A program made the position numbers and the translations under genes. From positions 248,001 to 312,000 of the forward strand of contig JAFLBD010000002.1 in assembly GCA_017303935.1 (NCBI GenBank): a stretch of 64,000 bases of DNA, written 5' to 3'. Within the stretch, counting starts at the first letter, position 1. The number at the start of each line of letters is the position of its first letter. The notes below the pieces were generated by a model. It had not been told where the DNA came from. It did not search any database and worked only from the letters and a program-made list of their open reading frames with translations. Below are positions 1 through 64,000 of this stretch, in pieces. Origin of the DNA: Armatimonadota bacterium. Its GTDB lineage: Bacteria > Armatimonadota > Fimbriimonadia > Fimbriimonadales > Fimbriimonadaceae.

Positions 1-114
1 CATGAGATCGCCGAGCAAAAGCGCAAGTTGATATTGGTCCGGACGGTCCACGAATCCAGGCTGCTCGCGCAACCGATCGAAAGCGGATTCGATGAGTTCG
101 CGATAGTCTGACAT
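1..114 (-). CDS. N-terminal fragment of a possible DinG/Rad3-family helicase (cut by window edge)
   Basis: Reading leftwards from an ATG at 114-112, 38 codons stay open to the window edge. The fragment starts MSDYRELIESAFDRL and contains RPDQYQLALLLGDLM. That resembles the Q-motif-like segment (R-P-x-Q-x-x-L) that opens DinG/Rad3-type ATP-dependent helicases just before Walker A, but Walker A itself lies outside the window, so the family call is a guess from one short motif. It is divergent from the stress-protein gene, and the two would share the short gap 115-186. Confidence 0.35.
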   Translation of the reverse strand, partial: MSDYRELIESAFDRLREQPGFVDRPDQYQLALLLGDLM

Positions 115-186
115 TCCACACGGATAATGACACGCCGCACACCACAAGAGGGAACACGACCCTCCCCGTCGAACTTAGTAATTGGT

Positions 187-1077
187 ATGAAAGCTGTTTT
201 AGGCGTGGATTTAGCGGGGAACTACCAGTTCGCATTAGACCTCCTAAAGAGGCTTCAAATCCCTGGGTTAGAAGTCGTCGCATTCCATGCGGTGCCTTCC
301 GTTTTGCCCGACGGCGGATTTCCAAGCGTTGGCCCCGCGCATCCGGTTGGCAACATGATCGCCGAACTTCAACAGAACGGTCAGCAGAAACTCGTTGAAG
401 TCAAAGAAGACCTTGATTCAGCAGGAATTCCTTGTGAGGCAGTGCTCGAGTTCGGGGATGCTTGCGCCCAAATTCATGCCTATTGCGATGCACATCCAGT
501 GGAATTAGTGGCGGTTGGAAGCGAGCGCAAATCGGCCTGGGAATCATTCCTTTTTGGAAGCGTCGCCAAGGGTCTGACGATCTCGATGGAAACCAGCCTT
601 TTGGTAGCCGAGCAACCGAAATCCCAGCATGAAGGGCTGAGATTACTCGTTGCCACCGACCATTCTGCGTACGGGGACGAATGCCTCAAGATGATCGCTG
701 GACTCCAGGCAAAAGGAATTGCAAAAATCGATGTCGTTCACGTGATCAATCCGCTTGAAGCTGCGGTTTCTATGGATTTCGGCGGTTATGTTCCAGAGAT
801 CGCATCGGCTGCATTGCAGATGCGTGAACGATCTGTTGCGATGAACGAGGAACTCGCGGAATCACTTTCGGCTCTCGGAGCCGAAGTTGCCACCCACATC
901 TGGCAGGCAGAAAATGGGGTCAAAAACGCCATCGTGGAATGCGCAAAGTCTCTCGAATCCGACTTGGTGGTGGTAGGAGCCCAGGGTCACGGCTTTGTTG
1001 AGCGCAAATTGATGGGCTCAACATCGTATGACCTTGTCGTTGACACGGATCTGTCCGTGCTGATCCTCCGAAAATAG
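187..1077 (+). CDS. universal stress protein, two UspA domains in tandem
   Basis: About 296 residues from the ATG at 187. Two UspA-type folds follow each other: residues 1-140 begin MKAVLGVDLAGNYQ, and residues 150-296 begin LRLLVATDHSAYGD. The second ends with the ATP-binding-type loop VVVGAQGHGFVERKLMGS followed by the terminal beta strand SVLILRK. The first domain has only a weaker version of that loop (VAVGSERKSAWESFLFGS), so nucleotide binding is more likely in the second. An in-frame ATG at 127 would add 20 residues of Pro/Arg/Thr-rich sequence unlike the family, so 187 is preferred; neither start has a clear ribosome-binding site. UspA proteins respond to starvation and stress in the cytoplasm. 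It stands alone. Confidence 0.85.
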   Translation: MKAVLGVDLAGNYQFALDLLKRLQIPGLEVVAFHAVPSVLPDGGFPSVGPAHPVGNMIAELQQNGQQKLVEVKEDLDSAGIPCEAVLEFGDACAQIHAYCDAHPVELVAVGSERKSAWESFLFGSVAKGLTISMETSLLVAEQPKSQHEGLRLLVATDHSAYGDECLKMIAGLQAKGIAKIDVVHVINPLEAAVSMDFGGYVPEIASAALQMRERSVAMNEELAESLSALGAEVATHIWQAENGVKNAIVECAKSLESDLVVVGAQGHGFVERKLMGSTSYDLVVDTDLSVLILRK

Positions 1078-1095
1078 GTTCACAATGTTGACTGC

Positions 1096-2355
1096 ATGTC
1101 AACGATGATCAAAGTGGCACACGACTTTAGCTGCGGATGGTGCTGGATTGGGATCAACCAAGTTCGAAAGCTCGAGCAAGAGTTCGACGTGGAATTCGAT
1201 TTTGTGGGGTACGAGCTCTTTCCAGAATCGATGGAATGGCCCGAATCTCATCCGAAATCGGTAAATCCAAACCGCCCGGAGACACCCAGTCGCTTTGATT
1301 TGGCAATGGCTGCAGCAGAACTGCCACCGGTTGCGCCGAACCGCCCATCGCAAATGCGTACTTTCTTAACACATCAAGCCGTAGAGTTCGCGCGGCAATC
1401 CAACGGATCGCATCGCAAGCTCATTGAACGGCTCTATGACGCGACTTGGCAGCACGCTATCGACATCAATTCGGTACAAGCTCTTCGCCTATTTGCGACC
1501 GGGCTTGGGCTCGATCTTGAAGAAATGGAGCGAGCCATTGTCGAGCGCCGATATCGCGATCAAGTCATCGAATATGACGATCCTGCCTATGCGTCTGGCG
1601 TGTACAACTTGCCTACGTTCTTCATCGGTGAGGCAAAGTTTGCCGAGCAACCGATTGGCGTATTGCGTGAAGCGCTTCAGAAAGTCGCTCGAAGAAGGGA
1701 GAATTTCGAACTCGCGGAACCTCTCACATCCACCCAGCAAGACCGTCCTGCGGTCATCAATTGCATGATCTCCACCCTGGACGGCAAGATCGTTTTGGGC
1801 GAACGGACTGATCCGGTGGCAAATCTCGGAAGTGGCTTTGATCACCGGCGAATGCGGTTCCTAGAATCGAAATGTGATGCGGTGATGATCGGGGCCGGGA
1901 CGCTGCGAGCTACACCAGGGGTTTGGTTTGATGCCAGCCTTTACCGCATTGTCGTCACTGAATCGGGGGACATCAACACCAGCCAAAGATTCTTTACGGA
2001 CAACCTCAAGAAGGTGATTGTGATTTCGCCGCTGGTGCCCGAAGACCTACCACACGGCGCCCATCACGTCAAGTTGACATCTTGGAATGAAGCTCTCAAG
2101 GAGCTCAAGGACCGGTTTGGAATTCAACGAGTCTTGCTAGAAGGCGGGAGCAAACTCAACGCCGCGCTCTACCATGAAGACCTGGTCGATGAGCTATTTC
2201 TTACCGTAGCACCTAAGATCAAACTCGGTGAAAATGTGCCGACCATTGCTGATGGAATTCCATTTGGAATCAATGAGGTGACGCAGTGGAGACTCAAATC
2301 CACTTTGGTCCAGGAAGATGAGGTTTTCCTCAACTATATTCGCCACCGCTCGTAG
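1096..2355 (+). CDS. fusion: FrnE-like DsbA oxidoreductase domain + RibD C-terminal reductase domain
   Basis: 419 residues in two halves. Residues 1-200 are a DsbA/FrnE-type thioredoxin fold. The redox motif CGWC (C13, C16) sits in DFSCGWCWIG, and a cis-proline strand LPTFFIG lies near residue 175. Residues 205-415 match the RibD_C / dihydrofolate-reductase-like fold: INCMISTLDGKIV, then DAVMIGAGTLRATPG, then LLEGGSKLNAALYHEDLVDE. RibD_C proteins reduce the ribosyl-pyrimidine intermediate of riboflavin synthesis or related NADPH substrates. No deaminase domain is present, so this is not a complete RibD. I see no frameshift at the junction, so I read it as one fused gene. Whether the halves act on a common substrate is unknown. 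Confidence 0.8.
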   Translation: MSTMIKVAHDFSCGWCWIGINQVRKLEQEFDVEFDFVGYELFPESMEWPESHPKSVNPNRPETPSRFDLAMAAAELPPVAPNRPSQMRTFLTHQAVEFARQSNGSHRKLIERLYDATWQHAIDINSVQALRLFATGLGLDLEEMERAIVERRYRDQVIEYDDPAYASGVYNLPTFFIGEAKFAEQPIGVLREALQKVARRRENFELAEPLTSTQQDRPAVINCMISTLDGKIVLGERTDPVANLGSGFDHRRMRFLESKCDAVMIGAGTLRATPGVWFDASLYRIVVTESGDINTSQRFFTDNLKKVIVISPLVPEDLPHGAHHVKLTSWNEALKELKDRFGIQRVLLEGGSKLNAALYHEDLVDELFLTVAPKIKLGENVPTIADGIPFGINEVTQWRLKSTLVQEDEVFLNYIRHRS

Positions 2356-2369
2356 AAGCTAAAGGAATC

Positions 2370-3509
2370 ATGCGTCCACTCGGCGTAGGCACTTTTTTAA
2401 AGCGAAATTCAGGCAAGACGGTGCCACTGGTGGCGGTGATCGTGCTGGCCGTGATGCTGATCTGCGCGATTGTTTCGCTCATCAACAGCATTCCGTTTAG
2501 CGTCAAAACGATCTACAAGTATTCCAGCTACATGATGGGAGTGACGCCACGCGGGGACGCTGGCATGACTCCTCAACTCCGATCCATCTTTGCCAAAGAA
2601 GCCCCGGTACCGATTGGACGGATCGCAACCTGTCGAGCAAGCGATACCGAAGTTCGCAGTATCGTCGGCAAGTGGCAATTTGCGGTGATTGCGCTATCGA
2701 ACGACGATATGAAGTTCACCCTGGACCGGATGGGTGTAACTAAGATTGAGGGTCGACTTCCCAAAGAAGGTGCCGCCGAAGCTGTCATAAGTGAACCGGT
2801 TTCTCGAAACTTGAAGCTCAAGGTCGGGGACGTGCTACTCGAGCCAGATAATCCAGATGCCTTCTCACCGCAAAAGGTCAAAGTGGTGGGGATCGCCCAA
2901 ACCAAAGAGTGGGTGATGTTGGCCGATCTAGACTACTACCGAGTCAACCATTTCCCGCCGATTGATTTGCTGCTTGTCTTTGCGAAGGATCTGAAGGATC
3001 AGCCCAAGCTCGACGCGTGGGCGGTAGAGCGATTCAAAGGCGAGCGAGCCAGAGTGCTCGCATTCCAAGAGGTCGAAAAGAGCGCCAATGAAATGTTTAA
3101 GACGCTGTATCTGATTCTGGATGTGGTGATCGGGACACTTGTCGTTGTGATCACCATCATGATGGGGATGCTGATCAACATCTATCTCAGCCAGCGGACG
3201 CAAGAATTCGCTCTATTGCAGGCTCTCGGCTATTCCCGGTCGGCGCTCATCCGTCGAGTGGCAATGGAGACACTGGCGGTCGTGGTTGGAGGCTGGATGC
3301 TTGGAGTACTAGCAGCCATTGGATTGCTCAAGTTGGTGGACATCACCTTGATGTATCCGAACGCCTACGCGCTCGAATCGCTAGATCAGTCTGCGCTGAA
3401 ATACACTTTCCCGGTTCCGCTAGCCATCCTCGCGGTGGCACTCGCCACGCTCTATTTCAGATTCAAGAAATTCGATCCGGTCGGAGTGGTGGAAAGGAGG
3501 CTAGTATGA
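2370..3509 (+). CDS. FtsX/MacB-family ABC transporter permease
   Basis: 379 residues. It has one transmembrane helix near residues 17-40, then a large periplasmic domain (about 45-240) of MacB-PCD type. The FtsX core follows, with three helices at about 245-272, 300-325 and 345-365. Between them lies TQEFALLQALGYSRSALIR, the cytoplasmic coupling segment of this family. The stop overlaps the ATG of the ATPase gene by 4 nt (ATGA), so the two are translated together. Permeases of this type (LolC/E, MacB) move lipoproteins, lipids or peptides by mechanotransmission rather than through a channel. No periplasmic adaptor gene is adjacent and the substrate cannot be told. Confidence 0.85.
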   Translation: MRPLGVGTFLKRNSGKTVPLVAVIVLAVMLICAIVSLINSIPFSVKTIYKYSSYMMGVTPRGDAGMTPQLRSIFAKEAPVPIGRIATCRASDTEVRSIVGKWQFAVIALSNDDMKFTLDRMGVTKIEGRLPKEGAAEAVISEPVSRNLKLKVGDVLLEPDNPDAFSPQKVKVVGIAQTKEWVMLADLDYYRVNHFPPIDLLLVFAKDLKDQPKLDAWAVERFKGERARVLAFQEVEKSANEMFKTLYLILDVVIGTLVVVITIMMGMLINIYLSQRTQEFALLQALGYSRSALIRRVAMETLAVVVGGWMLGVLAAIGLLKLVDITLMYPNAYALESLDQSALKYTFPVPLAILAVALATLYFRFKKFDPVGVVERRLV

Positions 3510-4153
3510 TCCGAATCGAAGAAGCGAGCTTGCGCTACATGGACCACGGCAAAGAACTTTTTGCCGTCCATCAACTGAGCCTTGAGCTCAAAGAAGGCGA
3601 GTTCTTAGGAATTTTGGGGCCAAGCGGGAGCGGCAAGAGTTCGCTGCTCTACCTGTTGTCCGGGCTCAAAATTCCAACATCAGGCAAGGTCCATTACGGC
3701 GGGGTCGATTTTCAAGCGCTGCCCGAAGCCGAACGTGCTCGAATCCGAATTCAGGATTTCGGGTTTGTGTTCCAATATCCATACTTGCTCGGCTATTTAT
3801 CCGCGCTGGAGAACGTGGTACTGGCCCGGCCAGACCGGGATCGAACGGACGAGGCGCGCCAGTTGCTCACCGATCTTGGACTGGGCAAGAAGATGCACCG
3901 AATGCCCCACGAACTCAGCGGCGGCGAGCGACAACGGCTTTGTGTGGCTCGCGCACTTCTGGGTCAGCCCAAGGTGATCTTTGCAGACGAGCCAACCGCA
4001 AACCTCGATCATAAAAATGGCATTCAGGTTGTGCAGCTCTTGAATGATCACCGAAAATCCGGCGCGCTAGTGATGGTCACCCACGACCCCTCGATGTTGG
4101 AGTCGGCTTCGCGCATCGTCCGGCTTGAAGACGGCGAAATCCATTCGAATTAA
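3506..4153 (+). CDS. LolD-type ABC transporter ATP-binding protein
   Basis: 215 residues, normal for the LolD/MacB ATPase family. Walker A is GPSGSGKS at residues 38-45. The Q-loop is in FVFQYPYLLGYLSALENV, the signature is LSGGERQRLCVARAL, Walker B is VIFADEPTANLD, and the switch His is in VMVTHDP. The start overlaps the permease stop by 4 nt, so it surely energises that permease as a homodimer. No other ABC component is present nearby. The strong promoter of the polyamine genes follows only about 100 nt after the stop, with no obvious intrinsic terminator between. Confidence 0.9.
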   Translation: MIRIEEASLRYMDHGKELFAVHQLSLELKEGEFLGILGPSGSGKSSLLYLLSGLKIPTSGKVHYGGVDFQALPEAERARIRIQDFGFVFQYPYLLGYLSALENVVLARPDRDRTDEARQLLTDLGLGKKMHRMPHELSGGERQRLCVARALLGQPKVIFADEPTANLDHKNGIQVVQLLNDHRKSGALVMVTHDPSMLESASRIVRLEDGEIHSN

Positions 4154-4248
4154 CGATAGGACTCTCAGCAGTTTGGCGCAACAATTGCGGAGTCAAAAGG
4201 GTCTATCAACTCGTCTTTGTTGGATTTACTAGGAAATTGCTTTCCAAG

Positions 4249-4277
4249 TTGACAATAAGACAGGTGGAAGGTACACT
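4249..4277 (+). promoter_or_regulatory. strong sigma-70-type promoter of the polyamine genes
   Basis: A perfect -35 TTGACA (4249-4254) is followed after exactly 17 nt by TACACT (4272-4277). Transcription would start near 4284, about 170 nt before the first plausible start of the AdoMet decarboxylase reading frame (GTG 4457) and about 540 nt before the ATG that matches the family N-terminus (4826). It is the best consensus promoter I found in the window. Confidence 0.7.
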
Positions 4278-4283
4278 TCCGCT

Positions 4284-4456
4284 CCGCGTCTGAGGGGGGT
4301 CTTCGAACTTTTCTTGAAGAGAGTAAGCAAACCCAGGGGCGCTAATCATCGGGAGTTTATGAGCTAGCAAAGAATGACAAAACACGGACTGGTTTCTGGC
4401 GCGGGTTATGCCGCGGGGCTGGTTAATCTTACAGCGATCGCCAAGGAGATTATTTC
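4284..4456 (+). other. leader of the speH transcript, function unknown
   Basis: Roughly 170 nt between the predicted transcription start and the first Shine-Dalgarno (AAGGAG, 4442-4447). It contains a short ORF, ATG 4374 to TGA 4583 (69 codons), that overlaps the decarboxylase frame and ends in an ATGA overlap with an in-frame ATG at 4580. I compared it by eye with SAM-I, SAM-IV, SAH, guanidine (ykkC), c-di-GMP and c-di-AMP riboswitch consensus elements and found no match. It could be a control leader or untranslated filler. Confidence 0.35.
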
Positions 4457-5185
4457 GTGGGATGTCAAGCAACGCTCATCAACGTTCACCCGGTTTGGTC
4501 GTCAGGTCCGGTTTCTATCTTTGCTTCCAGCATCGACCCGGCACAACTTTCCTGTTTCAGGAAACCCGCCTTGGCAACTATGATCCTCCTCACACTAGCT
4601 AGCGCGTCTTTGTGCGCCGTACTCGCCCCTGCTGCCTCTTCGGCACGCATTTCGTTGTTCCAGCGACTCTTCGGTCGCCGAGCTACCCGAGAATCGGTGG
4701 CTTTTGCTCCTCCACGAATCACATCGGACGAAGGTTGGACCTTCATCCAGTGCGAGGATGCCAAGTCATTCTTGGATTGGATCGGCCGAGATCAGGAAGG
4801 GCTGCCTTTCCGAGATGGAGAGCCGATGTCACTCGGATCTCACGTTTTGATCGAAATGTATGATTGCGATCAAGACAGCCTGAAACTCGAAGACACTGTC
4901 GGTGATGCCATGCGCGACGCCGCCGTGAATTCGAAGGCAACTGTTGTCGCAGAATCGTTCCACGAGTTCAAGCCGTGGGGTGTTTCGGGTGCGGTCATCA
5001 TCCAAGAATCGCACTACACGATCCACACCTGGCCCGAGCATGGGTACGCCGCTGTAGACCTGTTCTACTGTGGTGGCACCGTCCACGTGCACAACGCGGT
5101 TGACACCTTGATGGACCGGTTCAAACCAGGCCGAATCAAGTTCCTTGTCGTCCGCCGAGGACGCGAGAACGAAGTCGCCGGCTAA
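4457..5185 (+). CDS. speH: S-adenosylmethionine decarboxylase proenzyme with N-terminal extension or leader
   Basis: The last 119 residues, from ATG 4826, are a complete bacterial AdoMet decarboxylase (SpeH/class 1B). The core runs MSLGSHVLIEMYDCDQD, then the self-cleavage site ESHYTIHTWPEHGYAA, then VDLFYCGG. Counted from 4826 the pyruvoyl-forming Ser is residue 62, almost the family position. The enzyme makes decarboxylated SAM, the aminopropyl donor for the synthase next door. The frame stays open upstream. GTG 4457 has a strong Shine-Dalgarno (AAGGAG, 9-nt spacing), ATG 4580 has none but overlaps an upstream ORF stop, and ATG 4826 has GGAGA 5 nt before it. The 123 extra residues look protein-like (GWTFIQCEDAKSFLDWIG) but match no domain I know. 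The start is therefore uncertain. Confidence 0.85.
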   Translation: MGCQATLINVHPVWSSGPVSIFASSIDPAQLSCFRKPALATMILLTLASASLCAVLAPAASSARISLFQRLFGRRATRESVAFAPPRITSDEGWTFIQCEDAKSFLDWIGRDQEGLPFRDGEPMSLGSHVLIEMYDCDQDSLKLEDTVGDAMRDAAVNSKATVVAESFHEFKPWGVSGAVIIQESHYTIHTWPEHGYAAVDLFYCGGTVHVHNAVDTLMDRFKPGRIKFLVVRRGRENEVAG

Positions 5186-5272
5186 ATCGATTCTCACCAC
5201 TTTGGGCTCCAAGGACGGACTGTTCTTGGGGCTCTCTTCATGACCCCAAGACTCTAAAATCAACTTAAATCA

Positions 5273-6196
5273 ATGCATAGCGACGCCACTGGAATGTTCA
5301 TTACCGAAACACACACCGATGCTGCCATCTGGATGTTTCGAGTTAGCAAGATGCTCCTTGAAGGAAGCACCCAATTTCAAACCTACCAAATCTGCGAAGT
5401 CCCGCGGTTCGGTAAGAGCCTATTCCTGGACTACAACATCCAAACCAGCTTGATGGATGAGCATGTGTTCCACGAATGCATGACTCAACCAGCTATGACC
5501 CTGCATCCAAACCCGAAGAAGGTTGTGGTTTGCGGTGGTGGCGAAGGCGCGACGCTCCGAGAAGCCCTCAAGCACAACACTGTCGAAGAAGCGGTCATGG
5601 TCGATATCGACGAAGAGCTGGTGGATATGGTCAAGGTACACATGCCGGAATGGCACCAAGGCGCCTTTGAAGATAAGCGAACCACCTTGCTGCACACTGA
5701 TGCACGAGCATGGCTCGCCGATCACAAGGGCGCAAACTACGATGTCGTCCTCAGCGACTTGCCAAACCCTCACGAAGAAGGACCTGGCCAGATGCTCTTC
5801 ACCAAGGAGTATTTCCAGATCGCGGCCGATGCAATGAGCGATGACGGCGTGTTCGCGATGCAAGCAGGTACTGCAAACCAGAACTATCCAGAATGCATGC
5901 TGAGCTGCATCAAGACGCTTGAAAGCATGGATTGCTTCGAGTACGTTGCGGGATACTACGGTATCGTCACTACTTTCTTCCAGCCTTGGGGATTTGTGCT
6001 CGCCAGCAAGAAGTACGATCCAAAGGCTCTGAGCCCAGAAGAAATCGCAAAGCGGTTTGCAGCGCGAGGCGTGAAGACCCGGTATTACACACCCGACTTC
6101 CACTCTGCAGTGTTCAACCTTCCCCCGTACTTAATGGAGCAATGGGACAAGGCCAGAATTCTTACTGATGCCGACCCGTTTGTTTGGACGGCATAA
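5273..6196 (+). CDS. speE: spermidine synthase-family aminopropyltransferase
   Basis: 307 residues. A small N-terminal beta domain (residues 1-70) is followed by a Rossmann methyltransferase-like fold. It has the nucleotide loop VVCGGGEGATLRE, the acidic VDIDEELV, and the active-site segment VLSDLPNPHEEGPG. It transfers the aminopropyl group of decarboxylated SAM (from the preceding gene) to a diamine or agmatine. SDLPNPHEEGP differs from the common DSTDP motif of spermidine synthases, so the acceptor could be agmatine or a longer polyamine. ATG 5273 has no Shine-Dalgarno; TAAAAT at 5255-5260 may be a -10 box giving a very short leader. Confidence 0.85.
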   Translation: MHSDATGMFITETHTDAAIWMFRVSKMLLEGSTQFQTYQICEVPRFGKSLFLDYNIQTSLMDEHVFHECMTQPAMTLHPNPKKVVVCGGGEGATLREALKHNTVEEAVMVDIDEELVDMVKVHMPEWHQGAFEDKRTTLLHTDARAWLADHKGANYDVVLSDLPNPHEEGPGQMLFTKEYFQIAADAMSDDGVFAMQAGTANQNYPECMLSCIKTLESMDCFEYVAGYYGIVTTFFQPWGFVLASKKYDPKALSPEEIAKRFAARGVKTRYYTPDFHSAVFNLPPYLMEQWDKARILTDADPFVWTA

Positions 6197-6206
6197 CGCG
6201 TCTAGG

Positions 6207-6235
6207 GCTGGGGTCAGAGTTAGATCCCAGCCCAG
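6207..6235 (+). other. strong hairpin between speE and the next gene
   Basis: GGGCTGGG (6207-6214) pairs perfectly with CCCAGCCC (6228-6235) around a 13-nt loop, 10 nt after the speE stop. No T-tract follows, so it is not a standard terminator. It may protect the 3' end of the speHE message or cause partial termination before the small gene at 6248. Confidence 0.45.
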
Positions 6236-6247
6236 GATAAATAAACA

Positions 6248-6556
6248 ATGGTGTTTCGCAGAATCTACTGGGTGGTCGAAGACCTCAACTCAACTAACTC
6301 CAGCGTACGTGGAGTGTTTACCAGCGTCGCAGACTTGACCGATCGCTTGATCGCCGAACTGAAGACAAGCGATCATATTCGGCTATCGCTGATGCGCCTC
6401 GACAAAGACCACGGAACGCTTGGGAGTTGGAATTCTCCTGACTTCAAGAGCTTGATTGATGACCTCAATGAGTTTATTGCGACTGGCGAATTCACCTACG
6501 ACGAGTGCCACGGATTGGCGCAATCTCTCAGCGAAAAATTTATGGTGCCTGCCTAA
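6248..6556 (+). CDS. hypothetical protein, 102 aa
   Basis: A small soluble protein beginning MVFRRIYWVVEDLNSTN, with an acidic helical tail (DDLNEFIATGEFTYDE). It has no signal peptide or membrane segment, and I do not recognise its family. It lies 51 nt after speE, beyond a hairpin, and is followed by a strong terminator, so it may be the last gene of the polyamine transcript. Codon use matches the neighbours, which favours a real gene. There is no clear Shine-Dalgarno. Confidence 0.65.
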   Translation: MVFRRIYWVVEDLNSTNSSVRGVFTSVADLTDRLIAELKTSDHIRLSLMRLDKDHGTLGSWNSPDFKSLIDDLNEFIATGEFTYDECHGLAQSLSEKFMVPA

Positions 6557-6578
6557 CCGGCCACGTCGAAAGCAAAAG

Positions 6579-6614
6579 AATAGCCAGCCTCCTTTCGAAG
6601 GCTGGCTATTTTGT
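6579..6614 (+). terminator. bidirectional intrinsic terminator
   Basis: AATAGCCAGCCT (6579-6590) pairs perfectly with AGGCTGGCTATT (6599-6610), a 12-bp stem followed by TTTTG. On the other strand the stem is followed by CTTTTGC. It lies between convergent genes (6556 plus, 6632 minus) and can serve both. Confidence 0.85.
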
Positions 6615-6631
6615 TCTGGGATCAGCTGAGC

Positions 6632-7696
6632 TTAGTTAGAGCCGGCCGGCTTCTCTTCGTTTGTCGGGCTACCCTCGCCAGTCATTGTGCCGGTACCTTT
6701 GTTCTTGTCTTCTTCGGCAGCCTTATCCAAGGACTCCATCGCAGCCTTCCAAGGCTTTTCGAGTTCCTTTTCGTAGATGCTGATCTTGGCGTTCTTCAAC
6801 TTGTCGAGCAGTCGCTTGTCCAAGTCGTTTGCCGTTAGACCCTTTTGGACAGCAAGCTGTCGCTTGATCCATTGGCGATCCACATCTCGTGGCTCTTTCT
6901 TGATTTCTTGCTGTCGATCTTCGATGAAGAATCGTGCCCAACCATCGCTGAGCTTGACCCATTCGGTGGTCTTGCCTTCTGGAGTGTTGAGAAGCAAGTC
7001 TCGAATATCGGCGGAAGGAATCATGCCTGGCACGCGTTGTGGGAATCGGCCTTGGCTTTCCTTTGCTCCCGGAGCATCGCTGTATCGCGTTGCAACGGTG
7101 GAGAACGTGGTGCCTTGGTCAAGAGCGCGGTCGACGTCTCGCTTGGTTCGCTCTTCCTTCACAAACACCCAGAGGGCATCTACCGTGGTTGGAATCGTGA
7201 ACATCTGCGGGTTGTTCTTGATCTGAGCGTCGACTTCAGCATCGGTGATTGTGATGCCCTTGGTCAACAGCATTTCGCGAGCAAGGTCAACCTTCAAGCT
7301 GCTTCGAATTTGGTCCAGGGTCAGTCCCTTTTCCATCAACTGGCTGATGAAGTTCTCATCGCGCTTGCGTTGGAATTCGACTTCCTTATTGATCTGATCC
7401 TTGGTTGGCTCAACCTTCATGTCCTTGGCGAGCTGCATAATCACGCGTTGGCGGATCATGTCCTGCAAGCCTTGGAAAGCTAGGGTCTCAGCCACAGGTG
7501 CGGCAACGACAGAACCATTGTCTGCAACGATCTGAACTTCAGGTTTGACCTTCAGATAGTCGTAGAACTCCTTCATGGTGATTGCTTCACCGTTGACATC
7601 GGCAAGCTTTTCTTCTTTTTGGCAGCCAGTTGCGCCAAAGAGTGCCACCGAAACCAGGCCTAACAAGCCAAGTTGATGCAAAATCGTTTTGTTCAT
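6632..7696 (-). CDS. PrsA/SurA-like lipoprotein foldase (parvulin-type peptidyl-prolyl isomerase)
   Basis: 354 residues. A lipoprotein signal is followed by the lipobox GATGC, with acylated Cys25. Residues 30-170 form the SurA_N-type helical chaperone domain (MKEFYDYLK, VIMQLAKDMKVEPTKDQIN). Residues 190-290 resemble a parvulin domain: ATRYSDAPGAKESQGRFPQ, then DLLLNTPEGKTTEWVKLSDGWA. The tail after 330 is Gly/Thr/Asn-rich and low in complexity. Such proteins assist folding of exported proteins on the outer face of the membrane. The parvulin core is divergent, so chaperone activity may matter more than isomerase activity. It is monocistronic, converging on the polyamine genes. Confidence 0.8.
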   Translation of the reverse strand: MNKTILHQLGLLGLVSVALFGATGCQKEEKLADVNGEAITMKEFYDYLKVKPEVQIVADNGSVVAAPVAETLAFQGLQDMIRQRVIMQLAKDMKVEPTKDQINKEVEFQRKRDENFISQLMEKGLTLDQIRSSLKVDLAREMLLTKGITITDAEVDAQIKNNPQMFTIPTTVDALWVFVKEERTKRDVDRALDQGTTFSTVATRYSDAPGAKESQGRFPQRVPGMIPSADIRDLLLNTPEGKTTEWVKLSDGWARFFIEDRQQEIKKEPRDVDRQWIKRQLAVQKGLTANDLDKRLLDKLKNAKISIYEKELEKPWKAAMESLDKAAEEDKNKGTGTMTGEGSPTNEEKPAGSN

Positions 7697-7832
7697 AGAT
7701 TCAAAAATCCCAGATTGACCCGTAAGAGTACCAGGTACAAGGCGTTCCCGGGCCTCTTCTCACAACGCAAAACATGCGCCAAAAGTGCCTGATCTGAAAT
7801 AAGAATCGGTGAAAACCTAGGAAAAATGAAGG

Positions 7833-8615
7833 TTATGCGACGTTGACGCTGCTTTGTTCCTTCATGTGGCTGCGCAATCTTCCCATGGCCTGAGTGTGCA
7901 ATTGATACACTCGGGACTCGGAAACACCGAGCAATTTACCAATTTCTCTAAAGGTCAAACCTTCGAAGTAATACAGCGCGACTACCATGCGCTCGCGTTC
8001 GGGCAGTTTATCAATACCGGCAGAAAGAATTCGCCGAATCTCGCGGCCTTCGACTTCGCCACTGGTGCTTGCTGTTTCGTCCACGATCATTTCGACAAAC
8101 TGAACGTGGTCGTCGTGGTCACTGCTGTGTCCAACGATATCATCCAAAGAGTAAACATTGGTGCGGCCCATTCGAACCATCAGCTCGCTGACTTCCATCT
8201 CGGAAATTCCCAGAGCTTCGGCCATTTCACGCTCGCTTGGTGGGCGTCCCAATTTGCCTTCCAAAGCGAGGTGCGCTCGGTCCATCGCGCGCAGTTTTTC
8301 GCGGATTGATCGAGGAACCCAGTCTTCATCTCGAAGCATTTCGAGGATAGCTCCACGTATCAGGGCGATTGCATAGGTTTCAAATTTTACGTCTCGGGTC
8401 GGATCGAACTGATCCACGCTCTTGATGAGGCCAATGACGCCAGCACCGATCAAATCTTCGCGATCGACTCCACCCGGCAAGCTCGTCACCAAACGGCCCG
8501 AAGTGATCTTGACCAAATAGCTGAAATGGCTGATCAAGTCAATTCTGGCTTGTGGGTCTTTGTAAACCTTATAGTCCACCCACGCACGTTGCAAATTTTC
8601 TGGTGATAACGGCAT
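7833..8615 (-). CDS. sigma-28 family RNA polymerase sigma factor (FliA/WhiG type)
   Basis: 260 residues with all regions of an alternative sigma-70 family member. Region 2 holds PGGVDREDLIGAGVIGLIKSV and FETYAIALIRGAI. Region 3 holds SIREKLRAMDRAHLALEGKLGR. Region 4 holds LPERERMVVALYYFEGLTFREIG with the helix-turn-helix at LLGVSESRVYQLH. DWVPRSIREK and region 4 point to FliA/WhiG/SigD, which direct motility or developmental genes. No anti-sigma (FlgM) or flagellar gene is in the window. It is downstream of, and 17 nt from, a small membrane-protein gene in the same direction, so they form an operon. Confidence 0.9.
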   Translation of the reverse strand: MPLSPENLQRAWVDYKVYKDPQARIDLISHFSYLVKITSGRLVTSLPGGVDREDLIGAGVIGLIKSVDQFDPTRDVKFETYAIALIRGAILEMLRDEDWVPRSIREKLRAMDRAHLALEGKLGRPPSEREMAEALGISEMEVSELMVRMGRTNVYSLDDIVGHSSDHDDHVQFVEMIVDETASTSGEVEGREIRRILSAGIDKLPERERMVVALYYFEGLTFREIGKLLGVSESRVYQLHTQAMGRLRSHMKEQSSVNVA

Positions 8616-8632
8616 CTAGCTTAATCCTCATG

Positions 8633-8881
8633 CTAAGACGTTGTAGCTTCGGTTGATGATTCCGGTACAGACTCGATTTGAGTTTGGACCTTCACCGGAA
8701 CCGGATCAACGCTTGACCCTGTAAAGAATACATTCCATATCGTCACCGCAACCTTGCCCACCAGCCACGCGGCACCGCCGCGCAACAAGCATTGCACAGG
8801 ATCAACTCCGGCAATCAAACTTGAACCCAGCGCGGCAATAGCCATGAGACCTGCCACCACTTTGCTCAATTCATTCGACAT
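8633..8881 (-). CDS. small membrane protein of unknown function, co-transcribed with the sigma factor
   Basis: 82 residues from the ATG at 8881, chosen because GGAGAAGGGAA lies about 8 nt upstream. A longer frame to 8950 adds an unlikely leader. Residues 8-26 (VVAGLMAIAALGSSLIAG) and about 35-55 (AAWLVGKVAVTIWNVFF) are hydrophobic, and the tail is Val/Ser/Thr/Pro-rich. I do not recognise the family. The 17-nt spacing to the FliA/WhiG-like gene suggests a shared role, perhaps membrane control of the sigma factor, but that rests on position alone. Confidence 0.6.
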   Translation of the reverse strand: MSNELSKVVAGLMAIAALGSSLIAGVDPVQCLLRGGAAWLVGKVAVTIWNVFFTGSSVDPVPVKVQTQIESVPESSTEATTS

Positions 8882-9058
8882 GAATCTGTTCCCTTCTCCA
8901 ACATTTCGGTTTTCGGCCAAATCGTCTCCGAGCATTAGGGCAAATGCCACAAAATTTGCGAGGTTTTTGAACGTACGGCTTTAACACTTCAATTTAGGTT
9001 CAACGTTAACACCGCAGTCCCAGTGCCGCTGTTCCCAAGGTAGCTACAATAGGGGGAA

Positions 9059-11401
9059 GTGGTCCAGTCCGTCAGCCGGTTAGATAATCTCAAAACCCTG
9101 CGAGTCGCCAATATCGACTCAGCGCTGGCGGCTGCATTCATGTCGCTCCTTGGTGGAGCCTATCTGGTCAAGTTTGTTCAATATCTCGGCGGAGACATGA
9201 ACAAAGGGCGGCTCGATATGATGATCGCGCTGTTCACAGCAATTCCCAGCTTGGTCGGCCTTTTGCAGATACCGGGCGCGATTTGGGGAAGGCGCTACCC
9301 TTACTACAAGGGATTCATCGGTCCTGGCGGTGCGATCTGGCGATTTCTGTACATTCCCATCGCCATCTTGCCGAGTCTCCACCTTCCGAACGTCGTCGCG
9401 ATTACGTTAGTGATTCTCTGCGTGGGAGTCGCGAGCGCTAGTGTTCAGATCGTCTCGCCAATCTACAACGACTGGATGGCTGAGATGGTCCCCGCCAATT
9501 CGAGGGGATGGTTTTTCAGCCGGCGGAATGCGATGCAAGCTTGGGTTGGTGCCCTGGCCGCTTTCGGCGGCGGGTTCCTTTTCGACGAGTTGGGCAAAGC
9601 CACCAGCCCGCAAGTCACGTATACGGTCATCTTCACTCTTGGCATCGTTTTCGGACTCGTCAGCTTGGTCTACTTCTATCGCATGAAGAACATCCCGCGA
9701 CCGGATGTGATGCAAGTCGGGTTCGTCGAAAGTATCCGAAACATGCAAGTTCCGTTCAAAAACCGAGATTTTCGAAAGACCTTGGTTTTCTTTTCGGTGT
9801 TCTTGATCGCCTCCAGTTTCGCGGGAAATCTTTGGAGTGCCTACGCCTTCGAGACCCTCAAAATGGGAATGACCGCATTCCAAGTGAGCGCGATTTGCCA
9901 CGCGGCAGGAAACATCTCAGCCATTCGAATGTGGGGATTCTTGAGCGATAAATACGGCAACAAGCCGGTCATGGTGTTGCTCATCGCGGGCATTTCCCTC
10001 ACACCATTTCCATGGATGATCTGCCAGCCCAACCAGGATGTATTTAATGCCGTCGTTCTGGGGATTACACATATCATTGCGGGGATGTGTTGGGGTGGAA
10101 TCAGCGTTTGCCAGTTCAACCTCCTGCTCGCCACTTCTCCTGAAGAAGGACGTGCGAATTATCTTGGGGCGGGCATGGCAATGCAGTCCTTGATGGGCGC
10201 GGTAGGACCGCTTCTCGGAGCCGAAGTGATGTCGCAACTGCGCCACCAAGTACCAGCGGCAACCGCGTTCCATGCCATTTTTGCGATTACAGCAGTGCTG
10301 CGTGTATGTTCGATTCTCGTGCTGTTGCGAGTGCATGAATCCGGTTCGGTTTCGGTCAAAGGCACGTTCACCGAACTCGCCAAAATGTCGCCGCGTGGTT
10401 ACATGGCGCTCCGCCAAATGAAAGGCTCGTCCGATGCCACTGTTCGTGGCGCTGCGATCGATTCCGCCGCAGACGTCCAGTTTGATATCGCCCGGGACGA
10501 AGTGATCCGCGCCTTGCACGACCCGTCGCCGAGGTTGCGCCGAAAAGCTGCCCGCGCTCTCAGCAGCTTACGGGGAGGGGAAGCGTCTGGAGCACTGATC
10601 GAGATGCTTCGCGAGCACCCTGACCTTGCGGAAGAAGAGATGCTCGAGACGTTGGGGCAACTCGAAAATCCGGACGCGGAACCTGTGCTGATCGAGTATT
10701 TGGGTTCACCGAGGCCACTTTTGCGCCGAGCCGCAGCCAGGGCCCTCGGCAACCTCGGAGGGCCGCAAGCCGGTGAAGCCCTCAAGGGAGCAGCCCAATC
10801 GAACCTCGATCCTGACCTGCGCCGCGCGGCGCTTCAAGGGTTGCGCGAGCTGGAGTTCATGGGAGCAGAATCCGAGATCGCTGAAGCCTGCTTGGACCCG
10901 CATCCGAGTGTCAGAATCGCTGCCGCCGAAGCCATCGAAGCCCTAACGATTCGCTCTGCAACTCCGAAGCTTCGGGCATCGCTCTCGCGATTTTCGGATG
11001 AAGCGTGCAGCGAGATCGCTTATGCGCTTGGGGCAGTCGGCGACGAGACTGATCTTGTTTTGATCCTGCAAGAGGCTCGGCGTTCGACTTCGGATATCAC
11101 GCGGTGGCGGTGCTTGCTCGGCGTGGCCAAGTGTCTCGGATGCGAGACTATCGCCTACCGATTGATGCTTCAAGAGGGAATGGCCAGAGATAGTCTCGCG
11201 GCTCGGCTCCTGCGCGAATCTCATGCACCAAACGAGGTCTTTCGTTCCTTTGACCTGTTCACTCGAGATGAGGAATTCCAGGCATTGCGCGCGCTGGCCA
11301 AGTTCGACGCGGGACTTGAGCCACTGGTTCAAAACCCGGTTGAGGATTTGTACCTGGTCGCACTCGCAAAAGTAATTTCGAATCTCAATACCCGAGTGTG
11401 A
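9059..11401 (+). CDS. MFS transporter fused to a C-terminal HEAT-repeat domain
   Basis: 780 residues. Residues 20-430 are a Major Facilitator with about 12 helices; a cytoplasmic loop carries MVPANSRGWFFSRRNAMQAW and another carries SDKYGNKPVMVL. Residues 440-720 are Ala/Leu/Arg-rich helical pairs of HEAT/PBS-lyase type: RGAAIDSAADVQ, LRRKAARALSSL, LLRRAAARALGNLGG and VRIAAAEAIEAL. HEAT arrays bind proteins, so this transporter may be tethered or gated by a cytoplasmic partner. The substrate is unknown. The GTG at 9059 comes 8 nt after TACAAT (9045-9050), so the mRNA may be leaderless. The receiver-domain gene follows 20 nt after the stop. Confidence 0.8.
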   Translation: MVQSVSRLDNLKTLRVANIDSALAAAFMSLLGGAYLVKFVQYLGGDMNKGRLDMMIALFTAIPSLVGLLQIPGAIWGRRYPYYKGFIGPGGAIWRFLYIPIAILPSLHLPNVVAITLVILCVGVASASVQIVSPIYNDWMAEMVPANSRGWFFSRRNAMQAWVGALAAFGGGFLFDELGKATSPQVTYTVIFTLGIVFGLVSLVYFYRMKNIPRPDVMQVGFVESIRNMQVPFKNRDFRKTLVFFSVFLIASSFAGNLWSAYAFETLKMGMTAFQVSAICHAAGNISAIRMWGFLSDKYGNKPVMVLLIAGISLTPFPWMICQPNQDVFNAVVLGITHIIAGMCWGGISVCQFNLLLATSPEEGRANYLGAGMAMQSLMGAVGPLLGAEVMSQLRHQVPAATAFHAIFAITAVLRVCSILVLLRVHESGSVSVKGTFTELAKMSPRGYMALRQMKGSSDATVRGAAIDSAADVQFDIARDEVIRALHDPSPRLRRKAARALSSLRGGEASGALIEMLREHPDLAEEEMLETLGQLENPDAEPVLIEYLGSPRPLLRRAAARALGNLGGPQAGEALKGAAQSNLDPDLRRAALQGLRELEFMGAESEIAEACLDPHPSVRIAAAEAIEALTIRSATPKLRASLSRFSDEACSEIAYALGAVGDETDLVLILQEARRSTSDITRWRCLLGVAKCLGCETIAYRLMLQEGMARDSLAARLLRESHAPNEVFRSFDLFTRDEEFQALRALAKFDAGLEPLVQNPVEDLYLVALAKVISNLNTRV

Positions 11402-11421
11402 TTCGGTATTCTTCACGTTCG

Positions 11422-11877
11422 ATGTACCGTGTTTTGGTAATTGATGACGAGGACGACGTCAGGTCGGCCGTCAAGAGGAGGCTAGCGCGTGAAGGGTTCG
11501 ATATCGACCTCGCCGACAGTTCTGAATCCGGGATTGCCAAAATCCAAAAGTCCGATCCCCCGTTCGATGTGATCATTACGGACATGAGCATGGAAGATCC
11601 TAACTCAGGAATCCGTGTACTGAGCGCTGCTTTTGCTCGTGATCTCTTTGCTGAAGTGATTGTGATGACGGCGTACGGCAATGTGGCTAATGCCGTGGAA
11701 TGTATGCGCCGAGGGGCGTTCGACTACATCGAAAAGAACAGTCCGAACACCGACGTTTTTGAGCTGCTGGTACAAAAAATCGACGCAGCCATGGACCGAC
11801 GCAGACAAGATGTTCGCGCGATAGAGCGGTGGGAAAGCGTTGCGCGCGCGCAGGAGAAACGAACAGACCATGCCTAA
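11422..11877 (+). CDS. single-domain response regulator (CheY-like receiver)
   Basis: 151 residues from ATG 11422, chosen because the receiver fold starts MYRVLVIDDEDD; a GTG at 11398 would add eight unrelated residues. The acidic pocket is D8/D9, the phospho-acceptor is D54 (VIITDMSM), the switch Thr is in VIVMTAYG and the conserved Lys is in FDYIEK. The receiver is followed only by a charged helix (residues 120-151), so there is no output domain and it probably works by protein contact. No cognate kinase is adjacent. Its last 8 nt overlap the aminotransferase start, and it sits just after the MFS-HEAT gene. Confidence 0.85.
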   Translation: MYRVLVIDDEDDVRSAVKRRLAREGFDIDLADSSESGIAKIQKSDPPFDVIITDMSMEDPNSGIRVLSAAFARDLFAEVIVMTAYGNVANAVECMRRGAFDYIEKNSPNTDVFELLVQKIDAAMDRRRQDVRAIERWESVARAQEKRTDHA

Positions 11878-13093
11878 GATTTCGAATCGAGCAATCAGCA
11901 CTCCCGAATCACCTATTCGAAAGCTCACCCCATTCGCCGATGCCGCTAAAGCAAGAGGAACGAAGGTTTATCACCTCAACATCGGCCAGCCAGACGTACC
12001 GGCACCAGCAGAATTTTGGCAGGCGATCAAGTCTATCTCTGACCCTATCGTCGCCTACACCCACTCAGCCGGAATCCCCACTCTCCGAAAAGCTGCCGTC
12101 GAGCACTACCGCAGCAAAGGGATCATGGTGGATGAGGACAATCTGTTCGTCACCACCGCTGGCTCGGAAGCGATTATCTTCGGATTCCTAGCCTGCCTCA
12201 ACCCGGGTGATGAGGTGATCATTCCCGAGCCTCTTTATGCGAACTATATTGGCTTTGCGGCGATTGCTGGCGTGACGGTTGTGCCCATCACTACCAAGAT
12301 CGAAGAGGACTTCCGACTCCCAAGCATCGAAGAGTTTGAAAAGCGAATCACCACGAAAACAAAGGCGATTCTCATCTGCAATCCAAACAATCCAACTGGA
12401 ACGGTTTACGATCAATCGCAGCTTGAAGCGCTCAGGGACTTGGTTCTGGAACACGATTTGTTCCTATTCGCGGATGAGGTGTACCACGAATTCAATTACA
12501 CCGGACAAAGCGTGCCATCGGTACTTAATCTGACCGGAATCGAGAACAACGCTATCGTCATCGACTCGGTTTCCAAGAAGTTCAGCCTCTGCGGCGCACG
12601 AGTTGGATTCTTCATCTGCCGAAACAAGGAAGTTTTCCATTCGGCGATCAAGTTTTCGCAAGCTAGACTCTCGCCGCCAGCCATCGAACAGATCGGTGTC
12701 GAAGCCGCGTTGCGCACCACCCCGCGATCCTATTTCGACGATATGAACGCGGAGTATCGCCACCGCCGAGACATCTTGGTCAAGAGACTCAAGAGTTTCA
12801 ATGGCGTCACGGTTCCGCAAATCGAAGGAGCGTTCTACGCCATGGTCAGGTTGCCAATCGACGATTGCGACCGATTCTGCCAGTGGATGTTAGAGGAGTT
12901 TTCTCACGAGGGCAAAACCGTGATGATGGCGCCTGGCACGGGATTTTATGAAACGGATGGAGTCGGCAAGGACGAGGTTCGAATCGCCTATGTCCTAAAG
13001 GGTGAAGACTTGGAAGTCGCGCTAGATGTCCTCCAGCAAGGTCTCGCTGTATATCCTGGGCGGACTTGCGAACAGCTAACAGCAAAGGTCTAA
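11870..13093 (+). CDS. class I/II pyridoxal-phosphate aminotransferase (AspC-like)
   Basis: 407 residues from ATG 11870, which lies inside the end of the receiver gene (8-nt overlap) with GGAG upstream. It has the fold-type I aminotransferase signature: LNIGQPDVPAP, substrate loop NPNNPTGTVY, DEVYHEF, and the PLP lysine in SVSKKFSLCGARVGF. It groups with aspartate/aromatic aminotransferases, but the exact amino acid cannot be read from motifs. It is translationally coupled to the receiver gene and ends at a terminator. Confidence 0.88.
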   Translation: MPKISNRAISTPESPIRKLTPFADAAKARGTKVYHLNIGQPDVPAPAEFWQAIKSISDPIVAYTHSAGIPTLRKAAVEHYRSKGIMVDEDNLFVTTAGSEAIIFGFLACLNPGDEVIIPEPLYANYIGFAAIAGVTVVPITTKIEEDFRLPSIEEFEKRITTKTKAILICNPNNPTGTVYDQSQLEALRDLVLEHDLFLFADEVYHEFNYTGQSVPSVLNLTGIENNAIVIDSVSKKFSLCGARVGFFICRNKEVFHSAIKFSQARLSPPAIEQIGVEAALRTTPRSYFDDMNAEYRHRRDILVKRLKSFNGVTVPQIEGAFYAMVRLPIDDCDRFCQWMLEEFSHEGKTVMMAPGTGFYETDGVGKDEVRIAYVLKGEDLEVALDVLQQGLAVYPGRTCEQLTAKV

Positions 13094-13099
13094 TAACAC

Positions 13100-13133
13100 G
13101 GATGCCCCCCAAATTGGGGAGCATCCTTTTCTT
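13100..13133 (+). terminator. intrinsic terminator after the aminotransferase
   Basis: GGATGC (13100-13105) with CCCC pairs with GGGG and GCATCC (13121-13126) around AAATT, followed by TTTTCTTT. It closes the 9.0-13.1 kb transcript. Confidence 0.8.
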
Positions 13134-13148
13134 TCGCAGACGAAGAAA

Positions 13149-14003
13149 TTAGACTCCGGGTCGGCCGCCACCAGGGCCACCGCCGTTGCCACCTGGCCCT
13201 CCCTGACCAGGGCCGCCTGGGCCGCCCTGTGGAGGAGCTTCGTTCTGGAAGGTGAACGGTGCGCCGAGCATATTTCTCCATGTTTGTCGCTGATCGGCAG
13301 TGAGCATCGCCATGACGTCTGCATTGAACGCATCTTCAAGTTGCTTTGCCCGAGCTCGCATCTGATCTGGAGCCAGTCGCTGCTCCATCAGTGCTCGCAT
13401 GGCTTGTTGGAGAGCCTGCATTCGCGTTCTGAAGCTGCTCTTTTGCTCATTCGTCAGGTTCAGCGCCTGTGCGACTTCTGGTCGACCAATCGCCTTTGCA
13501 CCATCGAATTGAAGTGCAAGCTGGTGATATCGGTGATACTGAGCATCATTCAAGATATCTTGCAGCTCTTCTTCGATGTGCTGACCGCGAGGATCTGGTC
13601 CGTTCGGAGGTCCGCCAGGACCGCCTTGTCCAGGACCACCCTGCCCGCCAGGACCCCCAGGTCCCATGCCGCCGCCAGGTCCACCTTGTCCACCGCCTTG
13701 TCCCGGGCCACCTTGACCAGGTCCGCCCTGACCGCCTTGTGGAGGTCGGAGAAGTTCTCGAATCGCTGACTTTTGATCTGCGCTGAGGTGAAGTTCTTGA
13801 CCGACATCATTTCGGAGCAAAAGCATCGGACCGCCTTGTGGGCCCATTGGACGGCCCATTCCAGGACCACCGGGTCCACCAGGGCCGTTCTGGCCTCCTT
13901 GGCCGCCTCCGCTGCCTGGGGTTGGCTGACCGTAGCTTGCCGCCCCGATCAGGGTCATCAACGCAATCGCTGTGAGGGTCATTGTCTTGTGAATGGTTTT
14001 CAT
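13149..14003 (-). CDS. exported Gly/Pro/Gln-rich protein with three LTxxQ-like motifs (CpxP/Spy-like)
   Basis: 284 residues. A signal peptide (MKTIHKTMTLTAIALMTLIG) is followed by low-complexity G-P-G-Q-G stretches at about 24-57, 88-142 and 260-284. The helical parts carry LHLSADQKSAI, LNLTNEQKSSF and MLTADQRQTW, each a variant of the LTxxQ motif of the periplasmic stress chaperones CpxP and Spy. It lies directly downstream of a response-regulator/histidine-kinase pair in the same direction, as cpxP is linked to cpxRA. Its own promoter has an 11-bp tandem repeat. I infer a periplasmic sensor-chaperone in feedback with the kinase; the collagen-like Gly tracts are unusual for the family. Confidence 0.75.
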   Translation of the reverse strand: MKTIHKTMTLTAIALMTLIGAASYGQPTPGSGGGQGGQNGPGGPGGPGMGRPMGPQGGPMLLLRNDVGQELHLSADQKSAIRELLRPPQGGQGGPGQGGPGQGGGQGGPGGGMGPGGPGGQGGPGQGGPGGPPNGPDPRGQHIEEELQDILNDAQYHRYHQLALQFDGAKAIGRPEVAQALNLTNEQKSSFRTRMQALQQAMRALMEQRLAPDQMRARAKQLEDAFNADVMAMLTADQRQTWRNMLGAPFTFQNEAPPQGGPGGPGQGGPGGNGGGPGGGRPGV

Positions 14004-14041
14004 TTCGTTTTCCTATCCCAGTTTCTGTCTCTGGTATTGCA

Positions 14042-14077
14042 ATAGTAGGTTTTGGTTATTTGGAAATTATTTGGAAA
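14042..14077 (-). promoter_or_regulatory. 11-bp tandem direct repeat next to a -10 box: likely OmpR-family regulator site
   Basis: On the minus strand TTTCCAAATAA occurs twice in perfect tandem (14077-14056). It is followed after 8 nt by TACTAT (14047-14042) as a -10 box, and the mRNA would start near 14034. Direct repeats with 11-bp period in place of the -35 box are how PhoB/OmpR-family regulators activate promoters, and such a regulator is encoded two genes upstream. The first repeat contains the stop codon of the kinase gene. Confidence 0.6.
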
Positions 14078-15482
14078 TTGCAAATAGTCTCGATTTAGGG
14101 AAAATTAGCTTCGCGGTCGTGCCTTTTTGCACTGCAGATGCGATTTCGAGCCTGCCTTGATAGGTGTTTGCCAGTGTTTGGGTGATCGCAATACCAAGCC
14201 CCAACGAACCCGTATCGCGGGATCTGGATTCATCTCCGCGGTAGAACCGCTCGCCAAGCCTGGCCAACTGATCCGCAGGAATGCCGCTCCCGGAATCGGC
14301 GACAACGATCGCAAATTCATCACCAACAACTTCGAGGTGGATGTTGACCGCACCGGATTCTGGCGTATGCCGCTTCGCGTTACTGATCAGATTCACCAGC
14401 ATGCGATGTAGATGGTTCGGGCCTATTTCTACTTCATATCCGCCAAGTTCAGGTGAAACTTGCGGGGCCGGGCCGCTTTGGCTTTCCGCGTATTTCAAGG
14501 CGGCTTGAACCGCAGATGCGATTCCGATGCGTCCTGGTTCAGCATGGAGCTCGCCCGCGTCCGATCTCGCCAGCGTCACCAGCTCGTTGACCAGGTGGGT
14601 CATCACATTCGCGGCGTCCGATGCGACTTGCAACGATTCTTTCATCTCGGCGGGGTCATCCGATGGTTGTGAGGTTGCCAGCTTCAACCGAGTTAAAGGT
14701 GTTCGCAATTCATGGCTGGCATCAGCGACAAATCTCCGCTGTTGCTCGTTCGATCGTTTCAGCGCGCCAAATGCAGATTCCAGTCGTTCCAGCATTCCGT
14801 TAAAAGCAAACGCTAACTGACCCAGTTCGTCCTTGGACTTCACCTCCAATCGCGTGCTCAGATCATCTTCATCGAGTTCGGTCGCGGTCTGCGCGACCCG
14901 CTTGATCGGCCGAACTGCACCTTCTGCCAGAAAGTATGCGGCCAGTCCGCTCAGGATCAGCGCAATGGGAATCAATGACCAAAACACCGTGGTTTGCGCT
15001 GCTTCTAGTCTCTGCCGGTCGCTCAGTCCTCGCCCGATTTGAACGATCACCCTTCCTTCCCTGGAGGGAAAAGCCGCGGTCAGCAGAAGGTACTTCTCTT
15101 CATTGAATGTGACGGTATCGAAAATGGGTGCACCAGACTTTGCTTTCTCAAACTGAGCTGGAAACGGAGGTTTGTCGAAGCTATTCGGTCCGCCGACACG
15201 AGCCCCGGTTTCATCAAACACGCTAGGCCTCTGGATGTCGTTGAACCGCTGAGGCGGCCCACCACGTTGGTTCGGGCCTTCTTCACCGGGCGGCTGATTT
15301 GGATCGTCCAGGTTGAACCTTGGTGGAACTCGGCTGGCTTGCTGGGCAATATTCATCAGCTCCGTGCGCAGATTGCGATCTGCAACGGTCCTTGTGGTCG
15401 CCAAAAACACGTTCAATGTAATCGCCAAAACCGCAAGCATTACCAGCGAGTTGATCAGAACGAGGCGTATTTTGAAGCTCAT
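14067..15482 (-). CDS. sensor histidine kinase of the EnvZ/CpxA type
   Basis: 471 residues. Transmembrane helix 1 is at 6-28. The periplasmic loop (30-165) contains a Pro/Asn/Gly-rich stretch (residues 56-80). Helix 2 is at 168-186 and HAMP at about 186-238. HisKA has H257 in FVADASHELRTPLTRLK. The HATPase has N-box NLISNAKRHT, G1 DSGSGIPADQL and G2 SLGLGIAI. It phosphorylates the regulator encoded just before it; the ATGA overlap (4 nt) fixes the pair. The next gene is an LTxxQ exported protein, suggesting envelope-stress sensing through the loop. Confidence 0.92.
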   Translation of the reverse strand: MSFKIRLVLINSLVMLAVLAITLNVFLATTRTVADRNLRTELMNIAQQASRVPPRFNLDDPNQPPGEEGPNQRGGPPQRFNDIQRPSVFDETGARVGGPNSFDKPPFPAQFEKAKSGAPIFDTVTFNEEKYLLLTAAFPSREGRVIVQIGRGLSDRQRLEAAQTTVFWSLIPIALILSGLAAYFLAEGAVRPIKRVAQTATELDEDDLSTRLEVKSKDELGQLAFAFNGMLERLESAFGALKRSNEQQRRFVADASHELRTPLTRLKLATSQPSDDPAEMKESLQVASDAANVMTHLVNELVTLARSDAGELHAEPGRIGIASAVQAALKYAESQSGPAPQVSPELGGYEVEIGPNHLHRMLVNLISNAKRHTPESGAVNIHLEVVGDEFAIVVADSGSGIPADQLARLGERFYRGDESRSRDTGSLGLGIAITQTLANTYQGRLEIASAVQKGTTAKLIFPKSRLFAISK

Positions 15483-16159
15483 GCGCTCTCCTCCGGAGTG
15501 ACCAACCGGTAACCAAATCCGTGGACAGTTTGAATCAGGCTCTTTTCCCGCCCCTCATCAATCTTCTTCCGGAGCGCGGTGACATGAAAGTTGACCGTAT
15601 TGCTCATGCTGGCGTCATCATTCCAAATTTGGTCGATGATCATTTCTCTTTCGAGCACGCGGCCCGCGTTCCGAGCGAGTGCCTCCAGCAGTGAGAATTC
15701 TCGAGGAGTCAGTCGAATTTCTTGCCCATTTCTGGTCACGGACTTGCCCTTTGGATCAATGTGTAGGTCGGCCACCACCAAGATCTCGGAGCGAGTTGAT
15801 TTGTCGCGCCGAAGCAACGCGCGGATGCGGGCCAGAAGTTCGCTAAGCTCAAACGGTTTGGGCAGATAATCGTCCGCACCAGCATCGAGCCCCTGAACCT
15901 TGTCCTCGACGTCGTCTCGTGCGGTGAGCATCAATATCGGGCAATTCACTTTGCTTCGCCGCAACCGCTCGCAGACCTCAATCCCACCCATTTTGGGCAG
16001 CATCAGATCAAGCAAAATCAGATGCGGTGGGTTCAATTTGGCTTCTTCAAGCCCGGAAATACCATCGAACGCAACTTCAACTGAGTACCCCTCTTTTTCT
16101 AGGGCACGCTTCAATTGCATCGCGATCACGCGATCATCTTCGACGACGAGCAACTTCAA
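15479..16159 (-). CDS. OmpR/PhoB-family response regulator
   Basis: 226 residues. The receiver (1-115) has D8/D9, phospho-acceptor D51 (LILLDLMLPK), Thr in ILMLTAR and Lys in DYLPKPFE. The C-terminal winged helix (130-224) has RLTPREFSLLEALARN and the recognition region MSNTVNFHVTALRKKID. It overlaps the kinase gene by 4 nt and starts 18 nt after the photolyase stop, so it is probably expressed from the upstream operon. Its likely target is the tandem repeat at 14056-14077. Confidence 0.92.
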   Translation of the reverse strand: MKLLVVEDDRVIAMQLKRALEKEGYSVEVAFDGISGLEEAKLNPPHLILLDLMLPKMGGIEVCERLRRSKVNCPILMLTARDDVEDKVQGLDAGADDYLPKPFELSELLARIRALLRRDKSTRSEILVVADLHIDPKGKSVTRNGQEIRLTPREFSLLEALARNAGRVLEREMIIDQIWNDDASMSNTVNFHVTALRKKIDEGREKSLIQTVHGFGYRLVTPEESA

Positions 16160-16177
16160 TTCGCCTACATTCTACGC

Positions 16178-17551
16178 TCAATTCTTGAACAAGGCTTGAG
16201 CGAGAGCGGATTGAACTTTGTGATCGACAATCGGATCGGGATAACCATCGGGCGCACCGGGATGTGGCCAATGGATTGCTTCCGAGTCCAACTCGGATAG
16301 TTCCGGGCACCACTTCCGGATGAACTCTCCGGCCGGGTCAAACTTTTTGCTTTGCAAAATGGGGTTAAAAATTCGGAAGTACGGCTGCGCGTCGACGCCA
16401 GTACTCGCCGACCATTGCCAACCGCCATTATTCGAAGCCAAATCAAAATCCAGCAGATAACGGGAGAAGAACTCCTCCCCCTTGCGCCAATCCACCAGCA
16501 GGTCTTTCGTCAGGAACATGGCGGTGATCATGCGCAGGCGATTGTGCATCCAACCGGTTTGAACTAAGCAGCGCATCGCCGCATCCACTACTGGAAATCC
16601 CGTCTGCCCCGTGCACCAAGCCTCGAAATGCTCCTTCGAGCCGGGCCAAGTGATCGCATCACATTCTGGTTTGAAAGATCCTCCGACAACATGCGGAAAC
16701 TCGCTGAGGATCATCTGATAAAACTCGCGCCAGATCAGCTCGTTCAGCCATTTCTCTTTAGGGTCCTGAGCACGAATCGCCTCTCGGACGCATTCTCGGA
16801 TCGAGATCGTCCCGTGCCTGAGGTGGACGCTGAGCCCACTTGTTCCCTCAATTCCGAATAGATCACGAGTGTCGCCGTACGCCTCAATTCCTGGCGCAAA
16901 CCGGGCTAACCGCTCTCTTGCCGCCGATTCACCCGCTTCAAGCCAAAGCTCGCTTCGTTCGAATCCGAGTTCCTCGATCCTCGGAAGCTGCGTGCCAGCA
17001 GGTAGCGAGTCGGCAGCCCAAAACTTACTTTGATCCACTTTGTGCTCGCGGATATCATCGTCGTTGAGTTTTGCCTTCCATGCTTTGCTGTAAGGCGTGA
17101 AAACCTTAAACGGTTCGCCAGAACCATTCAAGATTTCTCGGCGAGCGAAGACCACGTGGTCCTTGACAAACTTGGATTGAATTCCTTCTTCCCGCAGTGC
17201 CTGTCGCACCTTCGCATCCCGCTCAAGAGCATACGGCTCGACATCGCCGTTTACATATACAGATTCAACTTCCAGTTGCTCAGCAAGCCACGGAATCAGC
17301 TCGGCTGGGTTTCCGTCCAACACAATCAACCGAGAACCGAGCATTCTCAGCTTCTCGTCAACCTCTCGCAGACTGTCGTGAATGAAGGTCAGGCGTTTGT
17401 CGTCTTTGTCCTGGAGTTGATCCAAGATCAGGCGATCAAACACAAAAACGACCGCTACTTGATCAGATTCTTGAGTAGCGAGCGAAAGCGCGGCGTGATC
17501 GGTCAGCCGCAGGTCGCGGCGAATCCAGCATAGCGAGCGGCGCACGGGCAT
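16178..17551 (-). CDS. phrB: deoxyribodipyrimidine photolyase (cryptochrome/photolyase family)
   Basis: 457 residues, full length. The N-terminal antenna domain (1-130) starts RRSLCWIRRDLRLTDH. The FAD domain has EKWLNELIWREFYQMIL, CLVQTGWMHNRLRMITAMFL and the signature STGVDAQPYFRIFNP. It repairs cyclobutane dimers with blue light. ELSELDSEAIHWPHPG at the C-terminus is typical of bacterial class I enzymes. The start overlaps the acpS stop (TAATG). It precedes the regulator/kinase genes, so DNA-repair and stress-signalling genes share a transcript. Confidence 0.92.
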   Translation of the reverse strand: MPVRRSLCWIRRDLRLTDHAALSLATQESDQVAVVFVFDRLILDQLQDKDDKRLTFIHDSLREVDEKLRMLGSRLIVLDGNPAELIPWLAEQLEVESVYVNGDVEPYALERDAKVRQALREEGIQSKFVKDHVVFARREILNGSGEPFKVFTPYSKAWKAKLNDDDIREHKVDQSKFWAADSLPAGTQLPRIEELGFERSELWLEAGESAARERLARFAPGIEAYGDTRDLFGIEGTSGLSVHLRHGTISIRECVREAIRAQDPKEKWLNELIWREFYQMILSEFPHVVGGSFKPECDAITWPGSKEHFEAWCTGQTGFPVVDAAMRCLVQTGWMHNRLRMITAMFLTKDLLVDWRKGEEFFSRYLLDFDLASNNGGWQWSASTGVDAQPYFRIFNPILQSKKFDPAGEFIRKWCPELSELDSEAIHWPHPGAPDGYPDPIVDHKVQSALAQALFKN

Positions 17552-17895
17552 TACTGCGGTTCTACGATGATCACCGCGACCGCGACTGCAACAAACCGCT
17601 CATGGCTCAGGCTGAGGTGAATCTGAACATTCTTCATCGAATCCGGCTGATTGACCCACACCACTTCTGCCGAGTTGTTCTTTCGTCCCAAAAGACTGAG
17701 GTCCTGCCATCCAAAACCGCCTCCAGCCGCTTTGTAGAGTGCCTCTTTGCCGGCCCATCGACTGGCCACCCGCTCTGGAGTTAGCTCCATTTCTCGCTCT
17801 TGAGGGGTCAAAATCCGTTCGAGAAACTTTGGGTTAGCCATCGCTTCTCGAATGCGGTCCACATGGACGATATCGATGCCGATTCCTCGGATCAC
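17551..17895 (-). CDS. acpS: holo-[acyl-carrier-protein] synthase
   Basis: 114 residues from the GTG at 17895, which overlaps the TGA of the upstream gene (GTGA). The longer upstream frame is discarded because the family starts at IRGIGIDIVHVDRIR. The metal-binding acidic motif is GIGIDIV; the second motif is ASRWAGKEALYKAAG; the C-terminus is HLSLSHERFVAVAVAV. It moves phosphopantetheine from CoA to acyl carrier protein, activating fatty-acid synthesis. Length is normal. Confidence 0.92.
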   Translation of the reverse strand: MIRGIGIDIVHVDRIREAMANPKFLERILTPQEREMELTPERVASRWAGKEALYKAAGGGFGWQDLSLLGRKNNSAEVVWVNQPDSMKNVQIHLSLSHERFVAVAVAVIIVEPQ

Positions 17896-19841
17896 GCGTT
17901 CGCCTTTTGCAACATCTCGGCGAGGTCCACCAAATTGATTTCTTCGTCGGTCACGCTCTTGATTCCGGTGTCCAGCATGATGCGGCAGAAAGGACATCCG
18001 AGCGCGACGGTCTTTGCGCCGGTATCTAGAAGCTGCTGAGCGCGACGATTCGTGGGTCGCTCATCTGGAGCTTCTTCCATCCACATGCGACCACCGCCCG
18101 CACCACAACAAAGCGTCTTGTTCCGGTTATGGATCGGCTCCGCGAGTTGTCCCTTCCGGAAAAGGTTTCGGGGCGCATCGGATTCATCGTTCACTCGGCC
18201 CAAATAGCATGGGTCGTGGAATGCGACCTCACCGTCAGCAACTTCAATCCCTTTCAGTTTGCCTTGGTCTACAAGGTCAGCGAGGAACTGAGTGTGATGC
18301 TGAACTTCGAGTTCGGCGCCGAACTGCTGGTATTCGTTTTTGAGTGTATTGAAGCAGTGCGGGCATGGCGTGACGACCTTTTTGACCTTATACTTTTGGA
18401 ACGTCGCGACATTCTTCTGAGCCATTTCTTGGAACAGGAACTCGTCGCCAACGCGCCGCGCTGAATCCCCCGTGCAAGACTCTTCTTTGCCTAGGCAGGC
18501 GTAGTTGACGCCGGCCTTGCCCATCAAATCGGCTACCGCTTTGGTGGTTTGCATGGCGCCGGGGTCGGTTGCACCAGCACAGCCCACCCAGAACAAAACG
18601 TCGAAATCTTCGGTTTCTCTGGCGACGGGGACGTTCATGCCTTCCATCCACGTTTCGCGCTCGCTCGCCGGTGCGCCCCAAGCGTTCGAGGTCGATCCGG
18701 TTTGCCGTAGCATCACCGCAGGCCCGCCGCTGAGTTGACCTTCAGCGACCAGATTCCGGCGAGAATCGACAATCAAATCAACGTGGCGGATGAGAACCGG
18801 GCAGGCTTCGACGCATGCATTACATGTCGTGCAAGCCCAAAGCGCTTCTTCCGAAACTGCTGCTGCAACGCCCTCGCCAGTCACAAGCGACCGGTGGATA
18901 TCGGCGACCACCTTTTGCGGATTGAGCGGTTTACCGACGTTGTGTGCTGGACAGACTTCGGTACACCGCCCACAACCCATGCAAGCGTCCAAAGTGAGCA
19001 AGTGCCACCTCGAATATTCGGTTGCCTTTGCGACGCCAATTTGGCCGGTTTGCTCGACTTCTTCCATCGAAATCAGTTTGAGCTCACCCATCGGAATATC
19101 GGGCTTGCCCGCCGCACTCGCTACTGCGAGGACGATGTGCTTGAGCCTCATGTGTGGAAGCCCAGCCCAAAACGCAAAAAACAAGATGACGTGGCTCCAC
19201 CAAATGGCGATGTAGATGCTTGGAGCAAGATTCGCTGGCATCAATTGGCTGATCGCATAGCCGATTGGAGCAGAACTGTTGTGCGGTTGTGGGTCTGCCG
19301 CCATTCGCGCCGCTTCAAGCAGGTATCCGCCGATTCCGAGCAAGAACAGCAAAACGAGTGCCCAAGAATCGCGCCATTCATGAGCCATTTGCTTGAGCCG
19401 GAATCCCCACCGGCGACCCATCGCCCAAGTCACTCCGATGACGAAAAGCAACCCGAGGATGTCAAAAATGAATTCAAAACCGAGGAAGTACGCGCCCTTA
19501 TGCCAGTTCGGGAGACCAATCAGTGGAGCGTATGTTGCCAGCGCGAGAAGCGTGGTGGCGGCAAGTAGTGAGAGAAATCCGTAAAAAATGAGCAGGTGCA
19601 TTGGTGCGCCAGATTTCGGGCGCGAAGACCGGACCTTCTTCTGGAGCAAAATGAACTTGACGATGTTCTGGATTGGGTTGGCCTTCCAATCCGGCTTTTT
19701 GCCCTGCATCCAATAGCGCGAGCGGCCCCAAATCCCGTAGATCAGGGCTGCGGTGGAAAGAACCGCAAGTGTGTAGAACACGGCTTTGTGCTCCCATCCC
19801 ATGTAAAGGAACTCGTGTCGAGTGGCTTCCACGCCAAACAC
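17892..19841 (-). CDS. membrane-anchored HdrD/GlpC-like iron-sulfur oxidoreductase
   Basis: 649 residues. The first 240 hold five to six transmembrane helices of NarI-like type, probably binding heme b (SHVILFFAFWAGLPHMRLKH). Two 4Fe-4S motifs follow: CMGCGRCTEVCPAHN and CTTCNACVEACP. The last third has two CCG cysteine-rich domains ending HDPCYLGRVND and TLCCGAGGGRMW, which bind the noncubane cluster seen in HdrB/D and succinate or lactate enzymes. It probably passes electrons between a membrane quinone pool and a cytoplasmic disulfide or flavoprotein partner; no partner gene is here. First gene of the minus-strand run to acpS, phrB and the two-component pair. Confidence 0.85.
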   Translation of the reverse strand: MFGVEATRHEFLYMGWEHKAVFYTLAVLSTAALIYGIWGRSRYWMQGKKPDWKANPIQNIVKFILLQKKVRSSRPKSGAPMHLLIFYGFLSLLAATTLLALATYAPLIGLPNWHKGAYFLGFEFIFDILGLLFVIGVTWAMGRRWGFRLKQMAHEWRDSWALVLLFLLGIGGYLLEAARMAADPQPHNSSAPIGYAISQLMPANLAPSIYIAIWWSHVILFFAFWAGLPHMRLKHIVLAVASAAGKPDIPMGELKLISMEEVEQTGQIGVAKATEYSRWHLLTLDACMGCGRCTEVCPAHNVGKPLNPQKVVADIHRSLVTGEGVAAAVSEEALWACTTCNACVEACPVLIRHVDLIVDSRRNLVAEGQLSGGPAVMLRQTGSTSNAWGAPASERETWMEGMNVPVARETEDFDVLFWVGCAGATDPGAMQTTKAVADLMGKAGVNYACLGKEESCTGDSARRVGDEFLFQEMAQKNVATFQKYKVKKVVTPCPHCFNTLKNEYQQFGAELEVQHHTQFLADLVDQGKLKGIEVADGEVAFHDPCYLGRVNDESDAPRNLFRKGQLAEPIHNRNKTLCCGAGGGRMWMEEAPDERPTNRRAQQLLDTGAKTVALGCPFCRIMLDTGIKSVTDEEINLVDLAEMLQKANA

Positions 19842-19854
19842 TATACCGGGTGAA

Positions 19855-20733
19855 TTATTCTGCTTCGCTCGCCACGGTCAACAACGCTTGCCCGTAGCTT
19901 GTTTTGCTTAACAGTTGAGCCTGTTCGATCAGCGCAGATTTGGAGATCCAACCTTGCCGGAAAGCAACTTCTTCAGGAGATGCCACCAATAAACCCTGCC
20001 GATTTTCGATGGTCTCAACGAAATTGGATGCCTGGATCAGCGACGAGTGGGTTCCCGTATCCAGCCAAGTCGTGCCTCGACCCATGATCTCCACTTGCAA
20101 TTGGCCGCGATCCAAATACGCTTGGTTGATGCTAGTGATCTCAAGTTCACCGCGCGCACTAGGCGTGATTCCCTTGGCGATCTCGACCACCTGCTCATCG
20201 TAAAAATACAGCCCAGTCACGGCGCAAGAGCTACGAGGCTCCTTCGGCTTCTCTTCGATATGAACCGCCTTGCCGCTCGAATCAAACTCGACAACGCCAT
20301 ATTCCGATGGATTGCCGACATGGTAGGCAAACACCGTCGATCCAACGACCTGGGAATTTGCGGATTGCAAACTCTCCGAAAGTCGGTTGCCATAAAAAAT
20401 GTTATCGCCCAAAACTAATGCAGAGCGATCGCCGGCGATAAAGTCCTCACCGATCAAGAATGCCTGAGCGATTCCCTTAGGCTCGGGTTGTACGGCGTAA
20501 GAAATCTGAATCCCCCACTGCGTACCATCTCCGAGTAGACGAACAAATTGTTCTTGCTCGTGGGGTGTTGTGATCACCAAAATTTCGCGGATGCCAGCCA
20601 GCATCAGCGTGGTGAGCGGATGATAGATCATCGGCTTGTTGTAGATTGGGAGCAGCTGTTTGCTGACGGCAATCGTGATCGGCCAGAGCCGAGTGCCAGT
20701 GCCTCCCGCTAACAAAATCCCTTTACGCGCCAT
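19855..20733 (-). CDS. rmlA: glucose-1-phosphate thymidylyltransferase
   Basis: 292 residues, usual length. The nucleotidyltransferase motif [11 protein letters not shown] is at the N-terminus, then [15 protein letters not shown], and [10 protein letters not shown] as the metal/nucleotide motif. It joins dTTP and glucose-1-phosphate to dTDP-glucose, the first step towards dTDP-rhamnose and related sugars of surface polysaccharides. Its start overlaps the end of the dehydratase gene by 11 nt, so the two are coupled. rmlC and rmlD are not in the window. Confidence 0.95.
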
Positions 20734-21775
20734 CGTAATGCTCCTTCATCCAGGTCAAGTATTCGCCGGACTGTGCCATCGAAACCCAATCCGTATTATC
20801 GGCATACCACTTGATGGTCTGGCGTAAACCTTCTTCAAAGCCAGTTTCAGGTTTCCAGCCAAGCTTGGAAGAGATTTTTGTGTTGTCAATCTCATACCGA
20901 TAGTCGTGACCGGGCCGATCTGCTACGAACGTGATGAGCTCTCGCAATGATTCTGGCGATGCCGATCGGTGTTCTGCGACCAGGTCACAGATTGTCTCGA
21001 CAACCTTTATGTTTGGAATCGCAGTGCCGCCGCCGATGCAATAGGTTTCTCCGACATTGCCGTGTTCAGCGACTTGCCAAAGCGCACGGCAGTGGTCCGA
21101 AACAAAGAGCCAATCGCGAACGTTCTTGCCTTCGCCATAAACGGGTAACCGCTTCCCAGACATTGCGTTCAGGATCATCAGCGGAATGAGCTTCTCTGGA
21201 AACTGCCTCGGGCCGAAATTGTTACTGCAATTCGTGAGCTTCACCGGCAGACCATAGGTGCGCGAATACGCACGGACAAAGTGGTCTGCGCTTGCCTTGC
21301 TGGCGGAATATGGGCTGCTCGGATCGTATGCAGTCGATTCATCGAAGAGTCCGTCGTCGCCTAGGCTGCCGAACACTTCGTCGGTACTCACGCTGAGAAA
21401 CACCCGATCATTTGCCTCCCCCCAGTGCTGTCGGCAAGCCTCAAGCAAGTTAAATGTGCCGACTACATTGGAATTCAAAAACGATCGAGGATCCTTGATG
21501 CTTCGGTCAACGTGCGTCTCCGCAGCAAAGTGGATGACCCATTCAGGATCGAATTCTTGAATAGCACCCAGTACCGACTCGTATTCAGAAAGTTGAACCT
21601 GTTTAAACTGGTAGTTCGAGTACTTTTCAAGCGAAGTCAGGTTCAGTGGGTGAGCCGCATAGGTAAGGGCATCGAGGTTGAGAAATTGGGAATCGGGGTT
21701 TTGAGGCACAAACAATTCAAGAAAATTGGACCCAATAAATCCTGCGCCACCTGTCACCAGAATCCGCTTTGCCAT
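20723..21775 (-). CDS. rmlB: dTDP-glucose 4,6-dehydratase
   Basis: 350 residues from ATG 21775, chosen because the SDR dehydratase fold starts [18 protein letters not shown]; an ATG at 21817 would add 14 residues. NAD motif GGAGFIG, catalytic STDEVFG and YSASKASAD (Tyr-x-x-x-Lys) are all present. It converts dTDP-glucose to the 4-keto-6-deoxy sugar, the step after RmlA. Gene order on the transcript is rmlB-rmlA. Confidence 0.93.
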
Positions 21776-21882
21776 CTGCGCCGAGAATACCCGTGGATCA
21801 TCTCGTCCCCATGACACAAGTATTTATGCTGGCATCCCCTAATTCAAACAAATTTAATGTGGTTTTTGAGCACCTCCTTAGT

Positions 21883-21898
21883 TACAATAGGGATTGTA
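21883..21898. promoter_or_regulatory. perfect palindrome in the promoter region of the first dockerin-like gene
   Basis: TACAAT and ATTGTA face each other across AGGG (21883-21898). The left arm could itself be a -10 box for the gene at 21951. A repressor site over the promoter is possible; chance cannot be excluded. Confidence 0.3.
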
Positions 21899-21950
21899 TA
21901 GGGGTCGTGCGTGCAGGGCGACCACTCTAGTGATCGGAGTAACTGAATTC

Positions 21951-23459
21951 ATGAAAAAGACAATTTTTGCATCGTTATTGGCAGTGGGAATTGGCGCCAC
22001 CGCGAGTGCTGTTGCACCGCGAGTCATCTTCTCGAGCATCGTCGCACCGGCTGACCTCGGAACAAACGTGGTTCCAGGTTATCCTGGCGCGACCTGGTCC
22101 GCTCCTACTGGAACTTCAGCATCCCGAATCCTTGACGGGATTTCACCAAGCTCGGATTTCAGCCGATGGGTTGGCGTTGGAAGAATTGAAGCCGGAACGA
22201 CTGACGAAGATTGTTTGACCTACGGCCAAGACATCACCACCGGTTCCTTCAATTCGGTTTTGCGCGAGAACACCGCCATGCCTGTGAACGGCTTCTTGGT
22301 AGACGATATTAAGAACGGCGCTACAGCAATCAACAATTCCGGTTTGATGTTGTTCGGACTTGACGATACAAACACGGCGTCCTCGTCGACCTTGGATGAC
22401 CACTTGATGACTTTTGATGGAACGAATTACACCCTCATTCACAGCCAACTCGGTGCAGCTCCAAACTTGTCGGGGATGTTCTTCCAGGGTGCATTTGCTA
22501 CTGCCGCTCTCGCCGGTAGCGATATCTGGTTCGGAAACACCGCAGGTGCTACTTCAGGTGCTGCGCGACAAACGTTCTACAAGAATAGCGATGTTCAAGT
22601 CCGAGCGACCGTGACGGTTCCAACTGGTCAAGCTGCTGCTGGCACTTCAACCCTCAGCACAATGACCGCAGGTAGCTTGAAGGTTGACGCGACGGGAACA
22701 AACACCGCCTACGTCGGAACACTGACCACTCCAGCAAGCACCACAGTTTTGGTTTACAACGGCGATGTGAAGATCCAAAGGAACCAAGTTCTTCCTGGCT
22801 CCGGATTCACCAGCTTGGTCAACACGATTGACGTCGATATCAACATGGCTCCAAACGGCAACTACATGGCCCGCGGTAGCAACGTAGATGGACAAGACTG
22901 GGTTGTCAGGAATGGCACCGTCGTCGCTCAAAAGGGTGCGCCGGTCAATCCTGGATCGACGATCAACTGGGATGACACTGCTTTCTCTGCTGGCTTCTTC
23001 ATGAGCATGACCAACAACTACGGCGAGACGATCGTCGGTGGTTTGACAACCGACACCAACACGGCTGCAGATGCCTACATGGTGGCTCACGGTCGATTGG
23101 TGTTCCTGAAAGAAGGCGACGAAGTCGACTTGACCGGCGATGGAGTCGGCGATGGCGTTTTCATCTCGACTTTCAACGATGACAACGGATTCCTCACCGA
23201 CAACCTTTACTGGTACTTCAGCGGCAACCTGAAGGATGGCGCAGGAAACATCGTGGGCAACGCGTTCATGCGTTACCCAGTGCCGATCCTCGGCGACGTC
23301 GATAGTGACGACGAAGTTGGAGCATCAGACTTCGATATCGTTGTTGCCAACTTTGGCAACTCGCCAGCGACCTATGCCGAAGGCGATGTCGACGGCGACG
23401 GAGAAGTTGGATCGACCGACTTCGACATCGTCGTGGCCAACTTCTCTCGCTCTCGATAA
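21951..23459 (+). CDS. secreted protein with dockerin-like EF-hand pair (paralog 1)
   Basis: 502 residues from ATG 21951 (GGAGT upstream). A signal peptide MKKTIFASLLAVGIGATASA is followed by a long beta-rich, Gly/Asn/Thr-rich region with no catalytic motif I know. A loop NYGETIVGGLTTDTN and a calcium-loop-like DLTGDGVGDGVF lie near residue 400. The C-terminus carries two EF-hand-like loops, DVDSDDEVGASDFD and DVDGDGEVGSTDFD, about 28 residues apart, resembling dockerin type I repeats. Two more copies of this architecture follow. Dockerins anchor enzymes to cohesins, but no cohesin is visible here, so the tail may simply be a calcium-stabilised end. Confidence 0.75.
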   Translation: MKKTIFASLLAVGIGATASAVAPRVIFSSIVAPADLGTNVVPGYPGATWSAPTGTSASRILDGISPSSDFSRWVGVGRIEAGTTDEDCLTYGQDITTGSFNSVLRENTAMPVNGFLVDDIKNGATAINNSGLMLFGLDDTNTASSSTLDDHLMTFDGTNYTLIHSQLGAAPNLSGMFFQGAFATAALAGSDIWFGNTAGATSGAARQTFYKNSDVQVRATVTVPTGQAAAGTSTLSTMTAGSLKVDATGTNTAYVGTLTTPASTTVLVYNGDVKIQRNQVLPGSGFTSLVNTIDVDINMAPNGNYMARGSNVDGQDWVVRNGTVVAQKGAPVNPGSTINWDDTAFSAGFFMSMTNNYGETIVGGLTTDTNTAADAYMVAHGRLVFLKEGDEVDLTGDGVGDGVFISTFNDDNGFLTDNLYWYFSGNLKDGAGNIVGNAFMRYPVPILGDVDSDDEVGASDFDIVVANFGNSPATYAEGDVDGDGEVGSTDFDIVVANFSRSR

Positions 23460-23484
23460 GCTCTCTAATCGAGTTCAACACAAT

Positions 23485-23514
23485 GCCCGGCCAGTAAATG
23501 GCCGGGCTTTTTCC
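23485..23514 (+). terminator. intrinsic terminator after paralog 1
   Basis: GCCCGGCCA (23485-23493) pairs with TGGCCGGGC (23499-23507) around GTAAA, followed by TTTTT. Confidence 0.9.
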
Positions 23515-23627
23515 TGTTAACGATTCGTGATTATGAGTTCAAGCCAGCAAAAATACGGTGGCGCAACGTCGCGGATTCGGCATGACCTATTTCATAATTG
23601 AAGCTGAATCTAATGCAGGAGATTCAA

Positions 23628-25217
23628 ATGGCCATGAACTTTAGAACGCTCTCTATCGTGTCGCTCGCTTTGATGGTTGCTTCGGCAAATGCAGTCGAAG
23701 TGAAGACTATCTTTTCATCGCTGCCTGGCAGCCTCAACTCAGTTCCAGGATATCCTAGCGATGTCTTCAACCCAGCTTACATTTCCGGAACGTCCACCAA
23801 CTCTGGTGGCGCATTCCGACAGCCTTACTTGAGCCCAGACGGAACCCGATGGCTGATGCGATGTCAAATCGACACCTCTTTCAGCGCAACCACCGGCGAT
23901 GACACCATCATCTACGGCCAAGGCCTAAACACTTCTTCGTTCGGTTCCGCAACTCGAACCGGCGAAATCGTGCCTTGGGATCCAGGCACCGTTTGGAACG
24001 CACTCGGCAACCAAATCGCAATCAATAACGCTGGCCTCATCGCCTTCCGTGCGACCGTTGCCGCAGGCGCCTCTGTCACCGACACCGTTTGCACCTACAA
24101 CTCCGGAACCTTTACCCAGCTCCTCAAGCAAGGCGATGCCGCTCCAGGACTTGCTGGTCTCTTCTTGCGTGATGCAGACGGAATTCACTTCGGAACTGAC
24201 GGAACCACCGTTCGAGCTCGATGGCGAATCCAGACTGGCGCAACAACCGAGCCAGATGTTCTCCTCAACGGCAACACGCTGCTCGCACAATCCAGCGGAC
24301 TCACGCTGACCTCCCCAATGGTTCCAACCACTTTGGCAGGACAGATGGTCGCTCCTTCGCAAACGCTCAAGAACACCGGACTTCTTTCGTTCCGCACCAG
24401 TGCAGACGGTTCGGCTTCGATGTACTTTGCCAACCTCAACGGCCCAACCACCAGCGACTTCGTTCTCGTTCTCAACGGTAACGTCATCGCTCAAGAAGGC
24501 GCCGTACTTCCAGGAAGCGGCAACCCAAGCACCGTCGTGACCTTCGGTAACTCCTCCTCGCACAACGTGGCAAACGGCGGAAACTACATCTACCGCGGAA
24601 CTTGGAACGACGGTCCAGCAGAAGTCACACGAACAAACTTCGTGGTCAAGAACGGTAGTGTTATCTCCAAGACCGGTAACACGCTGTCCCCATTCATGAC
24701 TGAAGCCTGGGAAGACGATGCAAACGGAACTGTCGCACGCGTCACCGCAACCTACTTCACAACCTTCGTGAACAGCTACGGTGAGTTCGTGATCGGTGGA
24801 AGCACCAACAACCCCGACGTCAATGTCGACACCGTGCTCGTGGCAAACAATCGACGCATCATCCTTCGCGAAGGAGATCCAATCGACCTCAACAACAACG
24901 GTAACTTCGATGATGATTGTTTCGTGAACCTCATCAAGAGCGACGGATGCGCTTTCTCGGATAACGCCTATCTGTACCAAGTCGTCCAGACCGAAAACAG
25001 CACTGGCGCAATCACCGGCGAAGCGTTCCTCCGAATCGAAGTGCCAATCCCAGCCGACATCGATGGCGACGGCGAAGTTGGATCAACCGACTTCGATGCA
25101 GTCGTTTCCCAATTCGGTAACGGCGGCAGTGACATGCCAGAAGACGTCGACGGTGACGGAGAAGTAGGATCGACCGACTTCGACCTCGTCGTTGCTCAAT
25201 TCGGCCGCTCGCGATAA
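23628..25217 (+). CDS. secreted protein with dockerin-like EF-hand pair (paralog 2)
   Basis: 529 residues from ATG 23628, preceded by AGGAGA. Signal peptide FRTLSIVSLALMVASANA. The body aligns with paralog 1 over its length: SLPGSLNSVPGYPS at the N-terminus, LLAQSSGLTL and LNGNVIAQEGAVLPGSG in the middle, REGDPIDLNNNGNFDDD near 425. The C-terminal loops are DIDGDGEVGSTDFD and DVDGDGEVGSTDFD, and the last residues are GRSR. No catalytic residues can be named. It has its own ribosome-binding site, and a terminator separates it from paralog 1, so the copies are independently expressed. Recent tandem duplication is likely. Confidence 0.75.
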   Translation: MAMNFRTLSIVSLALMVASANAVEVKTIFSSLPGSLNSVPGYPSDVFNPAYISGTSTNSGGAFRQPYLSPDGTRWLMRCQIDTSFSATTGDDTIIYGQGLNTSSFGSATRTGEIVPWDPGTVWNALGNQIAINNAGLIAFRATVAAGASVTDTVCTYNSGTFTQLLKQGDAAPGLAGLFLRDADGIHFGTDGTTVRARWRIQTGATTEPDVLLNGNTLLAQSSGLTLTSPMVPTTLAGQMVAPSQTLKNTGLLSFRTSADGSASMYFANLNGPTTSDFVLVLNGNVIAQEGAVLPGSGNPSTVVTFGNSSSHNVANGGNYIYRGTWNDGPAEVTRTNFVVKNGSVISKTGNTLSPFMTEAWEDDANGTVARVTATYFTTFVNSYGEFVIGGSTNNPDVNVDTVLVANNRRIILREGDPIDLNNNGNFDDDCFVNLIKSDGCAFSDNAYLYQVVQTENSTGAITGEAFLRIEVPIPADIDGDGEVGSTDFDAVVSQFGNGGSDMPEDVDGDGEVGSTDFDLVVAQFGRSR

Positions 25218-25242
25218 GCACAATGCTCGCGTAAGCACAAAC

Positions 25243-25280
25243 AGAATCGGCTCTCCAACAAAACTTGGAGGGCCGATTCT
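25243..25280 (+). terminator. long hairpin after paralog 2 (terminator-like, no T-tract)
   Basis: AGAATCGGCTCTCCAA (25243-25258) pairs with TTGGAGGGCCGATTCT (25265-25280), a 16-bp stem with one wobble. The following sequence, TGCTATC, lacks a T-run, so efficiency is uncertain. Confidence 0.6.
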
Positions 25281-25367
25281 TGCTATCAAGTGCTTTTGCG
25301 GGCACGATTTAAGTTCAAATTCACGTACTCTCTAGCATAGATCGCTACAATTTATAGGTCCCGAATC

Positions 25368-26840
25368 ATGAAGAAAATTGCCCTCATCTCAGCTCTCGTT
25401 ACCGCCGGCGTTTCCATAGTCAGCGCGGCCAGCACCCACACCCTTTTGACCACAAAGTCTGGTCTTCTCAACGAACTCTCAAACCTCCCAGGTCGCCCGC
25501 TCGCATCTACAGGACGCATGGCAACTTCGCCAAACGGAAGCTACTACAGCTTCGTCGGTCTCGTCTCGGCAACCACCGCGCGAGTCTGGGTTGCCGGAGA
25601 TACCATCGGTTACAACAACCAAAAGGTCGCATTGGCAGGAGACGCCGCGCCATTTGCTCCTGGATTCACGCTCCAATCGTTCCGATCGGGCGCGCTCGGG
25701 CTGGATGACGCTGGCAATCTCTATGTCTCGCTCGACACCAACGAAGCCACTACCGTAGACGACTACATTGTCCGCAAGGAGATGACCAACGCCAATCCTT
25801 TGACCTTCGCAGCGAAGGAAGGGGACCTGTTCTCAGGCGGAAACTACCTCGCTTCTGCATCGCCATCGCCCTATAACGGCACGGTTGCCTTCGCAAACGG
25901 CCCTGGACTCACCTCAACCAGCCAAGCGATCGTCAAGAACGGCGCTTCCACCTGGGTAAAGGGCGGCTCGTTCGCCAGCTACATCGGCCCAACCGACCCG
26001 ATCACCAACCACACCGCAGATAACTACCGATTGGCGCAAGATGGCTCGGTCGAAGTTGGAACTGCCACCATCGGTGCCAACACAGCCAACGATCAGGTCG
26101 TTTTTGTCAACGGAAACGTGATGGCGCGCGAAGGTTTTAATCTCCCAGATTTCCTCCCTGCGCTCACCGTCAGCTCGCTTATCGGCGGACTTTCGCACTC
26201 GGCAGCAGCTGCCGGCGGTTGGTACTGCTATCGAGGCACCGAGGCCGTCACGAATAACGAGTTCGCCGTCATCGGCAACATCAACACCGGATTCAAGAAG
26301 CTGATCCGCCAAACGGACCCGATTGCAACCGGCGAAACCGAAACTTGGAGCGGAGCAGTCGCCAGCGGTGGACTGGCCATCAGCGGAATCGGCGTCAACA
26401 AGTGGGGCGAGGCCGTCATCACCGGCTATAGCAGCCGCGCAAACGGACTGCAAGACTTCGTCATCATCTACGACAACGGCTATTATTCGCAGGTTCTCGT
26501 GCGAGAAGGTGACCAGATCGACGCGAACAACAACAACGTGCTCGATGACGACGCCAACATCCAATCGGTTCTGAACGACAATGTCAGCATCTCGGATTCA
26601 AACGAAATCTTCGTCTCGGCCACCTGCGTAAACAGCGGCGGAACCGGCGGATTCGGCGCCGCGATCCAGATTTTCTATCCGATCATCGCGGATGTGGATG
26701 GCGATGGCGAAGTCGGCTCCACCGATTTTGACCTTGTCGTCGCCCAGTTTGGAACAGCCGGCACCGCGGACATCGATCACGACGGAGAGGTCGGCTCAAC
26801 CGACTTCGATATCGTGGTTGCTCAATTCGGCCGCAGCTAA
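25368..26840 (+). CDS. secreted protein with dockerin-like EF-hand pair (paralog 3)
   Basis: 490 residues. Signal peptide MKKIALISALVTAGVSIVSA. It shares REGDQIDANNNNVLDDD and the C-terminal DVDGDGEVGSTDFD / DIDHDGEVGSTDFD pair with the two preceding genes, but the body is more diverged and shorter. TACAAT (25346-25351) lies 16 nt before the start and could be its -10 box. The three paralogs together span 4.9 kb and suggest a family of exported surface or matrix proteins. Function is unknown. Confidence 0.75.
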   Translation: MKKIALISALVTAGVSIVSAASTHTLLTTKSGLLNELSNLPGRPLASTGRMATSPNGSYYSFVGLVSATTARVWVAGDTIGYNNQKVALAGDAAPFAPGFTLQSFRSGALGLDDAGNLYVSLDTNEATTVDDYIVRKEMTNANPLTFAAKEGDLFSGGNYLASASPSPYNGTVAFANGPGLTSTSQAIVKNGASTWVKGGSFASYIGPTDPITNHTADNYRLAQDGSVEVGTATIGANTANDQVVFVNGNVMAREGFNLPDFLPALTVSSLIGGLSHSAAAAGGWYCYRGTEAVTNNEFAVIGNINTGFKKLIRQTDPIATGETETWSGAVASGGLAISGIGVNKWGEAVITGYSSRANGLQDFVIIYDNGYYSQVLVREGDQIDANNNNVLDDDANIQSVLNDNVSISDSNEIFVSATCVNSGGTGGFGAAIQIFYPIIADVDGDGEVGSTDFDLVVAQFGTAGTADIDHDGEVGSTDFDIVVAQFGRS

Positions 26841-26860
26841 ATCCAGCGCAAACCGACCAA

Positions 26861-26897
26861 AAAACACCGAGGGCGCACACCCGCTCTCGGTGTTTTT
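26861..26897 (+). terminator. intrinsic terminator after paralog 3
   Basis: AAAACACCGAG (26861-26871) pairs with CTCGGTGTTTT (26886-26896), with the T-run included in the stem end. Confidence 0.85.
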
Positions 26898-26950
26898 GCG
26901 TTTTCCAGTCGATATTCCACGCTCCTCGATTTGAGGGCCCGACCGATCGC

Positions 26951-26987
26951 CAAAAAAGAAAAGTGCGACCGAAAGATCGGCCGCACT
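26951..26987 (-). terminator. intrinsic terminator of the Fn3-like gene
   Basis: On the minus strand AGTGCG (26987-26982) pairs with CGCACT (26967-26962), extended inward by CCGA/TCGG, then TTTTCTTTTTT follows. It lies 25 nt after the stop of the gene at 27012. Confidence 0.7.
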
Positions 26988-27011
26988 GATTGGTGAACCG
27001 GAGAGGTTCTG

Positions 27012-27653
27012 TCAAGCTGCGATCGAAAGGAATTCGCCGCTGCCATTTGCCCAAAGAGAAAATGGCAACGAAGGCGCAGAGCTTTGACCCGCGCGTTTAG
27101 CAGTCACGCGGAGCCAGATTTCTTGCCCGATCGCAGGCGAAAATTCCGTCTTTGTTTTGGTTGTAATGTCCAAGGTAGTCCAATCTCCGGTGGCGCCGGA
27201 CGCCGATTCGACGAGGAACACGGTACCGCTGACGTTGCCGCTTCGATTCCACTTAAACGTGACCACACCTTCGGTATTAATCGTCACGGTTAAGTCCTTA
27301 GGAGTCGATGGTGGGGTGGATGTTCCGCCGTAGTTGTGGTTTGGCACCAACATAGCGTCTAAGACCGAGTTTGGAATCGCATTGTTTGCGCGCCAAATCT
27401 TGGCATAGCTGTTAATTGAAGCGCGGGCCAGAGCCTTCTTTTCGTTCTTATCGGCAGTAACGTTTGCCAATTCCGCCTTTTTCGAGGCTACTGCGGTGAG
27501 TGCTCCCTGGAAGTCCTCGCAAAGCGTGCTCAACGCGGTGATTTGTGCGGTGGTAATGCCCAACACGGTCTTGTAGGTGTTTGCATTTGCCAAGAAGACG
27601 TTCATGTCTTGTGCCAATAAGGCATCTTTGGTCTCTTCGGTGATGTATGTCAT
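27012..27653 (-). CDS. hypothetical protein with C-terminal fibronectin type III-like domain
   Basis: 213 residues, no signal peptide. Residues 1-100 are predicted helical and Ala/Lys-rich (LSTLCEDFQGALTAVASKK, then NEKKALARASINSYAKIWR). A short Pro/Thr linker (STPPSTPK) leads to a 95-residue beta domain with Fn3 features (VTFKWNRSGNVSGTVFLVE, EIWLRVTAKRAGQSS). Fn3 domains usually bind proteins or sugars. The helical part is unknown to me. It is monocistronic, convergent with the dockerin-like genes, and has its own terminator. Confidence 0.65.
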   Translation of the reverse strand: MTYITEETKDALLAQDMNVFLANANTYKTVLGITTAQITALSTLCEDFQGALTAVASKKAELANVTADKNEKKALARASINSYAKIWRANNAIPNSVLDAMLVPNHNYGGTSTPPSTPKDLTVTINTEGVVTFKWNRSGNVSGTVFLVESASGATGDWTTLDITTKTKTEFSPAIGQEIWLRVTAKRAGQSSAPSLPFSLWANGSGEFLSIAA

Positions 27654-28189
27654 CAGTTTTTTCCTATCGTCCCGGTGTTTTGCGGGGTTAGTGTTAGCTT
27701 CGGTGCTCGCCGCGATGATCTGTAGACCGTTTTGTTGATAAACTTATAAATTTGTTTGGCCAGATTTTCACATTTTGCCCAGTCGATAGGGTGGGACACC
27801 CGTTTCAGGTTCAAACACAGTGATTTTGTGTACTTTTCTTTCGTGCTTTTGATCGATAAACGTGAACAAAGTTCAAATTCATTTGAAAGAATTACCGATT
27901 TTCTCGAGCTTATCAGGATATATGCTGAGAGCATTCCAAATTTGTGTGACACTTTGATGGATTATTGAGAAATAATCCGAAAATCGCCCAAGATTTTGGT
28001 GCAGAAGTTCGAGATTCTGCGGCAGTCTCTCGTCCAAACCGGGCGTTTGTCTGAGATTTCCCGGAGTCATGAGCGACATTCTTGAATCGATTTTGGACGT
28101 GTTCGGCAAAGAATCACGGCTTTTGGGGCGTCGTCCCGCCCTATTTTCAGGCATTTTCCGATTCCTGCCGAGAATTGGCACAAATTTTG
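27654..28189. other. AT-rich intergenic stretch of about 540 bp with an inverted repeat
   Basis: Low coding potential on both strands. At 27959-27978 GGATTATT and AATAATCC face each other across GAGA, an 8-bp perfect inverted repeat. On the minus strand TATAAG near 27746 could serve the Fn3-like gene. A 56-codon ORF (28069-28239) ends by overlapping the next start but is probably chance. I see no RNA gene. Confidence 0.4.
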
Positions 28190-28218
28190 TTGTGTATTTG
28201 ACAGATTCATCTTATACT
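28190..28218 (+). promoter_or_regulatory. promoter of the GH5 gene
   Basis: TTGTGT (28190-28195) and TATACT (28213-28218) are 17 nt apart. A TTGACA at 28198 is too close to be the -35 box for this -10. The start codon is 20 nt downstream with GGGAGAGG in between. Confidence 0.5.
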
Positions 28219-28238
28219 GAGAGGGAGAGGTCAAATTG

Positions 28239-29882
28239 ATGCGATCAAATTTCAAGAAAGTCTCGTTACTCGCAATTGCGATGTCGGTTCTAGCTCCTTC
28301 CGCACATGCTCAGGATGATCCGGAATGGTTAGATGGATTCACAGACCCAATTCCCAAGGCTCTGCGGACAGGCATCAACCTAGATGGCATCTACCAAGCG
28401 GATTGGCAATACATGGAGAGTCGTCCATGTTATGACGATCGACGATTGACCGTCATGTTGACAGACCATGACTTTCTAAAAATCCGCGAGGCAGGCTTTG
28501 AGCATGTTCGGATTCCTGTTTCGCCTGTCGCATTTGGCGTTCATGATCAATCAGGGGCCGTGGACCCACAGTACGTATTCAAACGGAATGCCAATGACAC
28601 CGGATTCGATAGCTATTGGCCAGTTGGATATCACATCGATGCGCATGAGAATTTCGCCGCTTTGGCTGCCGACATCATGTCTGCACAGGCGCACGATCTC
28701 GAAATCATTATTGACTGTCATCCATGGTTGGTATCCCAATCTCATTACAACTCTGCCTGGACAAAGGGAATCGCGACCAAACCACCTTCCGGAACGTTCA
28801 TGGAGAACTTCTGTACGGATGGTCCGTTACCGATTCCGATTACTCAGAACCATCCTTTGCCAAAGTTCTGGTCTTCGTTTTTGCATGAACTCCGCTTCCA
28901 CCTCGAGGTGATGGAAAATCCTTTGAATGGAAGTAATGTCTTTAAAGGCGTCCACTTTGAAGTGCTGAACGAGCCAATGGTCAATTTCTGGGGCGGCGGT
29001 GCTCCGCGGTATTCGGAGGGAATTGGCGTTCACACACTGCCTTCACAGTTCGAGACCTGGAAATTTGACCAGTTGGAAAATTGGAAATCCATACAAGCAC
29101 AGGCGATCAAAGCTATTTACAGCGAAGTTGACCCCGAAGGTAGCCGAGTCATCGTTTCGACCCTGACCAATTTGGTCGATAGCTACGGATTGCAAAAGAG
29201 AGACCTCGCGCAGTTTCCTGTAATTACTTACCAATTCACACCATACCGGATCGCAGACATGGAAGCTATGGACTGCCCCGGAGATTATGCTCGACGACTC
29301 ATTTATGCATACCATCCATATCTGCCTTTCAATTACACCCACAAAGTAGAAGTGGCCCTGCGCGATACGTTCTATTATAAGAAGCGTGATTACGGTAATG
29401 ATCCAGTGACCCCGTGGACGACGGCCACTCTCAATTACCGAGATAACACGTTAGAGACTGAGAATAGCAGTACCCGAACGCGAGCAATGCCGTATATGCT
29501 CCAGTGGCTTGAGGACAACAACCACCCAGCTGTGATTGCAACGGAATTTGGCGCCATTAAGAGGGAAAGCGAGCACTATGATGAACCGTTACAGCCGCCC
29601 ACTGGCCCCTCATTATTGACGATTAATGACTGGCAACGACTAAAGTGGCACTATGACATGCGCACCTTGCTCGAAGCGCAAAGTTCGGGCTGGACGGTGT
29701 TCGGCTACACCAGCACTTGGGGTATGACGGGTAGGTTCGTTTATCTGCAGCGATTCTTCTTGTCCGATAACCCGATTTATCACCGAAGTGAATCTCGAGA
29801 TGGAAGCGCCGTTTTCGATCCAGAGATGATGAACGCTTTATTCGGAGACTCGAGGCCGAACGGAGATGGTGTAGATGATTAA
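28239..29882 (+). CDS. secreted glycoside hydrolase family 5 (cellulase-like)
   Basis: 547 residues from ATG 28239 (GGGAGAGG 8 nt upstream). Signal peptide up to about residue 24 (APSAHA). A TIM-barrel follows: HVRIPVSPVAF, IIIDCHPWLV, acid/base Glu in VLNEPMVNFW (about E245), and nucleophile Glu in VIATEFGAIKRE (about E436). These are the GH5 catalytic pair, acting on beta-1,4 glucans or mannans; the exact substrate cannot be told. A long insert lies between the two glutamates. The end SRPNGDGVDD looks like a worn calcium-binding repeat. The stop overlaps the next ATG by 8 nt. Confidence 0.85.
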   Translation: MRSNFKKVSLLAIAMSVLAPSAHAQDDPEWLDGFTDPIPKALRTGINLDGIYQADWQYMESRPCYDDRRLTVMLTDHDFLKIREAGFEHVRIPVSPVAFGVHDQSGAVDPQYVFKRNANDTGFDSYWPVGYHIDAHENFAALAADIMSAQAHDLEIIIDCHPWLVSQSHYNSAWTKGIATKPPSGTFMENFCTDGPLPIPITQNHPLPKFWSSFLHELRFHLEVMENPLNGSNVFKGVHFEVLNEPMVNFWGGGAPRYSEGIGVHTLPSQFETWKFDQLENWKSIQAQAIKAIYSEVDPEGSRVIVSTLTNLVDSYGLQKRDLAQFPVITYQFTPYRIADMEAMDCPGDYARRLIYAYHPYLPFNYTHKVEVALRDTFYYKKRDYGNDPVTPWTTATLNYRDNTLETENSSTRTRAMPYMLQWLEDNNHPAVIATEFGAIKRESEHYDEPLQPPTGPSLLTINDWQRLKWHYDMRTLLEAQSSGWTVFGYTSTWGMTGRFVYLQRFFLSDNPIYHRSESRDGSAVFDPEMMNALFGDSRPNGDGVDD

Positions 29883-30975
29883 GAAGTATTCGACTTTCGT
29901 CCTATTGCTTACTTGCAGCGTATCTCACGCACTGACTTGGTCGATGCGTGAGGTCGTGCCATCAGGGGAGTTCGACGTCGTTATCTCTGGCATTAATAAC
30001 GCGGGGCAAATCGCTGCAAGTTCTCAATATAACCAAAGGGCTTTGCGAATAAATCCAGATGGTTCGACGAATGTCCTGCAAGCCAGCGATACAGGATATC
30101 GGTTCACGGCGGCTGGGGGCATAAACGAGAATGGTGAAGTTGCCGTGTTCGGTGAACGGCGCACAGAAAGTCCGGGCTCAAAAGTGAGTTATTGGACGCC
30201 TGGTGTGGGACTTACGGGTTTAGTCGCTCCGGATCCTGGCGAGTATTTTTCGGTCCAGAGTTTCGCGATCAATAATTCACGTTCCGCAGTCGGTTGGGCG
30301 CAGTGGGCAGGTCCGGGCGGCAGTGTTCCTTCAGGGATTGCAACGTATTACTCGCCGGATTCGGGCGGATACCTTGTTCCTGGGAACTGGGATGGAGACA
30401 ATCTCGCCAGAGACATTAACGATGCTGGGAACATCGTGGGCTGTGTGAACTTGAATCCGATTCGCTGGAACCAAGACGGAAGTTACACATCGCTGGCGCT
30501 CGCCGGGCACTACGGCGTCGCAACAAGCATCAACTCAAGCGGAATGATCAGTGGTGTATTGAACAGTTCGTCGAGAAGGTACTTAGCGATTTGGAATGCG
30601 GCCGGACAATTGGTTCAAAAAATCGACATCGGTTCAAGAATCCCCGTCCCCAGTGCTCCCACCGACTACAGCTTCATCAATGACAACGGCGATGTTGTAG
30701 TGACCGGCGTTGTCAATGGTGCTGCAAGGCAATTCTTCTGGTCTCAGTCGACCGGAATTCTTGACTTTACTGACTCAATTTCGAATCGGAATGGGTTCAA
30801 CTTGACTATCAGGGGGATCAATAACCGTCGGGAAATCATCTGCAACGGATATTTGGGAACTAACTACAAGTACAACCTGCTCCTCACGCCAGTGCCGGAG
30901 CCATCTGAGCTGGTTGCTCTCGGAGTTGGGCTGGTGGGCGTCGGCCTCACCCGCCTCAAGAGAAAAGCGGCCTGA
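29875..30975 (+). CDS. exported HAF-repeat protein with PEP-CTERM sorting signal
   Basis: 366 residues. Signal peptide up to about residue 19 (CSVSHA). The body repeats I-N-x-x-G-x-[IV]: SGINNAGQIAASS, GGINENGEVAVFG, RDINDAGNIVGCV and TSINSSGMISGVL. These are HAF-type extracellular repeats forming blades of a beta-propeller. The C-terminus is a PEP-CTERM signal: VPEP, a hydrophobic helix ALGVGLVGVGL, then RLKRKA. PEP-CTERM proteins are processed by an exosortase and go to the surface or exopolysaccharide matrix; no exosortase gene is in the window. It overlaps the GH5 gene and probably acts with it. Confidence 0.82.
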   Translation: MIKKYSTFVLLLTCSVSHALTWSMREVVPSGEFDVVISGINNAGQIAASSQYNQRALRINPDGSTNVLQASDTGYRFTAAGGINENGEVAVFGERRTESPGSKVSYWTPGVGLTGLVAPDPGEYFSVQSFAINNSRSAVGWAQWAGPGGSVPSGIATYYSPDSGGYLVPGNWDGDNLARDINDAGNIVGCVNLNPIRWNQDGSYTSLALAGHYGVATSINSSGMISGVLNSSSRRYLAIWNAAGQLVQKIDIGSRIPVPSAPTDYSFINDNGDVVVTGVVNGAARQFFWSQSTGILDFTDSISNRNGFNLTIRGINNRREIICNGYLGTNYKYNLLLTPVPEPSELVALGVGLVGVGLTRLKRKAA

Positions 30976-31057
30976 GAGGCCCGGGTTCGAGTGGTCGGCG
31001 CGAGAATGTGTGCATCGTTTTGAGCGCACGGTACGTCTCGCCGCCCTCTCACCTGGG

Positions 31058-31063
31058 TATAAT
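31058..31063 (+). promoter_or_regulatory. -10 box of atpD
   Basis: A perfect TATAAT 70 nt before the atpD start. The matching -35 (about 31035) is poor. A leader of about 60 nt results. Confidence 0.45.
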
Positions 31064-31124
31064 CTGCAAAAAGCTCACTCTCGACAAAGGCGAGATTGGG
31101 CGATTTTTGCGAACGAGGACCTAA

Positions 31125-32633
<1,509 letters not shown>

Positions 32634-32653
32634 TCCACCTTTTCGGTTATATC

Positions 32654-32692
32654 AAGACCCTGGCTTGGTTCTCCAAACCAGGGTCTTCTTAT
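32654..32692 (+). terminator. intrinsic terminator between atpD and atpC
   Basis: AAGACCCTGG (32654-32663) pairs with CCAGGGTCTT (32678-32687), with an inner TTGG/CCAA extension, followed by CTTATG. It separates two genes that are normally cotranscribed. Confidence 0.8.
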
Positions 32693-32734
32693 GTACAAGG
32701 GTCGGTACCGTAGATTCAAATTAGCCGAATGAAG

Positions 32735-32740
32735 TATCCT
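32735..32740 (+). promoter_or_regulatory. -10-like box directly before atpC
   Basis: TATCCT, 10 nt before the atpC start codon, with no Shine-Dalgarno in between. Fits a leaderless mRNA made after the atpD terminator. Confidence 0.4.
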
Positions 32741-32750
32741 ATGGATTCAC

Positions 32751-33158
32751 ATGGCTTCTGCTTTTCAACTTTCGATTGTTGCACCAGATCGCAAGGTGGT
32801 TGAGACTCAAGTGTCGTCGGTCACCGCTCCAGGAACCGAAGGCTATCTCGGCGTGATGGCTGGCCACATTCCAATGATCGTCTCGCTCAAGCCAGGTCTG
32901 CTGGAATATCGAGACATGAACAGCCAAGAGCACTATGTGGCGATCGATGGCGGGTTTATGGAAATCAACGCGACTTCGGTGATTGTGTTGGCAGAAGGCG
33001 CAAAACTCTCCGGCGACATCGACTTGAAAGCCGCCGAAGCTGAGCTCGAAGAAGCTCGTCGGGCATTGCGAGGCGAATCTTCCTCGATGAGTACCGAGGA
33101 AGCTACCGAGCACATGGAACGCGCACTCGCCCGAATCAAAGCCGCTAGGCTTCGGTAA
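32751..33158 (+). CDS. atpC: F1Fo ATP synthase subunit epsilon
   Basis: 135 residues. The beta-sandwich (1-85) has FQLSIVAPDRKVVETQVSSV, APGTEGYLGVMAGHIPMI and YVAIDGGFMEI. The helical hairpin (90-133) is KAAEAELEEARRALRG and HMERALARIKAARLR. It inhibits and couples the rotor. Its last 14 nt overlap the end of the convergent PilZ gene. Confidence 0.95.
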   Translation: MASAFQLSIVAPDRKVVETQVSSVTAPGTEGYLGVMAGHIPMIVSLKPGLLEYRDMNSQEHYVAIDGGFMEINATSVIVLAEGAKLSGDIDLKAAEAELEEARRALRGESSSMSTEEATEHMERALARIKAARLR

Positions 33159-33843
33159 CGACGGTATCGTAAATGCTGGCGCGAGTCAGCTGTTGCAGCA
33201 GGCAATAGCGCACCACATCCAACCACTTGTGGCTGAGGTCGCGTTCGCTCACGGATCCCATCTCAGGCAGCAATACGCCGAGTTGTAGGTCGCGCCGCCA
33301 CATCACCACGATCGGAAATTCGAGCAATTCGCCCTGGAATTCCATCTCGAAGCTCCCAGTTTGGCCGAGGTCGGTCAAGATCGATTCCAGCGGACTGAGC
33401 TCGACCTGGAAGCCAGAGTGGCTGACATCCACGATCGATCCGCGCGCGGTTTGTCCTCCAAGGTGGAGTTGAACCGGCAATGGATTGATCCGCGGCGCAT
33501 CGATTCGCACATAGGCTCTGGCATCGCGCCGAATCAATTCTTGCGGCATGGAAACTCGGAACTTGATGATTCCTTCCGAGTCCGCTGCTCCGATCTCGAT
33601 ACAGCTCGAAGAAAACTGAATAGGATGGCCCGAGGCATAGACCCTGCAAATGAAAAACTGGCCTTTCACAAATGCAGGCGGCAATGCCGATTCGGTAGTC
33701 ATGCAAATCTCATCGTCTGTAAACGATTCCACCTTTGCACGCACCGAAGGAGCACCAGGCACTTCGATGTGAATCAAGTCTTTGAGATTCTCTAATCGAG
33801 AAACCACCTGCCTGATTCCCTGCTTACATCCAACAATCATCAT
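33145..33843 (-). CDS. PilZ-domain protein, YcgR-like
   Basis: 232 residues, no signal or membrane helix. The N-terminal beta domain (15-110) resembles the YcgR/PilZN flagellar brake fold. The PilZ domain (110-215) has the c-di-GMP motif RRDARAYVR followed by DVSHSGFQVE (D-x-S-x-x-G). It should bind c-di-GMP and act on a motility or pilus motor. A GGDEF enzyme, a pilus ATPase and a FliA-type sigma factor are encoded elsewhere in the window. It is monocistronic and tail-to-tail with atpC. Confidence 0.82.
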   Translation of the reverse strand: MMIVGCKQGIRQVVSRLENLKDLIHIEVPGAPSVRAKVESFTDDEICMTTESALPPAFVKGQFFICRVYASGHPIQFSSSCIEIGAADSEGIIKFRVSMPQELIRRDARAYVRIDAPRINPLPVQLHLGGQTARGSIVDVSHSGFQVELSPLESILTDLGQTGSFEMEFQGELLEFPIVVMWRRDLQLGVLLPEMGSVSERDLSHKWLDVVRYCLLQQLTRASIYDTVVTEA

Positions 33844-34209
33844 TCCAACTCGATCTCCTAAATATCAGTTAGGTGCCATCATTGCATATCTCTCTGAAAA
33901 AAGTCTTTACGGACCAGTTTGCAAGAACGATATCACGTATAGCTCCTAGGTCAATTCTTCCACTTAGTTGCACAATCTAGACTGAATGTAACCATCTTTG
34001 CGACAAAATCCGCAAAAGAAAGGCAGAAATGATGTCGAAATATTGTTAACTAGATTTTCAGAATTTTTACTCAAAATTTAGTATTCATTCAGTGTCCGAC
34101 TATACATGCAGTAAATTACATGAAATCGTTTGCATAATATGATTTCAGGTAGAATTTTTGTAAAATTGCTCCCCTCTGACTGAAGCTAGGGAAGCAAGAG
34201 AATTGAAAC
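33844..34209 (+). other. AT-rich promoter region upstream of aconitase
   Basis: 366 bp without a credible ORF. On the plus strand TAGAAT (34150-34155) is a possible -10 box, but no well-spaced -35 is present (TTGCAT at 34130 is only 14 nt before it). A weak GGGAAGCAAGAG precedes the start at 34210. On the minus strand it holds the upstream region of the PilZ gene. No known riboswitch or operator was recognised. Confidence 0.35.
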
Positions 34210-36897
34210 ATGAATAGCTTTGGCGCAAAATCGGTGCTCGAAGTAGGGCCCAACTCGTTCGATTACTACCGGCTGGGGGCATGCGCCACTGAAGCGCAAC
34301 TCAACCGACTCCCATTCAGCCTTCGCGTTCTGCTCGAGAACTTATTGCGAACCGAAGATGGCGTGAACATCACCCGCGATGATGTCCAATCTGTTCTCGC
34401 CTGGGATCCCAAAGCCACTCCAGATCGCGAGATTAGCTTCACTCCTGGCCGGGTGCTCCTCCAAGACTTCACTGGTGTACCTTGCGTCGTGGACCTAGCC
34501 GCAATGCGCGACGCGATCGCCAAGTTTGGTGGCGACCCAAAGAAAATCAATCCGCTCCAGCCAGTAGAACTCGTCATCGACCACTCGGTTCAAGTCGATG
34601 CCTACGGAAGCGATGCTGCACTGCAGATCAACCGCGACTTGGAATACAGCCGAAACCAGGAGCGATACGAGTTTCTGCGTTGGGGCCAACAAGCATTCGA
34701 TAATTTTAAGGTTGTTCCGCCAAACACGGGAATCGTCCACCAGGTCAATCTGGAGTACCTCGCCCGAGTTGTGATGACCAACGGCAAGCTGGCATACTTC
34801 GACACTTTGGTCGGTACCGACAGTCACACGACGATGATCAACGGCCTGGGCGTTTTGGGTTGGGGTGTTGGCGGTATTGAAGCGGAAGCCGCTATGCTGG
34901 GCCAGCCAGTCAGCATGTTGATCCCACAAGTGGTCGGATTCAAGCTCAATGGCAAATTGAGTGAGGGTGTCACCGCGACCGACCTCGTCCTTACAGTTAC
35001 AGAGATGCTCCGCGCACACGGCGTGGTCGGCAAGTTTGTAGAGTTTTATGGTGCGGGCGTTTGTGCGCTACCATTGGCAGACCGCGCTACCATCGCCAAC
35101 ATGGCTCCGGAATATGGCGCGACGATGGGATTCTTCCCGATCGATGAAGAGACTCTTCGATACCTTCGCGTTAGCGGCAGAGAAGAAGGTCAGATTGCCC
35201 TAGTTGAGGCGTACGCTAAGGCGCAGGGGATGTTCCTCGCGCCAGACAGTCCAGAGGCGGAATACACCAGCTATTTGGAACTAGATCTGTCAACCGTCGA
35301 ACCGAGTGTCGCAGGGCCGAAGCGTCCGCAAGATCGAATTCTTCTTCGATCAGCCCGGGAGAGCTACTACGCTGCGTTTCCAAACATCGCTCGCCCCGGC
35401 AGTGCAACCGCAACGGCTACTATGGTGAAGCCAGCGATTGAACGCAATTCGGAAACCGAACTCACCGATGGAGACGTGGTGATCGCAGCGATCACGAGCT
35501 GTACAAACACGAGCAATCCGAGCGTGATGGTTGCGGCTGGAATTGTGGCCCGGAAGGCCGCAGCTCTCGGGCTCAAGCCAAAGCCATGGGTCAAAACATC
35601 GCTCGCGCCAGGATCAAAGGTGGTGACGGAGTACCTGACTTCCAGCGGACTCATCGGTGACCTCGACAAGATCGGTTTCAACGTGGTGGGCTACGGATGC
35701 ACCACCTGTATCGGTAACAGCGGGCCGTTGCCAGAAGAAATCAGCAAGCAAATCCAAGCTGGCGACCTGAACGTAGTCAGCGTGTTGAGTGGCAATAGAA
35801 ACTTTGAAGGCCGTGTCAATGCGGAAGTGAAGGCAAACTATTTGATGTCACCTCCGCTCGTCGTGGCATACGCTTTGGCAGGCACCATTCAGATCGATCT
35901 GACCACGGAGCCGCTCGGAATTGATGATCGTGGGAACCCGGTCTTCTTGAAGGATATCTGGCCCACTCAACATGAAGTCGCTGAGATTGTTGGCACCCAC
36001 ATCCGGTCCGATATGTTCCGAAGGATGTACAACGGGGTCTTCGAAGGCGACGAAAAGTGGCAAGGCATCGCGGTTTCGGCCAGCGAGCAGTACGACTGGA
36101 ATCCAACCAGCACCTACGTCAAGCGCGCTCCGTACTTTGACGACATGCCGTTGGAAGCTCCAAGCAAGGTCAAGGAACTGACCGCGCTGCGCTGTATTGC
36201 AGTGCTGGGAGATTCAATCACCACGGATCACATCTCGCCAGCGGGTTCGATTAAGAGTAACAGCCCTGCGGGTTCTTACCTCTCGGCGCACAATGTTTCG
36301 CTCCATCTCTTTAATAGCTACGGTAGTCGCCGCGGCAACCACGAAGTGATGGTGCGCGGAACCTTTGCCAATATCCGACTCCGAAACCAAATTGCACCCG
36401 GAACAGAAGGTGGATTTACGACATACTGGCCGACGGAAGAAGTCACAACCATCTTCGATGCGAGTGAAAAGTACGCCGCCGCCGGAATTGGCGTCTGTGT
36501 CTTGGGTGGCAAGGAATATGGTTCAGGATCAAGCCGAGACTGGGCTGCAAAGGGTCCGAATCTGCTTGGGATCAAGTTCGTCCTCGCCGAAAGCTTCGAG
36601 CGAATTCACCGTTCGAACCTCGTTGGAATGGGAATTTTGCCGCTTCAGTTCATTCAAGGTGAATCGGTGGCATCGCTCGGCCTGACCGGCAAAGAGACTT
36701 TCTCGGTTATCGGACTCGCCGACGCCGTTGCCTCCGGATTTGCGAATGGCAAGGAGATCGAAGTGCGTGTCGAGGATGAGTCTGGAAACGATCGAATCAT
36801 CAAGGCGATCGTTCGAATCGATACTCCAAAGGAGATCGAATACTACCGTCACGGCGGCATCTTGCTCTACGTTTTGCGCAGCTTGCTCAAAGACTGA
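34210..36897 (+). CDS. acnA: aconitate hydratase A
   Basis: 895 residues, full-length AcnA/IRP type. It has [23 protein letters not shown], the cluster cysteines in [14 protein letters not shown] and [15 protein letters not shown], and swivel-domain motifs [12 protein letters not shown] and [14 protein letters not shown]. It isomerises citrate to isocitrate in the TCA cycle. No other TCA gene is adjacent. A strong terminator follows. Confidence 0.97.
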
Positions 36898-36919
36898 GCA
36901 GCGTAGTCCCAGCAAGAAC

Positions 36920-36952
36920 AAAGCCCGCTCGAATATCGAGCGGGCTTTGTCT
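36920..36952 (+). terminator. bidirectional intrinsic terminator after acnA
   Basis: AAAGCCCGCTCGA (36920-36932) pairs perfectly with TCGAGCGGGCTTT (36936-36948) around ATA. T- and A-rich flanks let it serve acnA and the convergent pilB. Confidence 0.9.
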
Positions 36953-36972
36953 TTTCTTACAACCGACGGGAA

Positions 36973-38751
36973 TTAATAACCTGCTGTAAACACAACGCGC
37001 ATGACTTCGCTTGGATCGGTCACGCCGTCCAAAACCTTGAACAGTCCGTCTTCGCGGAGTTCCTTCATGCCGTTTGCCTTCGCGGCCATTTTGATGTCGC
37101 CAAGCGGTGCGCGGCGAACGACCAATTCGGCGATTTCCGCGTTCATAGTCATCAGCTCGTGGACGCCCATTCGTCCGCGATATCCGGTCATTCGGTTCTC
37201 TTCAGCCGGAATGCCTCGGTACAACGTGACTTCTTCATCCGGGTCGCTCATTTCCATTCCGAACCGGCGAAGATCAATCGCCTTCACGGTGTAAGGCTCC
37301 TTGTTGTTCGGGTCAATTCGACGAGCAAGTCGCTGGGCTAGAACGCCGATAACGGTTGCCGAAATCAGATAAGGTTCAACGCCCATGTCCACCAAACGAA
37401 GCGTCGCGGACGGAGCATCGTTGGTGTGAAGGGTAGAAAGCACAAGGTGACCGGTGAGCGACGACTCAATCGCAATTTCAGCCGTTTCAAGGTCACGCAT
37501 TTCACCGACCATGATGATGTCAGGGTCTTGCCGCAAGAACGCTCGAAGCGCCGTTGCAAAGCTCAAGCCCGCCTTCTTGTTCACCTGCACCTGTGCGATG
37601 CCAGGAAGCTGGTACTCGACCGGGTCTTCGACCGTGACGATGTTCACGCCAACGGTATTGAGCTTGTTAAGCACTGAGTATTGAGTGGTGGTCTTTCCAG
37701 AACCCGTCGGACCCGTACAAAGGAACATTCCGTTGGGCTGGCTCACCAATTCTTCGATGCGCAGTAGGTTCTCGTCTGAGAACATCAACTTGTTCAAGCC
37801 CAACATAACGCTCGACTTGTCCAGAATACGCATAACGATCTTTTCGCCAAACGGCGTCGGGATCGCGTTCACACGCATGTCGTAATCCTTGTTGGCGTGT
37901 CGAACTTCGATACGGCCGTCTTGAGGAACTCGCCGTTCGGCGATGTTCATGTCCGACATAATTTTCAAACGGCTGATGAGCGGTGCCTGCAAGTTCTTTG
38001 GCACAGTCATCGCTTCCATCAAAACGCCGTCAATTCGGTAGCGGACGCGCACGGCTCGGCCTTGCGGTTCCACGTGGATGTCCGAAGCGCGGTCTGCAAT
38101 CGCTTGCTGGATGACCGCGTTTGCCAATCGGATAATTGGCGCCTGTTCGGCCATCTTTTCAGCGTCGGCATCACCACCGTCAGCGCCATCATCAAAAGCG
38201 GTTCGTCCTGCGCCAGCTTCAGCAATGGCTTGGCGGGCGGCTGCGCTCATCGCAGCAGGCGAGTTCGCGGCGGAATTCGCTGGTCCAGGAGCGGCTTGTT
38301 CTGGTGCGGCTTCGGCGCCGGAATAATACTTTCGGATCGCATCTTCGATCGCGCCAGGCACGGCCATCACCGGAATGACTCGAAGGCCACCGGTAGAGAT
38401 TCGAACGGCATCCAGCGCGTCAATGTTATTGACATTGGACATCGCCACATAAATGCTATTGCCGTCTTTTTTGACCGGGATAACGTTGTGTGTGCTGGCA
38501 ATTCTGGCAGGAAGAACATTGATTGCCGAAGATTCGATTGGTACTCGGTCGAGGTCAACAAATCCAACCCCAGCTTCTTGAGCTTGGGCACCAATCACCT
38601 CACGCTCGCCGCAAAAACCGAGCTTAACGAGGGACTTTTCGACTTTCTGGCCCGTTTGAGAAGCCACCTTTTCGGCTTCTACCAGTTGCTCCTTGGTAAC
38701 CAGGTTTTTGGAGATCAGGAACTCTTTCCAACTTAATCGAGGTTGAGCCAT
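36973..38751 (-). CDS. pilB: type IV pilus / type II secretion assembly ATPase
   Basis: 592 residues from ATG 38751, chosen for GGAGGAAGGAA upstream. Two-part N-terminus (MshEN-like, LISKNLVTKEQLVEAEKVA, then INVLPARIASTHNVIPVKK), an Ala/Pro-rich linker near 160-190, then the ATPase core. Walker A is GPTGSGKTTTQYSVL, the Asp box TVEDPVEYQLPGIAQ, Walker B IIMVGEMRDLETAEIAI and the His box LVLSTLHTNDAPS. It drives pilus extension or pseudopilus assembly. The four zinc-binding cysteines usual in PilB/GspE are missing (YRGIPAEENRMTGYRGRMG). No other pilus gene is in the window. Confidence 0.92.
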   Translation of the reverse strand: MAQPRLSWKEFLISKNLVTKEQLVEAEKVASQTGQKVEKSLVKLGFCGEREVIGAQAQEAGVGFVDLDRVPIESSAINVLPARIASTHNVIPVKKDGNSIYVAMSNVNNIDALDAVRISTGGLRVIPVMAVPGAIEDAIRKYYSGAEAAPEQAAPGPANSAANSPAAMSAAARQAIAEAGAGRTAFDDGADGGDADAEKMAEQAPIIRLANAVIQQAIADRASDIHVEPQGRAVRVRYRIDGVLMEAMTVPKNLQAPLISRLKIMSDMNIAERRVPQDGRIEVRHANKDYDMRVNAIPTPFGEKIVMRILDKSSVMLGLNKLMFSDENLLRIEELVSQPNGMFLCTGPTGSGKTTTQYSVLNKLNTVGVNIVTVEDPVEYQLPGIAQVQVNKKAGLSFATALRAFLRQDPDIIMVGEMRDLETAEIAIESSLTGHLVLSTLHTNDAPSATLRLVDMGVEPYLISATVIGVLAQRLARRIDPNNKEPYTVKAIDLRRFGMEMSDPDEEVTLYRGIPAEENRMTGYRGRMGVHELMTMNAEIAELVVRRAPLGDIKMAAKANGMKELREDGLFKVLDGVTDPSEVMRVVFTAGY

Positions 38752-38816
38752 AAACCTAGTTCCTTCCTCCACTGACTGCTGAATTCATTTCAAGCATTAC
38801 GATAAATCTTCCTGTA

Positions 38817-38837
38817 ACGGGTGATTTTAACCCGTTT
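38817..38837. repeat. inverted repeat between pilB and argS
   Basis: AACGGGT and ACCCGTT face each other across 7 nt (GATTTTA). It sits in the divergent intergenic region about 65 nt upstream of pilB, where a regulator could act. The rest of the gap (38752-39018) shows no gene. Confidence 0.3.
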
Positions 38838-39018
38838 GGACCATACAATGTCGAACTTGAGGGCATGATTTTTGCAGACAAGTTCAACTACGGACTAGAC
38901 GGAATCTGTATTCTGAACGTTCGGTTGATTCGAATCCAAAAATCAGTGTAGAAAATCACAGGTTTTTTGCGAGTTGATCGTTGGCAATACCCTTCAGGTT
39001 CGGGGTACATCCTTTAGT

Positions 39019-40905
39019 GTGATTCGGAATGTCCTCCAGCAAAAAATTCAAGTTGCACTTGCCAAGCTCCAAGATGGCGGTGTGATCTCGCGGGCGGACT
39101 ACCCTGTTCCCGATATTGCTGAACCCAAACAGCCCGAACATGGCGACTACGCTTGTAACATCGCGATGACCTCGGCCAAGCTCTCTGGACAAAACCCGAG
39201 AGCATTCGGTGAAGCGCTAGCAACCGTGCTGAGCTCTGATCCAGATTTTCTTGCGGTCGAAGTCGCTGGGCCAGGATTCTTGAATTTTCGCCTGAATCCC
39301 GCGTTCGCTGCGAGCTTTTTGTCAGATGTCATCCGCGAGGGGGAGAGCTTCGGGAAGTCCAAATCCGAGAATCCACTGCGCATCAACGTCGAATTTGTCT
39401 CCGTCAATCCGAACGGACCTATCACCATCGGATCCGGGCGAGGGGCAGCCTACGGTAGCACGCTTTGCAACGTTCTGGAAGCTGCCGGAAACACAGTCCA
39501 CCGCGAATACTATATCAACGATGGCGTTAACAGCGAGCAAATGCGACTGTTTGCGGTATCGGTTAAGGCACTTGCCGAGGGTCATCCCGTTCCCGAAAAT
39601 GGCTACAAAGGGGACTACGTTCAAGCCGTAGCTGATCAGATCGCGGTCGATAATCCAGGCCTCGCCGCAGCAGATAAGCCGGTCGAGTGGTACCAGATCG
39701 AATCCCAGAGGTTGATGCTGAAAGCCCAAAAAGAAGCGCTGACCGCGTTCGGAGTGGAATTCGACACTTGGTTCAGCGAGCAGTCGTTGCACGACGGTGG
39801 GCAGGTCGCCAAAGAATTTGAAACCCTTCTAAAAGGCGGCGTCGCTGATGAACTTCCCATTCGAAAGGTGCTCAAGCTAGCGAAAGGCGGCAAAATCGAG
39901 GACGTTCAGGAAGAAACCCAAGCTAGCGAAGAAGGTGAAGGATCGACTTCCACCGCTTGGTTGCGCTCGACGAAGTTTGGCGACGACATGGACCGAGTGC
40001 TTCGCCGCCGCGATGGAAGGCTGACCTATATCGCGAGCGATGTCGCCTACCATTGGGACAAATTTACTCGCCCAGCCGATGCCGACAAGCTGATCACCGT
40101 TCTGGGGCCAGACCACCACGGCTACATCGGCAGGTTGCTTGCGGTTGTCGGCGCGCTACTTTTGGCAGAGGGGAAGGTGCAGGATCCAACCCCAGGAGGA
40201 GAACTTTCTGAGATCGAAGCCAAGCTGTATTTCAGCCCACAAGATCGCGATCGATCCCTAGCCGCACTCGCACTAGCACGGCAAAAGCTCGAAGTTCAGA
40301 TTTTCCAGCTCGTACGCTTCATGAAAGATGGTGCGCCGGCCCCGATGCGCAAGCGTGACGGCAATATTTATGCTCTGATAGACCTCATCCGCGAGATCGG
40401 TCAGAAGCTACGACCGGACGAAGCACCGGAGATTCAGAACGAAACCGGACGGGATGTCGCACGCTTCTTTTATCTGATGCGGTCGCACGACACGACGTTC
40501 GACTTCGACCTCAACCTAGCCGAGACGAAGAGTGACGAGAACCCGGTTTTCTACGTTCAATATGCCCACGCGCGAATCTGCTCGATCCTAGAAAAGGCTG
40601 GTGATCAATCCGGCGAAGTCAAGCTAGAGTTGTTGCAGAATCCAAAGGAAGTTGCCCTCATTCGCCAAATCTGCGACTTGCCCTATCAGATTCAAAGGTG
40701 CGCCGAAGACTACGGCGTGCACCGATTGGTGAACTACGCGATCGAATTGGCGCGAAGCTTCCACCATTTCTATGGCGAGTGCCGGGTGATCCAAGAAGAG
40801 GAACCTGAGCTGACCAAAGCGCGTTTGACCTTGTGTCGAGCGGCCCAAGTCGCTCTACAGTCCGCGCTGAAGATGTTGGGCGTTTCTGCTCCAACGAAGA
40901 TGTAA
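39019..40905 (+). CDS. argS: arginyl-tRNA synthetase with degenerate HIGH motif
   Basis: 628 residues from GTG 39019, which gives the usual start (IRNVLQQKIQVALAKL); a TTG at 38974 would add 15 residues. It has the additional N-terminal domain (PEHGDYACNIAM), the Rossmann core, and the C-terminal DALR domain (VQYAHARICSILEKAG, RLTLCRAAQVAL). The HIGH region reads NPNGPITIGSGRG where HVGH or HIGH is expected, so both histidines are replaced. The KMSKS-like loop is PMRKRDGN. Everything else is typical, so the identity is firm. TACATC lies 7 nt before the start and may be a -10 box. It is followed by a small gene and hemW. Confidence 0.93.
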   Translation: MIRNVLQQKIQVALAKLQDGGVISRADYPVPDIAEPKQPEHGDYACNIAMTSAKLSGQNPRAFGEALATVLSSDPDFLAVEVAGPGFLNFRLNPAFAASFLSDVIREGESFGKSKSENPLRINVEFVSVNPNGPITIGSGRGAAYGSTLCNVLEAAGNTVHREYYINDGVNSEQMRLFAVSVKALAEGHPVPENGYKGDYVQAVADQIAVDNPGLAAADKPVEWYQIESQRLMLKAQKEALTAFGVEFDTWFSEQSLHDGGQVAKEFETLLKGGVADELPIRKVLKLAKGGKIEDVQEETQASEEGEGSTSTAWLRSTKFGDDMDRVLRRRDGRLTYIASDVAYHWDKFTRPADADKLITVLGPDHHGYIGRLLAVVGALLLAEGKVQDPTPGGELSEIEAKLYFSPQDRDRSLAALALARQKLEVQIFQLVRFMKDGAPAPMRKRDGNIYALIDLIREIGQKLRPDEAPEIQNETGRDVARFFYLMRSHDTTFDFDLNLAETKSDENPVFYVQYAHARICSILEKAGDQSGEVKLELLQNPKEVALIRQICDLPYQIQRCAEDYGVHRLVNYAIELARSFHHFYGECRVIQEEEPELTKARLTLCRAAQVALQSALKMLGVSAPTKM

Positions 40906-40909
40906 CACG

Positions 40910-41080
40910 ATGTGGATCAAAGGGGTGATCGGTTCGGCAGTGGGCGGCGCATTCGGCTACGGATACACCGTTCTGCAGCAACACTATGCCCAGTACTGCG
41001 TCAAGTGCGAGATCTCCGCGCTCCCGATTGTCACCGGCGCAGCGATCGGAGCCGCTGTAGCACTGTTTAGCAAAAAATGA
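40910..41080 (+). CDS. small membrane protein, DUF6132-like (56 aa)
   Basis: A 56-residue protein beginning MWIKGVIGSAVGGAFGYGY. Two hydrophobic helices flank a Cys-x-x-Cys loop (QYCVKCEISALP), and the second is VTGAAIGAAVALF. The layout matches the small DUF6132-type proteins. It starts 4 nt after the argS stop, and its TGA overlaps the hemW start (ATGA), so it lies inside a tight three-gene run. The short length makes it easy to miss. Function is unknown; the cysteine pair may bind a metal. Confidence 0.75.
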   Translation: MWIKGVIGSAVGGAFGYGYTVLQQHYAQYCVKCEISALPIVTGAAIGAAVALFSKK

Positions 41081-42189
41081 ATCCAGTCTCGGTCTACGTC
41101 CACATTCCGTTTTGTCCCTCGAAATGTGGCTATTGCGACTTTAACTCCTATGCGATGACCGGCGAAATCGTTGACCGGACGACTGCCGCGATCTTGAGCG
41201 AAATTCGAAAGTCTCCGTGGGCGGGTCGCCCAGCCAAAACGATTTTCTTTGGCGGCGGAACGCCGACATTTTTGGAAGCGCAGGACCAGATTGAAATCCT
41301 GAACGCCATCATGGAAGCCCATCCTCCGACGGCCGATTGCGAGATCACGAGCGAGGCCAATCCAGGAACCGTGGACCAATCCAAATTCGCCGCGCTCCGT
41401 CAAGCAGGCTTCAACCGAATCAGCCTGGGCGGACAGAGCTTTGCACCGGAAGAACTCAAGCAACTCGGCCGCGTCCATGGTCAAGGCGACATCCACCGCG
41501 CAGTGTATGCCGCGCATGAGGCGGGATTTGAAAACATCAATCTCGATTTGATGTTTGCCCTACCGGGGCAAACGCTCGCTCGCTGGAAATCAAACCTCGA
41601 CTTCGCGCTACAGCTTCCAGTAAATCACCTGTCGTTGTATTGCCTGACCATCGAGCCGAATACACGGTTTCACAAGCTACATCAGCGCGGATTGCTGGAG
41701 GTCTTGGACGAGGATCGACAAACAGAGATGTACGACTTGGCGGCCTCTCGGTGTGCCGAAAATGGGTTTGAACATTACGAAATCAGCAACTTTTGCAAGC
41801 CCGGATTTCAGTCACGGCACAACCTCGCGTACTGGCGATGCGAAGAATATCTGGCCTATGGTCCGGGCGCAGTCGGATGCTTTGACGATGGCGAAGGGCG
41901 ACACCGATACACGAACTTGAAACATCCGACTGGGTATTCCAAAGCGGTCGAGTCTGGCGCCAACTTGTGGTGCGAACACGAAATCTTGACCGATGAAAAT
42001 CGAAGGTTGGAGCAACTGATGATGGGGCTCAGATTGAGTGAAGGCGTCTCGATATCCGGCCTTCCAATCGATCAAAGCGAACTCCAGAAACTGGTCCATA
42101 GAGGCTGGCTCAACGCAGAAAGTGATCGGCTCAAACTCACCGATGAAGGTCGGCATTTTTGCTCCGAAGTGGCGCTTTGCCTGGCCTAG
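41077..42189 (+). CDS. hemW: radical-SAM heme chaperone HemW
   Basis: 370 residues. The radical-SAM cysteines are C13, C17 and C20 in HIPFCPSKCGYCDFNSY. FFGGGTPTFL, EANPGTVDQSKFAALR, RISLGGQSF and NINLDLMFALPGQT follow, and the C-terminal HemN-like domain contains HNLAYWRCEEYLAYGPGAVG. The Cys spacing and the C-terminal domain point to HemW, which inserts heme into target proteins, rather than true coproporphyrinogen oxidase HemN. It overlaps the small membrane gene by 4 nt. Confidence 0.9.
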   Translation: MNPVSVYVHIPFCPSKCGYCDFNSYAMTGEIVDRTTAAILSEIRKSPWAGRPAKTIFFGGGTPTFLEAQDQIEILNAIMEAHPPTADCEITSEANPGTVDQSKFAALRQAGFNRISLGGQSFAPEELKQLGRVHGQGDIHRAVYAAHEAGFENINLDLMFALPGQTLARWKSNLDFALQLPVNHLSLYCLTIEPNTRFHKLHQRGLLEVLDEDRQTEMYDLAASRCAENGFEHYEISNFCKPGFQSRHNLAYWRCEEYLAYGPGAVGCFDDGEGRHRYTNLKHPTGYSKAVESGANLWCEHEILTDENRRLEQLMMGLRLSEGVSISGLPIDQSELQKLVHRGWLNAESDRLKLTDEGRHFCSEVALCLA

Positions 42190-42213
42190 GTAATCTATCG
42201 CTTCGGTTAGACA

Positions 42214-42957
42214 ATGAATTGGGTTTTGGCGCCGCTCACCTTTGTCGGGGAATCTTCGATCATCTTTTGGGATGCGATTCGCCGCCTTTTTCGCCGCCCG
42301 TTCGAATTCGGTGAAGTGGCCAACCAGATCGGTTTCGTTGCGCTGAATTCGGTGCCGATCGTCGCCTTGACAACGTTCTTTTCCGGTTCGGTTTTGGCAC
42401 TCTATTCAGCCGAAATCCTGGTTCGGTACGGCGCATCAACTCTGGCGGGAGCAACCGTTGGCCTCGCTGTCACGCGAGAAATCGCGCCTGTTCTCGCTGG
42501 AATCATGGTCGCTGCCCGATGTGGCTCAACCATGGCCGCGCAGATAGGATCGATGGTGGTCACCGAGCAAGTGGATGCTCTTCGTGCCCTCAATGTCCAT
42601 CCAACCAACTATCTGGTGATTCCGAGGATCGTGGCGTGCGTGGTCGGCGTACCATTTCTCTGCCTGATCGGGTGCTATGCCGGAATCATAGGAGGGATGA
42701 TCCTAGCTCAAACTGCGGGAGTCCCGAATCAAGCCTTTTTGAACTCTTTGCGCCAATTCGTGATGCCGTGGGACATCATCGGCGGGCTGATCAAGACTCT
42801 ATTTTTTGGGCTGATTATTGCGGTCGTCGCCTGTCAACAAGGGCTTCGTAGCCGGGATGGTGCGGTGGGTGTCGGAAGGGCGACGACCAACACCGTCGTG
42901 ATCTCGATGGTCCTGGTTTATGCGGCAAATTTTGTTTTGGCCGCCATCCTGTATTAA
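42214..42957 (+). CDS. mlaE: MlaE/YrbE-family lipid-transport permease
   Basis: 247 residues with five to six transmembrane helices. Family hallmarks are FSGSVLALYSAEILVRYGA, LAVTREIAPVLAGIMVAARCGS and EQVDALRALNVHPTNYLVIPR. MlaE permeases work with an MlaF ATPase and an MlaD substrate-binding protein to move phospholipids between membranes. None of these partners is in the window, so this is a lone permease gene that must borrow components from elsewhere. TAATCT 17 nt before the start could be a -10 box. Confidence 0.88.
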   Translation: MNWVLAPLTFVGESSIIFWDAIRRLFRRPFEFGEVANQIGFVALNSVPIVALTTFFSGSVLALYSAEILVRYGASTLAGATVGLAVTREIAPVLAGIMVAARCGSTMAAQIGSMVVTEQVDALRALNVHPTNYLVIPRIVACVVGVPFLCLIGCYAGIIGGMILAQTAGVPNQAFLNSLRQFVMPWDIIGGLIKTLFFGLIIAVVACQQGLRSRDGAVGVGRATTNTVVISMVLVYAANFVLAAILY

Positions 42958-42995
42958 CGCTGGGTATTTGCCGATAATTTGGGCTAGGCCCAACG

Positions 42996-44657
42996 ATGTC
43001 TGGAGTTCAGCTCGCCTTGATCGGGGTGCTCTTTGCACCTGATGATCCCTATGCCGCATGGTATCGGGAGGCACTGGAACACGCGGGGCTCATATTTGAA
43101 TCCCTAGAGAGCATCACACCGAAGAAGCTGAACGAGCTTGATGTGCTCATCTTGTGCGGCAACGGAGAGTTGGGCGACGACCTCCCGTTAGTGGCGCAAT
43201 GGGCCCTCGCCGATCACCACGGATTGGTGGTTTCGGGTTCGACTTGGGGGTTAGAACTGACGCTTGGCGTTCAGCCAGATCCGCATCGCCCGAAGATTGC
43301 TCAAGGCTTGATGAAGTTTTCTCGCCACGCCATTTGGCCGGAATCTGCGCGCTCAATTTGGTTCATCGGCGGTACAAGAGTTTCGGCGAATCAGGCCGTC
43401 CCGTTGATCTCCGCCGAAGATGGCTCTGTCGGACTTTCGAAGCTAGGCAGCGCATTTTTCTTGGCGCCGCATGTGGGGCGATCGCTCGGTCTGACGTTGA
43501 TGGGAAAATCCGTCGAGAACGACGAAATCGGCCCGGACGATCCTTCGGTGGACTGGCATTCAGGTCCGCTCAGAGCAGAAATGGGCACCCGGCTGTCATT
43601 TCACGATCGAGTCGAAAATCTGTTCATCGAACCCCACGCAGACAACCTGCGCGAGCTCTTCCTCAAAACTGTTTTCGCTGCTGTCGATGTCACCAAGAAG
43701 AGTTGCGCGATCCTCTGGCACCTGCCGAACAATGCGAGCCATGCCGCGGTCTGCACAATTCAAAGCGACACAGCAAGTAACACCGATCTTTACAATCTCA
43801 ACGCATCGCTGTTGATGCAAAACACCCGATGCACGATCCTCAGCCGGCTCAACGAGCATCCACCTGAGGTTTACAACTGGATGCGGCGTGTTGGTCACGA
43901 ACTCGGATTTTCGTACGACGCTGATGACCCTGCGGGCTGGCATCCTGATCGCTATCGCGTGCAGACCAGCGCGTTGTGCCGACTAGCTTCGATTCCGTCG
44001 ATCGCGGTTGGCAAAACGCTCCAAGGAAGTTGGAGCGGACTCACTCGGCCATACGAGATGTTTGAAACGGGCGGGGCGAAGGTCGTTCTGAGCAAAGGTG
44101 GACATTTTGCAGGGACTTCGGGATTCCTCTTCGGAACCTGTCACCCCTTTGTCCCGAAACACCGCGGCGGTAAGCCCTTTAATCTTGTCGAAATTCCGTA
44201 CCACCTCATTGACGTCCCGGAAGTGACGGGAATCCACGCCTGCGAGAACCTGCTAGCAGCTGTTTGGGCGCGGCATGGCGTGCTCCACGGCATCGCGTCG
44301 ACTTCCGTGGCGCGAACCGACGCTGGACTGGCTGGACTTCGAAGATGGATCGCCTTGGCCAAACAGTCTGGCGCTGAGATGTTGACCGCCGAGCAGCTAG
44401 GGAGCTTTGAGCGCGCGCGACGGTCTGTACGATCACAAATCGAATCTGGCGCGGTGCTCTCGCTTTCGTCGGACTTGGGGCTAGACGGCCTGACAATTTT
44501 GATATCAGGTTCGGGATTCTCTGGATCGGGTCTGATCGGTCGATCCGCCCCGCAACAAGTCACACGGTACGGTCGTGACTTTATGGCATTCAACGTCAGC
44601 TTGCCAGAACGCCGGATCGGATCGATCCGATTCCTCAGTGAACAGAAGGTCGCCTAA
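42996..44657 (+). CDS. unknown protein, amidotransferase-like N-terminus and degenerate NodB-like core
   Basis: 553 residues, soluble, no signal peptide. Residues 1-95 look like a class I glutamine-amidotransferase-like fold (DVLILCGNGELGDDLPLV), with no catalytic Cys where one would be expected. Residues about 235-420 recall a NodB polysaccharide-deacetylase core: AVCTIQSDTASN for the first Asp strand, RVGHELGFSYDAD for the second, then a late HGVLHG. The Asp-Asp and His-x3-His metal site is not intact, so it may be non-catalytic. The C-terminus (480-550) is beta-rich. Family unknown to me. It ends 4 nt into the convergent neighbour. Confidence 0.55.
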   Translation: MSGVQLALIGVLFAPDDPYAAWYREALEHAGLIFESLESITPKKLNELDVLILCGNGELGDDLPLVAQWALADHHGLVVSGSTWGLELTLGVQPDPHRPKIAQGLMKFSRHAIWPESARSIWFIGGTRVSANQAVPLISAEDGSVGLSKLGSAFFLAPHVGRSLGLTLMGKSVENDEIGPDDPSVDWHSGPLRAEMGTRLSFHDRVENLFIEPHADNLRELFLKTVFAAVDVTKKSCAILWHLPNNASHAAVCTIQSDTASNTDLYNLNASLLMQNTRCTILSRLNEHPPEVYNWMRRVGHELGFSYDADDPAGWHPDRYRVQTSALCRLASIPSIAVGKTLQGSWSGLTRPYEMFETGGAKVVLSKGGHFAGTSGFLFGTCHPFVPKHRGGKPFNLVEIPYHLIDVPEVTGIHACENLLAAVWARHGVLHGIASTSVARTDAGLAGLRRWIALAKQSGAEMLTAEQLGSFERARRSVRSQIESGAVLSLSSDLGLDGLTILISGSGFSGSGLIGRSAPQQVTRYGRDFMAFNVSLPERRIGSIRFLSEQKVA

Positions 44658-45172
44658 GCGATCATCAGCCGCTCTCGCACCCGCCGCAAGGCAAGCGCAT
44701 ATTCGTCAAAGTTCTGGCTCAATCGACGGTAGGTCGGCGCATCATCGTGATACGGCGGATAGTCGAACGTGCTGACTAGATGATACGAAGCCTTGGCCTG
44801 GCGTGGGTAATCGCAGATCAAGTCTCCGCCGAAACTCAGCTTTAATTGCCTTAGAAACTCCGGGAAAACCCCGCTCCAGAAGAGTAGGAAATCACCGATG
44901 TGCTTGTGGACCTGGCGTTCCCGCTCAAACGAGTCAGCATTCTGGGTCACATCTCCCTCGGCGAGCATCTCTGTAATGGCGACAATCCGCCTGCCGCTTT
45001 GGTCCCGAATCGCGAAAATCGAATCTGTGTGCAGAAACTTTGTCAGCATCTCGCTGATGTACGCTTCGATGGCGACCTCTTCGGCGCGGCCCAAATCGTC
45101 AAGGAGCGCGGCGCGTAATGCCGCGCGAAAAACTGTAGAAAGGTCAGTTCCAATGAGAGGCTCTCGTTCCAA
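44654..45172 (-). CDS. hypothetical protein, 172 aa
   Basis: Starts at TTG 45172 (AAGGAG 8 nt upstream). Mostly helical and charged: FRAALRAALLDDLGRAEEVAIEAYISEML, then KHIGDFLLFWSGVFPEFLRQL, then YRRLSQNFDEYALALRRVRERL. There are no membrane segments or catalytic motifs I can name. The gene is monocistronic and convergent with the 553-residue unknown protein. The good ribosome-binding site and typical codon use favour a real gene; the function is unknown. Confidence 0.65.
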   Translation of the reverse strand: MEREPLIGTDLSTVFRAALRAALLDDLGRAEEVAIEAYISEMLTKFLHTDSIFAIRDQSGRRIVAITEMLAEGDVTQNADSFERERQVHKHIGDFLLFWSGVFPEFLRQLKLSFGGDLICDYPRQAKASYHLVSTFDYPPYHDDAPTYRRLSQNFDEYALALRRVRERLMIA

Positions 45173-45295
45173 TTCGAAATCTCCTTAATTGACGTATTCC
45201 TTGTTTTGTTTGATAATATCTAACATTCCAGAGTTCGGCCAAGTTTCAACCGGCACGGAAGCACTCCAATATGCGTCCAATATTCTGAGTCCAAC

Positions 45296-46204
45296 GTGAT
45301 GAAATGTCCTAGGTGTCATGCCGACAATCCCGCCGGTGCTTCGTTCTGCATGCGATGCGCCAATCCGCTCGGCGCGCCACCTGCAGTGACTTCGATGCCG
45401 GTTTTGCCAAAGTCCAATTCACCTTGGAAATGGATCACGGGACTCGCCGTCCTTGCGCTGATCTGCGCGGGACTGGGGATGAGCGGCTTGTTGCGGTTCA
45501 ACGCACAGCCAGCAAACCGCGATATGCTGCGCTCAGAAGCTCGGCACAAACCGGAACTCCTTGCAGTCGAGAAGAAGCCGGACAACAATCTCACGCAGGT
45601 TCCCGTTGAGGCTCAAGCCCAAATGCCCGCCGAAATTCGGGAATGGTTGGAGCACTTGCGAAAAACCGAAGAAGCTCGGCAGCGACTCTGCATGGGTCAA
45701 ATCGGCGAGTTCACGGTGACGATGACCAAGCTCCAGGTTGCCGGTGCCGCTGACATGCTCAAAGACATGATGGGGGGCGACGAAACCGCTTTGCAAGAAG
45801 AACCGCAGGAGCCCTCCTCTACAACCGAAGTGCATCAGGCATTTGAATCTGCACAGAAAGATTGGCGAGAGCTTCGGGCGCATTTTGAATCCAAAATTCC
45901 TCCTCGCGAATGTGAAGCGGCGGCGGATGCTTACAACGTGGCTCTGAGCGAAACCAGCGGGATGATGCTCGACCTAATGTCGGCACTCGATCGCGCGGTT
46001 TCTGGTACCGATGAAGACAAGCAGGCCGTCGTTGGCGAGCTGAGCAAGATGAAAGGTAGTAGCAAGGCGATCGATGAAGCAGGCGGGAAAACCGACGCTG
46101 AAGTGCAGGCGATTTGCGATCATTACAAGGTCCGCAAATGGTTTGGCATCGCGTCGGATATTGGCGGCGGCGGTCTATTCAACGGTACAGGGATAGGGTT
46201 TTGA
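45296..46204 (+). CDS. membrane protein with N-terminal zinc ribbon
   Basis: 302 residues. The zinc ribbon at the start, CPRCHADNPAGASFCMRC, is followed by one transmembrane helix (about 45-65, WITGLAVLALICAGLGMSGLL). An acidic helical region of about 230 residues is probably outside the cytoplasm. Such zinc-ribbon/TM proteins are common in large-genome bacteria and have no assigned job. The first codon may be GTG 45296 or ATG 45299; TATTCT at 45281-45286 suggests a leaderless mRNA. Its TGA overlaps the TTG of the next gene. Confidence 0.7.
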   Translation: MMKCPRCHADNPAGASFCMRCANPLGAPPAVTSMPVLPKSNSPWKWITGLAVLALICAGLGMSGLLRFNAQPANRDMLRSEARHKPELLAVEKKPDNNLTQVPVEAQAQMPAEIREWLEHLRKTEEARQRLCMGQIGEFTVTMTKLQVAGAADMLKDMMGGDETALQEEPQEPSSTTEVHQAFESAQKDWRELRAHFESKIPPRECEAAADAYNVALSETSGMMLDLMSALDRAVSGTDEDKQAVVGELSKMKGSSKAIDEAGGKTDAEVQAICDHYKVRKWFGIASDIGGGGLFNGTGIGF

Positions 46205-46689
46205 GCGAGCTTGACCCGTTAGCGAGAGCACTTCTCTCGGAGCTCTGCCAGAAATTCCCAGTCGGCCGCGAAATTGGTCTGCACTGGAAGCGGTACCGAA
46301 CTACAGCCGGGACGGCAAATTACCGCCACTTTGTTATCTCACTCAGCCCGATCGTGATCACCGACGAAGAGAAACTGCGCTCGACGCTAATCCACGAGTA
46401 CGCGCACTTGCTAGCTTATGCACGTGCGGGCAGGAAGGGCGCAGGTCATGGATCAGCGTGGCAACAAGCGATGAGAGACTTGGGCGCCGAGCCGAGGGTC
46501 ACACACTCCTATCCGGTCCAACGAAATCAATCGCGCCAAGTTGTTGAATATCGCTGTGTAAAGTGCGGATTCTCGTTTGAAAAGAAGCGCCGTTTCCCCA
46601 AGCGGCGAAAGTATATTCACCGGGATTGCGGCGGACTGATTCAATTTGTACAAATCCGTGCTGAAATCTCTGAGTCCGAAGTCGCGTAG
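46201..46689 (+). CDS. SprT-like zinc metalloprotease family protein
   Basis: 162 residues from TTG 46201, which overlaps the previous stop (TTGA) and follows AGGGATAGGG; a longer frame to 46114 is only the shadow of the upstream gene. Zinc protease motif HEYAHLLAY (HExxH), then a third ligand region GAGHGSAW. The C-terminal zinc ribbon has CVKCGFSF and RDCGG. SprT-like/SPRTN proteins can cleave DNA-protein crosslinks, though bacterial members are uncharacterised. It is translationally coupled to the zinc-ribbon membrane gene and precedes nnr. Confidence 0.82.
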   Translation: MSELDPLARALLSELCQKFPVGREIGLHWKRYRTTAGTANYRHFVISLSPIVITDEEKLRSTLIHEYAHLLAYARAGRKGAGHGSAWQQAMRDLGAEPRVTHSYPVQRNQSRQVVEYRCVKCGFSFEKKRRFPKRRKYIHRDCGGLIQFVQIRAEISESEVA

Positions 46690-46697
46690 AGGGCATT

Positions 46698-48275
46698 GTG
46701 TGGATCGCTTCCGCAGCTAGAACAAGAGAAATGGACCGTGACGCGATGCACGAGTTCGGAATCCCCGCGATGGTGCTCATGGAGCGCGCGGGTCTGGCCG
46801 TGTTTGAGGTGATCAAAGAACTTCTCCCTGATCAGGGCCGGATTGCCGTCGTCTGCGGCAAGGGCAACAACGGCGGCGATGGATTGGTCGTTGCTCGGCT
46901 CGCGCACGAAGCGGGTTTTCAAGTTGAGTGTCTGGTCGCTGCCACTGAATCTGAATTGAGCGACGATGCTCGAACCCAACTCAATGTTAGCCGCGCGCAA
47001 GGCGTCCGTCCGATCTTTTTCGACGACGAACGCTGGATGCGTAAGAGCGATTGCATGGGCATGATGGACTTGGTCGTGGATGCTCTCTTGGGCACCGGCG
47101 CCAGCGGTGAAGTTCACGGCCCGATCCTTGAAGGAATCCGCGCGATCAACCGAAGCGGCGTCCCTGTGGTGAGCGTCGATGTGCCGAGCGGAATCGACAC
47201 CGATACCGGCGAGGATTTGGGCGAATCCGTTTGGGCTCTTCGAACGGTGACCTTTGGAGTCCCGAAGCCGTTCCTTTTCCAAGGTATTGGATTGGAGCAC
47301 GCTGGATATTGGAGTGTCGCAGAGATCGGCTATCCAAGCACCTTGCTCGAAACTCCAACCGATGCGCGAGTCCTCACCGACCAATGGGTTTATGATGTGA
47401 TTCCTGAGCGACTTCGCTCGGCGCACAAGCGAGATAACGGCCACGTCCTAGTGATCGCAGGTAGCGACACCATGACAGGAGCGGCTTTGCTCGCGGCGAA
47501 GGCGGCGCTCAGAGCAGGCGCGGGCCTTGTCACCTTGGCAAGCACTACCGCAGTGTGCAATGCTGCCGCCTCCTACCTCCCGGAGGTCATGCACATCAGG
47601 CTTCCAGATACTGATGGCGAAATCAATGAAGCCGCGATTGACGTTCTTTTAGCGGCGAATTTGATGATCGATTCCGCCGTGATCGGGCCAGGCATGGGGC
47701 ACTCACCCCATGTGATCGAGTTCTTCAAGGCACTCTTTGCGGATTGGGAAGTGCCATCTGTTCTTGACGCAGACGCGCTCAACGCGGTCGCTACGGGAGT
47801 ACAACTCCCCCAAGGTGAATGTGTTCTCACGCCGCATCCAGGCGAGATGGCACGGCTCCTCAGTTGTTCGACGGCCGAAGTCCAAACGGACCGCTTCACC
47901 ACGATGAAAGAGGCTGCGAAGCGATTTGGTAAGACAATCGTCCTAAAGGGACCGCACACCATCGTCAGTGAGCAGCATCAGCCCTTGGGCGTCAACCAGA
48001 CCGGAAACAACGGCATGGCGACCGCCGGGATGGGAGATGTCCTTTCTGGCGTGATCGGCGCGTTGCTCGCGCAGGACCTGCCGCCATACTGTGCGGCATG
48101 TGCCGGAGTCGCCTGGCATGGTGCGGCTGGAGATGTTTGTGCCGATCGAATCGGCCCTGTTGGCTACCTCGCTAGCGACGTCGTAGACAGTTTGCCGCAA
48201 GCTCGGGCTAAACTAACGGCATCGTGCGACGCCCGAATCCGCATGCGACCATTGCCTTCTTCTTGTCAGTTCTAG
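46698..48275 (+). CDS. nnr: bifunctional NAD(P)H-hydrate repair enzyme (epimerase + dehydratase)
   Basis: 525 residues from GTG 46698. Residues 1-215 are the YjeF_N epimerase: MVLMERAGLAVFE, VVCGKGNNGGDGLVVARL and VSVDVPSGIDTDTG. Residues 225-510 are the ribokinase-like dehydratase: HKRDNGHVLVIAGS, VLTPHPGEMARLL, VLKGPHTI, and the phosphate loop NGMATAGMGDVLSG. It repairs hydrated NADH and NADPH. Its last 52 nt overlap the start of the FHA gene in another frame, and the tail after about 510 (RIRMRPLPSSCQF) is probably non-conserved. Confidence 0.93.
   Translation: MWIASAARTREMDRDAMHEFGIPAMVLMERAGLAVFEVIKELLPDQGRIAVVCGKGNNGGDGLVVARLAHEAGFQVECLVAATESELSDDARTQLNVSRAQGVRPIFFDDERWMRKSDCMGMMDLVVDALLGTGASGEVHGPILEGIRAINRSGVPVVSVDVPSGIDTDTGEDLGESVWALRTVTFGVPKPFLFQGIGLEHAGYWSVAEIGYPSTLLETPTDARVLTDQWVYDVIPERLRSAHKRDNGHVLVIAGSDTMTGAALLAAKAALRAGAGLVTLASTTAVCNAAASYLPEVMHIRLPDTDGEINEAAIDVLLAANLMIDSAVIGPGMGHSPHVIEFFKALFADWEVPSVLDADALNAVATGVQLPQGECVLTPHPGEMARLLSCSTAEVQTDRFTTMKEAAKRFGKTIVLKGPHTIVSEQHQPLGVNQTGNNGMATAGMGDVLSGVIGALLAQDLPPYCAACAGVAWHGAAGDVCADRIGPVGYLASDVVDSLPQARAKLTASCDARIRMRPLPSSCQF
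48209..48214 (+). promoter_or_regulatory. -10-like box before the FHA cassette
   Basis: TAAACT inside the end of nnr, 9 nt before the GTG at 48224, no Shine-Dalgarno between. Suggests a separate, leaderless start for the FHA/VWA genes. Confidence 0.35.
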
Positions 48276-49471
48276 CAAGTAGTTGTCCGGCTCAGGTACG
48301 CCTAGTTTTTGAATCCGCTGCGCCAAGAATCGCCTGGGTAGGCGCCGCCAACAGCTTCCGCCCGCCTGCAAACGCAACCAAATCTAGCGAGAAGGAAATC
48401 GCCCTAGCGACCGGTTCAGGAGGTTCCAACACCCACGTTTTTGTCGTTGATGAATCCATCGGCAACTTGGCTACGAAATCACTCAAGGATGCTGGCCCGG
48501 TTTGCAAACTGACTCTCCTCGACTTCAATCGCATCGCGAAGCTGACCGTCAATGCAAAGAAATCGGACGCACCGCTGGCTGCGGGATTGGTGGTTGTGTC
48601 CTCGGGCAAGGAAACTTTCAAAGCGTTGCTCACACCGTCGGACCAGGGCTCAGTGGATGTTTATGGAGTGCCACCAGGTTCGATTACCATCGCCGTAGAA
48701 ACGAACAAGTCTGGCGAGCCGGTCAAAATCCCGAAGCAAGTTACCGAGATCGCAATGGATCGTAGCGCGGAGGATCTATCGCCGACCATAGACTTTGCCA
48801 TTTCAGCAGATGTGGACATCGTGGCACCTGCTAACGAAACCAAGGAGACCCCCAAGCCCGATTCCAGCCCTGAAACATCGCCTGGCGCCAGCACTTCCTC
48901 GGATAAGGGCGGGGTGAATCCATTGATCTACATACTCGCACTTGGAGCGATTGGCGGTGTCGCCTACGCTCTCATCAAGTACTTGCCCCAACACAAGGAC
49001 AAGATCGATGCAGAATTGAAGAAGATCGGGGTTCAAATCCCAACAGATCCATCTGTTCAGCCCGATGACCAGGCACCTCCTGCACCACTGCCCGATATCC
49101 CAGTCGCGCCAGCGACCATAGATCTGGGCTCAGAAGCTTCGATTGCACCTGCGTCCCCAGTGGTTCAGCCCAGCGCAACGCCGATGGAACCCACACTGAT
49201 TTGTGGCGCAAGGTCTATCGTCTTAACTCCTGGCTCTCATACAGTCACGCGCGAACCTGGCAGCCTGCTGAGCTTCGAGGGCGAATCGTCTGTTAGCCGT
49301 GCTCATGCCGTTGTCACGGTGGATGGCAATGTAGTCACGATTTCGGACTCCGGTTCGACCAACGGCACCTTTGTAAACGGTGCGAAGATTGAAACTCCGA
49401 CCCAGCTCAAGAATGGAGATACCGTTCACTTCGGGGCGATCAAATGTGAATTTCGAGGTGGTGCAGCATAG
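48224..49471 (+). CDS. membrane protein with C-terminal FHA domain (cassette gene 1)
   Basis: 415 residues. A signal-like N-terminus (MRRPNPHATIAFFLSVLASSC) is followed by a beta-rich region (25-205) and a Pro/Ser/Thr linker. A transmembrane helix sits at about 230-248 (NPLIYILALGAIGGVAYALI), then another Pro-rich linker. The FHA domain at 325-413 has ESSVSRAHAVVTVDG and DSGSTNGTFVNG. The S-x-x-H and S-T-N-G residues are those that hold phosphothreonine. The topology puts the FHA domain in the cytoplasm. It is followed by a second FHA gene and a VWA gene in the same direction with almost no gaps. Confidence 0.82.
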   Translation: MRRPNPHATIAFFLSVLASSCPAQVRLVFESAAPRIAWVGAANSFRPPANATKSSEKEIALATGSGGSNTHVFVVDESIGNLATKSLKDAGPVCKLTLLDFNRIAKLTVNAKKSDAPLAAGLVVVSSGKETFKALLTPSDQGSVDVYGVPPGSITIAVETNKSGEPVKIPKQVTEIAMDRSAEDLSPTIDFAISADVDIVAPANETKETPKPDSSPETSPGASTSSDKGGVNPLIYILALGAIGGVAYALIKYLPQHKDKIDAELKKIGVQIPTDPSVQPDDQAPPAPLPDIPVAPATIDLGSEASIAPASPVVQPSATPMEPTLICGARSIVLTPGSHTVTREPGSLLSFEGESSVSRAHAVVTVDGNVVTISDSGSTNGTFVNGAKIETPTQLKNGDTVHFGAIKCEFRGGAA

Positions 49472-49500
49472 GACGCGCTGTTTTATTAGCATTTGCGGGA

Positions 49501-50784
49501 TTGGTTGGCGGCGCGATCACTTTTGCTATCCGGGAGCCGTTCAAGCCACCCTATGGCGACATGCAGCGCTGGTCGCAATGGGAGGGTGTCACGGGGCTTT
49601 GCCTCGGCTTTCTCATTGGAGCGTTGATTGGAATTGTTTCTGGCTACCTGCAAGGCTCGAAAGTCCACTCGATCCGAGGAGGCATCGTGGGAGGCTTGGT
49701 CGGCGCAATCGCGGGTTCAGTAGGCATATCCGTCGGTTCGGTTGTGTTTGCATTTGCGCAAAAGTTGCCATTGGTGGGTCTGGCCGGAGGAGTGCCAGCC
49801 AGAGCATTGGGCTGGGGAATGATGGGCGTTGTCATTGGCCTAGCTGAAGGCGGCGTCGGACTGAGCCTGAAGCGCGCTTACTATGGGCTGATCGGTGGCC
49901 TGCTGGGTGGAGTTCTCGGCGGAGCGCTCTTTGAAGTTGCTGCGATGTCCATTGGTACCGCACAAGCGACCGTCGAAGGCGGACCCGCAGAAGTCGGCAC
50001 CGTCCCTCGCGCGATTGGATTTGCCGTTCTTGGCGCGGGTATCGGGCTGATGATCGGTGTCGTAGAGGCGCTTTCACGAAAGGCTTGGGTGCGCCTGATC
50101 CTAGGCCGCAACGAAGGGAAAGATTGGAGCCTCGATGCGCCCGTGACGGTGCTTGGAAGCTCTGAGAGTGCCCACATTCCATTGTTTGGTGACCCGAACG
50201 TAACCCCGCAACACGCCTGTATCCGAAATGAGCGCGGACAGTACGTGATCTACGACATGAACACGCCAATTGGGATCGCCGTTAGTGGTGTCCCGACTCG
50301 GCAGGCGATTTTGCGGCCGGGTGAATTCTTCCAAATAGGTCAACACCTATTACAATTCAACTTGCGCGGACATGCTGCCCCAGCCGCGATGCCTGCGAGC
50401 ATTCCGGCACCAGCCCAAGTCCCGATGCAAACTCAGCCCCCAGCACCGATCCAGACGCCTTCAGCTCCCACGGTGGCCATGCCCGCCGCTGTTCCCGCTT
50501 CAACCCAACTCAGCATCGTTGCAGTCACCGGCCCGATGACAGGTCAGCGATTCCCTGTGACTCAAGTTGTCGAGTTGGGGAGAGAAGGCGGTTCGATTCC
50601 GTTGTCATGGGACACCCACCTCAGCCGAAAACACGCCCGTATCGAGCCAGCAGGGCAGCAATTGCGGCTTGTCGATCTCGCGAGTACAAACGGAACAATG
50701 GTGAACGGTCAGCGAATCGCTGACGTCCTTTTGAAGCCGGGTGATCGTTTTACGATTGGAGCCACAACCTTTTTGATTGAATAG
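49501..50784 (+). CDS. membrane protein with two FHA domains (cassette gene 2)
   Basis: 427 residues from TTG 49501; the frame stays open from about 49450 without another normal start. Residues 1-200 contain about five Gly-rich transmembrane helices (GVTGLCLGFLIGALIGIVSGY, cut into GIVGGLVGAIAGSVG and others). FHA-1 (about 205-285) is poor: its core is TPQHACIRNERGQYVIYDMN, without S-x-x-H or STNG. After a Pro/Ala linker, FHA-2 (335-427) is intact: THLSRKHARI and LASTNGTMVNG. FHA domains bind phosphothreonine peptides. Likely candidates are the DPN[K/R]T motifs of the next protein. The start is uncertain because the first helix appears clipped. Confidence 0.8.
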   Translation: MVGGAITFAIREPFKPPYGDMQRWSQWEGVTGLCLGFLIGALIGIVSGYLQGSKVHSIRGGIVGGLVGAIAGSVGISVGSVVFAFAQKLPLVGLAGGVPARALGWGMMGVVIGLAEGGVGLSLKRAYYGLIGGLLGGVLGGALFEVAAMSIGTAQATVEGGPAEVGTVPRAIGFAVLGAGIGLMIGVVEALSRKAWVRLILGRNEGKDWSLDAPVTVLGSSESAHIPLFGDPNVTPQHACIRNERGQYVIYDMNTPIGIAVSGVPTRQAILRPGEFFQIGQHLLQFNLRGHAAPAAMPASIPAPAQVPMQTQPPAPIQTPSAPTVAMPAAVPASTQLSIVAVTGPMTGQRFPVTQVVELGREGGSIPLSWDTHLSRKHARIEPAGQQLRLVDLASTNGTMVNGQRIADVLLKPGDRFTIGATTFLIE

Positions 50785-50786
50785 CC

Positions 50787-52208
50787 ATGTCTAATCCAGA
50801 TCCAAACAAGACTGCCGCCATGCCGGCGATGCCAGGATTCGATCCGAACCGAACGATCGTCACTCCGATTGCTCCTGGGAGCTTGACAGGCACCGGCAGT
50901 ACCGATCCGAACCGAACAGTCGCGATGACTGCCGCTGTGATCCCAGCAGGGATTAGCGCCGAAATTACGAGCAGTCGCGACGCGACGATGGCGAATGGCC
51001 CTGCTCGCGAGCAGTTTTTGTTGGAGATTCATGGGCATTCGGGTGATCCGGGCCTCCCAGGGATCAGCGAGAACGCGCCGCGAACTCCGCTGAACCTCTG
51101 CTTAGTGCTCGATCGGTCCGGTTCGATGGAAGGCGCACCGCTTGAATATGCCAAAGCCGCCTGCAATTATGTGATCGACTTCTTGGGACCGAACGATGTG
51201 CTCAGCATCGTCACCTTCGAAGAGTACGTTCAAGTTTTGATGCCGCCCCAACGGATGACGAATCGCGAGGCGGTCAAGGCGGGTGTCCGCGGATTGACGG
51301 TGGGCAACACCACGAACCTGTATGAAGCGATCAGCTCTGGCATATCGCAGATCATGAGCGCGGCAGACCCGACAAGAGCGACTCGAATCGTGGTGCTCAG
51401 CGACGGCGACCCAACCGCTGGGATCAAAGATTTTCATAGCCTAGTGAATCTCGCTGGGGAAGCCAAGCAAAAGGGCGTCACCATGACATTCCTTGGATTC
51501 GGGCCAGATTACAATGAGGAACTCCTGGCCGCGATGGCAAAAAAATGTGGCGGAAATTACGCCTACATTCCTCGGCCCGAGTTGATTCCAGAAGTGTTCC
51601 GGTTGGAAGTCGACAAACTCCTCGGGGTGATCGCCATGAACGTCAAACTCGACCTCAAGCTGGCACGATGGGTTCAACTCAAAGCCGCAACCGGATTGGC
51701 GCAACCTCCATCAGGCAACGAATTTCAGATTCAACTCGCTGACCTTGAACGCGGCGAACTGATCCAAACCGTTTTTGATCTTGAGTTCACGAATCACCCG
51801 CTGGGGCATTACCGCGTCATGAGTGGAAGACTCAGCTATCAAGATGTCGGCACCGGTTCGATGATCACCACCGACCTCGACTTCGTGATGGAATTCACCG
51901 CCGATGCCGCCCGTTATGGCGTCCCGCCGAACGCTAAGGTCCGCCAAGTGGCCAACGTAGCGACCGCTAGCAAGGTGATGGAAAAGACCATGATGGGTCT
52001 ACGAACGGGTCAATTCTCGACGACTCAAGCCTTGGACGAACTGCAAAAAACCCAAGCTCTGTTGCTCACCGACGGACGGATTCAAGAAGCGCAGGAAGTC
52101 ACCCTTGCCATGAGAGCGCTGCAAACCGGCGACTCGGGAACTGCTCAAAAGACTTTGATGGGAACGGTGGTGAACCTGGATCAAGGTAAGTCCAAGCCGA
52201 ATCCGTAG
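50787..52208 (+). CDS. VWA-domain protein with N-terminal DPN[K/R]T repeats (cassette gene 3)
   Basis: 473 residues, no signal peptide. The first 50 residues are flexible and carry DPNKT (Thr9), DPNRT (Thr23) and DPNRT (Thr44), spaced 14 and 21 residues apart. The VWA domain (100-275) has an intact MIDAS: DRSGS (D109, S111, S113), TNLYEA, and VLSDGDPTAG. A beta region (280-390) and a helical C-terminus (ELQKTQALLLTDGRIQEAQ) follow. VWA domains bind proteins through a metal ion. Starting 3 nt after the double-FHA gene, it is surely made with it. I infer that kinase-modified Thr residues dock onto the FHA domains; no kinase gene is in the window. Confidence 0.82.
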   Translation: MSNPDPNKTAAMPAMPGFDPNRTIVTPIAPGSLTGTGSTDPNRTVAMTAAVIPAGISAEITSSRDATMANGPAREQFLLEIHGHSGDPGLPGISENAPRTPLNLCLVLDRSGSMEGAPLEYAKAACNYVIDFLGPNDVLSIVTFEEYVQVLMPPQRMTNREAVKAGVRGLTVGNTTNLYEAISSGISQIMSAADPTRATRIVVLSDGDPTAGIKDFHSLVNLAGEAKQKGVTMTFLGFGPDYNEELLAAMAKKCGGNYAYIPRPELIPEVFRLEVDKLLGVIAMNVKLDLKLARWVQLKAATGLAQPPSGNEFQIQLADLERGELIQTVFDLEFTNHPLGHYRVMSGRLSYQDVGTGSMITTDLDFVMEFTADAARYGVPPNAKVRQVANVATASKVMEKTMMGLRTGQFSTTQALDELQKTQALLLTDGRIQEAQEVTLAMRALQTGDSGTAQKTLMGTVVNLDQGKSKPNP

Positions 52209-52221
52209 AGGGGCCAAAAGG

Positions 52222-52227
52222 TATCCT
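52222..52227 (+). promoter_or_regulatory. -10-like box directly before ndk
   Basis: TATCCT ends 7 nt before the ndk ATG. There is no room for a normal Shine-Dalgarno, which fits a leaderless mRNA. Confidence 0.4.
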
Positions 52228-52234
52228 AGGGGAT

Positions 52235-52651
52235 ATGAGTGAAAAGACTCTTGTGCTTATCAAGCCAGGCGGAGTGAGCCGTGGGCTTATTGGAGAAGTG
52301 ACTCGGCGCGTCGAAGCTCGAGGACTGGTTGTTGCCGGTATGAAGTTGATCAACGCAGAGCGATCGACCGTTGAAGCGCATTACGCCGAACACAAGGAAC
52401 GACCGTTTTTCAAGGATGTTTGCGACTACCTCACGAGCGGCCCAATCGTGGCGATGGCCGTCAGTGGCGACAACGCAATCAAAGCCATTCGAACCATGAT
52501 GGGTGCCACCAACCCAATCGATGCCACTCCTGGCACGATCCGTGGCGACTTCGCGCTGACCATCGACGATAACTTGACCCACAGCAGCGACAGCCCAGAA
52601 TCTGCGGCTCGCGAACTTGGTCTCTGGTTCCCAGAAGGCACCGCCCGCTAA
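52235..52651 (+). CDS. ndk: nucleoside diphosphate kinase
   Basis: 138 residues, usual length. It starts EKTLVLIKPGGVSRGLIG and has the catalytic His116 in NLTHSSDSPESAARE and TPGTIRGDFAL before it. It equilibrates NTP pools through a phospho-histidine. It follows the VWA gene by 26 nt and ends at a terminator. Confidence 0.96.
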   Translation: MSEKTLVLIKPGGVSRGLIGEVTRRVEARGLVVAGMKLINAERSTVEAHYAEHKERPFFKDVCDYLTSGPIVAMAVSGDNAIKAIRTMMGATNPIDATPGTIRGDFALTIDDNLTHSSDSPESAARELGLWFPEGTAR

Positions 52652-52670
52652 ATCGTCTTAGACAGTTATC

Positions 52671-52722
52671 TTGGGCATCGGCGATTTCCAGATTTGGAAG
52701 CTCCGGTGCCCAATTTGGTTTT
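52671..52722 (+). terminator. intrinsic terminator after ndk
   Basis: TTGGGCATCGG (52671-52681) pairs with CCGGTGCCCAA (52703-52713, one wobble). An inner TTCCA/TGGAA hairpin follows, then TTTGGTTTT. Confidence 0.75.
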
Positions 52723-52762
52723 AGAACACCTCACCCGTTTGATACGTCGTACAAACTGAACT

Positions 52763-54364
52763 ATGCCGTTGCCCTCCGCGCTATCGTTGCTACTCCTCAC
52801 GCTGGCACCGCCGAGCCTTCCTGAGCCGCCTCCAGGTTCGGGCGAATGGTATTTGCAAACGGTGGCAGAGGTCCGGCGCGATCTGGCAAAGGGCAGTTTT
52901 AGTTCAGCCGCACAGAAGGCCGGAAAGCTTCCAGACGCGAATCTCTCGGTGCAGTACGACGACCGCGCCGTTCCTGCCGCAAAGCGGCCCGCTTACAAAG
53001 TCGCGTTCGATCAAGCCATCGCAGACTGGAAAGGGGTCGTAAACAGCCTCAAAGTTGCGCCTGCCAAGGTTCCGGATGTTTTGATCAACTTTGCCGCGAC
53101 CCTGCCCCCGAATCCAGATTCAACTGGGCCAGCCGGAGCCGTATTCTTCACTTCTACTGCGCCGAATGATCCTTCCGTTGAAGGGGTGATTGCCCTTTTT
53201 CGGGGTACCGAAAAGCGTGAAATTACGCCGGTCGATGTTTACAACGAAACGGTATTCGCGATTGGCACTCATTTTGGGTTCGCTCGGGCGCCGCGAGCAG
53301 GTTCTGCCATGTTCCGCAGCGATGTCCCAATGGCAGGGCGAATGCGACCGAACGTGCTTCAAGGTGGACTTGCCGCCAAGAATTTTGAGCTGACTCAAAA
53401 GCTCAGGGCCGCAGCCAAGGCAAAGCAGAAGGTTCCATTTGCTGTGCCGAAGCTCTTGATTCAGCCGGACAAGGTTGTCGCTAAGCCTGTCGGGCAGGGC
53501 GATGATCTTTCATTCTCGATCCAAATCACGAACCAAGGCACTGCTCCACTTCGGTATTCGATGGTGCCGGATTGCAGTTGCTTTTCCATCCGCCAATCGG
53601 CCCCAGTAGAACCAGGCTCCACCATCGCTGTTCCTGTGAAAGTGGACACGGTGAACTTCGGCGGAGTCAATGATAAATTCATTTTCTTATACACAAACGA
53701 CCCCGACCATTCTCTAAAGTTGATTCCGGTTCGGTTCGAAGTCATTCCTCGATACAAGTTCCTCTGGAACGAGAAAGTGGACGTTCTTCAGGTCGATGAT
53801 TCGGGAAGAGTGGTCCATCTGTATTTAGCGGTGGATCCAAACCACCCGATGAAGATCAAAGGAATCGACTTCAACGGCGTGGCCGGAGCAGGGGATTTTG
53901 AACCCTACACTGGCCCTCTTCCATGGGATTCTAAAGTGCAGATTTCAGGCTATAAACTTGAACTGTTGTTTGGTCCAAACATCGGTGAAGGGCGAAAGCC
54001 GGTGACGCTGCAGGTGTTAACAGACGACCCGGATGTGCCCGAAATTCGTTACTCGTTTTATCTCCAACGAGGGATCGCGGCCTCACCAGGATTTGTCTAT
54101 TTAGGCGAAATTGGCAAAGGGAGCCTGCGAGCAACCTCCATTGTTAGCCGGCCCGGAAAACCGTTCAAAGTAACCAAAATTGAATCGGATAACGGTCTTT
54201 TCACTGCCAAGCTCGAGCCCTTGGCGAATCCATGGGAGTACAGAATCGTGATCTTGTACAAAGGTGGCGGACCGATCGGCGAGCTTGAAGCGAACATCAA
54301 GGTTCACACCGACGACCCGAAGCAACCGGTGGTCAATATCAATGTCACCGGTGTTGTCAAATGA
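52763..54364 (+). CDS. exported DUF1573 protein
   Basis: 533 residues. Signal peptide MPLPSALSLLLLTLAPPSL. Residues 30-220 are unknown, with an extracellular look and a Pro-rich start. Residues 225-330 match DUF1573, an Ig-like fold (ITNQGTAPLRYSMVPDCSCFSI and VPVKVDTVNFGGVNDKFIFLYTN); the CSC motif is typical. Residues 335-530 appear to be two further beta-sandwich domains. DUF1573 proteins are exported and often sit beside redox or cytochrome genes, as here. TACAAA 7 nt before the ATG may be a -10 box. The stop overlaps the cytochrome gene start (ATGA). Confidence 0.78.
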   Translation: MPLPSALSLLLLTLAPPSLPEPPPGSGEWYLQTVAEVRRDLAKGSFSSAAQKAGKLPDANLSVQYDDRAVPAAKRPAYKVAFDQAIADWKGVVNSLKVAPAKVPDVLINFAATLPPNPDSTGPAGAVFFTSTAPNDPSVEGVIALFRGTEKREITPVDVYNETVFAIGTHFGFARAPRAGSAMFRSDVPMAGRMRPNVLQGGLAAKNFELTQKLRAAAKAKQKVPFAVPKLLIQPDKVVAKPVGQGDDLSFSIQITNQGTAPLRYSMVPDCSCFSIRQSAPVEPGSTIAVPVKVDTVNFGGVNDKFIFLYTNDPDHSLKLIPVRFEVIPRYKFLWNEKVDVLQVDDSGRVVHLYLAVDPNHPMKIKGIDFNGVAGAGDFEPYTGPLPWDSKVQISGYKLELLFGPNIGEGRKPVTLQVLTDDPDVPEIRYSFYLQRGIAASPGFVYLGEIGKGSLRATSIVSRPGKPFKVTKIESDNGLFTAKLEPLANPWEYRIVILYKGGGPIGELEANIKVHTDDPKQPVVNINVTGVVK

Positions 54365-55521
54365 AGTTCTTTCTGGCACTGGTTGCGGTGGTTCCCTGGC
54401 TCGCGCTCACGCAAGTGCGGCCAAGCCAGGAAACTGTCATCCTGATTTCCGGGAATCTGAACGGCTACTTATCGCCTTGCGGATGCACGACCCCAATGGA
54501 AGGCGGAATCCGGCGACTCGGCTCGGCGATCAAGGCGCACCAAATCCCTGGTCGAACTCTTTTTCTGGTGAACGGGCCTCTCACCGCCGGATTTGGCCGG
54601 CAGGATGAGTTGAAGCTAGAATCAGCCGCTGAGGCGTATGGTTCGCTCGGTATCTCAGCGATCAACTATTCGCAAATTGACGCTAAACTTGGCCCCGGTT
54701 CACTGGAAGCGCTGACACGTTTCACAAAAAATCGGGTGGTAGGGCGCGAAGTTCAACCCTTGGTCCGGCAGAATGGGTTCGCGATCTATGGCCTCCGATC
54801 CGGAGACCCCACTCCAGTCTTTGAACCTAAGTCCATCGTTCTCTTCGAAGGTCCGCGAGACTCAGCGATGAAGTTGGCAAAGGACAATCCCAAAGTCAAG
54901 CTGGTTGTTTATGTGGCGAACTCTCAATTTCCGCCATTGCCCAGCAAGGTCGGTCACTCCTGGATCGTGGCCTCGGGAGAGAAAGGCAAACGGGTCTTGA
55001 AACTCACTCTCAAAGGAGATCTTTTCACTAGTTATCAGATCATCTCACTCGGTCCAGAATGGACCGACGATGCCGCAATGGGCCGGATATTCTCCCGCTA
55101 CCAAACACGCATCGATCGAGAGGGACTATTAGACCTCCTCCCTCGCCGAAACACGCCCGAATACGCTGGTTCGCTTGCTTGTCGGTCCTGCCATGAAGAA
55201 ACGTACAAGATTTGGTCCAAAACTCAGCACAGTACGGCGCTGAGCACTTTGGAAAAGGTCGGACAGGCTCGCGATCCGGATTGTGTGAGCTGCCACGTGG
55301 TCGGGCTCGAAAGTCATTCAGGTTTCGTGAATAGAAGCTATACAAATGACCTTGCAAATGTGGGGTGTGAGTCGTGCCATGGTCCGGCCAAAGCGCACTC
55401 GATGGCTCCCAGTGAGAACCCAATGCAGAAAGTTGGAGCCAAATCATGCGCTCCTTGCCACAATCCCGCCCATAGCCCGAAATTTGATTACAACTCCTAC
55501 TGGGAGAAAGTTAGACACTAA
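54361..55521 (+). CDS. exported tetraheme cytochrome c554-like protein with UshA-like N-terminus
   Basis: 386 residues. Signal peptide MKFFLALVAVVPWLALT. Residues 25-240 resemble the metallophosphatase fold of UshA-type proteins (ISGNLNGYLSPCGC and GGIRRLGSAIKA) but without a full metal site. Residues 270-375 form a cytochrome c554-type domain with four CxxCH heme sites: CRSCH, CVSCH, CESCH and CAPCH. It probably carries electrons in the periplasm; the acceptor is unknown. It is co-translated with the DUF1573 protein. The pairing of a degenerate phosphatase fold with a multiheme tail is known in other bacteria. Confidence 0.8.
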   Translation: MKFFLALVAVVPWLALTQVRPSQETVILISGNLNGYLSPCGCTTPMEGGIRRLGSAIKAHQIPGRTLFLVNGPLTAGFGRQDELKLESAAEAYGSLGISAINYSQIDAKLGPGSLEALTRFTKNRVVGREVQPLVRQNGFAIYGLRSGDPTPVFEPKSIVLFEGPRDSAMKLAKDNPKVKLVVYVANSQFPPLPSKVGHSWIVASGEKGKRVLKLTLKGDLFTSYQIISLGPEWTDDAAMGRIFSRYQTRIDREGLLDLLPRRNTPEYAGSLACRSCHEETYKIWSKTQHSTALSTLEKVGQARDPDCVSCHVVGLESHSGFVNRSYTNDLANVGCESCHGPAKAHSMAPSENPMQKVGAKSCAPCHNPAHSPKFDYNSYWEKVRH

Positions 55522-55637
55522 TCCACTTGATGTGGAAAACGGGTGCAAAACAGCGAAAAATGGTGAAATCCGTCGAAAAGCGGGCGATTTCGGGCGATTT
55601 GTGGCTTGCAATATCGAAATCATTCGAAATTGAGACC

Positions 55638-55666
55638 TTGCGCTATGGTGCCCACTCCGATAACAA
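55638..55666 (+). promoter_or_regulatory. promoter of the DnaA-like gene
   Basis: TTGCGC (55638-55643) and TAACAA (55661-55666) are 17 nt apart; transcription would begin near 55673. A weak match to consensus, supported by spacing and position. Confidence 0.4.
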
Positions 55667-55682
55667 TGTTCTCTATGGAAGG

Positions 55683-55697
55683 TCAACCACTGGTTGA
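55683..55697. promoter_or_regulatory. 7-1-7 palindrome just downstream of the DnaA-like gene promoter
   Basis: TCAACCA and TGGTTGA face each other across one base. It lies about 10 nt after the predicted transcription start and 24 nt before the ATG, a good place for repression. Confidence 0.4.
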
Positions 55698-55721
55698 GTT
55701 TCCCCTCGTAATTCGAAGACC

Positions 55722-56738
55722 ATGTCCTCAACTTTGCCCCAAAAGGGGTCAACGAAAATAACTGATCAGAGCGCGAATCGCGTTCAATTTTCGGCAAATT
55801 CGTCCAGACCTCTGCAAAAGTTCGCCGTGGTCGGATCGAACTGCGAAGCGATTCAGGGGGCATTGCTATTCTCTAAATATCAAACTCCTTTTGTCGCACT
55901 GGTGGGCCCAACGGGGTGGGGAAAAACCCATCTCTTGGAAGCGGTCGCAGAGGAGTTCAGGCCTCTGCACCGCAAGCCCATCCAAGTCCAATCCGCAACG
56001 ACTTGGGTCGAGCAATCTAGCTCGCGTGAAAACTGTCTGCCGGTCATTCTCGACGACGTTCAAACCTGCCTTCAGAGCCAGCGACACCGGCAACAACTCC
56101 GGTCCCGCCTAGAGCGCCGAGTTCGGCTTGGAAGGCCAACTTTGCTCAGCATCACCACCGATCGCCGACAATCGCGGTTCGAGCACATGCTCCCAATCGA
56201 GAAGGCGTGGAACGTGTACACACTGCCAGAGCCGCGCTCAGACGAGTGGGTCACAATCCTGAACCGCCTGCTCGAAAATGAGGGATTGGAATTTTCAGAG
56301 CGCCTGAAGTCGGTAATGGCTCGGAGGCTCGGTGGCAACGGTAGAACGATGCACGGCGCTTTACAGCGCTTAAAGCTCGTGGGCGAGCATTGGTTGTCCG
56401 AGGAGGACGAATTGCGCGCGCTTGGTTACCTTCGGCCATTTTTGAAACGCTATCCAAATTCTGGGATGCGCGAACGGATCGACCGGGTTATCAGGGAGGT
56501 TCTGAACGCTGATCAAGATCCGTCCATGACGGAATTCAGCCGGTGCGTAGCGATTTATGCGATGCGCCGCTTCTTTGAGCTGGACGAGTCCAGCATTGCC
56601 GAATTCTATGGAATTTCTCCCGGCGATGTCTACACGTCCTATTCGACGATCTGTAAGGCGATTCAGGTGGATGATTCGATGCGGCGGCTGCGAGATCTCA
56701 GTTTTGCGGCGTTGTCCGAGTCGCTCGATTCTCTTTGA
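55722..56738 (+). CDS. divergent DnaA/Hda-like AAA+ protein
   Basis: 338 residues. Walker A GPTGWGKTH at 62-70, Walker B LPVILDD (106-112), sensor-like region RLGRPTLLSITTDRRQ, and a lid domain (ILNRLLENEGLEFSERLKSVMARRLGGNGRTMHGALQRL) of DnaA type. The C-terminus (275-325) is laid out like DnaA domain IV: SRCVAIYAMRRFFELDESSIAEFYG, then SPGDVYTSYSTICKAI. The GGRDHTTV signature that reads DnaA boxes is replaced, so it probably binds another sequence or nothing. With DnaA domain I missing, it is a paralog, not the initiator. It could modulate replication or act as a DnaA-like transcription factor. It has its own promoter and a palindrome. Confidence 0.72.
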   Translation: MSSTLPQKGSTKITDQSANRVQFSANSSRPLQKFAVVGSNCEAIQGALLFSKYQTPFVALVGPTGWGKTHLLEAVAEEFRPLHRKPIQVQSATTWVEQSSSRENCLPVILDDVQTCLQSQRHRQQLRSRLERRVRLGRPTLLSITTDRRQSRFEHMLPIEKAWNVYTLPEPRSDEWVTILNRLLENEGLEFSERLKSVMARRLGGNGRTMHGALQRLKLVGEHWLSEEDELRALGYLRPFLKRYPNSGMRERIDRVIREVLNADQDPSMTEFSRCVAIYAMRRFFELDESSIAEFYGISPGDVYTSYSTICKAIQVDDSMRRLRDLSFAALSESLDSL

Positions 56739-56799
56739 AGATCGACACAATTGAACCGCCAGCTTTGCCCTTTGCCCGGGGCCGCTAAGGCAGGTATTT

Positions 56800-57726
56800 G
56801 TGAGTGTTTTTGGGCTCGAAAGGGCCTTTGGCGCAGATTGCGCATACCAATATTCTGATCTTTACGTCAGAGAGTTGGATACGAAATTGAAGAACCTTGA
56901 AGATATGAATTTGGCAGCGGTGTGGGTGAACCCGAATCACACGGTGCAGGCAGCAAAGGTTCTGATGCGGGGATTTGGGATCAAGGCGCTTGCCATCCTC
57001 GAAGCCTCAAAAATCCTGGGAATCGTATCCCTCGATAGCCTTCAGGATGCGGATGAGCAAAGCGAAGTTCGGGGCTACCTTCGCCCTCTTCCGACGACTC
57101 TTGGGCCGAAGATTGGCGTGGTTCAAGCGGCACAAAAATTCGTTGACGAGGACCTCGAAGTGGCGGTCGTCGTTGATGAAGATCGATTTGTCGGGCTGGT
57201 GACCTCAAACATGCTCCTCAAAGAGCTTCGGCGCTCGTGGGATCCGCTCACCGGATTGGGTTGGAGCGACCGACTGCGCGAGTGGGGCGCAAATCAGCTT
57301 TCGCAGGGTCAAGAAATCACGGTCTTGTTCATCGACCTCGACGATTTTGGGAAGTACAACAAGCAATACGGCCATGTGGTCGGTGACCGCGTACTCAAAA
57401 AGGTAGCGAATCTGCTCAAGGACACCATCGATCCTAAGCGGGATGTGCTCGTGCGGTTCGGCGGTGATGAGTTCGCGATTGCGACATTGCGTCCACGCCA
57501 GCAGGCCGAAGATCTTGGCGCGCTGATCAAAGACCGTTCTGGATCGATGTTCCTGGAAGAAGCTTATCGCCCGATCACATTCTCGGTGGGAGTTGCTGGT
57601 GGCCGCCGGTCGGTCATCCGCCCGGATATCCATGCCGCGGCAACATTCGACGAGTTGGTCAACGCGGCCAGCCGCGATGCCCAGGCACAAAAGGTTCTAC
57701 GCAAAGCCCGCCAGGCTGCAGAATAG
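56800..57726 (+). CDS. CBS-pair diguanylate cyclase (GGDEF)
   Basis: 308 residues. Two CBS motifs (about 35-85 and 100-145; LAAVWVNPNHTVQAAKVLM and VGLVTSNMLLKELR) form a pair that usually binds adenine nucleotides. The GGDEF domain (150-305) starts DPLTGLGWSDR and has an intact GGDEF (221-225), so it should make c-di-GMP. The inhibitory RxxD site upstream of it is absent (PKRD). No signal peptide or membrane segment. Start is GTG 56800 without a good Shine-Dalgarno. It could feed the PilZ protein and PilB encoded elsewhere in the window. Confidence 0.85.
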   Translation: MSVFGLERAFGADCAYQYSDLYVRELDTKLKNLEDMNLAAVWVNPNHTVQAAKVLMRGFGIKALAILEASKILGIVSLDSLQDADEQSEVRGYLRPLPTTLGPKIGVVQAAQKFVDEDLEVAVVVDEDRFVGLVTSNMLLKELRRSWDPLTGLGWSDRLREWGANQLSQGQEITVLFIDLDDFGKYNKQYGHVVGDRVLKKVANLLKDTIDPKRDVLVRFGGDEFAIATLRPRQQAEDLGALIKDRSGSMFLEEAYRPITFSVGVAGGRRSVIRPDIHAAATFDELVNAASRDAQAQKVLRKARQAAE

Positions 57727-57729
57727 CCG

Positions 57730-58716
57730 TTAGAGCGAAAGGTCCGAGCTGTGCCCAGGGAACAGTTTGGCAGTCGGGTCCAACATCGTTTTCGCCACGC
57801 AGACGGCTGAAGCTGCTTCGCCGACTCCAGTCGCGATCAATTTGAGCTTGCCCTCAAAGTTGCACACGTCTCCAACCGCAAAGATACGATCAAGATTGGT
57901 GCGGTAGAGATGATCCACCAAAATCTGGTTCTTCTCGATGTTCAGGCCCCAATCTTTGATCGGGCCGAGCGACGATTTGAACCCAATGTTGACAATGACC
58001 TTGTCGCAGTCCAGCTCGGAGCGCTCCTTTGTTTGAGTATTTTCGAGCGTGATTGATTGGAGCGTTTCATTGCCGTTCAGTTCCGCAACCGTGCTCCAGA
58101 GGTGGAACGGCACGCCAAGATTTTGAACTTGCTGGATTGTCTCTTCGTGCGCGCGGAAGACGTCTCGCCGATGAATGATGCAAATCTGTTTTGCGATGCC
58201 ATGGAGATTCAGAGCCCAATCAAAAGCGCTATCTCCACCCCCAACGATGGCCACCCTTTTGCCTTCAAATTCAGACTTGTTCCGGACCCCGTAGTGCAGC
58301 CCTCGCCCGACCCAAGAGTCCTCGTCTTCAAGCCCAATTTTCGTGGGTGAGAATGCACCTGCGCCAGCGGCGATGATGATGGTGCGGGTTGGATATCGCT
58401 CTCCCGTGCGGGATTCGATGATGTACCCCTCTTCGCCATCGGAAATCAGAGTCTCGGCGGTCTGCTCCAGAACGACGTCTGGCCCAAATTGGAGCCCTTG
58501 GTCGATCATTCCCTGTGCGAGATCTTTGGCCAGTACTTTCGGAAAGCCAGGCATGTCGTAAACGAACTTCTCGGGATAGAGCGCGGTGAGTTGTCCACCG
58601 AGCTCGGGCAGGGAGTCGATGATCCTCACCGAAAGGTGCCTGATTCCGGCGTAAAACGCGGCGAAGAGCCCAACTGGCCCACCGCCCAAGATCGTCACAT
58701 CAACTCGTTCGTGCAT
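57730..58716 (-). CDS. ferredoxin-NADP reductase, thioredoxin-reductase-like type
   Basis: 328 residues from ATG 58716 (an upstream frame to 58767 is only leader). FAD motif ILGGGPVGLFAAFYAG, NADPH motif VAIVGGGDSAFDWALNLHG, and the C-terminal DRIFAVGDVCNF. The redox CxxC of thioredoxin reductase is absent, which identifies it as the ferredoxin/flavodoxin-NADP reductase type. It passes electrons between NADPH and ferredoxins in the cytoplasm. It is convergent with the GGDEF gene, only 3 nt apart. Confidence 0.88.
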   Translation of the reverse strand: MHERVDVTILGGGPVGLFAAFYAGIRHLSVRIIDSLPELGGQLTALYPEKFVYDMPGFPKVLAKDLAQGMIDQGLQFGPDVVLEQTAETLISDGEEGYIIESRTGERYPTRTIIIAAGAGAFSPTKIGLEDEDSWVGRGLHYGVRNKSEFEGKRVAIVGGGDSAFDWALNLHGIAKQICIIHRRDVFRAHEETIQQVQNLGVPFHLWSTVAELNGNETLQSITLENTQTKERSELDCDKVIVNIGFKSSLGPIKDWGLNIEKNQILVDHLYRTNLDRIFAVGDVCNFEGKLKLIATGVGEAASAVCVAKTMLDPTAKLFPGHSSDLSL

Positions 58717-58737
58717 AGGTGCATTCAGGAAGGTACC

Positions 58738-58778
58738 GCAAAAAACAAACCTCTCCTGGCGATCCAAGAGAGGTTTGT
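58738..58778 (-). terminator. intrinsic terminator of the DinB gene
   Basis: On the minus strand ACAAACCTCTC (58778-58768) pairs with GAGAGGTTTGT (58755-58745), followed by a T-run at 58745-58740. Confidence 0.85.
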
Positions 58779-58794
58779 GCTGCGAACAACGTGC

Positions 58795-59268
58795 TCAGAC
58801 GATGGTAGCGACTTCGGTGGCAAGGTAAAGGCTCAGCTGGTCGATATGTTCCATATCATGAGCGAGCGCAAAACCGATGTATTCGCGAATCGAGATCGCG
58901 GTGCCATCTGGCTTGACAAATGTCTTGTCCCAGCATTCTGGGCTGAGCGTCGAAAGGTATTCGAGCGTCATTCCACGGCGGGTTTCAAAAACTTCAGCTT
59001 CGTGGAAAACATCCTTCGTCGCAAACTTGTGTTCGGCATTTCGAGCATCGGCGTCATACGCCTCAACGCTAGTACCTGGCTTCATGTTGGCAACGCGGAT
59101 TCTCTCGAGGACGGTTTGTTCGTAATCGGATAGGTGCCCAATGACTTCTCTGGCGGTAAAGCGATCTCGTTCGATGCGATCGTCGAGCCTGTCATGTGGG
59201 AAAACGCGGAGGATTCTTTCTACAATGTGAGGGCCTTTTGAAAAGGCGTTTAGCATCCATTCCTGCAT
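58795..59268 (-). CDS. DinB/YfiT-family four-helix-bundle protein
   Basis: 157 residues. The metal-binding His residues are in VIGHLSDYE and HDMEHIDQL, with a second cluster DVFHEAEVF; the fold is the DinB four-helix bundle. Members transfer thiols or detoxify compounds; the substrate cannot be told. It is monocistronic, with its own terminator, just upstream of the FNR gene in the same direction. Confidence 0.85.
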   Translation of the reverse strand: MQEWMLNAFSKGPHIVERILRVFPHDRLDDRIERDRFTAREVIGHLSDYEQTVLERIRVANMKPGTSVEAYDADARNAEHKFATKDVFHEAEVFETRRGMTLEYLSTLSPECWDKTFVKPDGTAISIREYIGFALAHDMEHIDQLSLYLATEVATIV

Positions 59269-59382
59269 ATGTATAGCTTACTGGAGTTTTGAAATTTCTG
59301 CATGCAAAAACCCCCGAATTTTTGCGGAGGTAAGTTCAAAAACAGCTCTGATTTCGGATTATTTCTGGTAGCTTAATGCGTT

Positions 59383-61284
59383 GTGATCGAACCCAAGGTG
59401 ATCGTGGTCGGAGCGGGGCAAGCAGGCATTGAGGCTGCTTTGGCTTCCGCGCGGCTCGGAATCCCCACACTTTGTATCACTCTTCGCCTAGATCGGATTG
59501 GTCATTTGCCGTGTAATTGCAGCATCGGCGGCCCGGCCAAGGGCCATATCGCTCGTGAAGTCGATGCGCTGGGTGGGCAGATGGCAGTCACAACAGATCA
59601 CACACTGACCCACATCCGAAGAGTTGGAACAGGCAAAGGCCCGGCAGTCCAAACTTTGCGCGCCCAAGTCTGTAAAACACGCTATCCCGCTTTTATGCGT
59701 AACGTGCTGGAGCTGTGCCCGAATCTTTCACTGCTCGAGGGAACGGTGGAGTGGATCGAGACCTCGGGCGGCAGGGTCACAGGCGTTCGCGCACGAATCG
59801 GATCGTCTTCCGAAGAAACTCGGATCGCGTGCCAGTCCGTCGTGCTCACGACTGGAACGTTTTTGAACGGGCTCTGCCACGAAGGAAGCAACAAAACGGT
59901 TGCTGGACGCGAAGGCGACGCCGCCGTGCATGGAATCAGTCCTTTCTTGGAGTCGGTCGGAATTCGAGTCCGACGATTCAAAACCGGCACCACGCCTAGA
60001 ATCAAATTCTCGTCGATCAACCAAGAGTTGACGAGTTTGCTGGAGAGCGAGCCAGACGCTGGGGCGCTCAGCTTCATGTACGACCAGCCGATGCCAGAGC
60101 GAGAGTTGTTGCCATGTTGGCAGACTTCAACGAACGCCCAAACCCACGCGATTCTCAAGGCGAATCTGGGCAAATCGGCGATGTTCAGTGGCCAGATACA
60201 GGGCGTCGGTCCTCGCTATTGCCCGAGCGTCGAAGACAAAGTCGTTCGGTTTGAAGACAAAGACAGCCATCCAATTTTTCTCGAGAAAGAGGAGTGGGAT
60301 TCTGAGTCGATCTACGTTCAGGGTTTTTCCACTTCAATGCCCGCCGAAGTTCAACTAGAGGCTTTAAGATCGATTAGAGGGCTCGAAAGCGTGGAGATGA
60401 TGCGCCCGGGTTACGCGGTGGAATACGACATGGCCGATCCGCTCCAGCTCCGCGACACCCTCGAAAGCAAGCAAGTGGAGGGACTCTATCTTGCGGGGCA
60501 ATTGAACGGCACCAGCGGATACGAGGAAGCCGCTGGACAAGGCATCATAGCCGGAATCAACGCCGCATTGAGCGCTAAGGGCGAGCCGCCATTCAAAGTT
60601 GATCGAAGCACAAGTTTCATCGGTGTGATGATCGATGATTTGATCACGAAGGGGGTGGAAGATCCTTACCGCATGCTCACCGCGCGCGCGGAGTACCGGT
60701 TGGTGCTTCGCCACGACAACGCAGATCAGCGCCTCACGCCGGCTTCCAGGGATATCGGATTGTGCAGCGATGAGCGTTGGGAACGGTTCAGCCGGAAGAT
60801 GGAGGCGATAGATCGCGGCCGTGAGTGGCTGGATTCCGGAACGCTTTCTGGCGCGCATTCAGAGCTGATTGATCAAATGCCGACCTCGCCCGTGCTCAAT
60901 AAGATGAGCTTCTTTGACTTTTTGCGCCGGCCAGAAATTCGGCTGGAGCAGGTGGAATGGCTTGGCGATCGGCTGAATCATCTCTCGCCGAAGCTAGAAA
61001 GCAAAGAAGTTCGAGATCAATTGGAACTTGCAGCCAAATATCACGGCTATATCGAAGTTCAAACACGCCAGATTGAGCAAAGCAAGAAGCTGGAATCGAT
61101 GCCAATTCCAGATGGATTTGATTGGAAGATCGTAAAGGGCATCAGCTACGAGAGCCTAGAAAAGTTGAGCCGAATAAAGCCTCAAACATTAGGGCAAGCG
61201 AGCCGAATTCCTGGAGTACGCCCGAGCGATATTGCGCTGATCATCGGGCACCTAAGAACACCAGTTTCCCCAGCAAAATCATGA
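59383..61284 (+). CDS. mnmG: tRNA uridine-5-carboxymethylaminomethyl modification enzyme, FAD subunit
   Basis: 633 residues from GTG 59383. FAD motif [19 protein letters not shown], the Cys loop [30 protein letters not shown], and the C-terminal tRNA-binding helices ([18 protein letters not shown] and [12 protein letters not shown]). With MnmE it modifies the wobble uridine of several tRNAs. mnmE and rsmG, often adjacent, are not here. TAGCTT 8 nt before the start may be its -10 box. rpsU follows 60 nt after the stop with its own promoter. Confidence 0.96.
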
Positions 61285-61311
61285 GGATTCCACTTTGGCT
61301 TCCCGATCATG

Positions 61312-61317
61312 TATAAT
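61312..61317 (+). promoter_or_regulatory. -10 box of rpsU
   Basis: A perfect TATAAT just after the mnmG stop, 26 nt before the TTG start of rpsU; GAAGGAG lies between. No clear -35. Confidence 0.5.
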
Positions 61318-61343
61318 AAGCGCTCTAGAAGGAGTCTATTTCT

Positions 61344-61511
61344 TTGATTCACGTTGTTGTACAAAATGGTGAGAGTATTGACAGTGCGCTCAAGCGCTTC
61401 AATTTGAAGGTCCAGCAGAGCGGTGTTCTTCGCGACTTGAAAGAGCACGCACACTACGAAAAGCCGTCCGAGCGACGCCGAAAGGCCGGTCGCCGACGCC
61501 GCATTCAATAA
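61344..61511 (+). CDS. rpsU: 30S ribosomal protein bS21
   Basis: 55 residues from TTG 61344, fixed by GAAGGAG 7 nt upstream. It begins IHVVVQNGESIDSALKRF, contains GVLRDLKEHAHYEKPS, and ends in the Arg-rich tail ERRRKAGRRRRIQ. This is bS21, which helps the 30S subunit pair with the Shine-Dalgarno of mRNA. Length is normal (55-70). The TTG start and small size make it easy to miss. It has its own TATAAT box and a terminator, so it is a one-gene unit. Confidence 0.9.
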   Translation: MIHVVVQNGESIDSALKRFNLKVQQSGVLRDLKEHAHYEKPSERRRKAGRRRRIQ

Positions 61512-61534
61512 AGCGCTTCTGTAGTACTGGAGGG

Positions 61535-61563
61535 GCGCGCAGGATTCACTTGCGCGCTTCTTT
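61535..61563 (+). terminator. intrinsic terminator after rpsU
   Basis: GCGCGCA (61535-61541) pairs with TGCGCGC (61551-61557), followed by TTCTTTAT. Confidence 0.7.
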
Positions 61564-61569
61564 ATGTAA

Positions 61570-63078
61570 ATGAACGACATTCCTTTACGTAGTTTTTTAA
61601 AACAAGACCTCTGGGTCGGCAAGTGGCTCGGTCACCTTCGCGAACTCTTCTGGGTCTTGCTCTGTACCCTCGCACTGACCACATTGCTGTTGGTGCACCG
61701 CGCGAATCCTCTTGATTGGCGCAACGCTGGTGGTCTCGCCATCATCACGATCTCTGTGATCGTGCTCACAAGGTTTCACGTACGGCACACGCCGCTGGGT
61801 GGCGTTGTCGCTCGTACCGCGGAGCGAATCCTCTGGATCGGCAGTCTGGCCGCAGTCGCGGGTGTACAGATTCTCACTGAATCCTTGGGGCGTCGTAGCC
61901 TGGAAGGCGTCGGCTATTTGATGTGCGCGCCGATTCTGGCCACGGCGATGCTGTTGTCGGCTTTGCTTGGCCCGGCGATCTCGCTCTTTTGCCTCACCAC
62001 CATCTGCTTCTTGCTCGGTATCAGCGGCGCACTCAGCATCGACTTCTTGGTAGTGAGTTGGCTGGCTGCAGCCGTGGGCGCGCACGCGGTGAACCCGTTG
62101 AAGCAACGCTCAGACCTACTTCGGGCAATGTCGATCGTCGCCGTGGCGCAAGGCACCATTGCCGCTGGAACCACCGCCATGCAAGTCGCTACCGTTCGAC
62201 CGGTGATCGAGTCGATGGGATGGGCCGTGCTGAGCGCGGTGATCGCGACCAGCATTTTTTGGCTGGGCGTGATCGTGGTCGAAAAGATCTTTGGCTTGGT
62301 GAGCGACTGGTCGTTGCTGGAACTCTGTTCGCCGGAGCACCCAGTTCTGAAGGAGCTCACGCTCCGCGCTCCAGGAACCTACGCACACTCTGTGATGGTG
62401 GGGAACTTGGCCGAAAATGCCGCGCGGGCTATTGGCGCAAACCCGGTCCTGGTTCGAGCGCTGGCGTATTTCCACGACATCGGCAAGCTGGAACGCCCGA
62501 GCTATTTTATTGAAAACCAGGTCGGCGAAAACCCTCACGACACCTTGCCGCCGCATGTCAGTGCGCGAATTTTGGCAGCACATGTGAGCGATGGAATTGA
62601 GCTGGCCAAAAAGCATCGATTGCCAAAGCAAATCTGGGATGGAATTCACCAGCACCACGGCACGAGCTTGATGACTTACTTTTATGGCCGGGCGATCGAA
62701 GATCACGAGCCAACCCCCGAACTTGAATCGTCTTTCCGATATTCAGGACCAAGGCCACAAACACGCGAACTCGCCGTGCTGCACCTCGCAGATAGCGTCG
62801 AGGCGGTGAGCCGGTCCATTCCGCGAGGAAGCACTGAAGAACTGGAAATTGCGATCAAGAGAATTATTGAGGAACGACGTGCCGACGGTCAATTGGACGA
62901 GTGCGACCTCACTTTTCGCGATCTCCGCACGATCGAAACCTCTTTCCTGCGATCTCTGGGTGCACTTCGACACGAGCGCATTGCCTATCCTGAGGATGTC
63001 TTAACCCATGCGCCCGAAGCACCATCGCATCTTGATCTCGAACAACTCCGGTCGTCGTATCCCAACCAAGAGGATTGA
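61570..63078 (+). CDS. membrane HD-domain phosphohydrolase, PgpH/YqfF-like but lacking the extracellular domain
   Basis: 502 residues. Residues 20-240 are about seven transmembrane helices (7TM). Residues 245-470 are an HD domain with all metal residues: YAHSVMVGNLAENAAR, AYFHDIGKLERPSYF, PPHVSARILAAHVSDG and IHQHHGTSLMTYFYGR. This is the PgpH type, which breaks down c-di-AMP. The usual 7TMR-HDED extracellular sensor (about 200-250 residues at the N-terminus) is missing, so the protein has no obvious outside sensor. Next genes ybeY and dgkA match the Bacillus order yqfF-ybeY-dgkA. Its end overlaps ybeY by 71 nt. Confidence 0.85.
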   Translation: MNDIPLRSFLKQDLWVGKWLGHLRELFWVLLCTLALTTLLLVHRANPLDWRNAGGLAIITISVIVLTRFHVRHTPLGGVVARTAERILWIGSLAAVAGVQILTESLGRRSLEGVGYLMCAPILATAMLLSALLGPAISLFCLTTICFLLGISGALSIDFLVVSWLAAAVGAHAVNPLKQRSDLLRAMSIVAVAQGTIAAGTTAMQVATVRPVIESMGWAVLSAVIATSIFWLGVIVVEKIFGLVSDWSLLELCSPEHPVLKELTLRAPGTYAHSVMVGNLAENAARAIGANPVLVRALAYFHDIGKLERPSYFIENQVGENPHDTLPPHVSARILAAHVSDGIELAKKHRLPKQIWDGIHQHHGTSLMTYFYGRAIEDHEPTPELESSFRYSGPRPQTRELAVLHLADSVEAVSRSIPRGSTEELEIAIKRIIEERRADGQLDECDLTFRDLRTIETSFLRSLGALRHERIAYPEDVLTHAPEAPSHLDLEQLRSSYPNQED

Positions 63079-63484
63079 ACTCGCATTGAAGACTTTACTG
63101 GCGCATGAAAACGCGCGATTCGGGGATGTTTCGGTGTTGGTGACAACAGACGAAGAGATTCGCGGGCTCAACCACAACTGGCGACAACTCGATGAGACCA
63201 CCGACGTGCTCAGCTGGCCTGCACCAGACCTTCCCGGCATGGGGATCGGGGACATCGCGATCTCTTTTCCAATGGCGGAAAAGCAAGCCAAAGCGAGAGG
63301 AGCCGCGGTCGCCGACGAAATCTGCCTGCTAGCGATCCACGGAGGATTACACTTGTTAGGCTACGACGATCTCACCGAGCCTGACCACGCGGAAATGATG
63401 CGCAAGATGGGCACGATTGCGAGATTGGCAGAAATTCCCATGGACCAGGAGTGGGCGAGTCTCCCGCACGGAGGGGATGCCTAA
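63008..63484 (+). CDS. ybeY: endoribonuclease YbeY with altered zinc motif
   Basis: 158 residues from ATG 63008 (inside the end of the HD gene). It has the family core TTDEEIRGLNHNWRQLDETTDVLSWP and GDIAISFPMAEKQA. The zinc site reads HGGLHLLGYDD where HGxLHLxGYDH is the rule, so the third ligand is Asp. YbeY matures 16S rRNA ends and takes part in ribosome quality control. It is translated together with dgkA, whose ATG follows the stop by 0 nt. Confidence 0.9.
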   Translation: MRPKHHRILISNNSGRRIPTKRIELALKTLLAHENARFGDVSVLVTTDEEIRGLNHNWRQLDETTDVLSWPAPDLPGMGIGDIAISFPMAEKQAKARGAAVADEICLLAIHGGLHLLGYDDLTEPDHAEMMRKMGTIARLAEIPMDQEWASLPHGGDA

Positions 63485-64000
63485 ATGCCGTCGGTAAGTG
63501 ACGTTCTCAATCCGTTTCGCGTCGCGATCAGCGGCCTGGTGTACACCTTCAAAACCCAGCGCCACATGCGCGTTCACATGTATGTGACGATCTTTGTGGT
63601 GGTAGGTGCAATGCTGCTTCGCCTTCGAACACGCGAAGTGCTCGTCCTGCTGTTCATGATCAACTTCGTGTTGGTGGCCGAAATGTTCAACAGCGCCATC
63701 GAAGCGACGGTTGACCTAGCGTCGCCGAATTACCATCCGCTGGCAAAGTTCGCCAAGGATATTTCTGCCGGTGCGGTGCTGATCACGACGATCATGGCGG
63801 TGCTGGTTGGAGTTCTGATCGCGGTCGGTGACGATGCCTGGGAGAGAATCCGGGTCGCCTTGACCAGCGAGCAGCCTGGCACTCCTTTGACCTGGAGAAT
63901 TTTCCTCGGAAGTCTTGTTTTGTTTACCATTGTCGTCATCGGGAAGGGTCTCGGAAAGCGAGGCACCGTTCTTCGTGGCGGAATGGTGAGTGGACACGCG
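63485..64000 (+). CDS. dgkA: diacylglycerol/undecaprenol kinase fused to a PAP2-like phosphatase (cut by window edge)
   Basis: 172 codons to the window end, no stop reached. Residues 1-120 are DgkA: three transmembrane helices and the motif EMFNSAIEATVDLASP followed by HPLAKFAKDISAGAV, which phosphorylates undecaprenol or diacylglycerol. After a helix (AVLITTIMAVLVGVLIAV) and a loop, a further helix (LGSLVLFTIVVIGKGLG) leads to RGTVLRGGMVSGHA. This last part looks like the start of the PAP2 phosphatase motif (SGH). The gene is therefore probably a kinase-phosphatase fusion. It starts immediately after the ybeY stop (TAAATG). Confidence 0.85.
   Translation, partial: MPSVSDVLNPFRVAISGLVYTFKTQRHMRVHMYVTIFVVVGAMLLRLRTREVLVLLFMINFVLVAEMFNSAIEATVDLASPNYHPLAKFAKDISAGAVLITTIMAVLVGVLIAVGDDAWERIRVALTSEQPGTPLTWRIFLGSLVLFTIVVIGKGLGKRGTVLRGGMVSGHA

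Follow-up and report, generated by a model that had tools for sequence, protein, structure and literature searches.

An OmpR/PhoB-family response regulator (RR), a membrane histidine kinase (HK) and an exported protein with LTxxQ motifs are encoded next to each other in the genome of a Fimbriimonadaceae bacterium, and the promoter of the exported protein contains a perfect tandem repeat. This arrangement raises the question of whether the repeat is the operator through which the RR controls the exported protein, and whether the three genes form a circuit of the Cpx type, as had been proposed in a reading of the sequence alone. The window, which is the whole stretch of DNA that was analysed, is 64 kb long and comes from a genome of 2.56 Mb in four contigs. 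The best explanation as a whole, to which we assign a probability of roughly 80%, is that the RR activates the LTxxQ gene from this operator and that the regulator has redox and metal targets across the family.

Gene layout and tandem repeat

The three genes are collinear on the minus strand. The RR (15479–16159) combines a receiver domain with a Trans_reg_C winged helix, both far over the Pfam cut-offs (PF00072, Response_reg, 1e-31; PF00486, Trans_reg_C, 6e-27), as in the OmpR/PhoB family. Its recognition-helix region is SNTVNFHVTALRKKI, and its DNA-binding domain is common to the cassettes that carry the box described below. The RR has a TTG start codon that lies 18 bp past a photolyase-like gene at 16178–17551 (16159–16178), and transcription of RR-HK in the window genome may therefore continue from upstream genes. 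The HK (14067–15482) features HAMP, HisKA and HATPase_c domains (HATPase_c, 1e-23). The exported protein is encoded at 13149–14003, and because only 63 bp separate its start from the HK stop, it may be transcribed by read-through from the HK. A GC-rich hairpin followed by TTTT (13102–13130) is located between the LTxxQ stop and the end of a convergent aminotransferase gene on the plus strand, and judged by eye it looks like a terminator. The called start of the aminotransferase gene (11840–13093) is overlapped by the gene for a stand-alone receiver-domain protein (11398–11877).

The LTxxQ promoter contains TTTCCAAATAA twice head-to-tail at 14056–14077, and the hexamer TACTAT (14047–14042) begins 8 nt after this repeat, both as the sequence-only reading had described. 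That reading overlooked that the upstream copy covers the last HK codons and the TAA stop (14069–14067), so that the HK gene contains part of the promoter. Aligned to the register of the relatives, the half-sites are TCCAAAT at 14075–14069 and TCCAAAT at 14064–14058, with a spacing of 11 bp and with 10 nt before the −10 element. The predicted operator core (14058–14075, minus strand) falls within the tandem repeat and overlaps the HK stop codon, and TACTAT (14042–14047, minus strand), exactly 10 nt from the core, is a putative −10 element that has no −35 box. From shuffles, 0.017 perfect 11-bp head-to-tail runs at lag 11 would be expected in the window, which has one, and no second copy of the 22-mer exists in the 2.56-Mb genome even when three mismatches are allowed.

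The cassette recurs in Fimbriimonadaceae. HK and RR orthologues followed by an LTxxQ homologue were found in the cassettes of 17 relatives, 2 of them on truncated contigs, and two further relatives have the order LTxxQ-RR-HK; the exported proteins at the relatives' loci are 30–48% identical. When direct-repeat lags of 6–30 were compared in 18 LTxxQ promoters, 11 bp was the best (z 4.7) and 12 the next (z 3.1). An unsupervised EM motif from 17 LTxxQ promoters consists of the half-site TCC[TA][CA]A[TC] twice, 11 bp apart, with a log-likelihood of 154 versus 51–59 in shuffled sets. A box of spaced half-sites thus stands at the corresponding place in 17 Fimbriimonadaceae cassettes. The box lies 68–88 bp before the ATG in 17 of 17 LTxxQ promoters, independent of the HK end, and at one locus (L043) the gap between HK and LTxxQ is 369 bp. 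In boxes found without reference to any −10, a NANNNT hexamer stands exactly 10 nt downstream in 15 of 17 LTxxQ promoters and in 10 of 12 RR promoters, versus 0–5 at other offsets. This is the arrangement of an OmpR/PhoB-type operator, in which two half-sites follow each other head-to-tail with a period of about one helical turn and keep a constant distance to the −10.

The coding constraint of the HK was considered as a source of the repeat and rejected, because the position of the box follows the LTxxQ start and not the HK stop. It is scarcely credible that the repeat is a functionless chance duplication of the kinase 3′ end: it does overlap the HK stop codon and small tandem duplications occur, but such a run is rarely expected in a window of this size, and 17 cassettes have the spaced motif at the same distance from the LTxxQ start, regardless of how the HK gene ends.

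The exported protein and its relation to Cpx and Bae

Three L[TS]xxQ motifs are present in the exported protein, as had been noticed, at residues 73, 183 and 234, together with an extra LNDAQ at residue 151. A signal peptide likely ends just before the invariant Q26. The family profile, Pfam matches in homologues and a fold model place the protein in the Spy/CpxP superfamily. Against solved structures, the profile matched E. coli Spy (3oeo, 4.9e-8) and CpxP (3qzc, 9e-4), and Pfam LTXXQ is matched by 12 of 22 homologues (E ≤ 0.01), whereas the window protein taken by itself gives no such match. A single-sequence model was poor (pLDDT 54). The five-sequence model has a pLDDT of 66 overall, with a confident core at about residues 56–88 and 138–254 and with disordered Gly/Pro-rich linkers. 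Residues 138–250, mostly above a pLDDT of 85, form a helical hairpin, which includes a Spy-like helical module at about residues 169–250 (13254–13499, minus strand) that carries the LTNEQ and LTADQ motifs with a pLDDT mostly above 90. The ten best fold matches are all STV, Spy or CpxP, with Z scores of 6.5–8.0 that are modest for helical folds. Foldseek alone gave no E-value below 0.1 for the model of the exported protein, and the fold argument therefore rests first on the profile match. Scans of the contigs of named genomes with the LTxxQ protein gave no match.

The Gly/Pro-rich body had been regarded as unusual and collagen-like. Linkers rich in Gly and Pro, however, are a feature of nearly all family homologues, in which their length varies, and no Gly-X-Y run in the window protein is longer than 7 triplets. 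The periplasmic loop of the window HK is also rich in Pro and Gly, and the HK adjoins the LTxxQ gene in most relatives. The kinases at loci L033–L064 have periplasmic loops that are Gly/Pro-rich like the LTxxQ linkers. This poses the question of whether the HK loop and the linkers interact or share a compositional habit.

In Enterobacteria, OmpR-family two-component systems control periplasmic proteins of the Spy/CpxP superfamily, as in CpxRA-CpxP and BaeSR-Spy (PMC8144458, PMC6737893). The window system is like these in that an OmpR-family system adjoins a predicted target from this superfamily, and on this likeness it could be an orthologue of Cpx or Bae. Such orthology is very improbable. 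The RR scores 147 bits versus the NCBIfam cut-off of 341 for CpxR and 155 versus 380 for BaeR, and the HK scores 122 versus 486 for CpxA and 153 versus 603 for BaeS, the Cpx values being equivalog cut-offs. The conserved gene order that had been claimed is also different: in enterics and Vibrio, cpxP is a divergent gene upstream of cpxRA (PMC6737893), whereas the order here is a collinear RR-HK-LTxxQ. The exported protein has an extra N-terminal LTxxQ segment in addition to its linkers, and the targets inferred elsewhere in the family are not the proteases and folding factors of a Cpx-like circuit but include di-haem peroxidases, YHYH proteins and a multicopper oxidase. The cut-offs for PhoB (RR, 208 versus 296 bits) and for the heavy-metal models CzcS/CopS (HK, 188 versus 293 bits) and CzcR/CopR (RR, 224 versus 279 bits) are missed as well, and because these curated cut-offs are missed the system is not a member of the Cpx, Bae, PhoB or heavy-metal subfamilies. 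The proposal of a new branch of envelope control is best retained as a probable, undescribed envelope two-component regulon made from known parts, and it loses its Cpx identity.

Link between the operator and the adjacent regulator

The box accompanies the two-component system in several arrangements. It is kept where LTxxQ precedes RR-HK (L042 and, weaker, L060) and where LTxxQ is encoded apart from the kinase (L108, genome G018), and LTxxQ paralogues that are unlinked to the system, including three others in the window genome, do not have it. With LTxxQ promoters as its only training set, the motif was significant (p ≤ 0.01) before the RR as well, in 13 of 23 cassettes. Fimbriimonas ginsengisoli Gsoil 348 has the order RR-HK-LTxxQ with a box before the RR and another before LTxxQ. 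The promoter of the window RR has no significant box (p 0.16), and autoregulation may therefore be lost in the window genome. A degenerate 11-bp repeat near 16165–16200 was considered as a box at this promoter and rejected, as it breaks the motif at about six positions.

A DNA-binding domain of the SNTVNFH type is found in the RR of 69 of the 85 family genomes, and the same regulator is present in bins assigned to Fimbriimonas, Fimbriimonadaceae and Armatimonadetes. The presence of the box is associated with that of the RR (Fisher p 0.0035, falling to 0.0003 when two genomes with a contig cut inside the HK are removed), and the letters of the half-site vary with the RR: the core reads CAAA in genomes whose RR domain most resembles that of the window and CTCA in the others (58:8 versus 17:86), both tests treating related genomes as independent. 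At three loci with a different recognition helix (L038, L051 and L054), the RR promoter lacks a significant box. A perfect site is missing from 22 of the 69 RR-bearing genomes. The genomes without the RR contain 2 sites in 14 genomes, two truncated contigs set aside, which is the noise level.

These data also bear on whether the box is bound by another regulator, either a paralogous OmpR-family protein or a global factor, with the adjacent two-component system as a passenger. The window genome does encode three more full-length OmpR-type regulators, and the missing box at its RR promoter fits this reading. It is nevertheless unlikely, given that both the presence of the box and its half-site letters track the DNA-binding domain of the adjacent RR, that relatives also have the box before the RR gene itself, and that genomes without the RR hardly rise above noise. 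Comparative sequence evidence supports the operator, its spacing, its family-wide target set and its link to the regulator, and the OmpR/PhoB-type operator predicted earlier at one LTxxQ promoter extends to the family.

The E. coli pho box has an 11-bp period and the half-site CTGTCAT. The window operator is similar in that an OmpR-family regulator is paired with 11-bp direct repeats that stand in the place of the −35 with a fixed short spacer to the −10; however, the half-site is TCC[TA][CA]A[TC]. PhoB binding to direct repeats overlaps the −35 region (PMC3348028). We infer a mechanism of direct binding and of activation rather than repression, in which the phosphorylated RR would bind head-to-tail to the two TCCAAAT half-sites and recruit RNA polymerase, with the operator standing in for the −35 box 10 nt from TACTAT, as PhoB does at pho boxes. 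Binding would raise expression of the downstream Spy/CpxP-like protein, which would be exported to the envelope and, by analogy, would most likely buffer damaged proteins and/or dampen the kinase, a feedback that is likewise conjectural. In the wider family, the same regulator would also control its own gene and exported redox/metal proteins. The system would then work like PhoB at the DNA level and like Cpx and Bae in controlling a Spy-like protein.

Family-wide targets and the signal

A strict pattern of box, 10 nt and −10 was searched with the reversed pattern as a control. It gave 93 sites versus 8 reversed controls in the 85 family genomes, which are mostly metagenome bins and mutually related, and 0 sites versus 2 reversed in 28 genomes of the order's other families. 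Classification of 87 of the 93 sites by the first downstream gene, assigned by distance, gave about 31 LTxxQ genes (10 of them in the motif training set), 13 RR genes, 11 YHYH proteins, 10 di-haem cytochrome c peroxidases (CCP_MauG or DHOR) and 2 HupE/UreJ. Single sites precede an intradiol dioxygenase, a metallophosphoesterase and a multicopper oxidase that carries a fused redoxin domain, and the remainder stand before unassigned, mostly exported proteins or have no clear gene. No phosphate-uptake operon was found among the predicted targets. In genome G023, a box precedes a run of exported metallophosphoesterase, YHYH and metallophosphoesterase genes (L124:4262–8552). Two related exported proteins directly after a box (L154:344–925 and L159:355–954) share a GGHET..VDRGRPV motif and have no Pfam match. 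By both pattern and protein searches, the LTxxQ promoter is the only perfect site in the window genome. Sites there with up to two mismatches are at the control level (73 versus 58), and no wider regulon is therefore claimed for this genome.

The system may sense metal or oxidative stress, as CopRS or CnrX-type systems do, rather than misfolding, with the LTxxQ protein buffering metal or damage and the other targets acting as redox enzymes of the same response. In Synechocystis, the two-component system CopRS induces the adjacent exported helper protein CopM, which binds copper and is encoded upstream as copMRS (PMC4335983). The window system also lies beside an exported protein that is its predicted target; however, the LTxxQ gene follows RR-HK. 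Among the NCBIfam subfamilies, the heavy-metal sensor kinase scores highest for the HK and the heavy-metal regulator ranks second for the RR, but both fall below their cut-offs. The CCP_MauG and DHOR peroxidases, the multicopper oxidase and HupE/UreJ would suit a metal or oxidative response, but no efflux pump or copper ATPase is among the classified targets. The helical-hairpin fold is shared with Spy and CpxP by profile and with Spy, CpxP, CnrX and NccX by fold comparison. The LTxxQ family alignment, however, shows no conserved metal ligand: among Met, His and Cys residues, only M1 is invariant. A metal or oxidative signal is entirely possible, though short of even odds.

The predicted activation of LTxxQ by the RR would have a meaning beyond this locus. 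Operators and regulons of Armatimonadota two-component systems appear to be undescribed so far: a literature search yielded no example, and in the text consulted the genome paper on F. ginsengisoli only counts two-component systems (PMC4072686). A search for 'YHYH domain' found the phrase in two phage papers only. The same predicted switch stands before other exported redox proteins and therefore marks an undescribed, testable response of the cell envelope. On balance, the family probably has an envelope redox and protein-damage regulon, not described before, in which one system, through an operator code of its own, governs Spy-like proteins together with YHYH proteins, di-haem peroxidases and a multicopper oxidase, with half-sites that drift together with the RR DNA-binding domain. 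If true, this would be the first regulatory context for YHYH proteins. The DNA rule of two half-sites 11 bp apart, 10 nt and a −10 predicts about 90 promoters, is testable in cultured F. ginsengisoli, and would link exported redox enzymes with Spy/CpxP-like proteins in bacteria other than Proteobacteria. The family would also offer a natural series for the study of a regulator and its binding site changing together.
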